DNA from: Phenylobacterium sp.
GTDB taxonomy: Bacteria > Pseudomonadota > Alphaproteobacteria > Caulobacterales > Caulobacteraceae
Assembly (NCBI RefSeq): GCF_004297125.1
Contig: NZ_SCVD01000001.1
Location: 62,001 to 126,000, forward strand
Length of the DNA stretch: 64,000 nucleotides
Direction of reading: 5' to 3'
Part shown: positions 1 to 64,000 of the stretch, piece by piece
Layout: the number at the start of each line of letters is the position of its first letter
How positions within the stretch are numbered: the first letter of the stretch is position 1
The notes under the pieces: generated by a model
What the model saw: the letters and a program-made list of their open reading frames with translations, nothing else
Database searches by the model: none
Told to the model about the DNA's origin: nothing
Program-made: the position numbers and the translations under genes

Positions 1-54
1 GGCCTGGCTCCGGAGGACAAGCAGGCCGTCGCCGCCTATCTGACGGCCCACTAG
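1..54 (+). CDS. 3' end of a CDS (…GLAPEDKQAVAAYLTAH*), possibly a cytochrome c-type C-terminus
   Basis: Open frame 1 from window start to TAG at 52-54; the residues resemble the last helix of class I cytochromes c. Confidence 0.5.
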   Translation, partial: GLAPEDKQAVAAYLTAH

Positions 55-746
55 GCGGCGGCCGCCTTCACGTCCGCCGTCCGGATCAGCAGGTCCTCGT
101 AGAAGGCGCCGATCGGGCGGGTGGGGTGGGCGATCTGGATCTCCAGGATCCACAGGCCGGCGGCAGGCACGCCCTCGAAGTCGCCCAGGGCGCCGGCCTT
201 GTAGATCGCGTGCGGGAAGTCCGAGACGCGGTGGCCCTTCACGTCCCAGTTCAGGGTCCAGCCCATCGCTTCTGCCCGGCCCTTGGCGAACTTGTAGAGC
301 GCCTCGCCGGTGACTCCGTCGTCGCGCCACCGGGCCGCGACCTCGTCCCACAGGGTCCGCGCCGCCTGGGCGCAGGCATGCATCTCGGCGTCGTCGCCCA
401 CCACGAAGGTGTCGCCCGCATCGCCCTCGTGGCCGTCCCAGACCGCCCCCAGGTCGACGTAGAAGATGTCGTCCCGCTGCAGGACATAGTCGGGCTGGAA
501 GTTGGCGTGGAAGGTCAGGGTCGTGCCGGCGCCGAAGCGGACGACGTTCTTGTGCCAGAGGCGGTCCATGCCCATCGCCTCGAGGACCTCCTGGGCGATC
601 TCGTTCCCGCGGCCCTCGGAGACGCCCGGCCGGATCTCGGCGGCGATGCGGCGGACGGCTTCGAAGGTCAGGTCGCGGGCCTTGACCATGGCGGGCAGGG
701 AGAACGTTTCGCCGACGGCTTCGCGGCGCGGGTTGGGGTCGGACAT
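51..746 (-). CDS. M24 family metallopeptidase (Xaa-Pro aminopeptidase-like)
   Basis: 231-aa ORF; DLGAVWDGHEGDAGDTF and HRVSDFPHAIY match M24 metal-ligand regions. Confidence 0.8.
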   Translation of the reverse strand: MSDPNPRREAVGETFSLPAMVKARDLTFEAVRRIAAEIRPGVSEGRGNEIAQEVLEAMGMDRLWHKNVVRFGAGTTLTFHANFQPDYVLQRDDIFYVDLGAVWDGHEGDAGDTFVVGDDAEMHACAQAARTLWDEVAARWRDDGVTGEALYKFAKGRAEAMGWTLNWDVKGHRVSDFPHAIYKAGALGDFEGVPAAGLWILEIQIAHPTRPIGAFYEDLLIRTADVKAAAA

Positions 747-766
747 CGGAAGCTCAGGTTGAAGAG

Positions 767-790
767 TGATATAAAGATATCCTTATATCA
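767..790. promoter_or_regulatory. 24-bp near-perfect palindrome TGATATAAAGATATCCTTATATCA
   Basis: Read directly; 22 of 24 positions symmetric; in the divergent intergenic region. Confidence 0.6.
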
Positions 791-889
791 TATTCGAGTA
801 GCGCGCCAGGGGCGCAGGGCGCGGCCCGCTTGAGCTTTCGGCAGCCGCAGCCCATCGTCGCAACCAACGACAAGGGACGGGGAGTCGAG

Positions 890-2614
890 ATGCGCAAGTG
901 GCTGGCCTTCGCGCTCGCCTGGGCCTTGATCCTGGGCGGATCGTTCCTGGCGCACTGGGTGCAGACCTCCGGCGGGACCGTGACGGTCACCGAGGTGCGC
1001 ATCCCGGCCGAAAAGGGCGTGATCGTCGCGGGGTTGCTCTATACGCCCGCGACCGCCACCGCCGCGAAACCCGCCCCTGCGGTGCTGGCCAGCCACGGCT
1101 ACATCAACACCCGCGAGATGCAGAGCCCGTTCGCCATCGAGCTCAGCCGGCGGGGCTTCGTGGTGCTGGCCATGGACATGACGGGCCATGGCTACTCCGG
1201 CGGCATCGTCGGCACGGCCGGCTTCGGCGGTCCGGCGGCGCTGCGCTACCTCAAGAGCCTGCCGTTCGTGGACAAGGCGAACATCGGGCTGGAGGGCCAC
1301 TCCATGGGCGGCGGGCCGATCCTGGCCGCCGCAGCCGAGGACCCGGCGGGCTACCGCTCCATCGTGCTGGAGGGCTCCACCCCCGGCCTGCTGGGCGCCA
1401 AGGCGCCCGCGAACCCGAAGAACCTCGCCGTCGTCTTCGGCCAGTACGACGAATTCGCCGGCCTGATGTGGGGCGTGCCCAAGGGATCGGAGGTCGCGAG
1501 CTCGAAGAAGCTGCAGGCGATCTTCGGCGTGAGCGGTCCGGTGCAGGAGGGTCGCCTCTACGGTTCGATCGAAGACGGTACGGGCCGCATTCTGGCCAAT
1601 CCGCCTATCACCCACCCCTGGGAGCACTTCTCCAGCGCCGGCGTCGGCGACGCCGTCGACTGGCTCCAGCGCACCCTGCCGGCGCTGGCGGCCAAGGCGT
1701 CGCGCGACCAGGTGTGGCTGTGGAAGGAGGTCGGGACCCTGATCGCCTTCGTCGGCATGGTGGGCCTGATCCTGGCGACCTTCGACCTGTTGCTGGGCCT
1801 GCCGGCCTTCGCCCGCCTGGCGCAGCCCGCCGAGCCGCTGGCCGAGCGCCGCGACCGGCGCTGGTGGCTGTCGCTGGCCATCACCGCGGCCCTGCCGGCG
1901 CTGACCTACTTCCCGCTGATGAAGTACGGGCAGCTCTTCTTTCCGATGGCCGCGTTCCCGCAATGGGTCCAGAACCAGCTCCTGGTCTGGGCCCTGGGCA
2001 CGGCGATCCTCACCCTGCTGATCGGCCTGGTCGTTCGCCGCAAGGCGGCCTTCACCAACCGCTGGGGACTCTCCATCGCGGCGGCGGTGGTGACGATGGC
2101 GGTGGCCTACGGTTCCCTCGCGCTCGTCGATGCGCAGTTCAAGGTGGACTACCGGTTCTGGGTCCTGGGCCTGAAGCCTCTCGACGCTACGCGGGCCATG
2201 CAGCTTCCCGGCTACCTGATCCTCTGGAGCCTGTTCTTCCTGGTGGCGATGCGCTCGTTCGCGGCCAGCATCCCGGTGCGGGGCGAGGGCCTGTTCGCCG
2301 CCATCTCCTGGGGCAAGATCGCTATGGCCCTGGGCTTTGGCGTGCTGGTGATCTGGGAGTACGCGACCCTGTTCGCCACCGGCCTGCTGGCGACGCCCAC
2401 CGAGCCGCTGAACGTGATTGTCGCCATCCAGTTCGTGCCGCTGCTGGGCGTGGTCGGGATCATCGGCGCCTGGACCTACCGGCGCACCAACTCCTACGTG
2501 CCTGGCGCCTTGATCTGCGCCCTGCTGATCAGCTGGTACGTCACCTCCGGCACCGCCAACCACTGGCAGCCGGGCTTCGAGCCGCAGCTACCGGGCGCCC
2601 CGGCTAAGAAGTGA
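890..2614 (+). CDS. Alpha/beta hydrolase with C-terminal multi-pass membrane domain
   Basis: GHSMGGG nucleophile elbow; several hydrophobic segments in the C-terminal half; ATG at 890 (MRKWLAFALAW). Confidence 0.8.
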   Translation: MRKWLAFALAWALILGGSFLAHWVQTSGGTVTVTEVRIPAEKGVIVAGLLYTPATATAAKPAPAVLASHGYINTREMQSPFAIELSRRGFVVLAMDMTGHGYSGGIVGTAGFGGPAALRYLKSLPFVDKANIGLEGHSMGGGPILAAAAEDPAGYRSIVLEGSTPGLLGAKAPANPKNLAVVFGQYDEFAGLMWGVPKGSEVASSKKLQAIFGVSGPVQEGRLYGSIEDGTGRILANPPITHPWEHFSSAGVGDAVDWLQRTLPALAAKASRDQVWLWKEVGTLIAFVGMVGLILATFDLLLGLPAFARLAQPAEPLAERRDRRWWLSLAITAALPALTYFPLMKYGQLFFPMAAFPQWVQNQLLVWALGTAILTLLIGLVVRRKAAFTNRWGLSIAAAVVTMAVAYGSLALVDAQFKVDYRFWVLGLKPLDATRAMQLPGYLILWSLFFLVAMRSFAASIPVRGEGLFAAISWGKIAMALGFGVLVIWEYATLFATGLLATPTEPLNVIVAIQFVPLLGVVGIIGAWTYRRTNSYVPGALICALLISWYVTSGTANHWQPGFEPQLPGAPAKK

Positions 2615-3224
2615 TGCGATAGGCGCAGCGCCGCGCCCCGGCCAGGATGTGGTCGGTTCGCTCGACGCTGACTCCCGGCCCCAGGGCCTCGCGGAACACC
2701 TGGAGCTCGGCGCGGCAGAATCCCTGGCAGGCGGCTGCCGCCGCGCAGATCGGGCAGTGGTTCTCCACGAAGAGGAAGCCGCCGCCAGGGTCGGGCGTCC
2801 AGTCGGCCATATAGCCTTCCGCCGTCCGAATTTCGGCCAGGCGGGCGACGCGGGCCTCGAGGCTCTCCGCGCTCGCCATCGCCTGGACATAGGCCTTCGC
2901 CGTCGCCTGCTCGCGGCGCACGATCATCCGCTGGACGCCAGCCTCGCCGAACTCGGCGCGCACGGCGTCCAGCATCTCCAGGGTGAGCTGGGCGTGGGTG
3001 TCGGGGAACCGCGCCTGGGCGGCCGGCGTCAGCGCCCAGATGCGCCGGGGCCGACCGACGCCGCGCCGCTCGTCCAGGTGATCCACCAGCCCGCCGGCCA
3101 CCAGGCGCTCCAGATGCTGCAGGACGGCCTGACGGCTGATATCCAGTGCGCCCGCCAGCGCCAGGGTCTCGGCCGGACCCCGGGTCTTGAGCTGGAACAG
3201 GATGCGGTCGGCGGGCGCGTTCAT
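2604..3224 (-). CDS. SufR/ArsR-like winged-HTH regulator with cysteine-rich C-terminus
   Basis: HTH (LDISRQAVLQHLERLVAGGLV) plus HCPICAAAAACQGFCRAELQVF…CAYRI, the SufR-like Fe-S signature; start at CAT 3222-3224. Confidence 0.75.
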   Translation of the reverse strand: MNAPADRILFQLKTRGPAETLALAGALDISRQAVLQHLERLVAGGLVDHLDERRGVGRPRRIWALTPAAQARFPDTHAQLTLEMLDAVRAEFGEAGVQRMIVRREQATAKAYVQAMASAESLEARVARLAEIRTAEGYMADWTPDPGGGFLFVENHCPICAAAAACQGFCRAELQVFREALGPGVSVERTDHILAGARRCAYRITS

Positions 3225-3246
3225 TTGACAATCGATAGATTGCAAA
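3224..3246. promoter_or_regulatory. Candidate operator TTTGACAATCGATAGATTGCAAA
   Basis: Inverted repeat TTTG-A-CAATC…GATTG-CAAA starting at the regulator's start codon and upstream of the divergent MFS gene. Confidence 0.5.
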
Positions 3247-3276
3247 ATTGGCGACGCCCGTCTACCTGAATTCGAC

Positions 3277-4695
3277 ATGTCCGAGGTTGTCAAAATGAGC
3301 GAAGCGGCCGGCAACACCTGGGCCGACCTGATGGCCGAGGGGCGATTGCCGCGGTTCGCGCTGATCTGCCTCGGCGTCTGGCTGAACGCGGCCGACAGCC
3401 TGGTCACCGCGACCATACTGCCCAGCGTGGGCGCCGACCTGGGGGGCTACGCCTATTTCTCGTGGGCGACCGCGGGCTTCTTTGTGGGCGCGATCCTGGC
3501 CGGGGCCAGTTCGGGCCGGCTCTCCGAGATCTTTGGCCTTCGCTCGGCCACGGCGCTCGCCGGGGTGGTGATGATCCTCGGCTGCGTGATGAGCGCCGCC
3601 GCGCCCGACGTCGGGACCTTCCTGGCTGGGCGCCTGGTCCAGGGCCTGGGCAGCGGCTGGATCTCCGGCTTCGCCATGGTGGCCATCGCCATGCTGTTCC
3701 CCGAGCGGCACCTGGCCCGGGTCTTCGCCTCGGTGACCTTCATCTGGGGGATCGCCACGGTTCTGGGGCCGCTGTTCGGCGGAGCGGTGGTCGAGGCCGG
3801 CCACTGGCGCGACGTCTTCTGGTTGTTCGCCGCCCAGGCGGTGGTGTTCAGCGTCGCCGCCCTGTGGCTGCTGGGCGGAGCCTCCAAGGCGCCCGGCGGG
3901 CCGGGCATCCCCTGGCTGCAACTGGGCGTGCTGGGCGTCGCGGTCGCCGCCATCGCCCTGGCCGACCTGATGAGGACGGCGGCCGGCTCCATCGGCCTGG
4001 TCGCGGTGGGCCTGGGCGTCCTGGCTCTGGTGGTCTGGATCGACGCGCGGGCGCGCATCCGCCTGCTGCCGCGCCGGGCCGGCGACCTCTCGACCATCTG
4101 CGGCTCGGGCTATCTGGCCATGTTCGCCCTGACCGCCGCCTCCATGGGCTTCGCGATCTATGGCCCGCCCATCCTGCAGCACCTGCGCGGCTTCTCGCCT
4201 CTGGCGGCCGGCTACGCCATCGGTGCGGAGTCGATGGCGTGGACCGTGGCCGGCATGGCGGTCGCCGGGGTTACGGGGGTCTGGGTCAAGCGCTGGACCC
4301 GGTTCGGGGTGCTGCTGCTGGCGGCCAGCCTGGTGATCCTGGCGCTGACCCTGGCCGATGGGCACATCGCCTGGGTTCTGCTGGGGGGCTCCTTGCTGGG
4401 CGCGGCCTTCGGCTTCTCATGGGCCTTCATGAGCACGCGGCTGCTGGGCGCGCTGTCGGACGAGGACCGTGCCATCGGGTCCTCCGCGATCATGGCCGTG
4501 CGCCAGACCGGCGGAGCGGTGGGCGCGGCGATCTCGGGCGTGGCCGCCAACCTGGTCGGCTTCTCGGACGGCCTCACCGACGCCAGCGCGCGCGGGGCCG
4601 GCTTCTGGGTGTTCGCCGCCGTGATCCCGCTGGCGCTGATCGGAACCTGGGCCACCTTCCGGATGACCGGTTCGGCGAAGGCCGTCGCCTTTTAG
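3277..4695 (+). CDS. MFS transporter (multidrug efflux type)
   Basis: 472 aa, many TM segments; an alternative start lies 18 nt downstream. Confidence 0.85.
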   Translation: MSEVVKMSEAAGNTWADLMAEGRLPRFALICLGVWLNAADSLVTATILPSVGADLGGYAYFSWATAGFFVGAILAGASSGRLSEIFGLRSATALAGVVMILGCVMSAAAPDVGTFLAGRLVQGLGSGWISGFAMVAIAMLFPERHLARVFASVTFIWGIATVLGPLFGGAVVEAGHWRDVFWLFAAQAVVFSVAALWLLGGASKAPGGPGIPWLQLGVLGVAVAAIALADLMRTAAGSIGLVAVGLGVLALVVWIDARARIRLLPRRAGDLSTICGSGYLAMFALTAASMGFAIYGPPILQHLRGFSPLAAGYAIGAESMAWTVAGMAVAGVTGVWVKRWTRFGVLLLAASLVILALTLADGHIAWVLLGGSLLGAAFGFSWAFMSTRLLGALSDEDRAIGSSAIMAVRQTGGAVGAAISGVAANLVGFSDGLTDASARGAGFWVFAAVIPLALIGTWATFRMTGSAKAVAF

Positions 4696-4786
4696 GCGTT
4701 CGACGGTCGCGCTTGGATTGAAATCCGCCGGCTCTCCCGCTTTGATCCGCCGCGTGAGTCTCGTGGGCGAAACTTCTGTCGAACCG

Positions 4787-5647
4787 ATGGCGGGGCGGGA
4801 CCGGCTGCTGGCGGGCCTTTCGTTCGCGTTCCTGCTGGACGAGATGGCCAACGGCATGGGCGGCCTGGAGCCGCTGGACGCCCTGCTGGTCCTGGCCATC
4901 AACCAGGCCAACATCGCCCCGCTGACCCGCGATCACGAGGCGCGCGCCCGCTACGGCGATCTCGACGCGCCGGCGCCGGACGAGGCGCGGCGGCCCGTCA
5001 GCATCAACGCCGTGGCGGCCTCGCTGGGCCTGCCGTTCGAGACCGTCCGCCGGCGGATCCGCCGTCTGGCCGCCGGACAGGTCTGCGCCCTGTCCCCGGA
5101 GGGCGTGGTCGTGCCGGCCAGCTTCCTTGCCTCGCCGGTCTATCTCCAGTCCGTGATGCTGGGTCACGAGCGCCTGCGCCGCTTCTACCTCGAACTGCGC
5201 GACGCCGGCCTGGTCGAGGCGCTGCCCCCGGCGGCCTTCGAGACGGATGGCGTGCCCGTCCGCGCCGCCGCCCGGCTGCTGGCCGACTATGTGCTGCGCG
5301 CCTCCGAGGGGCTCATGCGTGAGGCGGGCAATGTGATCTCGGTGCTGACCCTGGTGGCGCTCCTGGCCGCGGCCCTGGCCGAAGAGGGCCGGACGCGCGG
5401 CCTGTCCGTGCGCGCTGTGGCGCTACGGCTGCAGCTGTCCGCCGAGACCGTCCGCCGCCATGTGGCCGAGTTGGTCGAGGAGGGTCTCTGCGCCCGCACG
5501 TCCGCCGGCCTGCTGCTGACCGAGGCGGTGCTGGCGCGGCCCGGGGTGCGCGCGCTGATCGCGGAGAACGCGGCGAACGTGCAGCGCCTGCTGGCGGGCC
5601 TGGCCGAGCGCGGGGTGATCCGGGCCTGGGAGGCCGCGGAGGCCTAG
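4787..5647 (+). CDS. Uncharacterised regulator with two repeated winged-HTH modules
   Basis: VSINAVAASLGLPFETVRRRIRRLAAGQV and LSVRAVALRLQLSAETVRRHVAELVEEGL are internal repeats. Confidence 0.65.
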   Translation: MAGRDRLLAGLSFAFLLDEMANGMGGLEPLDALLVLAINQANIAPLTRDHEARARYGDLDAPAPDEARRPVSINAVAASLGLPFETVRRRIRRLAAGQVCALSPEGVVVPASFLASPVYLQSVMLGHERLRRFYLELRDAGLVEALPPAAFETDGVPVRAAARLLADYVLRASEGLMREAGNVISVLTLVALLAAALAEEGRTRGLSVRAVALRLQLSAETVRRHVAELVEEGLCARTSAGLLLTEAVLARPGVRALIAENAANVQRLLAGLAERGVIRAWEAAEA

Positions 5648-6891
5648 AGCTGGTCCAGGCCGTAGGCGGCGTGCAGGGCGCGCACGGCCAGTTCGGTATA
5701 GGCCGCGTCGATCAGCACGCTGATCTTGATCTCGGACGTCGAGATCACCTGGATGTTCACGCCCTTGGAGGCCAGGGCCTCGAACATCGACTTGGCGACG
5801 CCGGTGTGGCTGCGCATGCCGACGCCGATCACCGAGACCTTGGCCACGTCCTCGTTCACCTGGACGTCTTCGAAGCCGATCTCGGCCTGGACCCCGCGCA
5901 AGATCTCGACCGCCCGCTGGGCGTCTCGCTTGCCGACGGTGAACTCCATGTTGGCGGTGTCGGCGACGCGGGCGTGGCTCTGGACGATCATGTCCACGTT
6001 CACGTTCGCATCGGCCAGCGCGCCGAAGATCATGGACGACACGCCCGGATGGTCGGGCAGGCCGAAGAGGCTGATCTTCGCCTCGTCGCGGCTGTAGGCC
6101 ACGCCGCTCACGATCCGCTTCTCCACGATCTCCTCCTCGTCGCACACGATGGTGCCCTGGCCGGGCGCTTCGCCGGGCTCGACAAAACTCGACAGCACCC
6201 GGACGGGCACATTGTAGGCCATGGCCAGCTCGACCGAGCGAGTTTGCAGCACCTTGGCCCCCAAGGACGCCATTTCCAGCATCTCCTCGTAGGAGATCTT
6301 GGCCAGCTTGCGGGCCTTGGATTCGATCCGCGGGTCGGTCGTGTAGACGCCGTCCACGTCGGTGTAGATGTCGCAGGGCGCGCCCACGGCGGCGGCGATG
6401 GCGACCGCGCTGGTGTCCGAACCGCCCCGGCCCAGGGTGGCGATGCGGCCGTCGCGGGTCACGCCCTGGAAGCCGGCGATCACGGCGACCTCGCCGGCGT
6501 CCATCGCAGCGCCCAGCTTCTCGGGCGGGATGTCGTCGATCCGCGCCCGGCCGTGGGCGTCGTCGGCGATGATCGGGATCTGCCATCCCATCCAGGAGCG
6601 AGCCGGCACGCCCATGTTGCGCAGGGTCATGGCCAGCAGGCCGGCGGTCACCTGCTCGCCGGAGGCCACCACCACGTCATACTCATCGTCCGAGGGCGGC
6701 AGGCCCTGGGCGGCCGCGCCGGCGCCGTCTGTCCAGGCCACCAGCTCGTTGGTCTTGCCCGCCATGGCCGAGACGACGACGGCCACCTGGTGACCCGCCT
6801 GCACCTCGGCGTTCACCAGCCGGGCCACGCGCCGGATCCGCTCCAGGTCGGCCACCGAAGTGCCGCCGAATTTCATCACCAGACGTGACAT
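5644..6891 (-). CDS. lysC: Aspartate kinase
   Basis: MSRLVMKFGGTSVADLERI N-terminus, GRGGSDTSAVAIA, C-terminal ACT domains; the longer ORF to 7872 is read-through upstream of this start. Confidence 0.95.
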   Translation of the reverse strand: MSRLVMKFGGTSVADLERIRRVARLVNAEVQAGHQVAVVVSAMAGKTNELVAWTDGAGAAAQGLPPSDDEYDVVVASGEQVTAGLLAMTLRNMGVPARSWMGWQIPIIADDAHGRARIDDIPPEKLGAAMDAGEVAVIAGFQGVTRDGRIATLGRGGSDTSAVAIAAAVGAPCDIYTDVDGVYTTDPRIESKARKLAKISYEEMLEMASLGAKVLQTRSVELAMAYNVPVRVLSSFVEPGEAPGQGTIVCDEEEIVEKRIVSGVAYSRDEAKISLFGLPDHPGVSSMIFGALADANVNVDMIVQSHARVADTANMEFTVGKRDAQRAVEILRGVQAEIGFEDVQVNEDVAKVSVIGVGMRSHTGVAKSMFEALASKGVNIQVISTSEIKISVLIDAAYTELAVRALHAAYGLDQL

Positions 6892-6937
6892 GGATCTAGA
6901 TCGAGGACCGCCGTTGCTGCGCCGCCGAAGGGCGGAG

Positions 6938-7009
6938 CCTTCTAGCCATGCGCGGCCGCCACGGCAACGTCCGGAATCTTTCGTTTTCGGCGCCTGAGGG
7001 GCTAGAAGG
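6938..7009. repeat. Perfect 10-bp inverted repeat CCTTCTAGCC/GGCTAGAAGG flanking the lysC-ubiG divergent promoter region
   Basis: Arms 6938-6947 and 7000-7009. Confidence 0.5.
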
Positions 7010-7014
7010 GGGGC

Positions 7015-7773
7015 ATGACTTCCCCTGCGCCCGCCCGTTCCAGCATCGATCCAGCCGAAGTCGAGACGTTCTCGCGGATCGCGGCCGAGTGGTGGAACCC
7101 GCGGGGCAAGTTCGCACCTCTCCACAAGTTCAATCCCGTGAGGCTGGGCTTCATCCGGGACCAGGCGCTCTATCGCTTTCAGCGCGACCCCAAGTCGCGG
7201 CGCCCGTTCGAGGGTCTGCGCCTGCTCGATATCGGCTGCGGCGGCGGCCTGCTCTCCGAGCCCATGACCCGCCTCGGCTTCCAGGTCACCGGCGTCGACG
7301 CCTCGGAGCGTAACATCGGCACCGCCTCGGCGCATGCCGCGGAGCAGGGGCTGGCGATCGACTACCGCGCCTCCACCGCCGAGGGCCTCCTCGCCGCGGG
7401 CGAGCCGCCGTTCGACGTGATCCTCAACATGGAGGTCATCGAGCACGTGGCCGACCCGGCGGCCTACCTGCAGGACTGCGCGCGGCTGCTGAAGCCCGGC
7501 GGGTTGATGATCGTCGCCACCCTCAACCGCACGCTGAAGGCGCTGGCCCTGGCCAAGATCGGGGCGGAGTATGTGCTGCGCTGGCTGCCGGTGGGCGCCC
7601 ACGACTGGTCGAAGTTCCTGAAACCGAGCGAAATCCGCGACTTCCTGTCCGCGGAGCCGGTAGTTGTGGACGGGCCGTACGGGGTGGTGTTCAACCCGCT
7701 CACCGGCCGATGGACGGAATCGGCCGACACGGACGTGAACTATATGATGACGGTGGTCCGCGACGCGGCGTGA
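7015..7773 (+). CDS. ubiG: Ubiquinone biosynthesis O-methyltransferase
   Basis: [22 protein letters not shown] and [14 protein letters not shown] motifs. Confidence 0.93.
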
Positions 7774-7814
7774 TGGGGCGCGGCTCGGGACCGGGGGCGG
7801 CCTAAGGAGTATCC

Positions 7815-8618
7815 ATGCCATCGCTTCGCGTGCTCGGGCACGCCTTCCGCGCCTGGCGGCGGAATCGGACATGGGCCAAGCACGAGCCTGAGACCCCCTA
7901 CCTTGCCGACCTGCTGTCGGGCGCGCCCGTGTGCCTGCACGTGGGGGCCAGCGACGGTCGCCATTCCTATGTGATGACCCAGGTGGCCCCGAAGGCGCGG
8001 ATCTACGCCTTCGAGCCGTCGGCCTTCGCCTTCGAGGTTCTGAAAGTCAGCATCGCCTGGCATCGGATCGGCAAGCAGGTGACGGCCATCCATGCCGCCG
8101 TGGCCGACAAGCCGGGCGAGCTGTTGCTGGTGACGCCGAAGAAGACCTCTGGTCGCATGGGCCGCGCCTACGCCTACGTCGCCGAGACCCGGCCGAACGG
8201 CCAGGCCCGCCCCGACCTCGACGACACCGGCATGGACGTCCAGCCGACCCCGGTGGTCACCCTGGACGGCTTCTGCGCCGAGCACGGCATCGACCGCGTC
8301 GACTTCATCCGCATGGACATCGAGGGCGCCGAGCTGAAGGCCCTGGAAGGCGCGCTGAAGATCCTCGACCGCGACCTGCCGCACGTGCTGCTGGAGATCC
8401 ACCCGATCATGCTGCAGGCCCGCTTCGGCGCTTCCGGCGAGGCGGTGCTGCAGGTCTTCGAGAAGCTGGGCTACCGGATGTTCGCCCTCAACGGCGATCG
8501 CCTGGAGGAGCGCACGACCCTGGTCGATGGCCTGCCCTGGAAGGATTACTTCTTCATCCACCCCACCCGCGCGGCCCGCCTGCCCGACGGCGTGTTCAAG
8601 GCGCGGATGGCGGCTTAG
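7815..8618 (+). CDS. FkbM family methyltransferase
   Basis: FIRMDIEGAELKALEGA motif. Confidence 0.85.
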   Translation: MPSLRVLGHAFRAWRRNRTWAKHEPETPYLADLLSGAPVCLHVGASDGRHSYVMTQVAPKARIYAFEPSAFAFEVLKVSIAWHRIGKQVTAIHAAVADKPGELLLVTPKKTSGRMGRAYAYVAETRPNGQARPDLDDTGMDVQPTPVVTLDGFCAEHGIDRVDFIRMDIEGAELKALEGALKILDRDLPHVLLEIHPIMLQARFGASGEAVLQVFEKLGYRMFALNGDRLEERTTLVDGLPWKDYFFIHPTRAARLPDGVFKARMAA

Positions 8619-8739
8619 GCGCCGCCGGCCCTTTCGATCGGTCCCTTGAGCCCGCGGTTCTCGGATGCCCTTCGGAGGGGGGTTCGCTGGGCGGCCCAGG
8701 CGCCCTAGTTTGTGCGCCGCCGACGGGGAGGACGCACAT

Positions 8740-10362
8740 ATGCTGGCGCTGATGATGGACCGGCCGCTGACGCTGCCGTCGATCCTGGAACACGCGGCGC
8801 TCTACCATGGCGACCGCGAGGTGGTGACGCGGACGGTCGAGGGGCCGATCCACCGCTACGGCTATCGCGACGCGCTCTCCCGCGCCAAGCGGATGGCCAA
8901 GGCCCTGCTGGCCCTGGGCGTAAAGCCCGGCGACCGCGTGGCGACCCTGGCGTGGAGCACCCATCGCCATTTCGAGCTCTATTTCGCGGTCACCGGCATC
9001 GGGGCGGTGCTCCACACCATCAACCCGCGGCTGCACGACGACCAGATCGTGTGGGTGGCCCGCCACGCCGAAGACAGCGTCCTGTTCTTCGACATCACCT
9101 TCTCCGAGCAGGTGGCCCAACTCGCGCCTCGGATCGGGTCGGTCCGAACGCTCGTCGCCATGACCGACCGGGCGCACGCCCCCGCCGACGCCCTGGTCTA
9201 CGAGGACCTGATCGCCTCCGAGACCGACGATTTCGAATGGCCGAAGGTGGACGAGCGACAGGCCTCGGGCCTCTGCTACACCTCCGGCACGACCGGCAAC
9301 CCGAAGGGCGTGCTCTACGGCCATCGCTCGACGGTGCTGCATGCGCTGGCGCTGGCTCTGCCCGACGCCTTCGACCTGTCGGCCCGGGACGTCGTGATGC
9401 CCTGCGCCCAGATGTACCACGCCAATGCCTGGTGTACGCCGTATGCAGCCCCGCTGGTGGGGGCCAAGCTGGTGCTGCCGGGCCGGGCGCTGGATGGCGC
9501 CAGCATCGCCCAATTGATCGCGGAGGAGGGGGTGACCTTCCTTCTGGGCGTGCCGACGATCTGGGTGGGCGTCGCCGACCATCTCGACCAGACCGGCCAG
9601 TCGCTGACCTCGGTTCGCACCATCGCCATCGGCGGTTCGGCGCCCACCGCGGCCCTGATCTCGCGGATCGAGAATCGGCTGGGCGGCAAGGTCCGTCAGA
9701 TCTGGGGCATGACCGAGACCTCGCCGCTGGGCGTCATCAATACGCCGCTGCCGACCCATGCGGGCGAGGGGGAGGAGGCGAGGCTGCAGCGCAAGTTGAA
9801 ACAGGGTCGAGGCCTCTGGGGCGTCGAGTTGCGGATCGTCGGCGAGGATGGCGGCCTGCTGCCTCGCGACGGCAAGAGCCCCGGCGCCCTGCAGGTGCGG
9901 GGTCCCTGGGTCTCGTCGGCCTACTTCAAGCAGGAGGGGGCCGCGGCCTTCACCGACGACGGATGGTTCGACACCGGCGACATCGCCACCCTCGACCCCG
10001 AGGGCTATCTGCGCCTCACCGACCGGGCCAAGGACGTGATCAAGTCCGGCGGCGAATGGATCTCGACCCTCGATCTCGAGGACGCGGTCTGCTCGCACCC
10101 GGCCGTGGCCATGGCCGCCGCCGTCGGCGTGCCCCACCCGAAGTGGGACGAACGCCCGCTGCTGCTGGTCACGCTTCGGCCCGGCCAGACCGTGGACCCC
10201 GAGGTCCTGAAGGCCCATGTGGCCGAGCGAGTCGCCAAATGGTGGACGCCGGACGAGGTGCGGATTGTCGATTCCCTGCCGATCGGCCCGACTGGGAAAG
10301 TGCTGAAACGCGAGCTGCGTGATGCGCTGGCGACACAGGCGCCGGCTTCGTCACCGCCATGA
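8740..10362 (+). CDS. Acyl-CoA synthetase (AMP-binding, fatty-acid-CoA ligase)
   Basis: YTSGTTGNPKGV and GWFDTGDIATLDPEGYLRLTDRAKDVIKSGGEWIS motifs; ATG at 8740. Confidence 0.93.
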   Translation: MLALMMDRPLTLPSILEHAALYHGDREVVTRTVEGPIHRYGYRDALSRAKRMAKALLALGVKPGDRVATLAWSTHRHFELYFAVTGIGAVLHTINPRLHDDQIVWVARHAEDSVLFFDITFSEQVAQLAPRIGSVRTLVAMTDRAHAPADALVYEDLIASETDDFEWPKVDERQASGLCYTSGTTGNPKGVLYGHRSTVLHALALALPDAFDLSARDVVMPCAQMYHANAWCTPYAAPLVGAKLVLPGRALDGASIAQLIAEEGVTFLLGVPTIWVGVADHLDQTGQSLTSVRTIAIGGSAPTAALISRIENRLGGKVRQIWGMTETSPLGVINTPLPTHAGEGEEARLQRKLKQGRGLWGVELRIVGEDGGLLPRDGKSPGALQVRGPWVSSAYFKQEGAAAFTDDGWFDTGDIATLDPEGYLRLTDRAKDVIKSGGEWISTLDLEDAVCSHPAVAMAAAVGVPHPKWDERPLLLVTLRPGQTVDPEVLKAHVAERVAKWWTPDEVRIVDSLPIGPTGKVLKRELRDALATQAPASSPP

Positions 10363-10442
10363 CGAAAAGCTAACAGAACTCCGCCTTGAACGGTGCGTTA
10401 GCCTCTCCAGGTGACACTGTAGAGCCAGGTTGGAGGTCGGGC

Positions 10443-11372
10443 GTGCAACGGAAGCGTCCTAAAGGGCTGCTCGCCATGGGCTGGGCGGCGGTCGAGGCGG
10501 CCGCCAAGGGCCGGACGGAGCATGCGCCGACGTCGGCCGACTATCCCGAGGATGTGGTCCGACGGACCAGCTTCATGTCCGGTGGCGGCCATGGTTGGCG
10601 CATTTCGGCGCTCGAGACTCCGCGCGCCATTCCGGCGCCGTGGAAGATCGTGGTGATCACCGGCGCCCCGTCATGGGCCGAGTACTGGGCTGAGACCCTG
10701 GCCGAGCTGCCGCAGGACCGCGAGATGATCGTGGTCGACCGGCCGGGCTATGCGGCCTCCGAGCCGCTGCATCCGGTGACCGATATCCGCGTCCAGGCCG
10801 AGGCCCTGGCGCCGGTGCTGAAGCCCGCGCCCGGCCAGAAGGTGCTGCTGGTCGGCCAGAGCTACGGCGCGGCCATCGCCTCGATCATGGCCGAGCAGAA
10901 CCCCGGCAAGGTCGCGGGCCTGGTGCTGCTGTCGGGCTTCTTCGGCGAGGCGGGCCCCACGGCGCGCTGGCTGCTGGACCTGGGCGGCAAGGCGCTGAAG
11001 ATGATTCCGCGCGACCTGCGCCACGCCGTCATCGAGGTGACGGGCCAGAAGCCCCAACTGCGCCACGCCAAGCGCGCGCTCGCCCGGCTGAATATCCCGG
11101 TCCACATGATCCACGGCGACAAGGACGACTTCGCGCCGGTCGAAGTGGCCGAGCGCCTGGCCGCCGAGACGGTGACGCGCCGCCCGATCCGGGTGGTCCG
11201 CACCGAGGGCGCAAACCACTTCCTGAACGATGGCCCGGCCGAAATCCTGATCGCCGCCATCGAAGGCTGCATTCCCGAGAAGAGCTCGGGCGGCTGGACC
11301 TTCCGGTGGCCCAAGCTGCCGGCCCTGTGGCCCCTCAAGCTGGGCAAGGCCGCGCCCGTGCAGTTGGGTTAG
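10443..11372 (+). CDS. Alpha/beta hydrolase
   Basis: LVGQSYGAAIAS elbow, C-terminal HF; GTG start at 10443 with upstream GGAGG. Confidence 0.8.
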   Translation: MQRKRPKGLLAMGWAAVEAAAKGRTEHAPTSADYPEDVVRRTSFMSGGGHGWRISALETPRAIPAPWKIVVITGAPSWAEYWAETLAELPQDREMIVVDRPGYAASEPLHPVTDIRVQAEALAPVLKPAPGQKVLLVGQSYGAAIASIMAEQNPGKVAGLVLLSGFFGEAGPTARWLLDLGGKALKMIPRDLRHAVIEVTGQKPQLRHAKRALARLNIPVHMIHGDKDDFAPVEVAERLAAETVTRRPIRVVRTEGANHFLNDGPAEILIAAIEGCIPEKSSGGWTFRWPKLPALWPLKLGKAAPVQLG

Positions 11373-12574
11373 CGCAGGAAGACGCCGGTCGCCACGGCGA
11401 AGCCGATCACCACCAGCCACGGCGGCAGCCTGGCGACCTGGAGGAACACGAACGCGGCCGCCACCAGCGCCCAGTCGGCCGGCCTGCGCACGGTGGTCAT
11501 CAGCACCGGGTCCCAAAGCGCGGCGGCCAGCAGCCCGACCACCGTGGCGCCCACGCCGGCCAGTACGCCGCGCGCCCAGCCCTCGCGCTTCAACCGATCC
11601 CAGAACGGCAGCACCCCGGTGACCAGCAGCAGGCTGGGCAGGAAGATCGAGAACAGCGCGATGAGGCCGCCCGTCACGCCACCCGGGCCATAGCGCTGGG
11701 CGGCGCCCACGAAGCCCGCGAAGCTGAACAACGGGCCGGGCAGCGCCTGGACCACGCCATAGCCCATCAGGAACGTCTCCTGGTCCAGCCAGCGGCGATC
11801 GACGATCTCGCGCTCCAGCAGCGGCAGCACGACGTGGCCGCCGCCGAACACCAGCGAGCCGGTGCGATAGAAGACCGACGCCAGGCCCAGGCCCGGGTTC
11901 TGCAGCAGGCTGGCCAACACCGGCAGGCCGACCAGCAGCAGGACGAAGAGGCCCAGCGCCATCACCGCGCTGGCGCGGTCGACCATCTCGAAGGCGTCGT
12001 CCGGCGCGGTCTCGACGGGCGCGTCACGCAGCATGGCCAGGCCGAAGAGACCGCCGGCGACCAGGGCCGCGATCTGGGCCATCGGGCTCTGCGCGATGAT
12101 CAGGCCGATACCGGCGCCGATGGCCATGCCGGCGCGCACAGGTCCCACGGCCAGGGTCCGGGCCATCTGCACCACCGCTTGCAGCACCACGGCCGCGGCG
12201 GCGATCTTCAGGCCGTGGATCCAGCCGTCGCCGTACCTCAGCGTCAGGTCGGGCGCGACCAGGGCCAGGGCGATCATCGCGGCGCCGGCCGGCAAGGTGA
12301 AGCCCACGAACGCGGCGAGCGCGCCCGCCAGGCCCGCCTGCCGTAGACCGATCGCCATGCCCATCTGGCTGGACGCCGGGCCAGGCAGGAAATGGCAGAG
12401 CGCCAGCAGGTCGGCGAAAGCCGCCTCCGACAGCCAGCCCCGCTTCTCCACGAACTCGCGCCGGAAATAGCCCAGGTGCGCGACCGGCCCGCCGAACGCC
12501 GTCAGACCCTGCTTCAGGAAAGCCAGGAAGACGTCGAAGGCGGAGACGGTCCGTATCGGCTGGGCGTCGTCCAT
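11369..12574 (-). CDS. chrA: Chromate transporter, ChrA family (two-domain form)
   Basis: FLKQGLTAFGGPVAHLGYFRREFVEKRGWL and FRTGSLVFGGGHVVLPLLEREIV. Confidence 0.9.
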   Translation of the reverse strand: MDDAQPIRTVSAFDVFLAFLKQGLTAFGGPVAHLGYFRREFVEKRGWLSEAAFADLLALCHFLPGPASSQMGMAIGLRQAGLAGALAAFVGFTLPAGAAMIALALVAPDLTLRYGDGWIHGLKIAAAAVVLQAVVQMARTLAVGPVRAGMAIGAGIGLIIAQSPMAQIAALVAGGLFGLAMLRDAPVETAPDDAFEMVDRASAVMALGLFVLLLVGLPVLASLLQNPGLGLASVFYRTGSLVFGGGHVVLPLLEREIVDRRWLDQETFLMGYGVVQALPGPLFSFAGFVGAAQRYGPGGVTGGLIALFSIFLPSLLLVTGVLPFWDRLKREGWARGVLAGVGATVVGLLAAALWDPVLMTTVRRPADWALVAAAFVFLQVARLPPWLVVIGFAVATGVFLR

Positions 12575-12702
12575 GGAGCCTAGATGGTTGGACGCGGGCG
12601 TCCTGTCGACCCGTTTCGAGCGATGAGCACGCTTAGGGACTTCCCAGCCCCATCTGAACGGCGATAAGGCTTCTGGAAATTACCGAGGAAGAGGGAAGAA
12701 CC

Positions 12703-13788
12703 ATGAAGGCCGCCGTGCTGCGTGAAGTGGGCAAGCCGCTTCAGATCGAGGACGTTCAGATCTCCAAGCCCGGCCCGCACGAGGTGCTGATCCGCACCGC
12801 GGCCGCTGGCCTCTGCCACTCGGACCTGCACTTCATGCAGGGCTCGTATCCGCACCCGCTGCCGGCGGTCCTGGGCCACGAGAGCTCGGGCATCGTGGAA
12901 CAGGTCGGTTCGGAAGTGCGCACGGTGAAGCCGGGCGACCACGTCATCACCTGCCTCTCGGCCTATTGCGGTCACTGCGAGTTCTGCCTCACCGGCTCGA
13001 TGAGCTTGTGCGTCTCGCCGGAGACCAAGCGCGGCAAGGACGACGAGCCGCGCCTGTCGGCCGCCAACGGTCCGATGATGCAGTACCTGAACCTGTCCTC
13101 GTTCGCTGAGCACATGCTGATCCACGAGCATGCCTGCGTGGCGATCCGCAAGGACATGCCGCTGGACGTGGCCGCCCTGATCGGCTGTTCGGTGACCACG
13201 GGGGTCGGCGCGGCGATCCACACTTCCAACGTGCGGCCGGGCGAGACCGTGGCGGTCATCGGTTGCGGCGGCGTGGGCCTGGCGGCGGTCAACGGCGCGG
13301 CGATCGCCGGCGCCAGCCGGATCATCGCCATCGACATGGTTGCGTCCAAGGGCAACCTGGCCATGGAGTTCGGCGCCACCGACTTCATCGACGCCTCAAA
13401 GACCGACGCGGTCAAGGAAGTGCTGGAGATGACCAGCGGCGGCGTCCATCACTCGTTCGAGGCCATCGGCCTCGCGAAGACCGCCGAGCAGTGCTTCAAC
13501 ATGCTTCGCCGGGGCGGCACCGCCAACATCATCGGCATGATCCCGGTCGGCCAGATGGTCAGCGTCATGGGCGCGGCGTTCCTGGGCGAGAAGAAGCTGC
13601 AGGGTTCGCTGATGGGCTCCAACCGTTTCCCGGTCGACATGCCGCGCTTCGTGGACTTCTACATGTCGGGCAAGCTGAAGCTGGACCACATGATCTCCCA
13701 GCGTATCAAGCTGGAGCAGGTCAACGAAGGCTTCGACGAGATGAAGAAGGGCGAGCTGGCCCGCTCCGTGATCGTCTTCGACGCGTAA
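12703..13788 (+). CDS. Zinc-binding alcohol dehydrogenase (MDR superfamily)
   Basis: GHESSGIVEQVGSEV, CGHCEFCLTG, VAVIGCGGVGLAAVNGA. Confidence 0.9.
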   Translation: MKAAVLREVGKPLQIEDVQISKPGPHEVLIRTAAAGLCHSDLHFMQGSYPHPLPAVLGHESSGIVEQVGSEVRTVKPGDHVITCLSAYCGHCEFCLTGSMSLCVSPETKRGKDDEPRLSAANGPMMQYLNLSSFAEHMLIHEHACVAIRKDMPLDVAALIGCSVTTGVGAAIHTSNVRPGETVAVIGCGGVGLAAVNGAAIAGASRIIAIDMVASKGNLAMEFGATDFIDASKTDAVKEVLEMTSGGVHHSFEAIGLAKTAEQCFNMLRRGGTANIIGMIPVGQMVSVMGAAFLGEKKLQGSLMGSNRFPVDMPRFVDFYMSGKLKLDHMISQRIKLEQVNEGFDEMKKGELARSVIVFDA

Positions 13789-13798
13789 GATTGGAGAC

Positions 13799-13823
13799 GG
13801 CCCGCGCCTCCCAGGCGCGGGCC
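13799..13823. terminator. Hairpin between convergent genes, 11-bp stem
   Basis: GGCCCGCGCCT-CCC-AGGCGCGGGCC; no clear U tract. Confidence 0.6.
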
Positions 13824-13834
13824 GCCCGCTCCGG

Positions 13835-14638
13835 TCACGCGGGCTTCGGCCTCATGACCAGCCATGGCGTGGCCTGCCGCCGCCATTCCCACACCGCCAG
13901 CAATTGATCCAGCTGGCTCAGTCCGCCCAGCCAGGGTGGCAGCGCCTGGGTCTTGGGCTGTGCGTCCACCCGCACGACATCGTGCGTGGGCGCAAAGCGC
14001 GCCGTGATCGTGGCCAGGGCGCCAGGGCGATAGACGTCGTGGGTCTCGACGATCAGGTTCATGCCGGCCAGCGCCGGGCTGAGGTCGGGGCGCAGGATGT
14101 CCAGTTCCGCACCCTCGGCGTCCACCATCACCAGCACGCGCCGGCCAGCGAAGGCCTCGAAGCCGTCCGGCTTGAACTCGCCGCCGATCACGACCCGGTC
14201 CGAGACGCCGTTGCGCGCCGCCAGTTCGGCGCAGGCGCTGCGCGCGGCCTCGGCGATGTCGTGGGCGTGGACGGTGACCTCGGGCATCATCCGAGCCAGT
14301 CCCACGGCGTAGTAGCCCTCGGCGCATCCGATATCGATGACGCAGTCCAGCCCTTCGGCCGCGAGGGCGATCAGGTGAGGGTGCAACTCGCACTCGTAGG
14401 TCCCCAGCAGGCGCGGGATCAGCGCGCCCTCGGTCGCGTGGTCCACATAGTCCATGCCGGCGAACGGCCCGCTCCAGATCCGGCGGCCTTCCCGGGCGAC
14501 GAAGGTGTTGGCCAGCATGTGCGAGCGCCAGCGGCCCAGCAGGGCCAGCAGGTCGAAGAGCTCCTTCTGCGCGGCCGTCTTCGGCCACCCACCGACGATC
14601 TGGCGCACATAGCCGACCGCAGCTTCCGTTACGCCCAT
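13835..14638 (-). CDS. SAM-dependent methyltransferase (FkbM-like)
   Basis: VIDIGCAEGYYAVGLARMMP and VMVDAEGAELDIL. Confidence 0.75.
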   Translation of the reverse strand: MGVTEAAVGYVRQIVGGWPKTAAQKELFDLLALLGRWRSHMLANTFVAREGRRIWSGPFAGMDYVDHATEGALIPRLLGTYECELHPHLIALAAEGLDCVIDIGCAEGYYAVGLARMMPEVTVHAHDIAEAARSACAELAARNGVSDRVVIGGEFKPDGFEAFAGRRVLVMVDAEGAELDILRPDLSPALAGMNLIVETHDVYRPGALATITARFAPTHDVVRVDAQPKTQALPPWLGGLSQLDQLLAVWEWRRQATPWLVMRPKPA

Positions 14639-14702
14639 CGTTACCCCGCGCGACCCAGGTCCGACTTAGACGGGAAGTCTTAGCCGGGGCAAGCCATCGC
14701 CC

Positions 14703-16046
14703 TCAGCGCCCGGCGCGGTCGCCCGCGGCGGCCATGGCGAGCGCCTGGCTCTTCGTCCCGCCCTCCGCCAGCAGGCGTTCCAGCCGACCCTTCTCAGCCC
14801 GGAAACGGGTGAGTTCGGCGCCGGCCAGGACGGTCCCCTGCGGGACCTTGGCGCCAACCGGGTTGACCCGGCGGCCCCGCTGCCAGACCTCGTAGTGCAG
14901 GTGCGGGCCGGTCGACATGCCGGTCGAGCCCACATAGGCCACCACCTGGCCCTGGCGCACCTTCATCCCCGGTCGCAGGCCCTTCGCGTAGCGCGACAGG
15001 TGCGCGTAGCCGGTGTCCCAGCCGCCCGAATGGCGGATCTGCAGCCAGTTGCCATAGCCACCCCAGCGCCCGGCCTTCACCACCACGCCGTCGCCGGCCG
15101 CCAGCACCGGCGTGCCGCCGCCCGCCCCGAAGTCCACGCCTTGGTGGGCGCGGGCGTAGCCCAGGATCGGATGGCGCCGCTTGCCGAAGCCGGAGGTGAG
15201 GCGGGCCCCGTCCACCGGCGTGCGCAGCAGGAAGCCGCGGATATTCTTGCCGTCCTCGTCGAAGTATTCGGCCTCGCCGCCGTCGCGTTCGAAGCGGAAG
15301 AATTTCACCCCGTGCAGTTCGGCGTATTCCAGCTCTCCGGTCTCGATGGTGCGGCCGCTCTCGGTGACCTTGCGGTCGAACACCAGGCGGAAGTCGTCGC
15401 CCGGCTGGATGTCGCGCTGGAAGTCCAGCTTGTGGGCGAACAGCTTGGCCACCTGGGCGGTGATGGCGGGCGTGGCCCCCAGGCGCGCCGCGCTCTCGTA
15501 GAGCGAACCGTGGATCTCGCCGTCGGCGACCTTGGTCTCGTCCGTGACCTTCTCCTCCAGCGCGCGCAGGCGAAGCGCGCCGTCGAAGGTGCGCGAGAGG
15601 GTCAGGGCCGTGGCCGGGCCGGTGCGCAACGCGAGGCCGACCAGCCGCGCCGGCCGGTCGCCGTCGTGGGGCTGGGCGATGGCGGCGTCGAAGGCCATGC
15701 CGGCCCTGATGTGGATGGTGTCCATGGCGTCGCCCAGGGCGTTCACCGCCTGCCGCGCCTCCGCCGCGGTGACGCCTGCACGTTCCACCGCGCGCTCCAG
15801 CGTTTCGCCGGGGCGCACCTTGACGGCGATGTTTTGCGGCCGCGCGTAGCCTGGCTGGGCCTCGGCCTGGGTGAAGGCCGCATGCTGCAGGGCCGCCGCA
15901 GCGTCGGGCGCCAAGGCAAGGGTCTCGGGCTTGGACAGCCGCGCGGCGACCTGCCAGCCGACCAGGCCGGCGCAGACCGCAACGGCGCCGGCGGTCAGTC
16001 CCGAGGCGAGGCGAATGGGAAACTTGCCCGGTTTGAAGATCTGCAT
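14703..16046 (-). CDS. M23 family metallopeptidase (peptidoglycan endopeptidase)
   Basis: ARAHQGVDFGAGGGTPVLAAGDG…TGMSTGPHLHYEVW. Confidence 0.92.
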   Translation of the reverse strand: MQIFKPGKFPIRLASGLTAGAVAVCAGLVGWQVAARLSKPETLALAPDAAAALQHAAFTQAEAQPGYARPQNIAVKVRPGETLERAVERAGVTAAEARQAVNALGDAMDTIHIRAGMAFDAAIAQPHDGDRPARLVGLALRTGPATALTLSRTFDGALRLRALEEKVTDETKVADGEIHGSLYESAARLGATPAITAQVAKLFAHKLDFQRDIQPGDDFRLVFDRKVTESGRTIETGELEYAELHGVKFFRFERDGGEAEYFDEDGKNIRGFLLRTPVDGARLTSGFGKRRHPILGYARAHQGVDFGAGGGTPVLAAGDGVVVKAGRWGGYGNWLQIRHSGGWDTGYAHLSRYAKGLRPGMKVRQGQVVAYVGSTGMSTGPHLHYEVWQRGRRVNPVGAKVPQGTVLAGAELTRFRAEKGRLERLLAEGGTKSQALAMAAAGDRAGR

Positions 16047-16179
16047 CGCACCCCCGGATACCAACCGTGCGCGGCCCTGGACGCACAGGACCGGGAAAGC
16101 GCCCCCCGGCGCCCCAGCAGTCGAGGTTCAAGATGACCGGAACGTGGCGAGCCGCCCATCCGGTCGATTTGCCTCAGCC

Positions 16180-16530
16180 TCAGATCAGGCCGAGCACCAG
16201 TTCCGCAGGCCGGCAGAGCGCCGCGCCCTTGGAGGTTACGACGATAGGCCGATTCACCAGGATCGGGTCGATGATCATCGCGGCGATCAGCGCCTCGTCC
16301 GAGGCGGTAGGATCGGTCAGGCCCAGTTCGTCGGCCCTGGTGCCGTTGGTGCGCAGGATGTCGTGCGCGCCGGCGTCCATCCGCTTCAGGATGTCTTCGA
16401 GCTGGGCCTTGGTCCAGCCCACCTTCAGATACTCGACGACGGTCGGTTCGACGCCCTTCTCGCGCAGCAGCGCCAGGGTGTTGCGCGAGGTTCCACAATT
16501 CGGGTTGTGGTAGATCGTGACGCTACTCAT
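16180..16530 (-). CDS. arsC: Arsenate reductase, glutaredoxin type
   Basis: IYHNPNCGTSRNTLALL. Confidence 0.93.
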   Translation of the reverse strand: MSSVTIYHNPNCGTSRNTLALLREKGVEPTVVEYLKVGWTKAQLEDILKRMDAGAHDILRTNGTRADELGLTDPTASDEALIAAMIIDPILVNRPIVVTSKGAALCRPAELVLGLI

Positions 16531-16558
16531 GTGGCCCCGATAAACCCTCGCGCCGCGA

Positions 16559-18943
16559 TCACCAAGAGAAGGCGCGGGTTCCCGAGACGAAGGTCGAGTC
16601 CGAATTGTCCCAGGCGATCAGGTCGGCCGGCCGCCCGGGCAGGGGCGCCACGCCGGATGGCCAGCGGTCGAAGCCCGCGACGTAACGCACGTCCAGCCGC
16701 CCGGGCCCGCTGGGGCGCAGGGCGATCTCCAGGCCGTTCCCCGGCGCTTGCCACAGGATCCGCACCCACTCGCCCTTCGGCAGGGCGAGTTCGAGGGGGA
16801 CCCCGGCGATGCGGGTCACCTCGCCGCCCGTCGCCGCCCGCAGCCGCAGGTCCAGCGTCCGTGCACCGGCCGGAGGCGCGGCCGAGAGGCGCAGTGTCCC
16901 ATCCCGCGCCTTGGCCAGCGCTATCGTTGGCGTGGGCTCGGCCACCGGCGGGGCGGCGGCGGCCAGCATCGGCCGGCGCCAGGCCCAGTGCGAAAGCTTC
17001 TCCACCGGCCCGCCTTCGGCGCGCAGCACCGCGTTGGTCCAGGCGCCGCTCATCGCTTCGGGGCTGAAGCGCCAGGCCCGCCCGGTGTCCTGATCGACCT
17101 GGTAGCCGACGTAGCTCACCTGGGGATAGCGCGGGGTCCACGGATCCTCGGCCCGGATGATGAGGGTCATCGCCAGGCCCGCGCCCAGCAGCACGCCGCC
17201 GATCACCAGGCCCTTCTGGGCGCCCGTGTCCGGCTGGGCCAGAGGCCACAGCACCAGGCCCGCGGTGATCATCTGCACCGCGAACAGGGGCATCAGGTCC
17301 ATGCCCTCGTAGGCGAAGTGCGAAATACCCCCCTGCCAGCCCAGCGCGGCCGCGGCCAGGATCACGAGCAGGCCGATCGGCAGGACGCCCCGCTTGGCGC
17401 TGAGCGCCGTGGCGGCGGCGCCGACTGCGGCGGCCAGTAGCGGCCACGCGATCACATAGGCCGCGCCCGGCGCCGCCACCTGCAGGATCACCGTGAGCAC
17501 CAGGCCCAGCGCCAGCGCCCCCGCCCACGCGCCCTTGCGGCTGGCCGGGCGATTGTAGACGAAGAACCCGAGCACACCCGCCAGCACGCCGCTGACCGCG
17601 CCGATGATGTCGAAGGTCCCGAAGGCGGAGCAGGCGAGGCCGAAGACCAGGGGAACAGCGGCCATCCAGCGCCGGCCTCGCGCCACGTCGCCGGCCGCCA
17701 GCATCAGGAAGCCCAGCGACAGCAGCATGATGGCCCATTCCCAAGGCGCGGCCTGGGCCATCAGGAACCGCTGCTCAATGAAGCCGAACTCGGCCCCGGT
17801 CAGCCGCCGGGCGAACTGCAGCACGGCCACGGTGCCGACGCCCGCGAAGGCGAGGGCGCCCATGCCGCGCAGGATGTCCACCGCCGGGAACTCGCCCGAG
17901 TGACGGGCCCAGCGCACGGCAAGGGCCAGCAGGACCACGATGACCGCGATCACCACCCAGCCGAACCAGATCGGATAGGCGATCACCGTGTTCCCGAAGA
18001 GGTTCGAGTAGACGACGTTGGGCGCGCGGCCCGGGAGCTGCGACGCGAACGCCGCCTCGCCGGCCAGGGCCAGCACCTGGGTCCCCATGTCCTGCAGCGA
18101 GCCGCGATCCAGGTTGGCCGGCGTCGAGGTAGCGCTGTGGTAGTCGAACTGGCGGCCGATGATGGCGTAGTTCAGGCCCGCGATCCCGGCCCGCAGGGTT
18201 TCGGTCAGGTCGGTGTCGTTCGGCATCTTCTCGTAGAGCAGCACCGACAGCGACGAGGAGGCGGGCCGCTGGGCGGTCCGGGCGAAGAGGTCGACGATCC
18301 GACCGTTTTCGGCGCTGGTCTGGAACATGTTGACCCGGCCGGTCGAGCCGCGGGCCTCGGCGTTGATCACGAGGCCGATCCGCTTGGCCAGCGGGTCGCG
18401 GCGGAAGAAGTGGTTGGCGCCCAGCAGGCCCGCCTCCTCGCCGTCGGTGATCACGAGCATCACGTCGCGGGCGGGAGTCCCGCGAGTTTTCAGCGCGCGC
18501 ACGGTCTCGATGGCGGTCGCCACGCCGATGGCGTCGTCGGCCGCCCCGGGCGAGCCGGGCACGCTGTCGTAGTGGGCCATCAGGGCCAGGGCCGGGGCGT
18601 TGCGGTCGCGGCCGGGCAGGACGGCCACGATATTCTCGACCGGGCCGGCGATGACACGGCCGGCGGCGTCCTTAGGCTCCTGGAGGCCGATCCCCGGCCG
18701 AACCTGGGGCGACAGGCCCAACTCGGTCAGGCGGCTGACCAGGGCGTCGCGCACGCGGGCGTTCTCGGGCGAGCCCATGGGGTGAGGGGCGGCCGCCATC
18801 AGGGTCACGTCGGCGAAGGCCCGCTCGGCGGAGAACTCGGTGGCCGGCGCGCCGACGGGCTGGGATTCCGGCAGGAGCTGGTCGTTGAAGGCGATCCAGG
18901 ATCCGAGCATCAGCGCGATCAAAAGCGCCAGGTAGCGGCCCAT
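16559..18943 (-). CDS. M28/M20-type aminopeptidase with C-terminal membrane domain
   Basis: LMAHYDSVPGSPGAADDAIGVA and DGEEAGLLGA; TM segments downstream. Confidence 0.85.
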   Translation of the reverse strand: MGRYLALLIALMLGSWIAFNDQLLPESQPVGAPATEFSAERAFADVTLMAAAPHPMGSPENARVRDALVSRLTELGLSPQVRPGIGLQEPKDAAGRVIAGPVENIVAVLPGRDRNAPALALMAHYDSVPGSPGAADDAIGVATAIETVRALKTRGTPARDVMLVITDGEEAGLLGANHFFRRDPLAKRIGLVINAEARGSTGRVNMFQTSAENGRIVDLFARTAQRPASSSLSVLLYEKMPNDTDLTETLRAGIAGLNYAIIGRQFDYHSATSTPANLDRGSLQDMGTQVLALAGEAAFASQLPGRAPNVVYSNLFGNTVIAYPIWFGWVVIAVIVVLLALAVRWARHSGEFPAVDILRGMGALAFAGVGTVAVLQFARRLTGAEFGFIEQRFLMAQAAPWEWAIMLLSLGFLMLAAGDVARGRRWMAAVPLVFGLACSAFGTFDIIGAVSGVLAGVLGFFVYNRPASRKGAWAGALALGLVLTVILQVAAPGAAYVIAWPLLAAAVGAAATALSAKRGVLPIGLLVILAAAALGWQGGISHFAYEGMDLMPLFAVQMITAGLVLWPLAQPDTGAQKGLVIGGVLLGAGLAMTLIIRAEDPWTPRYPQVSYVGYQVDQDTGRAWRFSPEAMSGAWTNAVLRAEGGPVEKLSHWAWRRPMLAAAAPPVAEPTPTIALAKARDGTLRLSAAPPAGARTLDLRLRAATGGEVTRIAGVPLELALPKGEWVRILWQAPGNGLEIALRPSGPGRLDVRYVAGFDRWPSGVAPLPGRPADLIAWDNSDSTFVSGTRAFSW

Positions 18944-18995
18944 GCGCGTGCTCCCCCTGAGTCTCGTTGGAGGTACGCTAGAGTGTGTCGCCGGA

Positions 18996-19027
18996 AACGA
19001 AAACGCCCGGCGGTGAGGCCGGGCGTT
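18996..19027 (-). terminator. Intrinsic terminator downstream of ctrA
   Basis: AACGCCCGGC-GGTGAG-GCCGGGCGTT; minus strand continues TTTTCGTTT. Confidence 0.8.
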
Positions 19028-19051
19028 CCGAATTCATGCTGTAGGGCCGGA

Positions 19052-19753
19052 TCAGGCGGCGATGGTCTGACCCATCTCCTGCGGATCGCGGAGCACGTAG
19101 CCGCGGCCCCAGACCGTCTCGATGTGATGCTTGCCCTCGGCGGCCGCCGCCAGCTTCTTGCGAAGCTTGCAGATGAACACGTCGATGATCTTCAGCTCGG
19201 GCTCGTCCATGCCGCCATAAAGGTGGTTCAGGAACATTTCCTTGGTGAGCGTCGTGCCCTTGCGGAGCGAGAGCAGCTCCAGCATCTGGTATTCCTTGCC
19301 GGTCAGGTGAACGCGGATGCCGTTCACTTCCACCGTCTTGGCGTCCAGGTTGACCACGATGTCGCCGGTCTTGATGACCGACTGGGCGTGGCCCTTGGAA
19401 CGACGCACGACCGCGTGGATCCGGGCGACCAGTTCGTCCTTGTGGAACGGCTTGGTCATGTAGTCGTCGGCGCCGCCGGAGAAGGTCTTCACCTTCGTCT
19501 CGATCTCGGCCGTGCCCGACAGGATCATGATCGGCGTGTTGATCTTGCCGACGCGAAGCGTCCGCAGAACATCCATGCCGCTCATGTCGGGCAGATTCAG
19601 GTCAAGGAGGATCAAGTCGTAGTCGTAGATCTTCCCGAGATCCACGCCTTCCTCGCCCAAGTCCGTCGTATAGACGTTGAACCCTTCCGACTTCAGCATC
19701 AGCTCGATGCTTTGAGCGGTGGCGCTGTCGTCTTCGATCAACAATACGCGCAT
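19052..19753 (-). CDS. ctrA: Cell-cycle response regulator CtrA
   Basis: [36 protein letters not shown]…; C-terminal Ala-Ala. Confidence 0.97.
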
Positions 19754-19797
19754 TGGCCTCTCCTGCCGCGTCCCCGCATTCCCCCACGAATTCTGGT

Positions 19798-19948
19798 GAA
19801 TCCGCGTTATGCCTCGCCGTTAACCTGCCCTACCGTCCTTTAAGACAGGTTAATGGCGAGCTGGCCCTACGACCCGAATCGTTAATCTGATTTTGGAATC
19901 CGACTCAAGCTGAGCTGGCCTCGCGGCGCGCCGCGCCTCCGTTGAATC
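19798..19948. promoter_or_regulatory. ctrA upstream control region: five GANTC sites and four TTAA elements
   Basis: GANTC at 19798, 19876, 19896, 19902, 19944; TTAA at 19820, 19840, 19850, 19882. Confidence 0.7.
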
Positions 19949-20038
19949 TTTTGTGATTGGACGCGCCCTCCGAAGCGAGGGGTGGAACGCCTTGCGCCAC
20001 AAGGGGTTGTGAGCGGACAGAAGAGGCCGGAGAACATC

Positions 20039-20401
20039 ATGACCGACCATCCCGAAACGCTCGCTCCCTACCGCATGCCGTGGCGCCGCGACCAGATGAA
20101 GCAGTGGGCCGCGGTAACCCCCTTCCTTAGGTATGTTCCCAGGAATCCGCTGTTCCTGATCGGCGCTGCCGCGGTCGGCGTGGCCGGCGTGCTGGCGTGG
20201 CGCAACCGCGAGAAGATCGCCAGCGCGGCCAGTCCGATGATCGACGACGCCCGAACCAAGGGCCAGGCGCTGATCGAGGACGCCAAGATCAAGGGCGAGG
20301 AACTGATCGAACAGGCCAAGACGACCGGAGAAGCCGTCGTCGCCAAGGCCCGGGCGCGTCGACCCGCCGCAGCCAAGACGACCACGCCGGACCTACACTG
20401 A
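20039..20401 (+). CDS. Small protein, one TM segment and Lys/Ala-rich helical tail
   Basis: NPLFLIGAAAVGVAGVLAWRNREKI followed by DDARTKGQALIEDAKIKGEELIEQAKTTGEAV repeats. Confidence 0.65.
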   Translation: MTDHPETLAPYRMPWRRDQMKQWAAVTPFLRYVPRNPLFLIGAAAVGVAGVLAWRNREKIASAASPMIDDARTKGQALIEDAKIKGEELIEQAKTTGEAVVAKARARRPAAAKTTTPDLH

Positions 20402-20466
20402 AGCCTGTTCTTCACGTCGCCTTAAGCCTGTCGGAGCATTGTCCCCAGCGTAGCTGAGGGGCGTTC

Positions 20467-21804
20467 GTGAAGAACCTGGTGGCCGCGGTCGAGCGGCTTG
20501 ATCCTTTGACGGTTTCCGGGCGGGTCGCCGCCGTGAACGGCCTTCTGATCGAGGCTCGCGGCGGACTGTCCCGCCTGGCCGTCGGCGCCCGCGCCGAGAT
20601 CACCCGCTTCGCCGACAAACCCGTGGCCGCCGAGGTCGTGGGCTTCCGCGAGAACCGCGCCCTGCTGATGCCTTTCGGGCCGGTCGAGGGCGTCGCCCCC
20701 GGCGCGGAGATCCGGATCCAACCCCTGGGCTCCGCCGTCCGCCCCACCAAGGCGTGGCTCGGCCGCATCGTCGACAGCTTCGGAGAGCCCATCGACGGCA
20801 AGGGACCGCTGCCCCAGGGCATCGTCGGCTATCCGCTTCGCGCCGCGCCCCCTTCCGCCCATTCCCGCGCCCGCGTCGGCGAGCGGCTGGACCTGGGCGT
20901 TCGCGCCATGAACGTCTTCACCACCTGCTGCCGCGGCCAGCGCCTCGGCGTCTTCGCCGGCTCGGGCGTCGGCAAGTCGGTGCTGCTCTCCATGCTGGCC
21001 AAGAACGCCGACTGCGACGCCGTCGTGGTGGGCCTGATCGGGGAGCGGGGCCGTGAGGTCCGCGAGTTCATCGAGGAGACTCTGGGCGAGGAAGGCCTGC
21101 GCCGCGCCATCGTCGTGGTCGCCACCTCGGACGAGCCGGCGCTGAAGCGCCGCCAGGCCGCCTACATGACCATGGCCATCGCCGAGTTCCTGCGCGACCA
21201 GGACATGGAAGTCCTCTGCCTGATGGACTCGGTCACCCGCTTCGCCATGGCCCAGCGCGAGATCGGCCTGGCAGCCGGCGAGCCGCCGACCACCAAGGGC
21301 TATACCCCCACCGTCTTCACCGAGCTGCCGAAGCTTCTCGAGCGGGCCGGCCCCGGCCCCATTCGCCCGGATGGCACCAAGGCCGGCCCAATCACCGGCC
21401 TCTTCACGGTGCTGGTGGACGGCGACGACCACAACGAACCGATCGCCGACGCCGTTCGAGGTATCCTGGATGGCCACATCGTCATGGAGCGTGCCATCGC
21501 CGAGCGCGGCCGCTTCCCGGCGATCAATGTGCTGAAGTCGATCAGCCGGACCATGCCGGGCTGCCAGACCCCCGACGAGCGCCTGATCGTGCGCCAGGCG
21601 CGCGAGGCGCTCTCGGCCTATTCGAACATGGAAGAACTGATCCGCATCGGCGCCTACCGCGCCGGCGCCGATCCGCTGATCGACCGGGCCATCGCCCTCA
21701 ATCCTTCCGTCGAAGCGTTCCTGTCCCAGGATCCCAACGACGCTACAGGCCTCGAAGACTCCTTCGCCGGCCTCGCCGATATCCTGAACGGAGCCGCCGC
21801 GTGA
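20467..21804 (+). CDS. fliI: Flagellum-specific ATPase FliI
   Basis: [54 protein letters not shown] start. Confidence 0.95.
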
Positions 21805-22208
21805 GTTGGGCAGAGTCGCTAATCAAGCTCTCCACCTATGAGGCGGAGGTTCTACAGAAGCGTCTGGCCGAGATCGTGGACCGCCGCACCGCCGTCGAGA
21901 TGCGGCTGCTGATGCTGGAAGCCGAGGGGGAGGCTGAGACCGCGTTCATGGCCCAGGAAGCGGCGGCCGGCATCTACCGCGCCGGGTTCTTCGAGGGCCT
22001 GAAGCTCCGCAAGGCCAAGATCCAGTCCGAGATCGACGTGATCCTCATCGAGGAAACGGGAGCCCGCGAGGCGCTGGCCGAGGCTTTCGAGACCCAGAAG
22101 AAGTATGAGCACATCGCCCAGAACCTGAAGATCGAGGCGCGCAAGGTGCAGGGTCGCCGCGACTCCGCCGCCCTCGATGAACTGGGCCTGCGCAAGAAGG
22201 CCAGCTAG
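21801..22208 (+). CDS. fliJ: Flagellar protein FliJ
   Basis: Coiled-coil 135-aa ORF with 4-nt ATGA-type overlap with fliI. Confidence 0.75.
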
Positions 22209-23068
22209 GCGGCCCGGGCGCCGACCCGCGCGCGCTTGCGCCGCTCGTCGGTTCCATCGCCCAGAACGGCCAGGATCCGCGCCACCGCCGGCGAGGCCGC
22301 ATCGGTCTGCCGATAGGCTATCCCAACTTCGCGGCGCAGGCCGAGGTCCGAGATCGGCCGGATCACGGCCGTCGTGTCGGCGGGCGCGACACCTTCCGGC
22401 AGGACGGTTGCGCCGATCCCGGCCTCCACCAGGGCGATGGCCCATTCCTCGGTCGTGGCGACCGCGACGACTTCCGGCCTGAACCCGAGGTCGGCCGTGG
22501 CCGCGGCGTTCTCGCAGTTGCAGCGGGCCACCAGCCGCAGACCTTCTAGATCGGCCAGGGCAAGCGACGCCTTGAAGCGTAACTCATGGCGCGGGGGCAG
22601 GGCCACGACATAGGCCTCCGACCAAAGGGGGACGAACGCCTCGGCTTCGCCGGCCATGGCGCGTGAGACGATGCGGGCGTCGCAGGCTTCGTGCGCCTCG
22701 ACCAGCGAGAGCTGCACGTCGGGGTTTGCGGCCAGCGGCTTCAGGATCGCCAGCGCCCGGGGAATGTCCAGGCTGCGCATCAGGCCCAGCGTCATGCGCG
22801 CCAAGGGCGGCGGCTCGAAGAGCGCCTTGAGCGACAGGGCGTCGTCCACCAGCCGCCGGGCTCGGCCGTAGAGCGCGTCGGCGGCCGCAGTCGCCGCGAC
22901 CCCCTTGCGGTGCCGGACGAAGAGGATGGTCTCCAACTCTCGCTCGAGCGCGGCCAGCGCCGCGGAGATCGAGGGCTGGGAGATGAAGCACCGCCGCGCC
23001 GCCGCGGTGACGCTCCCCGTCTCGTAGACCGCGAGGAAATAGCGGAGCTCACGCAGTTCCATAGTCAT
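22205..23068 (-). CDS. LysR family transcriptional regulator
   Basis: MELRELRYFLAVYETGSVTAAARRCFISQPSISAALAALE. Confidence 0.93.
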   Translation of the reverse strand: MTMELRELRYFLAVYETGSVTAAARRCFISQPSISAALAALERELETILFVRHRKGVAATAAADALYGRARRLVDDALSLKALFEPPPLARMTLGLMRSLDIPRALAILKPLAANPDVQLSLVEAHEACDARIVSRAMAGEAEAFVPLWSEAYVVALPPRHELRFKASLALADLEGLRLVARCNCENAAATADLGFRPEVVAVATTEEWAIALVEAGIGATVLPEGVAPADTTAVIRPISDLGLRREVGIAYRQTDAASPAVARILAVLGDGTDERRKRARVGARAA

Positions 23069-23149
23069 GGCCTATGATCATGGTCGGATGTCTATATTTT
23101 ACATATGACCTAGCGAACGCAAGGGTGTCGGCGTCCTGGAGAACCCCTG

Positions 23150-24088
23150 ATGCCCTTCCACAGCTTCGCCCTTTCCCTCGCCGCCCTGGCGGCCGGCGTC
23201 TCGATCGCCGCCTGCTCGGCGCCTCCGGCCGCTGCCGAACTGCCGGCTCCATCGCCTCCGGCGGCCGCCCATCCGCCGGCGACCATGACCGTCTCCGCCC
23301 TGCCGTCGGGCTCCACCCAGTCCTCGGCCGCCATGGCCTATGAGGGCGGGCGCGGCGACGACAAGCGGACCTTCGTGGCGGGCGCCATCCTCGTCGACCA
23401 TCCCAAGGGGCGGCTGCTGTTCGATGCCGGGTATGGCCGCGACCTCGTCCAGCACTTCAAGACCGCGCCCAAGATCATGCAGATGTCGGTGAAGCCGCAG
23501 CTCGACCGGCCGGTCGCCGAACAGCTCGAGGCGGGAGGCGTCCCGCTGTCCAGCCTGAAGGCCATCGTCCTCACCCACGCCCACTGGGATCACGTGAGCG
23601 GCTTGGGCGACATGCCCGCGACGCCGGTTTGGGTGACCCGCGCGGAGATGGATTTCATCAAGAGCGGCGACGACGGGGCCAGGTTGGCGCGGGACCTTGG
23701 GACCAGGACTTACCGGACCTATGATTTCCCGGACGGCGCCTACCTGGGCTTCGCCAGGAGCTGGGATGTTTTCGACGACGGCAGCGTGGTGCTGGTTCCG
23801 GCGCCGGGCCATACGCCGGGGTCCATCGTGGCTTTCGTCAATACGCCCGATGGCCGCCATTACGCCCTGATCGGCGACACGGCCTGGCAGGTGGAAGGCG
23901 TCGACTTGCCGGCGCAGAAGCCGATGCTCACCCGCTTCGTCGACGAGGATCCCGCGGCGACGCTAGCCATGCTGCAGCGTCTGCATGCGGCGAAACGCGC
24001 CGTGCCCGGATTGATCGTGGTCCCGGCCCACGATGCGCGCGTCTGGGCGAAGATCCCGCGGTTCGGGAGCGGCTCAGCCGCGAAGTAG
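23150..24088 (+). CDS. Exported MBL-fold hydrolase
   Basis: Lipoprotein-like N-terminus (SIAACSA); THAHWDHVSGLGD; APGHTPGS. Confidence 0.85.
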   Translation: MPFHSFALSLAALAAGVSIAACSAPPAAAELPAPSPPAAAHPPATMTVSALPSGSTQSSAAMAYEGGRGDDKRTFVAGAILVDHPKGRLLFDAGYGRDLVQHFKTAPKIMQMSVKPQLDRPVAEQLEAGGVPLSSLKAIVLTHAHWDHVSGLGDMPATPVWVTRAEMDFIKSGDDGARLARDLGTRTYRTYDFPDGAYLGFARSWDVFDDGSVVLVPAPGHTPGSIVAFVNTPDGRHYALIGDTAWQVEGVDLPAQKPMLTRFVDEDPAATLAMLQRLHAAKRAVPGLIVVPAHDARVWAKIPRFGSGSAAK

Positions 24089-24090
24089 GG

Positions 24091-24468
24091 CTACTTGCCC
24101 TGGCGGGCGCGCTCGGCTTCCACGTCCTGGCGCAGGACGTGGAGGTCCTCGCTGATCTTGAAGATCGTGACGTAGAATTCGCAGAAGGCGCGCCACAGCA
24201 GCACGGCCACGAACACGCCCAGCATGCCTATGCCCAGCACGCCGATCGCCAGCAGGATGCCCCAGCCGCCTTCGCGGACGGCCACGCCGACCGAGGCGCC
24301 CAGCACCCCGAACGCCATGATCCCGATGATGCCGAGGCCGGCCCAGTAGACCAGGTGCGTGAGCGTGCCGGTGATCAGCCGCTCAAAAGTCAGCAGGTCC
24401 CACAGGAATTGCCCGTTCGCACCCTGGGGTCGCTGTAGAGGTCGCCGCATCCGAAATCCGAGACTCAA
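24091..24468 (-). CDS. DUF4282-like membrane protein
   Basis: FLWDLLTFERLITGTLTHLVYW… and C-terminal RAFCEFYVTIFKISEDL. Confidence 0.7.
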   Translation of the reverse strand: MSLGFRMRRPLQRPQGANGQFLWDLLTFERLITGTLTHLVYWAGLGIIGIMAFGVLGASVGVAVREGGWGILLAIGVLGIGMLGVFVAVLLWRAFCEFYVTIFKISEDLHVLRQDVEAERARQGK

Positions 24469-24531
24469 GGCCGGGCGAAGCGCCGGTCAGGCCCGAACCG
24501 CTATCAGCCGCGGGCGCAGCCTGCAACGGCG

Positions 24532-26619
24532 TCAGATCGCCCCGACGGTCTTCAGGCGGGCGCGCGGGTGGATTTCGTTCTGGCTCATGACCGGCGTCTG
24601 GCCGCGGAACCGCTCGATGATCGAACGGACATAGGGGCGGATGGTCGGGCTGGTCAGCAGCACCGGCGAGTCGCCGGCCAGGGCCGCCTGCTCGAAGGTT
24701 TCGCGGATGCCGCGGATGAATTCCTGCAGGCGCGATGGGGCCAGGGCCAGCTGCTTCTCCTCGCCGGAGCCAACCAGCGCGTCGGCGAAGGCGTTCTCCC
24801 AGTCGGCCGACAGGGTGACGATGGGCAGGGCGCCGTCGTCGCCCCGATACGCGTAGCAGAGCTGGCGGGCCAGGCGGCCGCGGACCTGCTCGACCAGCAG
24901 GGTGATGGAGCTGGTGTGCGGCGCGGCCTCGCCGATGCCTTCCAGGATGGCGCCCAGGTCGCGGATCGAGATCCGCTCGCGCAGCAGGGCCTGCAGCACG
25001 CGCTGGACCGTCGTCGCGGTGACGACGCTGGGGATCAGGTCGTCGGCCAGCTTCTTCTGCTCGGCCGGCAGGTCCTTGATCAGCTTCTGGACCTCGGCGT
25101 AGGTCAGCAGGTCCGGCATGTTTTCCTTGAGGATCTCGGTCAGGTGCGTCGTCAGCACCGTGGCCGGGTCGACGATGGTGTAGCCGCGGAAGGTGGCTTC
25201 CTCGCGCAGGCCGTCGTCGATCCAGGTGGCCGGCAGGCCGAACGCCGGTTCCTTCATGTGTTCGCCGGGCAGCTCGACCTGGGCGCCGCGCGGGTCCATG
25301 GCCATGAGCTGGCCGATGCGCACCTCGCCCGAGCCCGCCTCCATCTCCTTGATGCGCAGGCAGTAGCCCTGTGAGGGCAGGCGCATGTTGTCCAGGATGC
25401 GGACGCTGGGCATGACGAAGCCGAAGTCGGTCGCCAGGGTGCGGCGCAGGGCCTTGATCTGGTCGGTGAGCCGGCGGCCCTCCAGGTCGTTGATCAGCGG
25501 CAGCAGGCCGTAGCCCAGCTCGATCTTGATCTCGTCGATGGCCAGGGTCTGGGAGATCGGCTCCTCGGATTCCTCGGCGCTCGCCGGCGCGATGTCGACG
25601 ACCTCCGCCACGGGCTTGGCGTGCGATCGCCGCCAGGCCAGCACCCCGGCGCCGATGGACAGCGCGGCGAACGGCAGGATCGGCATGCCGGGGATGATGG
25701 CCAGCCCGCCGGCGGCGGCCGCGACCATGCCCAGGCTGACCGGATTGGTGGCGAGCTGGGTGACCAGGGCCTTGTCGGCGGCGCCCTCGACGCCCGCCTT
25801 GGACACCAGGAAGCCGGCGGCGATCGAGATGATCAGGGCCGGGATCTGGCTGACCAGGCCGTCGCCGATCGACATGATGGTGTAGGTCGAGAACGCCTGG
25901 CCGATCGGCACCTTGTGCTGAATCACCCCGATCAGGATGCCGCCGATGACGTTGATGGCCAGGATGACCAGGCCGGCGACCGCGTCGCCGCGCACGAACT
26001 TCGACGCGCCGTCCATGGCGCCGAAGAAGGTCGATTCCTGCTCCAGCTCCTTGCGGCGCTTCTTGGCTTCGTCCTGCTCGATCAGGCCGCTCGACAGGTC
26101 GGCGTCGATGGCCATCTGCTTGCCGGGCATCGAGTCCAGGGTGAAGCGGGCCGCCACCTCGGCGATGCGGCCCGAACCCTTGGTGATGACGACGAAGTTC
26201 ACGACCACCAGGATCGCGAAGACGATAACCCCGATGATGAAGTTGCCGCCCATCATCAGCTTGCCGAACGTCTCGATGACGTGGCCGGCCCCGTGGGCGC
26301 CCTCGTGGCCGTGGCTGAGGATCAGGCGGGTCGTCGTGATGTTCAGCGCCAGCCGGTAGAGCGTCGCCACCAGCAGGACGGTCGGAAAGGCCGTGAAGTC
26401 CAGGATCCGCTTCATCAGGATCGCGGTCATCAGGATCAGGATCGACATGGCGATCGAGATCGAAAGGAACACGTCCAGCATGAACGCCGGGATCGGCACG
26501 ATCATGAGGAGGACGACGCCGATGACGCCCAGGGCGAGCCCGACTTCGCCGCGCAGCACCCAGCCCATCATCTCCTTGCCGGAGGGGGCGTTGGAAAAGC
26601 GCGTGCCGGTGTCGGCCAT
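24532..26619 (-). CDS. flhA: Flagellar biosynthesis protein FlhA
   Basis: 695 aa; FPTVLLVATLYRLALNITTTRLIL. Confidence 0.97.
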   Translation of the reverse strand: MADTGTRFSNAPSGKEMMGWVLRGEVGLALGVIGVVLLMIVPIPAFMLDVFLSISIAMSILILMTAILMKRILDFTAFPTVLLVATLYRLALNITTTRLILSHGHEGAHGAGHVIETFGKLMMGGNFIIGVIVFAILVVVNFVVITKGSGRIAEVAARFTLDSMPGKQMAIDADLSSGLIEQDEAKKRRKELEQESTFFGAMDGASKFVRGDAVAGLVILAINVIGGILIGVIQHKVPIGQAFSTYTIMSIGDGLVSQIPALIISIAAGFLVSKAGVEGAADKALVTQLATNPVSLGMVAAAAGGLAIIPGMPILPFAALSIGAGVLAWRRSHAKPVAEVVDIAPASAEESEEPISQTLAIDEIKIELGYGLLPLINDLEGRRLTDQIKALRRTLATDFGFVMPSVRILDNMRLPSQGYCLRIKEMEAGSGEVRIGQLMAMDPRGAQVELPGEHMKEPAFGLPATWIDDGLREEATFRGYTIVDPATVLTTHLTEILKENMPDLLTYAEVQKLIKDLPAEQKKLADDLIPSVVTATTVQRVLQALLRERISIRDLGAILEGIGEAAPHTSSITLLVEQVRGRLARQLCYAYRGDDGALPIVTLSADWENAFADALVGSGEEKQLALAPSRLQEFIRGIRETFEQAALAGDSPVLLTSPTIRPYVRSIIERFRGQTPVMSQNEIHPRARLKTVGAI

Positions 26620-26700
26620 CAGGCTCGGGTCTCCGAAGGGGCGTCCGTGCGGCTCATGAAGAAGCCCACGGCAGCGTTATCGGCGGTGGCGGTTGGCGAT

Positions 26701-26708
26701 ATGGTTAA
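26701..26708 (-). promoter_or_regulatory. CtrA-type element TTAACCAT upstream of flhA
   Basis: Exact octamer on the minus strand about 80 nt upstream of the flhA start. Confidence 0.45.
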
Positions 26709-26775
26709 CAAGTCTGAGCGGGCGTTCCGGCGGGCCCCGGCATGACGTCGCACCCGGGGCCGCATCGGCGTCATG

Positions 26776-28143
<1,368 letters not shown>

Positions 28144-28171
28144 ATTCCTGCTCCTTCAGACGCAGCCGGCC

Positions 28172-28513
28172 CTAGGCCTGCGCGTCGCCGTCCTTGATGA
28201 TTTCGGTCATGGTCACGCCCAGGCGCTCATCGACGATCACGACCTCGCCGCGCGCCACCAGGCGGTTGTTCACATAGATGTCGATCGCCTCGCCGACCTT
28301 GCGGTCGAGCTCCAGGACCGAGCCCTGGGTGAGCTGCAGCAGCTGGGCCACCGACATGGACGAGCGGCCGAGGACGGCGGAGATCGCCACGGGCACGTCG
28401 AAGACGGGCGCCAGGTCGCCGGCGGTGCGTTCTTCGCCCAGCAATCCCGCCAGCATGTTGTCGGCGTCGCTGTCGGGCGCGAATTCGTCGAGTTTCAGGT
28501 CGTCTTCGGCCAT
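28172..28513 (-). CDS. fliN: Flagellar motor switch protein FliN
   Basis: VPVAISAVLGRSSMSVAQLLQLTQGSVLELDRKVGEAIDIYVNNRLVARGEVVIVD. Confidence 0.95.
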   Translation of the reverse strand: MAEDDLKLDEFAPDSDADNMLAGLLGEERTAGDLAPVFDVPVAISAVLGRSSMSVAQLLQLTQGSVLELDRKVGEAIDIYVNNRLVARGEVVIVDERLGVTMTEIIKDGDAQA

Positions 28514-28517
28514 GGGT

Positions 28518-29162
28518 CTAGCTTTCGCTGCCGGGGATCAAGGGTTCGGCGTGCAGCCCCTCGGCGGCGAGGGCCGCCTCCAGGGCCTGGGTGACTCGGC
28601 TGGCGGCCTGGGCGGGATCGAACGCCGCCTGGCCGTCGCCGAAATCGAGGGTGAAGGCATGGCTCCCGAAGGCGCCGTCGGGCTTTACGACGATCGCGCC
28701 CTCGAAGCCGAGGCCCCGGGCGGTCTCTTCAAGGATCGATTGCAGGCCTTCGGCCAGCGCCGGGTCCGCCGACAGCACCAGCCGCGGCTGGGCGTCGATC
28801 TCCCTGGCCAGCGCTTCCAGCGCGGCCAGGACCGGCGCCTGGGGGAACTTCTCCAGGGCGGAATCGGCGATGCCCCGCGCGCAGGCCAGGGCTAGCGCGG
28901 CCGAGCCCTGGCGGTGTTCGTGGGCCACCTCGGCCAGGCGCGGCAGGGCCTGGTTGCAGGCCGCGGCGATCTGCGAGAGCGCGTTCGCCTGCTGGGCCGC
29001 GATACTGGCCATCGCGGCGCGCTCGCCCTCGGCGCGGGCGAGGGCCCGGATCTGCTCGACCTCCTCGGCCGGGAACAGCCGCTTCGGCCGCGGCGTCGCG
29101 TGGGCCGCGCCGCCGGCGTCGAACACCGTATCGAAGCTGAATCTCTCGAGGGCTTCGGACAT
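28518..29162 (-). CDS. fliH: Flagellar assembly protein FliH/FlbE-like
   Basis: Position between fliG and fliN; ALEKFPQAPVLAALEALAREIDAQPRLVL. Confidence 0.75.
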   Translation of the reverse strand: MSEALERFSFDTVFDAGGAAHATPRPKRLFPAEEVEQIRALARAEGERAAMASIAAQQANALSQIAAACNQALPRLAEVAHEHRQGSAALALACARGIADSALEKFPQAPVLAALEALAREIDAQPRLVLSADPALAEGLQSILEETARGLGFEGAIVVKPDGAFGSHAFTLDFGDGQAAFDPAQAASRVTQALEAALAAEGLHAEPLIPGSES

Positions 29163-30196
29163 CAGTAGATCAACTCATCGTCGGTGCCGGAGCCGGCGAG
29201 CATGATCTCGCCCTTGTTGGCCAGGTCCTTGGCGACCTGGACGATGGCCATCTGGGCCTGGTCCACGTCGCGCAGGCGCACGGGACCCATGCTCTCCATA
29301 TCCTCGCGCATGATCTTGGCGGCGCGTTCCGACATGTTGGAGAAGAACATCTCGCGCAGGCTGTCCGAGGCGCCCTTCATGCCCAGCGCCAGCTGGTCCT
29401 TCTCGACACCGCGCAGCAGGGTCTGCACGCCGCCCGGGTCCAGCTTGGACAGGTCCTCGAAGACGAACATCAGCGCCCGGATGCGCTCGGCCGCCTCGCG
29501 GTTGCGTTCTTCCAGGGCGGTGATGAAGCGGGTCTCGGTCTGGCGGTCGAAGGCGTTGAAGATGTCGGCCATCATCTCGTGGCTGTCGCGCTTCGAGGTG
29601 CGCGCCAGGTTCGACATGAATTCGTTGCGCAGGGTCTGCTCGATCTTGTCGAGGATCTCGCGCTGCACCGGCTCCATGCGCAGCATGCGCATCACACATT
29701 CCAAGGCGAAGTCCTCGGGCAGCGAGGCCAGCACCCGGGCGGCGTGCTCGGACTTGATCTTGGACAGCACCACCGCGACGGTCTGCGGGTATTCGTTCTT
29801 CAGGTAGTTCGCGAGCACGGCCTCGTTCACGTTGCCAAGCTTGTCCCACATCGTCCGGCCGGCGGGCCCGCGGATCTCCTCCATCAGCGCGTCGACTTTT
29901 TCGCTCGGCAGCATGGAAGCGAGCAGCTTCTGAGTCTGTTCGAACGAGCCCATGATCGCGCCCGTGCCGGTGGCGCCGGACACGAATTCCACCAGCAGGT
30001 CCTCGACCACGACCGCGGCGACGTTGCCGAGGCTGGCCATCGCCTGCGAGATCTCCTTGATCTCCTCCTCGTCGAGGGCCTGCCACACAGAGGCGTGCTC
30101 TTCGCCGAGCGCCAGCAGGATGACGGCGCACTTCTCCGCCCCGTTCAGGCGGGAGGCGTCGACGATGTTCTTCGAGCTGGCTCGGGCGGCGGCCAT
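29162..30196 (-). CDS. fliG: Flagellar motor switch protein FliG
   Basis: [28 protein letters not shown]. Confidence 0.96.
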
Positions 30197-31836
30197 CAGT
30201 TCGTCTCATGCAGCCAGGAGCGGAGGATCGCGACCGACTCGTCGGGGTGGCGATCCACGAATTCGGACACCTTCTTCACGGCGCTGACCCGGACCTGGCC
30301 GTCCACGCGCGCCATGTCGATACGGGCGTTCGCGTCGTCGCCGCCGGGGCCGGGCAGGGCCAGCTGGCCGTCGGCGCCGATCTGCATCGGCTGGCCGTCG
30401 GGCGAGACCATGACGCGCTGCATCTGGGCCGGGCCGATCAGCGAGCCGCCACCCATCGCGCCGCCCCCCTTCTTGCCCCCGCCGAGCAGGGGGCGGGCGA
30501 CGAAGAAGATCATCAGGACGCCGACCAGCGCCAGCACGCCCAGTTCGATGGCGCGCATGATGTCGTTCTTGTCGAAGCCCATCAGCGGATTGGAGGCCAC
30601 CACACCCTCTCCGTCCTCGACGGTCGGAAACTTCACGTTGATCACGCTGACCTGGTCGCCGCGCTCCTGGTTGAAGCCTACGGCGGTGCGGACAAGCTGC
30701 TCGATGCGCTGCATCTCCTCGGCGGACCGGGGAGTGTAGGCGCCGGGCTTCCCGTCCTTGCCGGGCGCGGTGGCGCCGTCCACGGCGACCGCCACGGACA
30801 GGCGCTTCACGGTCCCGGGTTCCTCGACCTTCGTCGTGACGGTCTTGGAGATCTCGTAGTTCGTGGTCGAGTCGGCGCGGCCGCTGGTGTTGGTGTTGGT
30901 GTTCTGGTCGGCGCCGGGCGCGCCGGGGATGTTCGCCGTGACCGAGGCCTGGCCGGAGCCCGAGCTGTCGGCCTCGCGGGCGTTCTCTTCCGTCGTCGAC
31001 TCCGAGCGGATGACCTGGCCGTCCGGGTCGAAGCGTTCCTCCTGGGTGGTCACGCGGGCCAGGTCCAGGTCGGCGGTGACGTTGACGCGGGCCTTGCCGG
31101 CGCCGACGACGCCTTCGATCATCGTCTTTACCTGCTTGGCGATGCGTTGCTCGACTTCCGACTTGCGGCTGTCTGCCTCGGCGGCCATCCCGGTTTCGCC
31201 GCCGGACAAGGTCTTGGCGTGCTGGTCGACGACGGTGACGCGGTCGGGGCGCATGTTCGGCACGGCGCCGGCCACCAGGTTCTGCATGGCGCGGACCTGT
31301 TCGGGGCTGGGCTCGCGGCCGCCAACGCCGATGGAGACCGAGGCGGAAGGCTGCTCGGCCTCTTCCTCGAACAGCTGGCGCTTGGGCAGGACCAGGTGAA
31401 CCCGGGCGGAGGTGATGCCGTCCAGGGCCAGGATGGTGCGCGACAGCTCGCCTTCCAGGGCTCGCTGGCGGTTCAGTTGCTGGACGAAGTCGGTCTGTCC
31501 CAGGGCGTTGGCTTCGTCGAAGATCTCATACCCGACCGACCCCGCGGTCGGCAGGCCCTTGGAGGACAGCATCAGGCGGGTGGAGGCGACGGCGTCGCGC
31601 GCCACCATGATGGTCGAGCCGTCGCCCTTGACCTCGTACTTCACGCCGGCCTGGTCCAGGGCGGCGGTGATCGAGCCGGCTTCCTTGAGGTCCAGGTTGG
31701 AGTAGAGCAGGGATTTCGGCTGGCCCAGGTTCATGAAGACGGCCGCGAGAACCGCGGCCAGGCCGGCGCCGATACCCAGGATGGCGGCCAGGCGGCCGAT
31801 CCCGAACCTCTGCAGCATGCCCATGAACTGGTTCAA
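30196..31836 (-). CDS. fliF: Flagellar M-ring protein FliF
   Basis: [26 protein letters not shown]…[21 protein letters not shown]. Confidence 0.96.
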
Positions 31837-31917
31837 CGCCGATCGTCCCTTCCCAACACGAAGGGGCGCTTGAAAAGCGGTTCTCCCCCTCAGGTAGGCA
31901 GGATTTACCCAGTCCTT

Positions 31918-31936
31918 GGTTAAGGGGCCGTTTAAG
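31918..31936 (-). promoter_or_regulatory. Paired TTAA elements upstream of fliF (candidate CtrA site)
   Basis: Minus strand TTAAACGGCCCCTTAACC about 85-100 nt upstream of the fliF ATG. Confidence 0.5.
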
Positions 31937-32009
31937 CGGAGCCGTAGTTGACGGGACAGGCTGTCGCAGGTGGTCCTTTTTTGCCTAGTGACCGGTCAGG
32001 GCGAGGACC

Positions 32010-34118
32010 CTAGCGGCCCCAGGGCTCGAGCGCGCCGTTCATGGCCAGGAGCACCGAGAACGCCGTGTAGATCAGCACGGTCGTCGTGAAGAACACCTTT
32101 CGCATCGCCGTCCAGGAATCGACCCGGCGGCCGCCCTGCCAGATGGCGGGGATCGCGGCGATGGTGATCAGGCTGAGCGCGGCGGCCACGAGCGCGCAGG
32201 CCGAGGCGGTGATCACCAGCGGGCCGGGCCAGCCGTACATGATCGACGGCAGGTCCGATGCGCCAGCCGCCCAGGCTCCGAACAGCCCGAAGGACGCGAG
32301 CCACAGGCCGGCCTGGATGTTCTGGACCAGGGCCGCGCGGGCCTGGATCTGGTTCTGCCGTAGTTCGCGTCGGTTGCGCAGCCCCAGGCCGGCGAGGGTC
32401 ATCACGGCCGTGAACGCGGTCAGGCCCGCCATGAAGGCCAAGGTGCTCTGCCGTTCCGAAAACGGCGCGCGCTGCAGGGTTTCGGCGTTGTTGTCCGGCC
32501 GGAAGCTCACGGCGCGGCCATCGACCATATGGAACGCGAGGCGCTCGTCACCTGTGGTCGAGATGAAACGGCCTTCGCTGACCGGGCCTTCCGGAACCCA
32601 GGCGCGGGCCGCGCCCATCCGATGGGTGAGCAATCGCCCGCCCGGGGTGACGCCGACCTCGGCGCCGCCAATGATCAGGCCCACGAAGCCTTCGAGCCCG
32701 CCATAGGCGCGCCGCGTGGAGAGATAGTCGCCGGTGAAGGCGTCCGCCGCCTCCAGCAGGTCGGCCGAGCCGGCCCGTGGGAAGGTGGCGGGGGGCGCGT
32801 AGAACTGCCGGACCAGGGCGGCCGGCAGCCGATCGGCCAGCCCCGCACCCGTCTCGCTGTTGGTCGTGACGAAGACGCCCAGCCCCAGCTCGGGGATCAC
32901 GATCATGCCGGAATGGAACGCCAGGGTGTCGCCGAGATGGCCGTAGCCGCGGTAGCCGCCCGGCAGGTCGAAGGTCATGAAGCCATGGGCCCAGCCGTTG
33001 ATGCCCGGCGGGGTCAGCCGCATCGGCGACCGGAAGGCGCGCGCGGCGCGGGGGCCGAACACCGTGGTCCCGTTCAAGCTGCCGTTGTTCAGCAGCATCA
33101 GCATGTAGCGCGACATGTCGCCGGCGGTGGACGAGGCCGAGCCGGCCGGCGCGATCTGGCCGATGTACTCGTAGTCGTTGGGGAAGAATCCCGCCTGCCG
33201 CCAGCCGTAGCCGACCGCCACGTCGCCCCGCAGTCGCTCGGGCATGGCGGCGGGCAGGCCACGGCGTTCCGGTCGGGGCTCGCGGAAGGTCGTGCTGTTC
33301 ATGCCCAGCGGCAGGGCGATCTCGTCCTCGACCCGCCGCTCGAAGGTCTTGCCCGCCCCGAACGCGGTCGCCTCGCCGGCCAGCGCCGCGCCATAGTTGG
33401 AGTAGCTGGAGATCAGGCCGGGGGTGCGCACCCGGCTGGGCCGCTCCTGGCGCAGGTAGAGGTCCAGCGGGCGAACGCGGCGCGGGTCGTTCTCGAAGAG
33501 CTGGCCCAGGGCCCGGTCCTCGAAACCGGGGGTGTGGTTCAGGAGCTGGCCGACGGTGACCTCGCGCGCCTTGCCCGTCAGGCGCACCTTCTCCGGCAGG
33601 TAGAGGTTGATCGGGCGGTCCAGGCGTATGCGGCCGGCTTCAACCTCCTTCATCAGCAGGATCCAGGTGAAGGTCTTCGAGATCGATCCGATGCGGAACA
33701 GCGTCCTGTCCGGGTCGACGGGCCGTCGCGATGCGAGGTCCGCGAAGCCGTAGCCCTTCTTCAGCACCACCTGGCCGTTCTGCACGACCGAGACCGAGGT
33801 CCCGGCCACGTGCTCGCGGGCCATGGCGTCGGCGACCCAGCCGTCCACGAAGGCTTCCAGTTGGACGGGATCGACCGGCTGGCCGGACGTGAGGCGCGCC
33901 CCTCTTGGATGCCGGATCGGCGCCGGAGCCGGCGTCGCGGCGGCCGGCTCCGCTGCGCGCGGGGCCGGCGCGGCGGGCCGCGGCGGGCGGATCTTCACAT
34001 AGGGAACCGGCGCCTTCGGCAGGGCCGCCGGCGTGCTGTCCTGCGCGATCGCCGCGGGCGGCCCCATGAGGAGCGCCAACGCCGCCAGCACGATCTTGCC
34101 GAGGCTTCGCATCGTCAA
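32010..34118 (-). CDS. Serine hydrolase (class C beta-lactamase fold) with C-terminal TM domain
   Basis: RIGSISKTFTWIL (SxxK), YSNYG, TM helices at the C-terminus. Confidence 0.9.
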   Translation of the reverse strand: MTMRSLGKIVLAALALLMGPPAAIAQDSTPAALPKAPVPYVKIRPPRPAAPAPRAAEPAAATPAPAPIRHPRGARLTSGQPVDPVQLEAFVDGWVADAMAREHVAGTSVSVVQNGQVVLKKGYGFADLASRRPVDPDRTLFRIGSISKTFTWILLMKEVEAGRIRLDRPINLYLPEKVRLTGKAREVTVGQLLNHTPGFEDRALGQLFENDPRRVRPLDLYLRQERPSRVRTPGLISSYSNYGAALAGEATAFGAGKTFERRVEDEIALPLGMNSTTFREPRPERRGLPAAMPERLRGDVAVGYGWRQAGFFPNDYEYIGQIAPAGSASSTAGDMSRYMLMLLNNGSLNGTTVFGPRAARAFRSPMRLTPPGINGWAHGFMTFDLPGGYRGYGHLGDTLAFHSGMIVIPELGLGVFVTTNSETGAGLADRLPAALVRQFYAPPATFPRAGSADLLEAADAFTGDYLSTRRAYGGLEGFVGLIIGGAEVGVTPGGRLLTHRMGAARAWVPEGPVSEGRFISTTGDERLAFHMVDGRAVSFRPDNNAETLQRAPFSERQSTLAFMAGLTAFTAVMTLAGLGLRNRRELRQNQIQARAALVQNIQAGLWLASFGLFGAWAAGASDLPSIMYGWPGPLVITASACALVAAALSLITIAAIPAIWQGGRRVDSWTAMRKVFFTTTVLIYTAFSVLLAMNGALEPWGR

Positions 34119-34252
34119 CCCAACTCCACCCTGAGACCAACCATAGCATCTTGGTTGAGTCGCGGAGCCCGTCTTGCCCCCCGGGCGGCGTCGCAGGTCG
34201 TCAGGCTATGTCGTTGATTTGAGAGGGGCCTCTGGCGCCGCTCGCCGGCCGG

Positions 34253-35017
34253 CTAGTTGGCCCTTGGCGGACCCTCGAACACGTAGAACGGCAGCATCGG
34301 GCGGAGCTGGGCGCCGACCCAGACCTGCGGCTCGGACGGCGGGGTCAACTTCTCGGCCACCTCGCGGGCGCGGACACATTCCCGCACCGCCCCGGCCAGG
34401 CTCCCGAAATCCTTCGCGCCCGGGATCGACGACAGGAAGCAGTCGTCGAAATAGGGGTACTTGATGTCCTGGCCGCAGCCGAACGAGGTGCGGTCGGGCC
34501 GCGCCGCGGTCAGGACCATGCGGTTGGGCTGCGCCAACGTGGGCACGAAAACGCCGGAGAAGCAGGCCGAGATCACCACCACCGTCGGCCGCTTGCCACA
34601 GGTGCGGTCCAGCATGTTGGCCAGCACGCCGGGGCGCAACAGGCCCTGGTCGAGCTGCGCGCCTTCCGGAGCGCCGTGCGAGGTGATGTAGAACATGCAG
34701 CCGCCGCCGGCGCGGCCTGAGAGGTCCGAGAGCGCGTTGAAGATCCCGCGCAGTTCGCTCTTCTCGGGCTTGGTGTCGTTGTAGCGTTCCGGGCGGACCG
34801 AGAACTGGCGGATATTCTGCGCCTGGAAGCCGAGGCGGGTCAGGGCCGCGCTCACATCGCGCCGGGCGTTGTCGAACCCTTCCGATGGGCCGCCATCGTG
34901 GGCGTGCCAGTCGCCGGCCACCACGACGGCCGACCAATCTGAGAACGCCGAGCCCGCCTGCGCTCCACCCGCCGCCGCCAGCCAGATGGCCGCGATGAAA
35001 GCGAGGAGCCGGGCCAT
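34253..35017 (-). CDS. Exported C13 (legumain-like, clan CD) cysteine peptidase
   Basis: Signal peptide; MFYITSHGAPEG (His) and VVVISACFSGVFVP (Cys). Confidence 0.8.
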   Translation of the reverse strand: MARLLAFIAAIWLAAAGGAQAGSAFSDWSAVVVAGDWHAHDGGPSEGFDNARRDVSAALTRLGFQAQNIRQFSVRPERYNDTKPEKSELRGIFNALSDLSGRAGGGCMFYITSHGAPEGAQLDQGLLRPGVLANMLDRTCGKRPTVVVISACFSGVFVPTLAQPNRMVLTAARPDRTSFGCGQDIKYPYFDDCFLSSIPGAKDFGSLAGAVRECVRAREVAEKLTPPSEPQVWVGAQLRPMLPFYVFEGPPRAN

Positions 35018-35026
35018 CCGCGCCGC

Positions 35027-35509
35027 CTACTTCTTGTAGTTGGTGAAAGGTGTGGGAATGGCCGTTCCCGTGGCCTTGGCCAGCAGCCGGCCCTCGGGAT
35101 CGTAGAGCTCGCCCTCGGTGAACGCGACCTGGCGGCCCCACTTCACCACCTTGCCGACGCCCTTGATCTTGCCCGGAGCCCCGGGACGGAAGAAGCTGGT
35201 CTTCATCTCCAGGGTCGGCGCCACGGCGGTCATGCCCGAGGCCACCATGCAGGCCACGCTCATGCACTCGTCCAGCATGGCGCAGAGATAGCCGCCCTGG
35301 ATCTGCTTCATCGGGTTCAGCAGCAGTTCGGCCTTGGCGTCGAACTCCACCTCGACCGACTTGGTCGCCTGGTTCACGCCAACCATCCGGAACCCCAGGG
35401 TCTGGGAGCCGGTGGGCTGGTTCTTGGTGCGCAGGAACCGGTCGAGGATGGCCTCGTCGGTCAGGGCTTCCGGTTCAGCCTTGGCCTCTGCGGCCGCCAC
35501 GTCGGTCAT
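35027..35509 (-). CDS. PaaI-like hotdog-fold thioesterase
   Basis: QIQGGYLCAMLDECMSVACMVASGMTAVAPTLEMKTSFFRP; start at CAT 35507-35509. Confidence 0.85.
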   Translation of the reverse strand: MTDVAAAEAKAEPEALTDEAILDRFLRTKNQPTGSQTLGFRMVGVNQATKSVEVEFDAKAELLLNPMKQIQGGYLCAMLDECMSVACMVASGMTAVAPTLEMKTSFFRPGAPGKIKGVGKVVKWGRQVAFTEGELYDPEGRLLAKATGTAIPTPFTNYKK

Positions 35510-35513
35510 GCGG

Positions 35514-35981
35514 TCATTTCTTCCGGAACTGGTCGAGCGAGACGATGGTGGCCTCGGCCGGCTTCGGCGGCGGTTCGTCCGCCTTGGCGCTGGGCGTCTT
35601 CGCCTCGGGCGCGGCCTTCGCCTCGGCCGGCGCTGCGGGCGGCGGCTCGAACTGCAGCAGGAACTGCACTGAGGGGTCGTAGAAGCGGGTGATCGCCGCA
35701 TAGGGGATCGACAGCCGCTTGGGCTGGCCGCCGAATTGCAGGGTCACCGAGAAGAAGGTCTCGCCGGGCGCCAGGTCCCAGTACTGGTGCTGCAGGACGA
35801 TGGTCATCTCGTCCGGGTATTTCGACAACAGGTCGACGGGCCCGGAGACCCCCGCCGCATCCGTCTTGAAGGTGATGTAGAAGTGGTGCGACCCGGGCAA
35901 CCCGTCGGGCGCCGCCGCCCGCTTCAGCGCAGCCTTGGCCACGCCCCGGAGCGCATCCTGCGCCAGGGCCTCGTAGTTCAT
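35514..35981 (-). CDS. sspB: SspB family ClpXP adaptor
   Basis: HHFYITFKTDAAGV…YPDEMTIVLQHQYWDL…FSVTLQFGGQPKRLSIPYAAITRFYDPSVQFLLQF. Confidence 0.9.
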   Translation of the reverse strand: MNYEALAQDALRGVAKAALKRAAAPDGLPGSHHFYITFKTDAAGVSGPVDLLSKYPDEMTIVLQHQYWDLAPGETFFSVTLQFGGQPKRLSIPYAAITRFYDPSVQFLLQFEPPPAAPAEAKAAPEAKTPSAKADEPPPKPAEATIVSLDQFRKK

Positions 35982-36086
35982 CAGATCCTGGACCGGCGGA
36001 TCCTGGGCCACACGCAATACTCCGAAGCGAAAAGTTCCCCTGGAAGGTAACGTTTGCCGGCCTGCGCGCAAGGTCGGATGGGGAAA

Positions 36087-36251
36087 GTGGGAAGCTTCTG
36101 TCGGCAGATGCCTCGGAGTCTCGGCGAAGTCGCGGGAGAGTTCTTCAACCCAGGGTAAAGTGCGGCCTTTGCTGGCCGGCTCTCCGGCCCCCGCAAGCGG
36201 CGGCGTCTTGGTCATGAAAGAAGGTGGGAGGCTTCTGTTGGCAGGCGCCTC
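36087..36251 (-). repeat. Two copies of a 28-nt imperfect direct repeat, each able to form a hairpin
   Basis: 36087-36114 GTGGGAAGCTTCTGTCGGCAGATGCCTC and 36224-36251 GTGGGAGGCTTCTGTTGGCAGGCGCCTC; 24 of 28 identical, all differences transitions. Confidence 0.7.
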
Positions 36252-36575
36252 CCGGGCCCCGCCTAAGGATCTGAACCCCTAGGACTTAGGTCGGAATTCT
36301 ACCGAACCGCATTACGCGGCGAGGCGGATTTCCTCAGCGAAGTTATCGTTCGCATTTAGTTTAAAACCCGGAACGGTGGGTCAGGCCGAGAGAAAGCAAC
36401 GCCTTTAGACGTCTGTCGATGCTGATCGGCCCCCCAAATTCCCCTCAAGAGTGGCCCGGCGAGAACCCGGAAGGAAATTTGGTGGAGCCGCCGGGAATCG
36501 CACCCGGGTCCAGTCCGCTTATTACACGCGCGTTTATCTCCATAGTCGGGCGAACCCGACGGTTCACATATAGGC
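36224..36575 (-). ncRNA. ssrA: Two-piece (circularly permuted) tmRNA; outer ends approximate
   Basis: Acceptor piece ends …GGACCCGGGTGCGATTCCCGGCGGCTCCACCA (CCA at 36482-36480); coding piece starts GGGGCCG at 36433; 7-bp acceptor stem GGGGCCG/CGGCTCC with G3-U; tag ORF at 36312-36353. Confidence 0.93.
36312..36353 (-). other. tmRNA tag reading frame ANDNFAEEIRLAA*
   Basis: GCG AAC GAT AAC TTC GCT GAG GAA ATC CGC CTC GCC GCG TAA. Confidence 0.93.
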
Positions 36576-36776
36576 GGTCCGGGTCGAGAATCAAAGAACT
36601 GCGCGCAATGCCGCAGGACTTCGGCGCGGGGCGTTTTCGAGAGATTCCATTCGCGAAGCGCCGACGGCGGGCGGGTTTTCGCGGACGGCCACCTGGGTTT
36701 CGTGAGCGGACTCACGGGTTTGGCGGGCGTCCCGCTAGCCTCGGCGACATCGGATTTCACGCCAAGGAGTATTCCC

Positions 36777-37391
36777 ATGGGCAACCTGATCTACGCCGGC
36801 CGCGCGCTGGGCACGGACCTTCTTCCCACCCTCGTCTTCGCCGTCCTGGTGGCCCTGAAGGTCGACGTGGTCATGGCCACGGCGGCGTCGATCGCGCTGG
36901 GCGTGGCGCAGATCGCGTTCATGAAGGTGACCAAGCGAGACATCTCGCGGCTGCAGTGGGCCAGCCTGGCCCTGGTGCTGGTGTTCGGGACGGCCAGCAT
37001 CCTGGCGCACGACGCGCGGTTCCTGATGGCCAAGCCCACGATCGTCTACGCCATCGTCGGCGTGGTGATGCTCCAGAGGGGCTGGATGCTTCGCTACATG
37101 CCGCCGGCGGCCGAGGGCCATGGCGAGGGACCGATGATCGCGTTCGGCTATGTCTGGGCTGGCCTGATGTTCGTGACCGGCGCGGCCAATCTGGCCGTCG
37201 CGATCCTGGCGCCGGCGGTCTGGCCAGCGTTCCTGGCGATCTTCCCGCTGGTCTCGAAGATCGCGCTGTTCGCGATCCAGTTCGTCACCGTCCGCCACCT
37301 GGCGATCCGGTCAGCGCGGGCGTCGGGGGCGACGGACGAGCAGATCCGGGCGCGGATGGCGCAGATGGCGGCCGGGAGTCGGGCGGCGTAG
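36777..37391 (+). CDS. Septation protein A (IspZ/YciB)-like membrane protein
   Basis: LLPTLVFAVLVALKVDVVMATAASIALGVAQIAFMKVTKRDISRLQWASLALVLVFGTASI. Confidence 0.75.
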   Translation: MGNLIYAGRALGTDLLPTLVFAVLVALKVDVVMATAASIALGVAQIAFMKVTKRDISRLQWASLALVLVFGTASILAHDARFLMAKPTIVYAIVGVVMLQRGWMLRYMPPAAEGHGEGPMIAFGYVWAGLMFVTGAANLAVAILAPAVWPAFLAIFPLVSKIALFAIQFVTVRHLAIRSARASGATDEQIRARMAQMAAGSRAA

Positions 37392-38313
37392 CCTCGGGTT
37401 CAACTTCGGGGCGGGGTGCGGCCTCGGCCCCCGGCGGCGGTGCGCGGGCGTCCGGATTGACCTTCAGGCGCCCGCCGCCCGCCATCAGGTCTCGATAGGC
37501 GCCCCTGGCGTTGGCGAAGTTCGCGCCGCCGGGGAAGATCACGTCGAAGCGGGCGTCGTGGCCCAGGGCCGCGCCCAGCACCGCCTCCAGCACCTCGGCG
37601 GCCTCGCCCACCTCGGCGGGGTCGCAGGCCCGGTGCAGGGTGATTGTCCGCCCGGGCGTCGCCAGGGTCAGGTCGTAGAAGGTGCCTTCTAGGCAGAGGG
37701 CGTCGGCGGCGTCCGGCTCCACCACGCGGACATCGCGCGGCGACCTCCACAGCGGCAGGTCGCGCAGGCCCAGGAACCGCGGCGCAGACCCCGCCGGCAG
37801 CTTGTCGTCGAACCCCATCCGCCGGCCGATCACCGCTTCGCAGCAGGCCAGGCCGGCGCGGCCCTGCACGAACACCTCGCCGTCGCCGCGGACCGTGATT
37901 CGGGTCACGCTCTGGCGCACGCTGTTGGCGGGCCGGGTCCACAGCTCCAGGATCATCTCGTCGCCCCGCAGCAGCTGCCATTGCAGCGGCATCAGGCCCC
38001 AGAGTCGGTACGTGGACGGCGCCACGCCATTATCCGGGGACGCCAGCTTCTCGCCCCGGCGCATACGGCGGCCTCCCAGCGGGTCGGCGGCCTCGGACGC
38101 CTTCGGCCGCTTGTCGTCCCACCAGCTTTTCGGCTCGGGCGGCGGGAACGGCCATATCTCGGCCTCGGCGGGGGGCGTGCCGGGCGGCGGCCCGATCACC
38201 GTGGGCTTCGCCTTCTTGCCGGGGATCGGGATGATCAGCGGCAACTGCGCGGACGCAGGCGCGGCCAGGCCGAGCGCGATCAGGACGGCGAGGGTGGCGC
38301 GTATCGACAACAC
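37285..38313 (-). CDS. Exported hypothetical protein with Pro/Ala-rich C-terminal tail
   Basis: Signal peptide MLSIRATLAVLIALGLAAPASA; overlaps the convergent gene by 107 nt. Confidence 0.7.
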   Translation of the reverse strand: MLSIRATLAVLIALGLAAPASAQLPLIIPIPGKKAKPTVIGPPPGTPPAEAEIWPFPPPEPKSWWDDKRPKASEAADPLGGRRMRRGEKLASPDNGVAPSTYRLWGLMPLQWQLLRGDEMILELWTRPANSVRQSVTRITVRGDGEVFVQGRAGLACCEAVIGRRMGFDDKLPAGSAPRFLGLRDLPLWRSPRDVRVVEPDAADALCLEGTFYDLTLATPGRTITLHRACDPAEVGEAAEVLEAVLGAALGHDARFDVIFPGGANFANARGAYRDLMAGGGRLKVNPDARAPPPGAEAAPRPEVEPEATPPDSRPPSAPSAPGSARPSPPTPALTGSPGGGR

Positions 38314-38354
38314 GCCATGAAAGAGGCCGGGCGGCGCGGTTGTTCCCGCCCGCC

Positions 38355-38903
38355 TTAGAAGACTTCGACGCCCCGCTGTAGCGAGAGCACGCCGGTGCGG
38401 GACACCTCGACCAGGCCCAGGCCGCGCATCAGGTCCACGTACTTGTCGATCTTGGACGAGGCGCCGGTCAGTTCGAACACGAAGCTCTCATGGGTGGTGT
38501 CGACCACCTTCGCGCGGAAGATGTCCGAGACCCTCAGCGCCTCGACCCGCTCGGCGCCCGTGCCGCGCACCTTGACCAGGGCCAGTTCGCGCTCGATGCC
38601 GTTGGGATCCCTGGTCACGTCCTGCACATGCCGGGTGGAGACCATCTTCTGGAGCTGGGCCTCGATCTGGCTCAGCACCTGGGGCGTGCCGCGCGTGACG
38701 ATGGTGATCCGGCTGGTGTGGTTGCTGCCGTCGGTCTCGGCGACCGTCAGGCTGTCGATGTTGTAGCCGCGCGCCGCGAAGAGGCCGACCACCCGGTGCA
38801 GCACCCCAGGCTCGTTATCCACCAGCACGGCGAACGTGGCGCGGCTCTCCTCCTGCTCGGCGTGCGCAAGGTCGTAGACAGAGGCGGGCTGGGTGTCGGT
38901 CAT
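38355..38903 (-). CDS. ilvN: Acetolactate synthase small subunit
   Basis: ATFAVLVDNEPGVLHRVVGLFAARGYNIDSLTVAETD; start at CAT 38901-38903. Confidence 0.95.
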   Translation of the reverse strand: MTDTQPASVYDLAHAEQEESRATFAVLVDNEPGVLHRVVGLFAARGYNIDSLTVAETDGSNHTSRITIVTRGTPQVLSQIEAQLQKMVSTRHVQDVTRDPNGIERELALVKVRGTGAERVEALRVSDIFRAKVVDTTHESFVFELTGASSKIDKYVDLMRGLGLVEVSRTGVLSLQRGVEVF

Positions 38904-39032
38904 CGGGCGGTTCCTGAGCGGTGCGCAGGAGGTGTCACAGGACGCGCCCGCCCGCAACTCGCACGGCTGTTGCCAGCACGCTGTCACCATCGAAGCCTAG
39001 GGTTCTCGCCTGGCATCGCAAGGAGACACCCC

Positions 39033-39392
39033 ATGCCCACCACCCAAGAGGTCGCACAGGACCTGGTCGCCATGCTGAAGCGGGGAGAGTTCGACGCTTC
39101 CGGCGAGAAGTACTGGGCTGACGACGTCGTCAGCCTGGAGGCGATGGAGGGCGACATGGCCCGGATCCAGGGCAAGGCCGGCGTTCGCGCCAAGGGCGAG
39201 TGGTGGGCCGCCAACCACGAGGTCCACGAAAGCGTGGTCGAGGGCCCATACGTCAACGGCGACCAGTTCGTGGTGCGGTTCAAGATGGACCTGACGCCCA
39301 AGGGCGGTGAGCGCACGACCTTCGACGAGGTCGGCGTCTACACGATCAAGGACGGCAAGATCGCCGAAGAGCGGTTCTTCTACGGCGGATGA
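39033..39392 (+). CDS. SnoaL/NTF2-like protein
   Basis: 120-aa ORF, FDASGEKYWADDVVSLEAMEG…VRFKMDLTPKGGERTTFDEVGVYTIKDGKIAEERFFYG. Confidence 0.75.
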   Translation: MPTTQEVAQDLVAMLKRGEFDASGEKYWADDVVSLEAMEGDMARIQGKAGVRAKGEWWAANHEVHESVVEGPYVNGDQFVVRFKMDLTPKGGERTTFDEVGVYTIKDGKIAEERFFYGG

Positions 39393-39656
39393 CTATTGGC
39401 GTTGCGCGGCGGCCACAGCCGGCCGCCGTCTCGCATAACGCGTTAACCTATGCCTTGCGGCGCGCCGGGTTCCCGTGGGACACGACGCGCCTTCTCGAAC
39501 GAGAGCCACGCATGACGACGCACAATCACACGCAAGGAACGGGACGCCCCTGGGCGGACCTGCGCGTGCGCGTCGGCTCTGAGCCGGACGCGCCGATCCA
39601 ACGACGCTGACCGCGCTGTGCTCCCTGGGATCACGGCGCATCCCTCGGAGCCTAAG

Positions 39657-40676
39657 ATGTTCAAGCTGTTCTCGGGCGTGGTCCCGGTCCCGGCGCGGAC
39701 CGAACCTACCGCCCTCCTCAAACTGGTGGCGGGCGATTTCGCCCCGGACGTGGCCCGGCTGTGGCCCGATCCTCACACCGCGTTCCTGACCGCGCCCTCG
39801 GCGCGGCGCCATCTCGTGTGCCTGGCCCTCGCCGTCGAGCGGGATCTGGCCGCTGTGGCCGAGACGGTCCTGCGCGGCCGGCTGCGTGAGGCTATCTGCA
39901 TTGCGCTGGACCGTTCGCCGCCGGGGCTGGAGCGGGCGCTGGGCCGGCTGGGCGAAACCGCCTGGACGGCCGAGGCCTACCGCAGGCTGGTCGAACTGCT
40001 GGCCGACCCGAAGGCGGCGAAGCTGCTGCGCCACGCCGAGGCCATCGACGCGGGCGCGGTCGCGCGCCTGGGCCGGCTGCCCGGCCCCCTGCGCCGGTCG
40101 CTGGCGCTGGCCGCCCTGATCACCGACGACGCGGCGGCTGCGGTCGCCGAGGCCGCCGCGGCCATCGCCTGCCGCTCGGGCGCGGACGCCGCGGAGGCCG
40201 CCGCGACCCGTTGGGCCGGGGCCGAGACCGAAGCCGCGCTGTTCGAGGCGGTTCGCGAGGACCTCTATCCCGAGCCGCCGCCGCCGCCGTTCGAGGGCAC
40301 GCCGAGGCTGCGGCCCTTGACCACCAAGGCGGCCATGCGCGACGCGGCCCGCCGCTACGACAACTGCCTGGCGACGCGGGTGGCCCACGCCGTGAGCGGC
40401 TTCTCGGCCTACTACGAGTGGACCGGCAACCCCGGCGCCATCGTGGAGATCGGACGCGACGCCATCTTCGGCTGGCGGCTGGAGGAGGCGAAGGGGCCTA
40501 ACAACGCCGCCATCGACAAGGACTCGCGGGCGTCGCTGATCGCGGAACTCGCCGCGATGGGGGTCCATGTCGGCCGCAGCGGCTGGCAGCTCGAGCGCGC
40601 GCTTTGCCGCGACGTGGGGCGAGGCTGGCGGCTCCCTTCCGTCGCCGAAGACCTCGTCGAGGTGTTTGGCGTCTGA
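39657..40676 (+). CDS. Uncharacterised protein with PcfJ-like C-terminal motif
   Basis: RRYDNCLATRVAHAVSGFSAYYEWTGNPGAIVEIGRDAIFGWRLEEAKGPNN. Confidence 0.6.
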   Translation: MFKLFSGVVPVPARTEPTALLKLVAGDFAPDVARLWPDPHTAFLTAPSARRHLVCLALAVERDLAAVAETVLRGRLREAICIALDRSPPGLERALGRLGETAWTAEAYRRLVELLADPKAAKLLRHAEAIDAGAVARLGRLPGPLRRSLALAALITDDAAAAVAEAAAAIACRSGADAAEAAATRWAGAETEAALFEAVREDLYPEPPPPPFEGTPRLRPLTTKAAMRDAARRYDNCLATRVAHAVSGFSAYYEWTGNPGAIVEIGRDAIFGWRLEEAKGPNNAAIDKDSRASLIAELAAMGVHVGRSGWQLERALCRDVGRGWRLPSVAEDLVEVFGV

Positions 40677-40714
40677 TCGGACCGCGCCCCCGCGCCGGGT
40701 AGGGCCCTTGCGCC

Positions 40715-40751
40715 GAGGACATCGGGAGCCAAGATGGTTGCCGATGTCCTC
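40715..40751 (+). promoter_or_regulatory. 11-bp perfect hairpin including the start codon of the next gene
   Basis: GAGGACATCGG (40715-40725) … CCGATGTCCTC (40741-40751); ATG at 40744. Confidence 0.6.
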
Positions 40752-41058
40752 GTTCCGCCCGCCGCAGAATCTGTCCGCACGGCTCAAGTTCGAGACCGCC
40801 GAGGGCGTGCTCCACTACGAGCTGATGGAGGAACAGGCCCACGCGCTGGGGCGGGCCGGCCGCAAGGTCGAGGCGGCGCTGGCCGCGCTGCGCGACCACC
40901 CCGGCGGGGAGGGGCGGGCCGAAGCCCTGAGGGCGGCGGCAGACGCCGTGTGGGGCTACTTCGTCCAGCGTGAGGTGATGGGCCTGCGCAACCGGGCCGA
41001 CGTCATCGCCCAGTACGGCATCCCACGCGAGGTCCTGGTCCGGCTGGGCGCGCGCTGA
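40744..41058 (+). CDS. DUF6665-like small protein, copy 1
   Basis: MSSFRPPQNLSARLKFETAEGVLHYELMEEQAHALG…IAQYGIPREVLVRLGAR; paralogue of 41740-42069. Confidence 0.7.
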   Translation: MSSFRPPQNLSARLKFETAEGVLHYELMEEQAHALGRAGRKVEAALAALRDHPGGEGRAEALRAAADAVWGYFVQREVMGLRNRADVIAQYGIPREVLVRLGAR

Positions 41059-41129
41059 CTCCGATTTCGATTGGCCTCCGTAGGGGCGCCCGCGCATGGT
41101 CACGGCCGTCGGACGAAGGGGCCCGGACC

Positions 41130-41651
41130 ATGGCGATTTCACTCTACGACGTCAGCGTCGCATCGTTCCTGCAGGTGCTGGGCGCCGTGCAGGGGTTCCT
41201 TGGAAAAGGCCTCGCCCACTGCAGGGAGACGGGCCTCGATCCGGAGAGCATCGTCGGCGCCCGGCTGCACGACGACATGCTGCCGTTCCGCTTCCAGATC
41301 GCCTCGGTGGCGCACCACTCCCGCGGGGCGCTGGAAGGCGCGAAGGCCGGCCATTTCGCGCCGCCCGGGGCCGTCGGCGAGCTGGACTACGCCGGGCTGC
41401 AGGCCCTGGTGGCCGACGCCCGGGCCCAGCTCCAGACCCTGACCCGTGACGAGGTCAATTCGCTGGAGGGCGGCGAGGTGCTTTTCCGGATCGGCTCGCG
41501 CGAGATGCCGTTCACGGTGGAGAACTTCCTGATGTCGTTCTCGATCCCGAACCTGCATTTCCACGCCACCACGGCCTACGACATCCTGCGCCAGGCCGGC
41601 GCGCCGCTGGGCAAGCGCGACTACATGGGCCAGCTGCGGCTGAAGGCTTAG
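41130..41651 (+). CDS. DUF1993 family protein
   Basis: SLYDVSVASFLQVLGAVQGFLGKG…MPFTVENFLMSFSIPNLHFHATTAYDILRQAGAPLGKRDYMG. Confidence 0.85.
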   Translation: MAISLYDVSVASFLQVLGAVQGFLGKGLAHCRETGLDPESIVGARLHDDMLPFRFQIASVAHHSRGALEGAKAGHFAPPGAVGELDYAGLQALVADARAQLQTLTRDEVNSLEGGEVLFRIGSREMPFTVENFLMSFSIPNLHFHATTAYDILRQAGAPLGKRDYMGQLRLKA

Positions 41652-41739
41652 CGGTCACAACTCCGGGAACGGGGCGCCGGCCCGCGGCATTGGTGTTAAG
41701 GTGGAGGTCTTGGGGGTCATCGAGAACCCGGGAGGCGGC

Positions 41740-42069
41740 ATGTCCGCACTCAGATTGCCTCAACACCTCGCCGAGCCGGCCCACGTGGACACCGGCGAGG
41801 CCAACTTGAGGTTCGACCTGCTGGAAGAGATCGACAGCGCCGTCGGGCACACCGAACGGGATGTCGAGCGAACATTGCGGGCGTTGCGCGCCCACGACGG
41901 CGACCAGCGCGATCCGGAGGAACGCCAGGCCCTGCTGGACGCCGCGGTCGAAGCCGTCTGGCGACTGGTTGTGCAGCACGAGGCCGGCGACCTGACGGAC
42001 CACCGCGAGTTGATCGAGCGCTATCGGATCCCGGCCGAGGTGATGTCCCGCATAGGGGCGTCCCGCTAG
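41740..42069 (+). CDS. DUF6665-like small protein, copy 2
   Basis: MSALRLPQHLAEPAHVDTGEANLRFDLLEEIDSAVG…IERYRIPAEVMSRIGASR. Confidence 0.7.
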   Translation: MSALRLPQHLAEPAHVDTGEANLRFDLLEEIDSAVGHTERDVERTLRALRAHDGDQRDPEERQALLDAAVEAVWRLVVQHEAGDLTDHRELIERYRIPAEVMSRIGASR

Positions 42070-42536
42070 CTGATCGCCGCCACCTTCGCGCCCAGCACGC
42101 GCACCAGGTCGGCGGGGACAAGCCGCGCCTGCAGGCCGCGCTGGCCGGCGTTGACGAAGGCTTCCGGCAGGGCGGCGGCGTCCGCGTCGACCACCGTTGG
42201 CGCGGCGCGCTTCTGGCCGAACGGGCTGACGCCACCCACGCGGTAGCCGGTCAGCCGCTCGGCGTCGGCCGGCTTCATCATTTCCGCCGTCTTCGCGCCC
42301 AGGGCGGCGGCCAGCTTCTTCATGGAGACCTCGCGGTCCGAGGCCAGGACGACGCAGGCGGGCTTGCCGTCGGCCTTGACCATGAGGGTCTTCAGCACCT
42401 CGCCCGGCGCGACGCCCAGGGCCTCGGCCGCCTGCAATCCCACGCGCTCGGCGCCCGGGTCGTAGTCGTAGGTCGCGAGCCGATAGGCGACGCCGGCTCT
42501 GTCGAGGGCGAGGGTGGCGGGTGTCGTTCGACTCAT
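42066..42536 (-). CDS. ybaK: Cys-tRNA(Pro) deacylase, YbaK/EbsC
   Basis: TLMVKADGKPACVVLASDREVSMKKLAAALGAK…GYRVGGVSPFGQKR. Confidence 0.92.
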   Translation of the reverse strand: MSRTTPATLALDRAGVAYRLATYDYDPGAERVGLQAAEALGVAPGEVLKTLMVKADGKPACVVLASDREVSMKKLAAALGAKTAEMMKPADAERLTGYRVGGVSPFGQKRAAPTVVDADAAALPEAFVNAGQRGLQARLVPADLVRVLGAKVAAIS

Positions 42537-42579
42537 CGGCGACGTTCTAGGCTCTTCGAGGCTTCCCGCCGAGCAGGCC

Positions 42580-43350
42580 TCAGCCCTTCTTGCCCATCAG
42601 GCAGAACATGGCGCCCTGGGGATCCATGCCCTGCAGCACCCAGTCGCCGCCGGGCGTCTCCATCGGACCGTTCAGCACCTGTCCGCCTCCGGCCTTCACG
42701 CGGCCAGCGGCCGCGTCGATGTCGCCGATCTTGAAGTAGTAGAGCCAGCAGGCGGCCGGGACGTTGTCGGGCCGTTTCATCATGCCGCCGACCTGCCCGT
42801 CCTGGTTGCTGAAGAGCTGGTAGACGCCCATCGGGCCCATGTCGTGGGCCTCGTCCCGCGTCCAGCCGAACAGGCCCGCATAGAAGAGGAAGGTCGTGTC
42901 GGGAGGCCCGCTGTACAGTTCGCGCCACCCGGTATGGCCCAAGGCGCCCTCGGCTGGCTTGGGCCGAGAATTCTCCGGCGGGACCGGCTTCATGATGGCG
43001 AACACCGCGCCCGTCGGATCGGCGACGATGGCGAAGCGGCCGATGCCCGGGATGTCCTGGGGCTCGCGCATCACCGACCCGCCCAGCGACGTCGCCTTCT
43101 GCGCGGCGGCGTCACAGTCGTCGACCGCGACGTAGCCGGTCCAGTTCGGCGGAATCCCCTGGGCCTTGTGCTCCTCACCCAGCAGCATGACGCCGCCGAC
43201 GCCGAGGCCGTCGGCCTCCAGGACCCAATATTCCATGTCGCCGGGCATCTTCGTGGCGGTCCAACCGACGACGTCGCCGTAGAACGCCTTCGCCCCGGCA
43301 ATGTCGGGGGTCATCAGTTCGTACCAGATGAAACGGCCGTGGTCGGACAT
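42580..43350 (-). CDS. VOC family (glyoxalase-like) protein, two domains
   Basis: GRFIWYELMTPDIAGAKAFYGDVVGW and a second module TTFLFYAGLFGW. Confidence 0.88.
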   Translation of the reverse strand: MSDHGRFIWYELMTPDIAGAKAFYGDVVGWTATKMPGDMEYWVLEADGLGVGGVMLLGEEHKAQGIPPNWTGYVAVDDCDAAAQKATSLGGSVMREPQDIPGIGRFAIVADPTGAVFAIMKPVPPENSRPKPAEGALGHTGWRELYSGPPDTTFLFYAGLFGWTRDEAHDMGPMGVYQLFSNQDGQVGGMMKRPDNVPAACWLYYFKIGDIDAAAGRVKAGGGQVLNGPMETPGGDWVLQGMDPQGAMFCLMGKKG

Positions 43351-43407
43351 GGGCGCCTCCTGTCGAGAGGCGCCCATCCTAGGCCCGGAAAGGCGTCAGA
43401 TGAATGG

Positions 43408-45198
43408 CTAGACCAGCCGCTTGCCGGCGTCGTCGATGATCGTGCCGAGGTCGCGGGTCTCCTCGGCCATGATCATCTCGTTGTGGGCCTTGCCGGAGGG
43501 GATCATCGGGAAGCAGTTTTCTTCCTTGGTGACCCGGCAGTCGAACAGCACCGGCTTCTTCACCTCGATCATCTGCAGGATCTTGTCGTCCAGTTCGTCG
43601 GGGTGTTCGGCGCGGAAGCCGACGCCGCCGTAGGCCTCGGCCAGCTTCACGAAGTCGGGCAGGCTGGACGAGTAGGAGTGCGAGTAGCGCTCGCCGTGCA
43701 GCAGCTGCTGCCATTGGCGGACCATGCCCATCCACTCGTTGTTGAGGATGAAGATCTTGATTGGCAGGTCGTACTGCACGGCGGTCGAGATCTCCTGCAT
43801 GGTCATCTGAACCGAGGCGTCGCCGGCGATGTCGATGACCAGGCTGTTCGGGTGCGCCATCTGCACGCCCACCGCCGCCGGCAGCCCATAGCCCATGGTG
43901 CCCAGGCCGCCGGAGGTCATCCAGCGGTTCGGCTCCTCGAAGCGGTAGAACTGGGCCGCCCACATCTGGTGCTGGCCGACCTCGGTGGTGATGTAGGTGT
44001 CGCGGTCCTTGGTCAGTTCGTACAGGCGCTGGATGGCGTGCTGCGGCTTGATCAGCTTCGTATCCGGCGCATAGCCGAACGAGTTGCGGGCGCGCCAGCC
44101 GTCGATCTGGGTCCACCAGGTCTTCAGGGCGGCCTTGTCGGTGGCGAGGTTCCGCTGCTTCCAGACGGCGATCATGTCCGCCAGGACGTTGCCCGCGTCG
44201 CCGACGATGCCGATGTCGGCGCGGACGTTCTTGCCAATCGAACTGGCGTCGATGTCGATGTGGATCTTCTTCGAGGTCGGCGCGAAGGCGTCCAGGCGGC
44301 CGGTCACCCGGTCGTCGAAGCGCGCGCCGATGGCCACCATCACGTCGCAGTCGTGCATGGCGTTGTTGGCCTCGAACGAGCCGTGCATCCCCAGCATGCC
44401 CAGCCACTTGGGATCCGCCGCAGGGAAGGCGCCCAGGCCCATCAGCGTCGAGGTGACCGGCGCGCCGGTGAGCGCCGCGAACTCGCGCAGCAGTTCCGAG
44501 GCGCGCGGGCCGGCGTTGATGACGCCGCCGCCGGTGTAGAGGATCGGCTTCTTGGCCTTGGCGATCATCGCCACCGCCTCGGCGATCTTGCCGGCGTCGC
44601 CTTTCACGCGCGGGGCGTAGTTGTGGGCGTGCTTCACCTCGCCCGGGCCCTGGTAGAGGCCCTTGCCGAACTGGACGTCCTTGGGAATGTCGATGACCAC
44701 CGGGCCGGGCCGGCCGGACGTGGCGATGTGGAAAGCCTCGTGGATGATCCGCGGCAGGTCGGCGACGTCCTTCACCAGGTAGTTGTGCTTGGTGCAGGGC
44801 CGGGTGATCCCGATCGTGTCGCATTCCTGGAAGGCGTCGGTGCCGATCAGGTGGGTGGCGACCTGGCCGGTGATCACGATCATCGGGATCGAGTCCATCA
44901 GCGCGTCGACGATGCCGGTCACCGCATTGGTCGCCCCGGGTCCCGAGGTGACCAGCACCACGCCGCACTTGCCGGTCGAGCGCGCATAGCCCTCCGCCGC
45001 ATGGGTCGCGCCCTGCTCGTGGCGGACCAGCACGTGCTGCAGCCGCGGCTCGGCGAACAGGGCGTCGTAGATCGGCAGCACCGCGCCGCCCGGATAGCCG
45101 AACAGCACCTCGACCCCTTGGTCAATGAGGGCGCGCACGACCATCTCGGCGCCGGAGATGGTGTCTGCTTGAGCTTCGATGGTCTGATGGGCGGTCAT
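43408..45198 (-). CDS. ilvB: Acetolactate synthase large subunit
   Basis: MVVRALIDQGVEVLFGYPGGAVLPIYDAL… ThDP motif GDASVQMTMQEISTAVQYDLPIKIFILNN. Confidence 0.96.
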   Translation of the reverse strand: MTAHQTIEAQADTISGAEMVVRALIDQGVEVLFGYPGGAVLPIYDALFAEPRLQHVLVRHEQGATHAAEGYARSTGKCGVVLVTSGPGATNAVTGIVDALMDSIPMIVITGQVATHLIGTDAFQECDTIGITRPCTKHNYLVKDVADLPRIIHEAFHIATSGRPGPVVIDIPKDVQFGKGLYQGPGEVKHAHNYAPRVKGDAGKIAEAVAMIAKAKKPILYTGGGVINAGPRASELLREFAALTGAPVTSTLMGLGAFPAADPKWLGMLGMHGSFEANNAMHDCDVMVAIGARFDDRVTGRLDAFAPTSKKIHIDIDASSIGKNVRADIGIVGDAGNVLADMIAVWKQRNLATDKAALKTWWTQIDGWRARNSFGYAPDTKLIKPQHAIQRLYELTKDRDTYITTEVGQHQMWAAQFYRFEEPNRWMTSGGLGTMGYGLPAAVGVQMAHPNSLVIDIAGDASVQMTMQEISTAVQYDLPIKIFILNNEWMGMVRQWQQLLHGERYSHSYSSSLPDFVKLAEAYGGVGFRAEHPDELDDKILQMIEVKKPVLFDCRVTKEENCFPMIPSGKAHNEMIMAEETRDLGTIIDDAGKRLV

Positions 45199-45220
45199 GG
45201 GGGCGGCTCTGGTTTGGGCA

Positions 45221-45244
45221 ATAAAAAAGGCCCGCGGGGGGCCT
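45221..45244 (-). terminator. Intrinsic terminator (attenuator) upstream of ilvB
   Basis: Minus strand AGGCCC-CCCGC-GGGCCTTTTTT. Confidence 0.75.
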
Positions 45245-45285
45245 GGTGCAAGCGACCGATCGGTCCTGACATCTAGGTCAGTCCG

Positions 45286-45321
45286 CTACGGTCGCCCTAC
45301 GAGTACAAGAATGCTGCGCAC
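45286..45321 (-). CDS. ilvB leader peptide MRSILVLVGRP (GTG start)
   Basis: GTG CGC AGC ATT CTT GTA CTC GTA GGG CGA CCG TAG followed by the terminator about 40 nt downstream. Confidence 0.75.
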   Translation of the reverse strand: MRSILVLVGRP

Positions 45322-45366
45322 GAGATTTCCCGCGAAAGATAGGAAATGGGATGTCGCATGCCGGGC

Positions 45367-46296
45367 TCAGGCCGTCAAGGCGGGTTCCAGGGCAAGAAGT
45401 TGCCGCCATTGGTCGCGGGCGTCGGCGGCGTCGATCCGCGGCCAGGACCCCATCTGCCCACGCATCCACGTCATCTGCCGCTTTGCATAGCGCCGGGTTT
45501 CCTGCTGGGCGGCGGCGACCGCCGTCGGCAGATCGGTCTCGCCCCGCAGGTGGGCCGCCAGTTCGCGCACGCCCACCGCCTTCATGGCCGGCAGGGCGGG
45601 ATCGAGGCCGCGGGCCATCAGCGCCGCCACCTCGCCCAGGGCGCCCTCTGCAATCATCCTCTCGAGCCTTGCATCGCAGCGCGCGTAGAGGGCCTCGCGG
45701 GGCGGCTCCAGCGCCGCGGCGGTCCACGATCCGGCGGGCAGGGCGCCGGCCGCCGAGGCCTGGTGGTCGGTGAGCGAGGTCCCCGTGGCGGCGAAGACCT
45801 CCCAGGCCCGCGCCAGCCGCTGGCGGTCGCCGGGAGCGATCCGGGCCGCCGCCGCCGGATCCGCCGCCGCCAGCCGCGCCCGGAAATCCTCCTCGCCCAT
45901 GGTCTCGAACTCCGCCGCCGCGGCCTCGCGGACGCCAGCCGGGATCTCCGGGACGTCCGCCAGCCCGTGGGTCAAGGCGCGGAAATAGAGGCCGGTGCCG
46001 CCCACCACCACCGCGTCGCGACCACGGGACCGGATGTCCGCGATCACCTCCGTGGCCGCCCGCAGCCAGCGCCCCACCGACCAGCCGTCGGCGGGATCGA
46101 CGGTCCCGAACAGGTGGTGCGGTGCGACCGCCAGCTCGTCCGGCCCCGGGCCGGCGGTGATCGTCCGCAGGCCGGCGTAGAGCTGCATGGAATCGGCGTT
46201 GACGATCTCGCCGCCGGTTGCCCGGGCCAGCTTCTGCCCCAGCGCGGACTTGCCGCTTGCGGTCGGTCCGGCGATCAGCCAGATGCGGCCCGTCAT
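45367..46296 (-). CDS. miaA: tRNA dimethylallyltransferase
   Basis: [36 protein letters not shown]. Confidence 0.95.
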
Positions 46297-47182
46297 GGAA
46301 GTTGCCCTCACCCTCGTCGTGCCGCCAAGTTTGTCCGGCTTTGGCATGGAGCTTCACGCGCTACGCAGCGCCGAGTTCCTCTCCGAGCAGTCCCTCGCCA
46401 ACGGACCAGTCTTTGCGCAGGACTACGTGCTTGAGGTCGATCATGTCGACTCGTTCCGGGCGAGGATCGAAGCCGATTTGGAGGGTGTGCCCGTCGATTG
46501 GTGCGTCCAACCCGCCGCCGGCCGCAAGAAGCGCCTGCTGATCGCCGACATGGACTCCACGATCATCAACGTCGAGTGCATCGACGAACTGGCCGACTTC
46601 GCCGGCGTGAAGGACCGCGTCTCGGAGATCACCGAACGGGCCATGCGCGGCGAACTGGACTTCGAGGCCGCCCTGCGCGAGCGCGTCGCCATGCTGAAGG
46701 GCCTGCCGCTGGCCGACCTGCAGCGGGCCTACGACGAGCGGGTGCGGCTGAACCCCGGCGCCCGGACGCTGGTGCGGACCATGACGGCGAACGGCGCCAA
46801 AGCCTTCCTGATCTCCGGCGGTTTCAGCTTCTTCACGAGCCGGGTGGCGCAGGCCGCGGGCTTCGACGCCAACCGCGCCAACACCCTGGTCGAGGCCGGC
46901 GACGTCCTGGCCGGTACGGTGGGCGAACCGATCCTCGGCAAGGCGGCCAAGCTCGCCGCGCTGAACGAGGAAGCGGCCAAGCTGGGCATTCCGCTTTCGG
47001 CGACCCTGGCCGTGGGGGACGGCGCCAACGATCTGGCGATGATCGAGGCCTCGGGCCTGGGCGTGGCCTACCGCGCCAAGCCGATCGTGGCGGCCCAGGC
47101 CGACGCCAAGGTCGACCACGCCGACCTCACCGCGCTGCTCTATTTCCAGGGCTACGCCCAAGCCGAGTTCGTGACCGACTGA
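46295..47182 (+). CDS. serB: Phosphoserine phosphatase
   Basis: [24 protein letters not shown]…[24 protein letters not shown]. Confidence 0.95.
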
Positions 47183-47850
47183 TGCCGCTTCCCCGTCCCA
47201 TCAAAGCCGTCGTGTTCGACATGGACGGCCTGCTCGTCGACACCGAGACCGTCGTCTACCGCGCCATGCAGCGCGCCGCCGGCGGGTTCGGCGGGGAGAT
47301 GCCGTTCGCCACCTTCCAGCGGATGGTCGGGCTACAGCATGCGCACAGCGACCTCATCCTCATCGAGCACTTCGGCGACGGTTTCGATCTCCAGTCCTGG
47401 TCGGCCGCCGTCAGCGCCCACTTCCGCGAGGAGCTGGGCGCCGGCATCGCCTTGAAGGCCGGGGTCGTGGAGATCCTCGACCAACTGGATGCGCTGGGTC
47501 TGCCCCGCGCCATCGCCACCTCGTCCAGCCTGGAAAGCGTGCGCCTCAGCCTGGGGCCGCACAGCCTGGTCGACCGCTTCCACGCCCTGATCACCCGCGA
47601 CGTCCAGACCCGCGGCAAGCCGCACCCTGAACCCTTCCTCCTGGCCGCCGGGGCCCTGGGCGTCGACCCGGCCGACTGCCTGGCGCTGGAGGACAGCCAC
47701 AACGGCGTCCGTTCCGCCTCGGCCGCCGGGATGATGACCGTGATGGTGCCCGACATGCTGGACCCCACCGAGGAGATGGAGACGCTCTGCGTCCGCATCG
47801 CCCAGGATCTGCATGAGGTCCGCACCTGGATCGAACGTCAGGCCGCCTGA
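47182..47850 (+). CDS. HAD-IA family phosphatase
   Basis: VVFDMDGLLVDTETVVYRAM…LALEDSHNGVRSASAAGM. Confidence 0.9.
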   Translation: MPLPRPIKAVVFDMDGLLVDTETVVYRAMQRAAGGFGGEMPFATFQRMVGLQHAHSDLILIEHFGDGFDLQSWSAAVSAHFREELGAGIALKAGVVEILDQLDALGLPRAIATSSSLESVRLSLGPHSLVDRFHALITRDVQTRGKPHPEPFLLAAGALGVDPADCLALEDSHNGVRSASAAGMMTVMVPDMLDPTEEMETLCVRIAQDLHEVRTWIERQAA

Positions 47851-47852
47851 CG

Positions 47853-47891
47853 AAAAAATCCCCTCCTCCCGACCGGGGGAGGGAGGAGGGG
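47853..47891. terminator. Intrinsic terminator between convergent genes
   Basis: CCCCTCCTCCC-N10-GGGAGGAGGGG with A6 on the plus side (U run on minus). Confidence 0.8.
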
Positions 47892-47897
47892 CGTCAG

Positions 47898-48260
47898 TCA
47901 CCGATACCGCGGGCTTGGGGGCTCGACGGCCGGTTCTGCGGAGATCCATTCGGCATAGGCGAGGGCCAGCTTCGGCGCCTGCAGGCGTTCCACCGCGGCG
48001 TCCATCGCCTGGCGCCGGCACTTCCACTCGAGGCCCGAGCGGTTCGGGAACATCTCGGAGCGGGGCAGGGCGCACAGTTCCCGCGACGCGCTCTTGATCC
48101 GCCGCAGCATTGCGGCCGCGCCGGCCTCGGTTTCGAGGTCCAGGTCGCCGACCGCGACCCGGGTCATGGTCAGGTTTCGCCGGGGCTCGGCGGCGGCCGG
48201 CGCGGCGATCAGGCTCGCGGCAAGGAGAAACAGGGACATGCGGCGCATGGGCGACCTCAT
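47898..48260 (-). CDS. UrcA family protein
   Basis: Signal peptide; RVAVGDLDLETEAGAAAMLRRIKSASRELC; two further Cys. Confidence 0.8.
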   Translation of the reverse strand: MRSPMRRMSLFLLAASLIAAPAAAEPRRNLTMTRVAVGDLDLETEAGAAAMLRRIKSASRELCALPRSEMFPNRSGLEWKCRRQAMDAAVERLQAPKLALAYAEWISAEPAVEPPSPRYR

Positions 48261-48263
48261 TCG

Positions 48264-48291
48264 TTACGTCTGTAAATTACTACAGGCGTAA
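48264..48291. promoter_or_regulatory. Inverted repeat TTACGTCTGTA-AATTAC-TACAGGCGTAA upstream of the UrcA gene
   Basis: 10 of 11 arm positions complementary. Confidence 0.5.
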
Positions 48292-48317
48292 TAACTGAAG
48301 TCAAGCCCGCTCAGCTC

Positions 48318-48418
48318 GTCATCCCGGCTTCGCGGCACGCCAAGGCAGGGACCGTCGATCCATGGAAGTCAGGCGCCGGTAGGGGCCCGGTCTTCCGCCG
48401 CACGGAATCCGGGATGAC
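48318..48418. repeat. Interspersed palindromic-type element bounded by GTCATCCCGG…CCGGGATGAC
   Basis: Perfect 10-bp terminal inverted repeats, about 101 bp, non-coding. Confidence 0.6.
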
Positions 48419-48426
48419 CTTCGGCC

Positions 48427-49317
48427 CTATCGCCCCGTCGGCCCGCGTTCGAAGTAGCGGAAGAAGGCGCTGTCGGGGGACAGGACCAGGGTGGTGTCGC
48501 CGTTCGCCAGGCTGGCCTCATAGGCCTGCATGGAGCGGAAGAAGGCGGCGAACGACGGGTCCTTGCCGAAGCTCTGCGCGAAGATCCGCGTGCGCACGGC
48601 GTCGCCTTCGCCGGTGATCTGACCGGCTTGCTCGCGGGCGGTGGCCAAGGTGATCGACACCTCCTTGTCGGCCCCGGCGATGATCTCGCGCTTCTTCTGC
48701 TCGCCTTGCGCGCGCAGTTGGGCGGCGACCTGCTGGCGCGACGTCGCCATGCGGCGGAACACCGCCTCGCGGTTGTTGGTCGGCAGGTCGGCCCGGCGGA
48801 TGCGAAGGTCGATAACCTCGATGCCCAGGCGCGAGGCCTTGGCGCGGCGGTCCACGTCGAGCCGGGCCTGCATCATGAGCTGCGAGCGGCGGCCGGAGAT
48901 GATGTCAGAGGAACTGGCCGCGCCCAGGACCTGGCGCAGCGAAGAGTTCACCAGCCGCTCGATCCGGTCGGCGGCCGTCGCCTCGTCGCGAAGCGTCCGG
49001 TAGAACTGCAGGGGGTCGGAGATGCGGTAGCGGATGAAGGCGTCCACGACCAGCCGCTGCTGGCCCGCGGTGATGATCTCTTCCTTCTCGGCCTCGAGCG
49101 CGATGTTTCGCCGGTCCAACTTGATGACCTGCTCGATGAAGGGGATCTTCAGGTTCAGGCCGGCCTGGCTCCGCCCGGGCGGGTTCACCACCCGCACGGG
49201 GTCGCCGAACTGGACCACGATCGCCTGCTGGCGCTGGTCGACGATGTAGAAAGTCTGGAAGACCAGGGCGACGAGGAACAGGCCCAGGAGGCCGAGCATC
49301 AGGCTGCGCGAGGTCAT
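48427..49317 (-). CDS. hflC: HflC, FtsH modulator
   Basis: FYIVDQRQQAIVVQFGDPVRVVNPPGRSQAGLNLKIPFIEQV. Confidence 0.95.
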   Translation of the reverse strand: MTSRSLMLGLLGLFLVALVFQTFYIVDQRQQAIVVQFGDPVRVVNPPGRSQAGLNLKIPFIEQVIKLDRRNIALEAEKEEIITAGQQRLVVDAFIRYRISDPLQFYRTLRDEATAADRIERLVNSSLRQVLGAASSSDIISGRRSQLMMQARLDVDRRAKASRLGIEVIDLRIRRADLPTNNREAVFRRMATSRQQVAAQLRAQGEQKKREIIAGADKEVSITLATAREQAGQITGEGDAVRTRIFAQSFGKDPSFAAFFRSMQAYEASLANGDTTLVLSPDSAFFRYFERGPTGR

Positions 49318-50519
49318 TGGCCACCCTTCGGCTGAGGTTGGGCCGGAGCGGCCTCGACCTGCGGCGGTGGCGCCAGCTGGGTTTTCGGGCGGAACACGTC
49401 GGGCGGCAGGATGATCGGGGCGCTCGCGCCCTTGGAGTCGACCACCACCTTGTTCGAATTCTGCAGGATGCGCTGCATGGTCTCGATGTAGAGCCGGTCC
49501 CGCGTCACGCCCGGGGCGCGGCGATACTCGGTGTAGATCTGGTTGAACCGGGCCGCCTCGCCGGTGGCCTCGCGCACGGCCTGCTCGCGATAGGCCTGGG
49601 CGGCGTTGGTGATTCGCGACGCGTCGCCCTTGGCCTCGTTGATCACGCGGTTGCGGTAGGTGTTGGCCTCGTTCTCAGCGCTGTCGGCGTCCTGCTCGGC
49701 GTTGTTCACTTCGCGGAAGGCCGCCACAACTTCAGGCGGCGGGCCGGCCGAACGGATCTGCACCTCGACCACGCTGATGCCGGCGCCCCAGGCGTCCAGC
49801 GTCCGCTGCATCAGGTCGGCGGTCTGCTGCTGCACCAGGCCGCGGCCGGTGGAGATGATCGGCTGGAGTTGGGTCTTGCCCACCACCTCGCGCATGGCGC
49901 TCTCGGCCACGGCCTTCACCGCGCCCTCCGGGTCGCGGGTCGCGAACAGGTAGCGGCTGGCGTCGGCCACACGCCACGTGACGCTGAAATCCACGTCGAC
50001 GATCTGCTCGTCGCTGGTCAGCATCTGGCTCTCGGCGGGAGAGTCCGCGTCGGGGCCGCTGCCGCCGACGTCCGTCCGCTTCAGGCTGGTGACGGGCACC
50101 TTCTCCACGTGCTCGATCGGGGTCGGCAGGTGATAGCGCAGGCCGGGGGTCTCGGAGCGCGAATAGGCCCCGAAGGTCAGGACGATGGCCTGCTCGTTGG
50201 GCTGGACCACGTAGAAGCCGGAAAGCGCCCAGGCCGCGAACGCGCCGCCGGCCACGATCGGGACCAGCCCGCGCCGGGGTCGCCCGCCGCCGCCGCCCAT
50301 CAGGTCGCGCAGGCGCTGGGCGATCCGGTCGAAGCTGCCGCCGAAGTCGGGTCCGCCGGGCCGCCGAGGCCCGCCGCCGCCGGAAGGTCGTCGAGGCTGG
50401 TCGCGCTTGTCGTCGCCGCCGGACGGTGAACCCCAGGGTCCAGGGTTGGCGTTGTCGTTCCAGGGCATCAGGCGGTTCGCGTCGTTCTCAAGCGGGACCT
50501 TTACGCAGTCCTTCAGCAC
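49314..50519 (-). CDS. hflK: HflK, FtsH modulator
   Basis: FYVVQPNEQAIVLTFGAYSRSETPGLRYHLPTPIEHVEKVPV. Confidence 0.95.
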   Translation of the reverse strand: MLKDCVKVPLENDANRLMPWNDNANPGPWGSPSGGDDKRDQPRRPSGGGGPRRPGGPDFGGSFDRIAQRLRDLMGGGGGRPRRGLVPIVAGGAFAAWALSGFYVVQPNEQAIVLTFGAYSRSETPGLRYHLPTPIEHVEKVPVTSLKRTDVGGSGPDADSPAESQMLTSDEQIVDVDFSVTWRVADASRYLFATRDPEGAVKAVAESAMREVVGKTQLQPIISTGRGLVQQQTADLMQRTLDAWGAGISVVEVQIRSAGPPPEVVAAFREVNNAEQDADSAENEANTYRNRVINEAKGDASRITNAAQAYREQAVREATGEAARFNQIYTEYRRAPGVTRDRLYIETMQRILQNSNKVVVDSKGASAPIILPPDVFRPKTQLAPPPQVEAAPAQPQPKGGQ

Positions 50520-50607
50520 CGCTGCTTAAAGCCCCCGACGGGCTTGTAAACCGACGCTGTCAGCCGGATATGAGACCCCCGTACACGCAAAGCAAGATAA
50601 AGCGGCC

Positions 50608-51768
50608 ATGAGCGAACCGGCAGGTCCCGACCGGACGGCGATCCTCCAGGCTCTGGATTCGGTGATCGATCCCAAGTCCGGCAAGGGCCTGACCAGCGCG
50701 GGCCTCGTCCGCGGACTGGTGCTTCGCGGCGGCCGCGCGGCCTTCATGCTGGAGGTGGCTCCCGCCGATATCGACGCCTATCGCCTGGTCCGCGACCGCG
50801 CCGAAGAGGTCCTGGCCGAGGCCGACGGGGTCGAGGTCGCCCAGGTCGTGCTGACCTCCGAACTCCAGGCGCCCAGCACCGCCCAGTTCAAGGTCGCCCC
50901 CCGCCGCCCGGGTCCCCTGGAGCACCGGGGCGCGCTGCCGGAGCCCCCGGCGGCCCGCCGCGCCCGCATCGCCGAGGACCCCCAGGCCCAGCTCCATCCG
51001 ATGGTCGACGCCGTGCGGCCTCCGCACGTGAAGAAGGTCATCGCCATCGCGAGCGGCAAGGGCGGGGTCGGCAAGTCCACCGTCTCGGTCAACCTGGCGG
51101 CCGCCTTGGCCGTGCTGGGCAAGCGCGTGGGTCTGCTGGACGCCGACATCTACGGCCCCTCCGCGCCGACCATGCTGGGGGTCGACGGCGATCCCACCTT
51201 CGACGCGGAGAAACGCCTCAATCCGATGGAGGCCTGGGGCGTGAAGGTCATGTCCATCGGCTTCATCGTCGAGCCGGGCACGGCCAACATCTGGCGCGGT
51301 CCGATGGCGTCGTCTGCCCTGCGCAGTCTGATGAACTCCAACTGGGGCACGGAACAGGAACCCCTGGACGTACTGGTCATCGATCTGCCGCCCGGCACCG
51401 GCGACATCCAGCTCACCCTGGTCCAGAAGCTGAAGATGGACGGCGTGGTCATCGTCTCGACCCCGCAGGAGATCGCCCTGATCGACGCCCGGCGCGCGGC
51501 GCAGATGTTCGAGAAGACCGGCGCCCCGATCCTGGGCGTGGTCGAGAACATGGCCTATTTCGCCGACAGCTCGGGCGTCCGCGTGCCGATCTTCGGCGAC
51601 GGCGGCGCCCGGCGAGAGGCCGAGCGGCTGGGTGTGCCGCTGCTGGCCGAAATCCCCATCGAGGTGCCGCTGCGCGAGGCCTGCGACGCCGGCCGGCCGC
51701 TGGTCGCGACCAATACCGAGAGCGCGGCGGCCCAGGCGTTCCTGGAGCTGGCGCGGAAGCTGGCTTAG
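50608..51768 (+). CDS. apbC: Mrp/ApbC family Fe-S carrier ATPase
   Basis: IAIASGKGGVGKSTVSVNLA; DIYGPSAPTMLG. Confidence 0.95.
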   Translation: MSEPAGPDRTAILQALDSVIDPKSGKGLTSAGLVRGLVLRGGRAAFMLEVAPADIDAYRLVRDRAEEVLAEADGVEVAQVVLTSELQAPSTAQFKVAPRRPGPLEHRGALPEPPAARRARIAEDPQAQLHPMVDAVRPPHVKKVIAIASGKGGVGKSTVSVNLAAALAVLGKRVGLLDADIYGPSAPTMLGVDGDPTFDAEKRLNPMEAWGVKVMSIGFIVEPGTANIWRGPMASSALRSLMNSNWGTEQEPLDVLVIDLPPGTGDIQLTLVQKLKMDGVVIVSTPQEIALIDARRAAQMFEKTGAPILGVVENMAYFADSSGVRVPIFGDGGARREAERLGVPLLAEIPIEVPLREACDAGRPLVATNTESAAAQAFLELARKLA

Positions 51769-53213
51769 GTCGCCTTTGGCGCCAGTATCGGACCCGGGTC
51801 CGCGCCCAGGCCGGCCGCCGCCGAGGTCTCGCTGAGCTGCGCGTCGCGCTCCGCCAGCCGCCGGCGGATCTCCGTCGCCCGCTCGGCCGTCAGCCTGTAG
51901 CCGAGGAAGCAAGCAGCCCCCAGCGCCAGGAAGACGATCGGCCCGGTGGTGAAGGCGATGGTCAGGCCGTGGATCGCCTCCGGCGTGTTGCCGGAGCCCA
52001 GTTTGGGGTCGTAGCCGATCTGCGCCAGCAGCGGGTAGGTGATGACGATCGAGGCGGCGAGCGCGATCTTGCTGGTCGAGGTGGTGAGCGAATAGAGCAC
52101 GCCGGCGCGCTCCTTGCCCTGGCTCAGCCGGATGTCGTCCGCGACGTCGGCGACCATCGCGCGGATCAGGGCCTGGAAGCCCGCCGCCACGAAGCCGGTG
52201 ATGAAGTTGGTCGGGATCGACGCCAGGACGTCGCCCTTGGGCAGGAACAGCAGGCTCACCAGCGCCAGCGAATAGATCACGCTCGACAGCATCGCGGCGC
52301 GGTGCTTGCCGATCTTGGTGGCGACCCAGCCGGCAGTCGGCGCCCCGAACAGGCCGGCGGCGATGTAGAAGGCGAGCAGGATGTTGGCCTCGCCCGTCGT
52401 GAAGCCCATGCGGTCGCGGTTGAAGAACAGGAACATCGCCGCCATCCAGCCCGGCCCGAGCACCAGACAGAGGTCGGCGAGCAGGATGCGCCACATGCAC
52501 GAGTGGGTGACGAGCTCGACGTAGTCCCGCAGCCGGAAGCGCTGGCCGGGAACCTCCGGGGCGATGGTCTCGGGCGTGCGCCAGATCACGATGCCCACGG
52601 TGATCGGCGTCAGCAGGATGATGTACCAGAGCATCGCCCGCACGCCCTCGGCGTCGGAGTAGCCGGCGCGTTCCATGAAGATCGGGATCGCCAGGACCCC
52701 CAGGGCGCCGACGACCCCCACCCCGCCCATGATCCCGAAGATCCGCGCGCGGTCGTTGTAGGTCGTGGCCAGCGTCGCCCCCCAGGCGACGTGCGAGAGC
52801 AGCAGGGTCGAGATGCCGAGGTACATGACCAGCAGCCAGGCGATCAGATAGCCCGTGCCCACCCCCTCGCTGGCGCTCAGCAGCATGAACAGGCCCAGCA
52901 TCAGCAGCGGCGCCCCGATCACCGTCCAGAGCCGGTAGCGACCGAAGCGGCTGCGGGTCCGGTCCATCAGCAGGCCGAGGGCGGGTTCGATAGGGATGTC
53001 TATGGTGCGGCAGATGGCGAAGGCGGCCGCCACGGCCACCAGGGGCACGCCGATGCTGGCGGCGAAATAGGCCGGCATATGCACGGTGATCGCCACCACC
53101 ACGGCGACAAGAGGAAGGCTGGTGGCGGAGAAGGCGAGCGTGCGCCCGAACGACAGCGACGGGTCGGGCGTCGGCGCGGCGGGTCCCGCCGGCGTTGCGG
53201 TCGTGGGGGTCAT
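51765..53213 (-). CDS. MFS transporter, GPH sugar:cation symporter type (1 of 3)
   Basis: GLLMDRTRSRFGRYRLWTVIGAPLLMLG. Confidence 0.88.
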   Translation of the reverse strand: MTPTTATPAGPAAPTPDPSLSFGRTLAFSATSLPLVAVVVAITVHMPAYFAASIGVPLVAVAAAFAICRTIDIPIEPALGLLMDRTRSRFGRYRLWTVIGAPLLMLGLFMLLSASEGVGTGYLIAWLLVMYLGISTLLLSHVAWGATLATTYNDRARIFGIMGGVGVVGALGVLAIPIFMERAGYSDAEGVRAMLWYIILLTPITVGIVIWRTPETIAPEVPGQRFRLRDYVELVTHSCMWRILLADLCLVLGPGWMAAMFLFFNRDRMGFTTGEANILLAFYIAAGLFGAPTAGWVATKIGKHRAAMLSSVIYSLALVSLLFLPKGDVLASIPTNFITGFVAAGFQALIRAMVADVADDIRLSQGKERAGVLYSLTTSTSKIALAASIVITYPLLAQIGYDPKLGSGNTPEAIHGLTIAFTTGPIVFLALGAACFLGYRLTAERATEIRRRLAERDAQLSETSAAAGLGADPGPILAPKAT

Positions 53214-54634
53214 GGGGTGGCTCCTGGCGCGGGGATCTCCTCGCCGGTCAGGCCTTCCAGGGCCGCGGCGGGGTCGTAGAGGATGGCGTGATCGCGGGCT
53301 TCGAGCTGGCGGCGCACCTCCGCGGCGCGCTCGGCGGTCAGGCGGTAGCCGATCAGGCAGACGCCGCCCAGCATGACGAACACGATCGGCCCGACCAGGA
53401 ACGACAGCAGCAGGGCGTCGATGGCCTCGGGCGAGTTGGCCTGGCCCAGCTTGGGGTCGTAGCCCACCCGGTCGAGCACGTTGAAGGTCAGGAAGATCGA
53501 GCCGCCGGCGGCGATCTTCGTGGTCAGGGTGGTCATGGCGAAGAGCAGGCCGCTGCGTTCCTTGCCCTGCTTCAGCCGCATCTCGTCGGCGACGTCGGCG
53601 GTCATGGCCCGCGTCAGGACGTTGAAGCCGGCCGCCATGAAGCCCGTGAAGAACAGGGTCGGGATCGATGCCAGCACATTGCCCTTCGGCAGGAAGGCCA
53701 AGGTGACGAGCAGCAGCGAGTAGGCTGCCGCGGACAGCATCACCGTGCGGTGCTTGCTAATCCGGGTGGCCATCCACGCCAGCGCTGGCGCGCCCGCCAC
53801 GCCGGCCAGGATGTAGACCGCCAGCAGGATATTGGCCTCGCCCGGGGTGAAGCCCATCCGATCGCGGCTGTAGAACAGGTACAGGGCCGCCATCCAGGCA
53901 GGGCCCAGCGACAACGCCAGGTCGGCCAGCAGGATACGGGCCATGCTAGGGTCGGTGACCAGCTGCAGATAGTCGCGGACGCGAAAGCGAAGGCCCGGTG
54001 CGTCCGGCGCCACGGTCTCCGGCGTGCGCCAGATCACCACCCCCACGGCAATGGGCGCGAGCACGATCAGGTACCAGACCATGGCCTGGACCCCCTGGGC
54101 TTCCGCGTAGCCCATCCGCTCCATGACGATGGGGATCAGCAGCACCATGACCGCCCCCGTCACCCCGACCGCCACCATCACCCCGAACAGGCGCGCCCGG
54201 TCGTCGTAGGTCTTGGCGAGGGTTGCGGCCCAGGCCTGGTGCGCGAGCATCAGGATCGAGGTCCCCAGGTACATCACCAGCAGCCAGCCGATCAGGTAGG
54301 CGGTCCCCACGCCACCCTGGGCGATCAGCAGCATGTAGAGGCCGAGCATCAGCAGGGGCGTGCCGAGCACCATCCAGAGCCGGTAGCGGCCGAAGCGGCT
54401 GCGGGTGCGGTCCATGGCGATGCCCAGCGCCGGCTCGATCGGCACGTCGATCAGGCGAACGGCGGCGAAGGCCGCCGCCACCACGGTCAGTTCGACCCCG
54501 ATGCTGGCGGCGAAATAGGCGGGCAGATGGACGGCCACGGCGATCTGCAGCGCCTGCAGCGGCAGGCTGGTCGCGGCGAACGCGAGGGCGAGGGTCAGGG
54601 GAAGGCGCGCGTCACGTCCAGCGGTGGCGGTCAA
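53210..54634 (-). CDS. MFS transporter, GPH type (2 of 3)
   Basis: GIAMDRTRSRFGRYRLWMVLGTPLLMLG. Confidence 0.88.
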   Translation of the reverse strand: MTATAGRDARLPLTLALAFAATSLPLQALQIAVAVHLPAYFAASIGVELTVVAAAFAAVRLIDVPIEPALGIAMDRTRSRFGRYRLWMVLGTPLLMLGLYMLLIAQGGVGTAYLIGWLLVMYLGTSILMLAHQAWAATLAKTYDDRARLFGVMVAVGVTGAVMVLLIPIVMERMGYAEAQGVQAMVWYLIVLAPIAVGVVIWRTPETVAPDAPGLRFRVRDYLQLVTDPSMARILLADLALSLGPAWMAALYLFYSRDRMGFTPGEANILLAVYILAGVAGAPALAWMATRISKHRTVMLSAAAYSLLLVTLAFLPKGNVLASIPTLFFTGFMAAGFNVLTRAMTADVADEMRLKQGKERSGLLFAMTTLTTKIAAGGSIFLTFNVLDRVGYDPKLGQANSPEAIDALLLSFLVGPIVFVMLGGVCLIGYRLTAERAAEVRRQLEARDHAILYDPAAALEGLTGEEIPAPGATP

Positions 54635-54696
54635 TCAATCTCCTCCCAACGCGCCTCTCGCCTCTGACGGGTGGATGGCGCGGTACACTAATCAGG

Positions 54697-56112
54697 TCAC
54701 GTCGGTCGTCCCACCGGGGCCAGCTCCTCACCGGTCAGGCTTTCCAGCGCTGCGGCGGGATCGTCCATCGCGTCCCGCTCGTCCAGCTGGCGACGGATCT
54801 CGGCGTGCCGCTCGGGCGTCAGCCGGTAGCCGATGAAGCAGGCGCCGGCGAGCATCACGAAGAAGATGGGTCCGACGATGTAGATCAGCTGCAGGCTCTG
54901 GATAGCTTCGGGCGTGTTCACGGCGCCCTCTCTCGCCTGGTAGCCGATGTAGGCCAGCAGCACGAAGGTCAGGGCGGAAAGGCCGGAGGCGATCTTGGTC
55001 GTGCCGATGGTGAGCGCGTACATCAGGCCCATCCACTCGCGGCCGGTGTCGAGGCGGATCTCGTCGGCGATGTCGCCGGTCAGAGCCCGGATCATGACCG
55101 TGAAGCCCGCCGCCATGGCGCCCACGACGAACATGCCGGGGGCGAAGATCAGAAAGGCTCCCGAGGGCAGGAACGGGATCACCATCAGCCCGAGGGAGTA
55201 GATCGTCGTGGTGACCATCATCGCCCGGTGCTTGCCGATCCGGTTGGCGAGCCAGGCCGCGAACGGCGCGCCGGCGAAACCCGCGGCGATGTAGATCATC
55301 AGCAGCAGGTTCGCGGCCGTGGTGTCGAAGCCGCGACTGTCCTTGAAATAGAAGAGGTAGAGCGCCGCCATCCAGCCCGGTCCGAGCGTGGCGCAGAGGT
55401 CGGCCGCCAACAGGCGGATGACGTTCCCGCGCTTGAGGAGCGTTCCGTAGTCGCGGAAGCGGAAGACGTGACCTGTCTCCCGCGTGATCGGTTCGCGCGT
55501 GGTCGCCAGCACCAGCAGCACCGTCACGGGGATCGCCGCGATGATGAACCAGACCATGGCGCGCACGCCCTCGCCCTCGGAGGCGCCGGTTCGCTGCATG
55601 ATGATCGGGATGATCAGCACCGCCATGGCGCCCGCGACACCGAGGCCGATCACCGCGCCGAACACCTTGGATCGCTGCTCGTAAGTGGGGCCCAGAACTC
55701 CGCCCCACGCCAGGTGGGAGAGGTAGACCATCGAATAGCCGATGTAGAGGAACAGCAGGATGCCGCTCAGCCCGAGCTGGGAGGTGGACGAATTCGCCAG
55801 GAGCATGCCGTAGAGGCCCAGCATCAGGACGGGCGCTCCGAGGGTCATCCACACGCGATACCGGCCGAACCGGCTGCGCGTGCGGTCCATGGCCATGCCG
55901 ATACCCACATCGATCGGGATGTCGATCAGGCGCACCATGGCGAACGCAGCGCCGACCACCGCAAGCTCGAGCCCGATGTGGCTGGCGAAATAGCGCGGCA
56001 GGTGGACAGCGACGGCCAGGACCAGCGCCTGGATCGGGATACTGGCGCTCGCGAAGGCCAGGACGGCCGGCATGCTCATGTTGGGCGCGGTCGACGACGT
56101 GGCCTGTGACAC
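54697..56112 (-). CDS. MFS transporter, GPH type (3 of 3)
   Basis: GMAMDRTRSRFGRYRVWMTLGAPVLMLG. Confidence 0.88.
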   Translation of the reverse strand: MSQATSSTAPNMSMPAVLAFASASIPIQALVLAVAVHLPRYFASHIGLELAVVGAAFAMVRLIDIPIDVGIGMAMDRTRSRFGRYRVWMTLGAPVLMLGLYGMLLANSSTSQLGLSGILLFLYIGYSMVYLSHLAWGGVLGPTYEQRSKVFGAVIGLGVAGAMAVLIIPIIMQRTGASEGEGVRAMVWFIIAAIPVTVLLVLATTREPITRETGHVFRFRDYGTLLKRGNVIRLLAADLCATLGPGWMAALYLFYFKDSRGFDTTAANLLLMIYIAAGFAGAPFAAWLANRIGKHRAMMVTTTIYSLGLMVIPFLPSGAFLIFAPGMFVVGAMAAGFTVMIRALTGDIADEIRLDTGREWMGLMYALTIGTTKIASGLSALTFVLLAYIGYQAREGAVNTPEAIQSLQLIYIVGPIFFVMLAGACFIGYRLTPERHAEIRRQLDERDAMDDPAAALESLTGEELAPVGRPT

Positions 56113-56202
56113 CTTTGAACCGCTCCTCGAAGACCCGTCTCTACCGGACGCTGGACCGTAGGTTACGCGCGTTCACCAATACGCGCGCAAGCGGATTTCG
56201 AT

Positions 56203-56238
56203 TACAAACAAGAAACGGGCGGCCGTGTGGCCGCCCGT
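56203..56238 (-). terminator. Intrinsic terminator downstream of the SDR gene
   Basis: ACGGGCGGCC-GTGT-GGCCGCCCGT; minus strand continues TTCTTGTTTG. Confidence 0.75.
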
Positions 56239-56266
56239 CGAAGTTTCGGTATCGGGAGGCCGGGGG

Positions 56267-57169
56267 TCAGCCGCCCTGCATCTTCCGGAAGAACTTCTGG
56301 GTCTGTTCGCCGCCGTTGAAGTAGGCCTTCTGGCCAGCCTCGTCGGTGATCTTGGCCCAGTTGTCGCGGACGCTCTCCACCGTGGCGTCGGCGCCCAGGT
56401 AGACGCCCTCGGTCTCGACGATGCGGGACAGGGCGAACGCGCCCGCGCCGGCGGTCAGGATGTGGCCGGTCGGCGCCTCTTCCGAGCAGAGGAACACCAC
56501 GCCCGGGGTCACGTACTCGGGCTTCAGCTGCTCCAGCACCGCGGGGGGCATCAGGTTCTCGGTCATCCGCGTTGCCGCCACCGGGGCGATGGCGTTGACG
56601 TGGATGTTGTTCTTCTGGCCTTCGAGCTTCAGCGTGTTCATGAAGCCGATCAGGCCCAGCTTGGCGGCGCCGTAGTTCGACTGGCCGAAGTTGCCGTAGA
56701 GGCCCGAAGACGAGGTGGTCACCACGATCCGGCCGTAGCCTTGCGTGCGCATGATCTCCCAGACCGCCTTGGCCGGCTTCACGGTGCCGAACAGGTGGAC
56801 GTCGACCACCACCTGGAAGTCGCCGAACTCCATCTTGGCGAAGGTCTTGTCGCGCAGGATGCCGGCGTTCGCGATCAGGATGTCGATGCGGCCCCAGGCG
56901 TCCATGGCGTCCTTGACCATCCGGGCGACGCCGGCGTCGTCGGTCACCGAGGAGCCGTTGGCGATGGCTTCGCCGCCGGCCGCCTTGATCTCTTCCACGA
57001 CCTTCAGCGCGTTTTCCGAGTGGCCGCCCGAGCCATCCATCGCGCCGCCCAGGTCGTTGACCACCACCTTGGCGCCGCGCTTGGCGAGCTCCAGGGCGTG
57101 AGCCCGGCCCAGGCCGCCGCCGGCGCCCGTCACGATCGCCACTTTGCCGTCGAAGCGGATGTCCGCCAT
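56267..57169 (-). CDS. SDR family oxidoreductase (multifunctional-enzyme-2/FabG-like)
   Basis: VAIVTGAGGGLGRAHALELAKRGAKVVVNDLGG; SNYGAAKLGLIGFMN. Confidence 0.9.
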   Translation of the reverse strand: MADIRFDGKVAIVTGAGGGLGRAHALELAKRGAKVVVNDLGGAMDGSGGHSENALKVVEEIKAAGGEAIANGSSVTDDAGVARMVKDAMDAWGRIDILIANAGILRDKTFAKMEFGDFQVVVDVHLFGTVKPAKAVWEIMRTQGYGRIVVTTSSSGLYGNFGQSNYGAAKLGLIGFMNTLKLEGQKNNIHVNAIAPVAATRMTENLMPPAVLEQLKPEYVTPGVVFLCSEEAPTGHILTAGAGAFALSRIVETEGVYLGADATVESVRDNWAKITDEAGQKAYFNGGEQTQKFFRKMQGG

Positions 57170-57256
57170 GAGATCCCTCGTTGAACAGGTGTTCGAAATC
57201 GGCGCGCGTTGTGCGGCGCGGGAGGGATGCCGTCAAGGCGACGTCGGGTAAGGGCC

Positions 57257-59008
57257 TCAGGCCGCGGCCGCTGCGGGCTGCGCCGCCCGGGCGTCCAGGG
57301 CCCGCTCGATGGCTTCGAACAGCCTGGCGGCGTCGAGGGGCTTGGGCACCACCATGTCCATGCCGGCGGCCTCGTAGTCGGCGACCTGGTGGCTCATGGC
57401 GTTGGCCGTCACCGCGATGATCGGGGTGCGGCGCCGCGCGTCCGTGACCTCGAACGAACGGATTTCACGGGTGGCGGTGACGCCGTCCATCACCGGCATC
57501 TGGATGTCCATCAGGATCACGTCCCAGGGCCCGGTCTTCCAGGCTTCGATGGCCTCGGCGCCGTTCTCCACCATGGTCGGCTCCAGGCCCGCCTGGCTGA
57601 GCAGGGTGCGCAGCACCAGCTGGTTAACGTGGTTGTCCTCGGCGGCCAGGATTCGGATCGGCTGGGCGTCCGGCCCGGCGCTCGGCGCCGGCGCGGCGAC
57701 GGCGATAGGCGCGGTCTCGGCGACGCGCTCCAGGGGCAGCAGGACGGTGAAGATGGAGCCCTTGCCCTCGACGCTGCTGACCTCGATCTTCCCGTCCATC
57801 ATCTCGACCAGCGAGCGACAGATCGTGAGGCCCAGGCCCACGCCGCCGTGCCGGCGCGTCGCCGAGGCGTCGCCCTGCACGAACTTTTCGAACAGGCCGT
57901 CGATCCGCTCAGCGGCGATGCCGACGCCGCTGTCGGCCACTTCGACGGTCAGCAGGCCGCCGGTGTCCGAGACGCAGACGGCCACGCCGCCCTTGTCCGT
58001 GAACTTCACCGCATTGGCGGTCAGGTTGTAGAGGATCTGGCGCAGCCGGACGGGGTCGCCCCGGAACCGGCCCTTCGCCGCGTCGTCGATGGAGAACTCG
58101 AAGCCGAGGCCCTTGTGCTCCGCCAACGGCGTGAAGGTGGCCATGGCGCCGCGCGTCAGGTGCTCCATGTCGAACTCGGCGCTGTCCAGGCTGAGCTTGC
58201 CGGCTTCGATCTGCGAGAAGTCCAGGGCGTCGTTCAGCAGGCTGAGCAGCCCCTCGCCCGACCGGCGGATCACCCGCAGGCGCTCCTTCTGGGCCTCGGG
58301 CAGGCCGTCGCGCTGCATCGCCTGGGCCATGCCCAGGATGCCGTTGAGGGGGGTGCGGATCTCGTGGCTCATCACCGCCAGGAAGTCGGACTTGGCGCGG
58401 CTGGCGGCCTCGGCGGCCGTCTTGGCGGCCACCAGCTTGTCCCAGGCCTCGGCCAGCTGCCGACGGGTAGGGGCCAGCAGAAGGACGTAGGTCAGCAGGA
58501 CCGCCGGCGGGGTCAGGGCCCTGAGATAATCCCCGTCCGCCATGTACCGCGCGAAGAGGCCCCAACTCACCCAGCCGAGCACCGCGGCGTGCGGTGCGAG
58601 CGCGGCCAGGAACATGCGTGGCGAGGAATAGAGCCGGAGCAGGATGTTGACGGCCGAGAAGCCGATGAGGGCCACTGCGAAGAACCGGGCGCCGCCGTCG
58701 CCCAGGTGGATCAGGAGGGCCGCCGCAAAGGCATGCAGGGCCGAGAGCGCGAAGGTCACGGCGAGGCCGGAGACGTCGCTGCCGATGTAGCCGCGCCGGC
58801 GGATGATCACCCGTTCGGCCACCGTGATCAGGGCGTAGAGGACGAGGCCGACCAGCAGCGCCCACGGTGGAACCACCGGGATCGCGACGACCCCGATCAG
58901 CAGGGTCATCGTCAGCCGCCGCCAGAGCGCCGGCTGGGCCAAGAGCTGTTCCGGCGCGAGGTCTGAACGCATCGTCGCCGGGCTCGGGCCGCTTGAACTC
59001 GAACGCAT
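57257..59008 (-). CDS. Hybrid sensor histidine kinase/response regulator, membrane-bound
   Basis: SHEIRTPLNGILGMAQAM (H box), GVGLGLTICRSLVE, C-terminal receiver VILMDIQMPVMDG. Confidence 0.93.
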   Translation of the reverse strand: MRSSSSGPSPATMRSDLAPEQLLAQPALWRRLTMTLLIGVVAIPVVPPWALLVGLVLYALITVAERVIIRRRGYIGSDVSGLAVTFALSALHAFAAALLIHLGDGGARFFAVALIGFSAVNILLRLYSSPRMFLAALAPHAAVLGWVSWGLFARYMADGDYLRALTPPAVLLTYVLLLAPTRRQLAEAWDKLVAAKTAAEAASRAKSDFLAVMSHEIRTPLNGILGMAQAMQRDGLPEAQKERLRVIRRSGEGLLSLLNDALDFSQIEAGKLSLDSAEFDMEHLTRGAMATFTPLAEHKGLGFEFSIDDAAKGRFRGDPVRLRQILYNLTANAVKFTDKGGVAVCVSDTGGLLTVEVADSGVGIAAERIDGLFEKFVQGDASATRRHGGVGLGLTICRSLVEMMDGKIEVSSVEGKGSIFTVLLPLERVAETAPIAVAAPAPSAGPDAQPIRILAAEDNHVNQLVLRTLLSQAGLEPTMVENGAEAIEAWKTGPWDVILMDIQMPVMDGVTATREIRSFEVTDARRRTPIIAVTANAMSHQVADYEAAGMDMVVPKPLDAARLFEAIERALDARAAQPAAAAA

Positions 59009-59079
59009 GGGCCGCCTCCCTGAAGAGAACTAGGCGGCCACCTAGCTTAAGGAGAGTTTTACGCGCGTCGGTTGCGGTT

Positions 59080-59110
59080 CAAAATAAGCCCGAGACCTAA
59101 GCCTCGGGCC
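59080..59110 (-). terminator. Intrinsic terminator downstream of the HlyD-family gene
   Basis: GCCCGAG…CTCGGGC followed on minus by TTATTTTG. Confidence 0.65.
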
Positions 59111-59160
59111 AGGCTTGGGAAAACTCAGCTGCGCGGAGCGACGGGCGCTTGCGCCTGCTG

Positions 59161-60096
59161 CTAGCCGCGGACGAACTTCACCAGCACCCGCTGGCCGATC
59201 AGGAACGGGGCGCCCGTGGAGTCCACGACCACCTCGACCACGCGGTCGTCGGTGCGTTCGGTGGGGTCGTCCGACTGCAGCTTGCGGGCCCCGAACACCG
59301 CCGCCCGGCGCAGCACCTTGCCCGGATAGACCTTGGTCGGGTCGCTCTCGGGCGACATCTGGACATTCTGGCCGATGGCCACGAAGGGCAGCGAGCCCTC
59401 CGCGATCTCGGCGCGCACGATCCGCCCGGCGCGGGGCTCCACGTCGAACATGTTGGAGACGTTGAGGGTCGAGGCGCCCGCCCCCGGGTTGGCGTAGCGG
59501 CGGACGATGCGGCCGTCGGCGGGGGCGCGGATGAACGACAGTTCCTGGTCGTAACGGGCCTCGTTGAGGCGGGCCTGGCTGGTGGCGACCACCGCCTGCT
59601 GCGCCATGATGCGGGCCTCGGCCTCGCGGACCGCGTCGCGGGCCTGGTCCAGCTTCTGGGCCGCCACGAAGTTGTTGGGGGCGAGACCTTCGAGGCGGCG
59701 ATGCTCGCGCTGGGCGGCCGAGAGCTGGACCTGCAGCAGGGCCAGCGCCGCGCGGGCCTGGCGGACCTCCGCGTCGGCGCGCTCCGAGGCCAGGCGGGGC
59801 TCCTCGTCCTCCAGGCGGGCCAGCACCTGGCCCTTGGCCACGTCGTCGCCCTCCTGGACCAGCACATCGCGGATCACCCCGGCCCGGCGCGCGGCGACCT
59901 GGATGATGCCGCCTTCCACATCGGCCTTGCCGTTGGCGATGGCGGCGTAGGGACTGGGCTTCACGCTGGCGGCGGCTTTGGCCTCCTCGGCCTTCTTGGC
60001 CTTGGCCTGACCCGACATGAACATCGCGCCGCCGCCGCCAAGGAGGAGGAGGACCACGACGATCCAGAGGAAGCGATTGCGGAGGAGGGCGGGCAT
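59161..60096 (-). CDS. HlyD/DevB-like membrane fusion protein
   Basis: Barrel-sandwich VLVQEGDDVAKGQVLARLEDEEP…; N-terminal TM. Confidence 0.88.
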   Translation of the reverse strand: MPALLRNRFLWIVVVLLLLGGGGAMFMSGQAKAKKAEEAKAAASVKPSPYAAIANGKADVEGGIIQVAARRAGVIRDVLVQEGDDVAKGQVLARLEDEEPRLASERADAEVRQARAALALLQVQLSAAQREHRRLEGLAPNNFVAAQKLDQARDAVREAEARIMAQQAVVATSQARLNEARYDQELSFIRAPADGRIVRRYANPGAGASTLNVSNMFDVEPRAGRIVRAEIAEGSLPFVAIGQNVQMSPESDPTKVYPGKVLRRAAVFGARKLQSDDPTERTDDRVVEVVVDSTGAPFLIGQRVLVKFVRG

Positions 60097-60102
60097 CTTG
60101 GG

Positions 60103-60858
60103 TCAGGCCTCGATGAGCTCGGGTTGTCGATGGGGTTGGGCGGCCGTCCCGGCCGGGGCGTGCGTCACGCGCCGGTCGTCCAGGATGCGGCCGTCCTCCA
60201 GGTGGATGACGCGGTCGGCGTAGGCTTCCAGGCGCGGATCGTGGGTGACGCAGATCACGGCGGCGCCGTGCTGCTTGGCCGCCCGCTGAAGCAGCTTGAT
60301 CACGATCTGACCGTTCTCGCCGTCGAGCGCGCTGGTGGGCTCGTCGGCGAACAGCAGGTTCGGGTCCTTGGCGAGGGCGCGGGCGATGGCCACCCGCTGC
60401 TTCTCGCCGCCGGACAGCTCGGACGGGCGCTGGTTCATGCGGGTCTCGAGGCCCACTTCCATCAGCGCGTTGGCGGCCTTCTCGCGAGCGACGCTCTTGG
60501 GATGGCCCTGATACTTCAGGATGATCTCGACCTGCTGCAGGGCGGTCAGGGCCGAGAACAGGTTGAAGCCCTGGAAGATGAAGCCGCAGTGGTCCAGGCG
60601 GAACCTGTCCAGCTTGCCGGAGCGCAGGCTCCAGATGTCCTGGTCCAGCGCGGAGACCTTGCCCTCGTCGGGCTTCAGCAGGCCCGAGAGCGCCGCCACC
60701 AGGGTCGATTTGCCGGACCCCGAGGGACCCATGACCATCGTCACTTCGCCGTGGTTGGCGTCGAAATCGACGCGCTTGAGCACCTCGATGTGGCTGCGCC
60801 CGGTCTTGAAGCGCTTGTAGATCCCGTGGGCCACGATGGCCGGCTTGTTCGAGCTCAT
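60103..60858 (-). CDS. ABC transporter ATP-binding protein (DevA/LolD-like)
   Basis: [50 protein letters not shown]. Confidence 0.95.
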
Positions 60859-61997
60859 CGCAGCAGGTCCGCAGGTTGGCTCTTCTTCAGGATGCCCAGG
60901 GCCAGCAGCCCCGAGAAACCCGAGATCACGAGCAGGAGGATGGAGACGCCGATCACCCAGGCTGGGGGGAAGCCCATCGGCAGGCCGCCGCGGGTGGCCA
61001 GCAGGTAGACGCCGCCGGTGAACAGCGCCGTGGCCATCAGGCCGACGATCCCCACCCAGAACGACAGTTCCAGCACGATCAACCGGAGCGACCCCATGCC
61101 GACGCCCAGCGCCCGCAGCGAGGCGAACTCCTTGATGCTCGAGAGGATCGCCCCGCGCAGGGTCTGCGAGGTGATGCCCACGCCGATCAGGAAGCCCAGG
61201 AAGACCGAGAAGCCCAGGAAGATGCCGATGATCTGCTCGCCCATGATCGCCCCTTCATTAGCTTCGGCGAGCTGCTGGCGGGTCCAGGCCTTGTAGGCGC
61301 CCTTAGAGTCCTTGTTCAGCTGGTCGCGGACGGCCTCGGCGCGGGCGGGGTCCTTGATGCGCACCATGAGCGGGCCCGTCTTCCCGTTCTTGGTCAGCAT
61401 GCCCATCATCCGCATCGTGTCGCGCGACATGGTCACGGAGGCGTTGTTGATGTCCGGGTACCCGTGGAGGATGGCGCGCACGCGGACGGTCTTGCCGCTG
61501 ATCGACGCCTCGTCGCCCAGCTTCACGCCCAGGCGACCCAGCTGGCTCTCGTCGATCGCGACGGAGTAGGGCTCGAGCAGCGCCGTGCGGATCTCTTCGG
61601 TGAAGTCGGTGGGCAGGTTCACCGCGCCCGGGCGCGTGTCCACCATGTTGATGTTGATGTAGGTGGTGACGGCCTTCTTGCCGTCCTTGGGCTGGTTGAC
61701 CCAGCGGCCGCCGTCGCCGTCGAAGGCGGCCACCTCGACGACCTCCGGGTTCATGTAGATCTGCGGCTGCAGGCGGGCCGGCAGCGAGCCGCCGCCGGAG
61801 TTGATCAGGCTCTCCATCTTGGCCGGCAGGATCATGATGTCGGCGCGGCTGCGGTCGATGGTGGCGGTGGCGCCTTTCACGATGCCGGTGAACATGCCCA
61901 CCTGGGCCAGGATCAGCAGGCCGGAGAACGCCAGCGCGACAACAGCGGCCGTGTAACGGCGCCACTCGTAGAGCAATGTTGCAAGCGCCAGAGACAT
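60855..61997 (-). CDS. ABC transporter permease (FtsX/DevC-like)
   Basis: Four TM helices and a large periplasmic domain; KEFASLRALGVGMGSLR. Confidence 0.88.
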   Translation of the reverse strand: MSLALATLLYEWRRYTAAVVALAFSGLLILAQVGMFTGIVKGATATIDRSRADIMILPAKMESLINSGGGSLPARLQPQIYMNPEVVEVAAFDGDGGRWVNQPKDGKKAVTTYININMVDTRPGAVNLPTDFTEEIRTALLEPYSVAIDESQLGRLGVKLGDEASISGKTVRVRAILHGYPDINNASVTMSRDTMRMMGMLTKNGKTGPLMVRIKDPARAEAVRDQLNKDSKGAYKAWTRQQLAEANEGAIMGEQIIGIFLGFSVFLGFLIGVGITSQTLRGAILSSIKEFASLRALGVGMGSLRLIVLELSFWVGIVGLMATALFTGGVYLLATRGGLPMGFPPAWVIGVSILLLVISGFSGLLALGILKKSQPADLLR

Positions 61998-62153
61998 CGT
62001 GACGAACAGCCCTCAACCCTCGAGCGCGGATGTCGCCGCCGCGTGGACTGCCAAGCCAGTTAAATCGCGGTAAGGCCGGCCGCCGTCGGACGCGTTTGAT
62101 GCGCTCATTGCCTAGGAGGCGCGAGGGGGCGCGGGCGGATGCGGAGCGGCCGA

Positions 62154-63068
62154 TTAAACCTTCGTAATCCGGGGCTCGGCCGGCGGACTGCGCATCCAGT
62201 CGATGAAGGCCCGGAGCGCCGGCGAGACCTGGCGGCGGCTGGGGTAGTAGATGCTGTAGCCGGGAAAGGGCGGGCACCAGTCCTCCAGGAACGAGACCAG
62301 GGCGCCCGACGCCAGTTCCTCGCGCACGGAGGGCTCGGCCACGAAAGCGATGCCGGCGCCGTCGACCGCCGCATCCTTCAGGAGCTGGGCGTCGTCGACG
62401 ATCAGCGGGCCATCGACCGCCAGACGCCGCACGTCGTCCCCCTTCTCCAGCTCCCAGTCGTAGAAGGCGCCGGAGGGCCAGCGCAGCCGGAAGCAGGCGT
62501 GCCCGGCCAGGTCTTCCGGTGTCATGGGCGTGCCGCGCTCGGCGAGGTATTCGGGCGAAGCCACGGCGGCCATCCGCAAGGGCTTGCCGATCCGGACCGC
62601 GACCATTTCCGCCGGCAGGTTCTCGTCGAAGCGGACACCGGCGTCGAAGCCGCCCGCCACGATGTCGATCAGGGCGTTGTCGCTCACCACTTCGACGCGG
62701 ATGTCGGGATAGGCCTTGAGGAACCCGCCCAGCCTGGGAGCGATGGCCAGCCGGGCCGCCGAGCGCGGCACGCTGAGCCGCAGCCGCCCCGCCGGCCGCT
62801 CGCGGAACGCCGCCACCTCCATCAGCCCGGCCTCGATGTCGGCCAGCGCCGGCGACAGGCGCGCCAGCAGGCGCTCGCCGGCCTCGGTCGGCGCCACAGC
62901 GCGGGTTGAGCGGTTCAGCAGGCGCACGCCCAGCGCCGTCTCCATCCGCCGCAGCCGATGGCTCAGCGCCGAGGCCGAGACGCCCAGCACCTCGCCGGCC
63001 CGGCGGAAGCTGCGCAGCTCGGCCAGCAGGGCGAAGGCGGCTAGGTCTGGGATCGAGCGGCGGTCCAT
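62154..63068 (-). CDS. LysR family transcriptional regulator
   Basis: IPDLAAFALLAELRSFRRAGEVLGVSASALSHRLRRMETALGVRLLNRSTR. Confidence 0.92.
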   Translation of the reverse strand: MDRRSIPDLAAFALLAELRSFRRAGEVLGVSASALSHRLRRMETALGVRLLNRSTRAVAPTEAGERLLARLSPALADIEAGLMEVAAFRERPAGRLRLSVPRSAARLAIAPRLGGFLKAYPDIRVEVVSDNALIDIVAGGFDAGVRFDENLPAEMVAVRIGKPLRMAAVASPEYLAERGTPMTPEDLAGHACFRLRWPSGAFYDWELEKGDDVRRLAVDGPLIVDDAQLLKDAAVDGAGIAFVAEPSVREELASGALVSFLEDWCPPFPGYSIYYPSRRQVSPALRAFIDWMRSPPAEPRITKV

Positions 63069-63074
63069 TACTGA

Positions 63075-64000
<926 letters not shown>

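Follow-up and report, generated by a model that had tools for sequence, protein, structure and literature searches.

A permuted tmRNA gene next to sspB in Phenylobacterium and tandem copies of its 3' hairpin in related bacteria

Does the minus strand of this Phenylobacterium genome encode, just upstream of sspB, a tmRNA split into two permuted pieces, and what occupies the spacer between the two genes? tmRNA frees stalled ribosomes and marks the unfinished protein for destruction. A reading of the letters alone (the sequence-only reading) had proposed such a gene in the window, i.e., the whole stretch of 64,000 nucleotides analyzed here. We assessed this proposal using covariance models, genome-wide searches and comparison with related loci, and we describe an additional element that the earlier reading did not include, a decayed copy of the 3'-terminal hairpin of the tmRNA in the ssrA-sspB spacer.

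The permuted tmRNA gene and its tag

The minus strand of the window carried a complete, circularly permuted, two-piece tmRNA gene, which extended over 36599-36221 overall. The Infernal search with the Rfam alpha_tmRNA model (RF01849), suggested earlier as a check, matched 36599-36223 (-) with 236.6 bits (E 2e-67) and covered the full model from 1 to 355; the gathering score of this family is 50 bits, and the window gene exceeded it across the whole model. RF04321 (tmRNA_permuted) matched 36541-36312 (-) with 119.2 bits, and ARAGORN independently reported a permuted tmRNA at 36572-36221 (-) with the tag ANDNFAEEIRLAA. That is, the three methods agreed with the sequence-only reading on the strand and the permuted form, and its coordinates were correct within a few bases. 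A chance match or a pseudogene was ruled out by the score, the intact acceptor stem and the tag. In the 5.77-Mb genome, RF01849 matched only the window gene, and smpB was present in one copy.

The CCA-ended acceptor piece was placed at 36480-36572 (-) by direct reading, RF01849, RF04321 and ARAGORN, with an uncertain 5' limit (the RF04321 match starts at 36541); its final bases were ...CGGCTCCACCA, with the CCA at 36482-36480 (-). The segment that follows, read directly at 36434-36479 (-), would be removed if the precursor matures in the manner known for permuted tmRNAs. The coding piece (36221-36433 (-); direct reading, RF01849 and ARAGORN) began with GGGGCCG from 36433 and ended with the 3'-terminal hairpin. 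Together, the two pieces formed the 7-bp acceptor stem with a G3-U70 wobble that had been noticed before, and it was both read directly and aligned in RF01849. The T-loop was TGCGATT, not TTCGATT; the RF01849 consensus also departs at this site. The tag reading frame (36312-36353 (-)) was GCG AAC GAT AAC TTC GCT GAG GAA ATC CGC CTC GCC GCG TAA, with codons at 36353-36315 and the stop TAA at 36314-36312, and both direct reading and ARAGORN gave the previously proposed tag (A)ANDNFAEEIRLAA. This tag starts with AANDN, the first A of which is supplied by the RNA, and ends with AA-stop; its tail, EEIRLAA, is a species variant of the genus norm EEVRLAA.

The window tmRNA shared with the known alphaproteobacterial two-piece tmRNA (RF01849; RF04321) the full-length match, G3-U70 acceptor stem, permuted order, AANDN tag and 3'-terminal hairpin, whereas the RF01849 structure line lacks this hairpin. 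The permuted form has already been described (PMC11915505), and the window locus is an ordinary member of a known tmRNA family with a conserved neighbor. From what is known of this family, we postulated that the permuted precursor would yield two mature RNAs and that alanylated tmRNA with SmpB would enter stalled ribosomes and append AANDNFAEEIRLAA. SspB, the product of the gene next door, would then bind the AANDN part and hand the tagged proteins to ClpXP. As a whole, this explanation, in which a single ssrA gene would supply a permuted two-piece tmRNA that tags proteins for the neighboring SspB and thereby for ClpXP, appears nearly certain from sequence comparison. Upstream of ssrA, a divergent gene at 36702-37391 (+) matched PF04279 (intracellular septation protein A).

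The neighboring sspB gene and its linkage to ssrA

The gene downstream of ssrA (35514-36011 (-)) encodes an alphaproteobacterial-type SspB, the adaptor of ClpXP, with 165 aa and a GTG start. Its ORF matched PF04386 with 143.6 bits (cut-off 27) and gave strong matches to the PDB entries 2qas (231 bits) and 2qaz (228 bits; labelled as SspB); it was the only SspB match in the whole genome. Comparison with relatives indicated that the start codon is probably the GTG at 36011. The protein was similar to the alphaproteobacterial SspB adaptors (2qas, 2qaz and 2nys; E 7e-68 over residues 1-146), and its gene occupies the same place downstream of ssrA across the class. Nothing notable distinguished it from these structures, its C-terminal region being alanine/proline-rich and less conserved. 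After sspB, the window contained a short thioesterase-like ORF (putative) and a Peptidase_C13 gene (34253-35510 (-)); similar ORFs lay in the same order behind sspB in another locus, L138.

The co-oriented position of sspB, which had been claimed earlier, was supported by the PF04386 match; however, the spacer between the 3' end of the tmRNA and the start of sspB measured approximately 210 nt rather than the approximately 250 nt initially given. We then considered the conservation of this adjacency in Caulobacteraceae, which had been raised as a check. Loci were fetched around RF01849 matches, and linkage was scored when a co-oriented sspB was present no more than 1.5 kb downstream. Such linkage was observed in 23/29 loci of the genus, 19/26 of the rest of the family, 9/26 of the order and 21/27 of the class, some of the remaining loci being contig ends; i.e., the adjacency is conserved in Caulobacteraceae and the linkage also reaches across the class. 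We also inspected 25 genomes, mostly those without the close neighbor. In most of them sspB was still located 1.5-12 kb downstream on the same strand, whereas in six (G011, G015, G030, G001, G023 and G051) it was elsewhere or on another contig; in G147, also among the 25, the contig ends. As the order of the two genes recurs from genus to class, often even at 1.5-12 kb, the linkage looks ancestral in the class, judging from gene order. AANDN was constant in every tag read (through its ANDN start, for which the search pattern permitted some departures), and the middle of the tag varied. The shared neighborhood across Alphaproteobacteria, together with the fixed AANDN, supports co-evolution of tag and adaptor. 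A literature search, covering few subscription journals and leaving aside earlier Caulobacter SspB work, returned no statement of ssrA-sspB adjacency.

The sequence-only reading had placed tag and adaptor at one locus, which is correct, but this does not imply one transcript. If ssrA and sspB were one co-regulated transcription unit, with adjacency serving the joint production of tag and adaptor, one would expect them to share a strand and be separated by a short spacer, as they are in most Caulobacteraceae and in lineages throughout the class. One would also expect sspB to stay downstream and co-oriented despite intervening genes, as it does in most genomes checked. However, a promoter-like motif, TTGCGC-N14-GTTAC, lies in the spacer at 36047-36071 (-) and is conserved in the genus: TTGCGC-N14-GYTAC was found just before sspB in 16/23 adjacent genus loci, compared with 0.2 expected from shuffles. 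Because sspB has its own promoter-like motif, adjacency need not mean co-transcription in an operon. Given this motif and the six genomes in which the genes are apart, we consider a single co-regulated unit unlikely.

The 3'-terminal hairpin and its additional copies

The coding piece ended in a stem-loop at 36221-36254 (-), with a 7-bp stem and the 14-nt loop GCCTGCCAACAGAA, in a region that the RF01849 structure line leaves unpaired. Across 36 diverse sequences, double changes were observed in 7/7 pairs of this hairpin, 94% of cells paired compared with 63% in shuffles, and CAACAGAA within the loop was invariant.

A decayed second copy was located in the ssrA-sspB spacer at 36084-36117 (-), 137 nt downstream of the tail hairpin. 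It scored 12.1 bits with the hairpin model, its stem still folds, and its alignment score was 37 compared with a best of 27 in 1000 shuffles (p about 0.001). When the hairpin model was searched over the genome, the true tail was recovered at 5e-8 and all other matches were at noise level; copies dispersed through the genome were thus ruled out. The decayed copy would be what is left of a duplicated ssrA 3' end, similar to those found in tandem in relatives.

Many Alphaproteobacteria carried two to five tandem copies of the hairpin at the same place behind ssrA, the largest array having five (L006). Roughly one in four genus loci had extra copies, as did a similar proportion of the other family loci. 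A scan of a collection of species genomes for two hairpin cores 42-72 nt apart gave, among the matches listed, at least approximately 18 alphaproteobacterial arrays directly behind a permuted ssrA, with Caulobacter, Phenylobacterium, Brevundimonas, Sandarakinorhabdus and Tabrizicola as hosts, as well as MAGs of Beijerinckiaceae, Hyphomicrobiales, Rhodobacteraceae and others. Array units were mostly 66-78 nt long, and the unit behind ssrA in one genus genome (L090) was identical to that of Phenylobacterium sp. J367 (L216). Arrays are not a class-wide rule: among 144 evenly sampled genomes, nearly all had a single match and one (G080) had a close second copy under strict filters. In two loci of Sphingomonadales (L185 and L190), a further hairpin-like loop copy (GCCGGGCAACAGAA or ACCGGGCAACAGAA) preceded the tail by 38 nt, seemingly within the tmRNA gene itself.

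In the extra copies, the outer 5' arm was usually missing, whereas the inner arm, loop and 3' arm matched. The locus's own first copy was the best or tied match in 22/28 cases, indicating that extra copies mostly arose locally. Most Caulobacteraceae arrays, as well as that of Tabrizicola (L239), contained between copies an arm with approximately 11 nt of complementarity to the first hairpin's 5' arm. Where the 5' arm differed among loci by A-T, G-C and C-G exchanges, the complement had changed with it at the matching positions; no good match to such an arm was found in the window spacer.

Both the tmRNA and sspB are of known kinds, and the arrays of the tmRNA 3' hairpin are the part for which no description was found, in a literature search covering few subscription journals. 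Behind E. coli tyrT, there are tandem repeats containing the final 19 bases of this tRNA gene, and we know of no link between them and an integrase. As in the present arrays, a gene for a stable RNA is followed by tandem repeats of its own 3' end, although the RNA and the repeat length differ.

Possible origins of the hairpin arrays

We hypothesized that the spacer hairpins are footprints of mobile elements, i.e., that integrases use the 3' hairpin of permuted ssrA as an attachment site and that copies stay behind after integration, loss or partial deletion. Hairpin patterns and a homology search identified seven IMG/VR contigs that carry a tyrosine recombinase gene facing the ssrA tail, with the end of the gene 60-95 nt away from it. 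These recombinases were 71-100% identical to the query, with PF00589 found in the two tested; L327 was an eighth such contig, by reading. Because an integrase gene lies 60-95 nt away in the seven contigs, one integrase clade probably uses the 3' hairpin as an attachment site, as far as gene arrangement can tell. The clade of tyrosine recombinases facing the permuted-ssrA hairpin at this distance was noted in L331, L334, L327, L315, L324 and L345-L348.

Further observations are consistent with this origin. In L138 (330-2260), ssrA and sspB were separated by a 1.75-kb insert that contained an HSDR_N gene and had an imperfect 44-nt direct repeat of the hairpin unit on either side; this insert was the only case of attL- and attR-like copies around one element, and no integrase was found there. 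The frequent loss of the outer 5' arm is expected of an attachment-site copy, and a few second copies (L103, L110 and L184) were closer to other lineages than to their own. Integration at tmRNA genes is common for genomic islands and phages (PMC11915505). The present case is similar in that an integrase gene adjoins the permuted ssrA 3' end; it differs in that integration would target the 3' hairpin of alphaproteobacterial ssrA and in that relatives carry cargo-free tandem copies. For permuted ssrA of cyanobacteria, integration at the non-tRNA-like 3' end was reportedly described by Williams in 2003.

However, the integrase clade was found neither in 119 Caulobacteraceae genomes nor in 289 genomes of the class, the class search having been run without a positive control. 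In Caulobacteraceae, only distant relatives (about 30%) were present, none with the hairpin beside it; a resident phage integrase in this family was thus rejected. Most arrays lacked cargo, and most other inserts between ssrA and sspB held ordinary genes with no hairpin at the far end, which ruled out the notion that every insert is a hairpin-bounded island. The near-identical units of 68-76 nt in L006, L005 and L239 look like tandem duplication. Footprints of an attachment site followed by tandem duplication are our leading guess for the arrays, one that we would hold at slightly under an even chance. The decayed copy in the window would likely have arisen through integration at an attachment site.

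Alternatively, the arrays may be maintained for a role of the additional hairpins at the RNA level, for instance as spare 3' ends or as decoys for a binder of the invariant loop CAACAGAA; the complementary arm would then let the tail alternate between two folds. The covariation of all 7 pairs in the tail hairpin, the 5-7 stem pairs kept in many extra copies and the complementary arm with its matched exchanges at most array loci would suit such a role. In the extra copies, 34 pair comparisons were double changes that preserved pairing; however, 67 were broken, both counts including a few matches that are not true copies. In addition, copies decay, the one in the window included, close relatives such as L018 (SspB 96% identical) have no extra copies, and the inter-copy complement could stem from recent inverted copying rather than selection. 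We consider a selected RNA role improbable.

More broadly, we tentatively propose that the 3' hairpin is a recurrently multiplying element, for which cargo-free arrays with a covarying complementary arm would have arisen repeatedly between ssrA and sspB in Caulobacteraceae, Rhodobacteraceae, Sphingomonadales and Hyphomicrobiales. The element would be either an integration site that leaves scars or an RNA structure that alters the tmRNA 3' end; our doubts about this proposal somewhat outweigh our confidence. If the arrays are more than scars, they would offer naturally occurring tmRNA genes whose number of 3' hairpins ranges from one to five, as a series for testing the role of the invariant loop.

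Permuted tmRNAs were also encountered in viral contigs. A 100-kb IMG/VR contig carried its own (L147:1798-2169; RF01849, 95 bits; tag ANDNFVMDQSLAA) among 13 tRNA genes. Ten further IMG/VR contigs (L316, L318-L322, L325, L328, L330 and L332) had permuted tmRNAs with two recurrent tag types, ANDNFAHD[DN]FALAA and ANDNFAIED[YF]ALAA, which were not seen in the bacterial loci read; the tmRNAs with these tags may be phage genes. In another viral locus (L314:1376-1520), a second 3' hairpin lay 109 nt beyond the permuted tmRNA; its stem differed but was intact, and its loop was altered.
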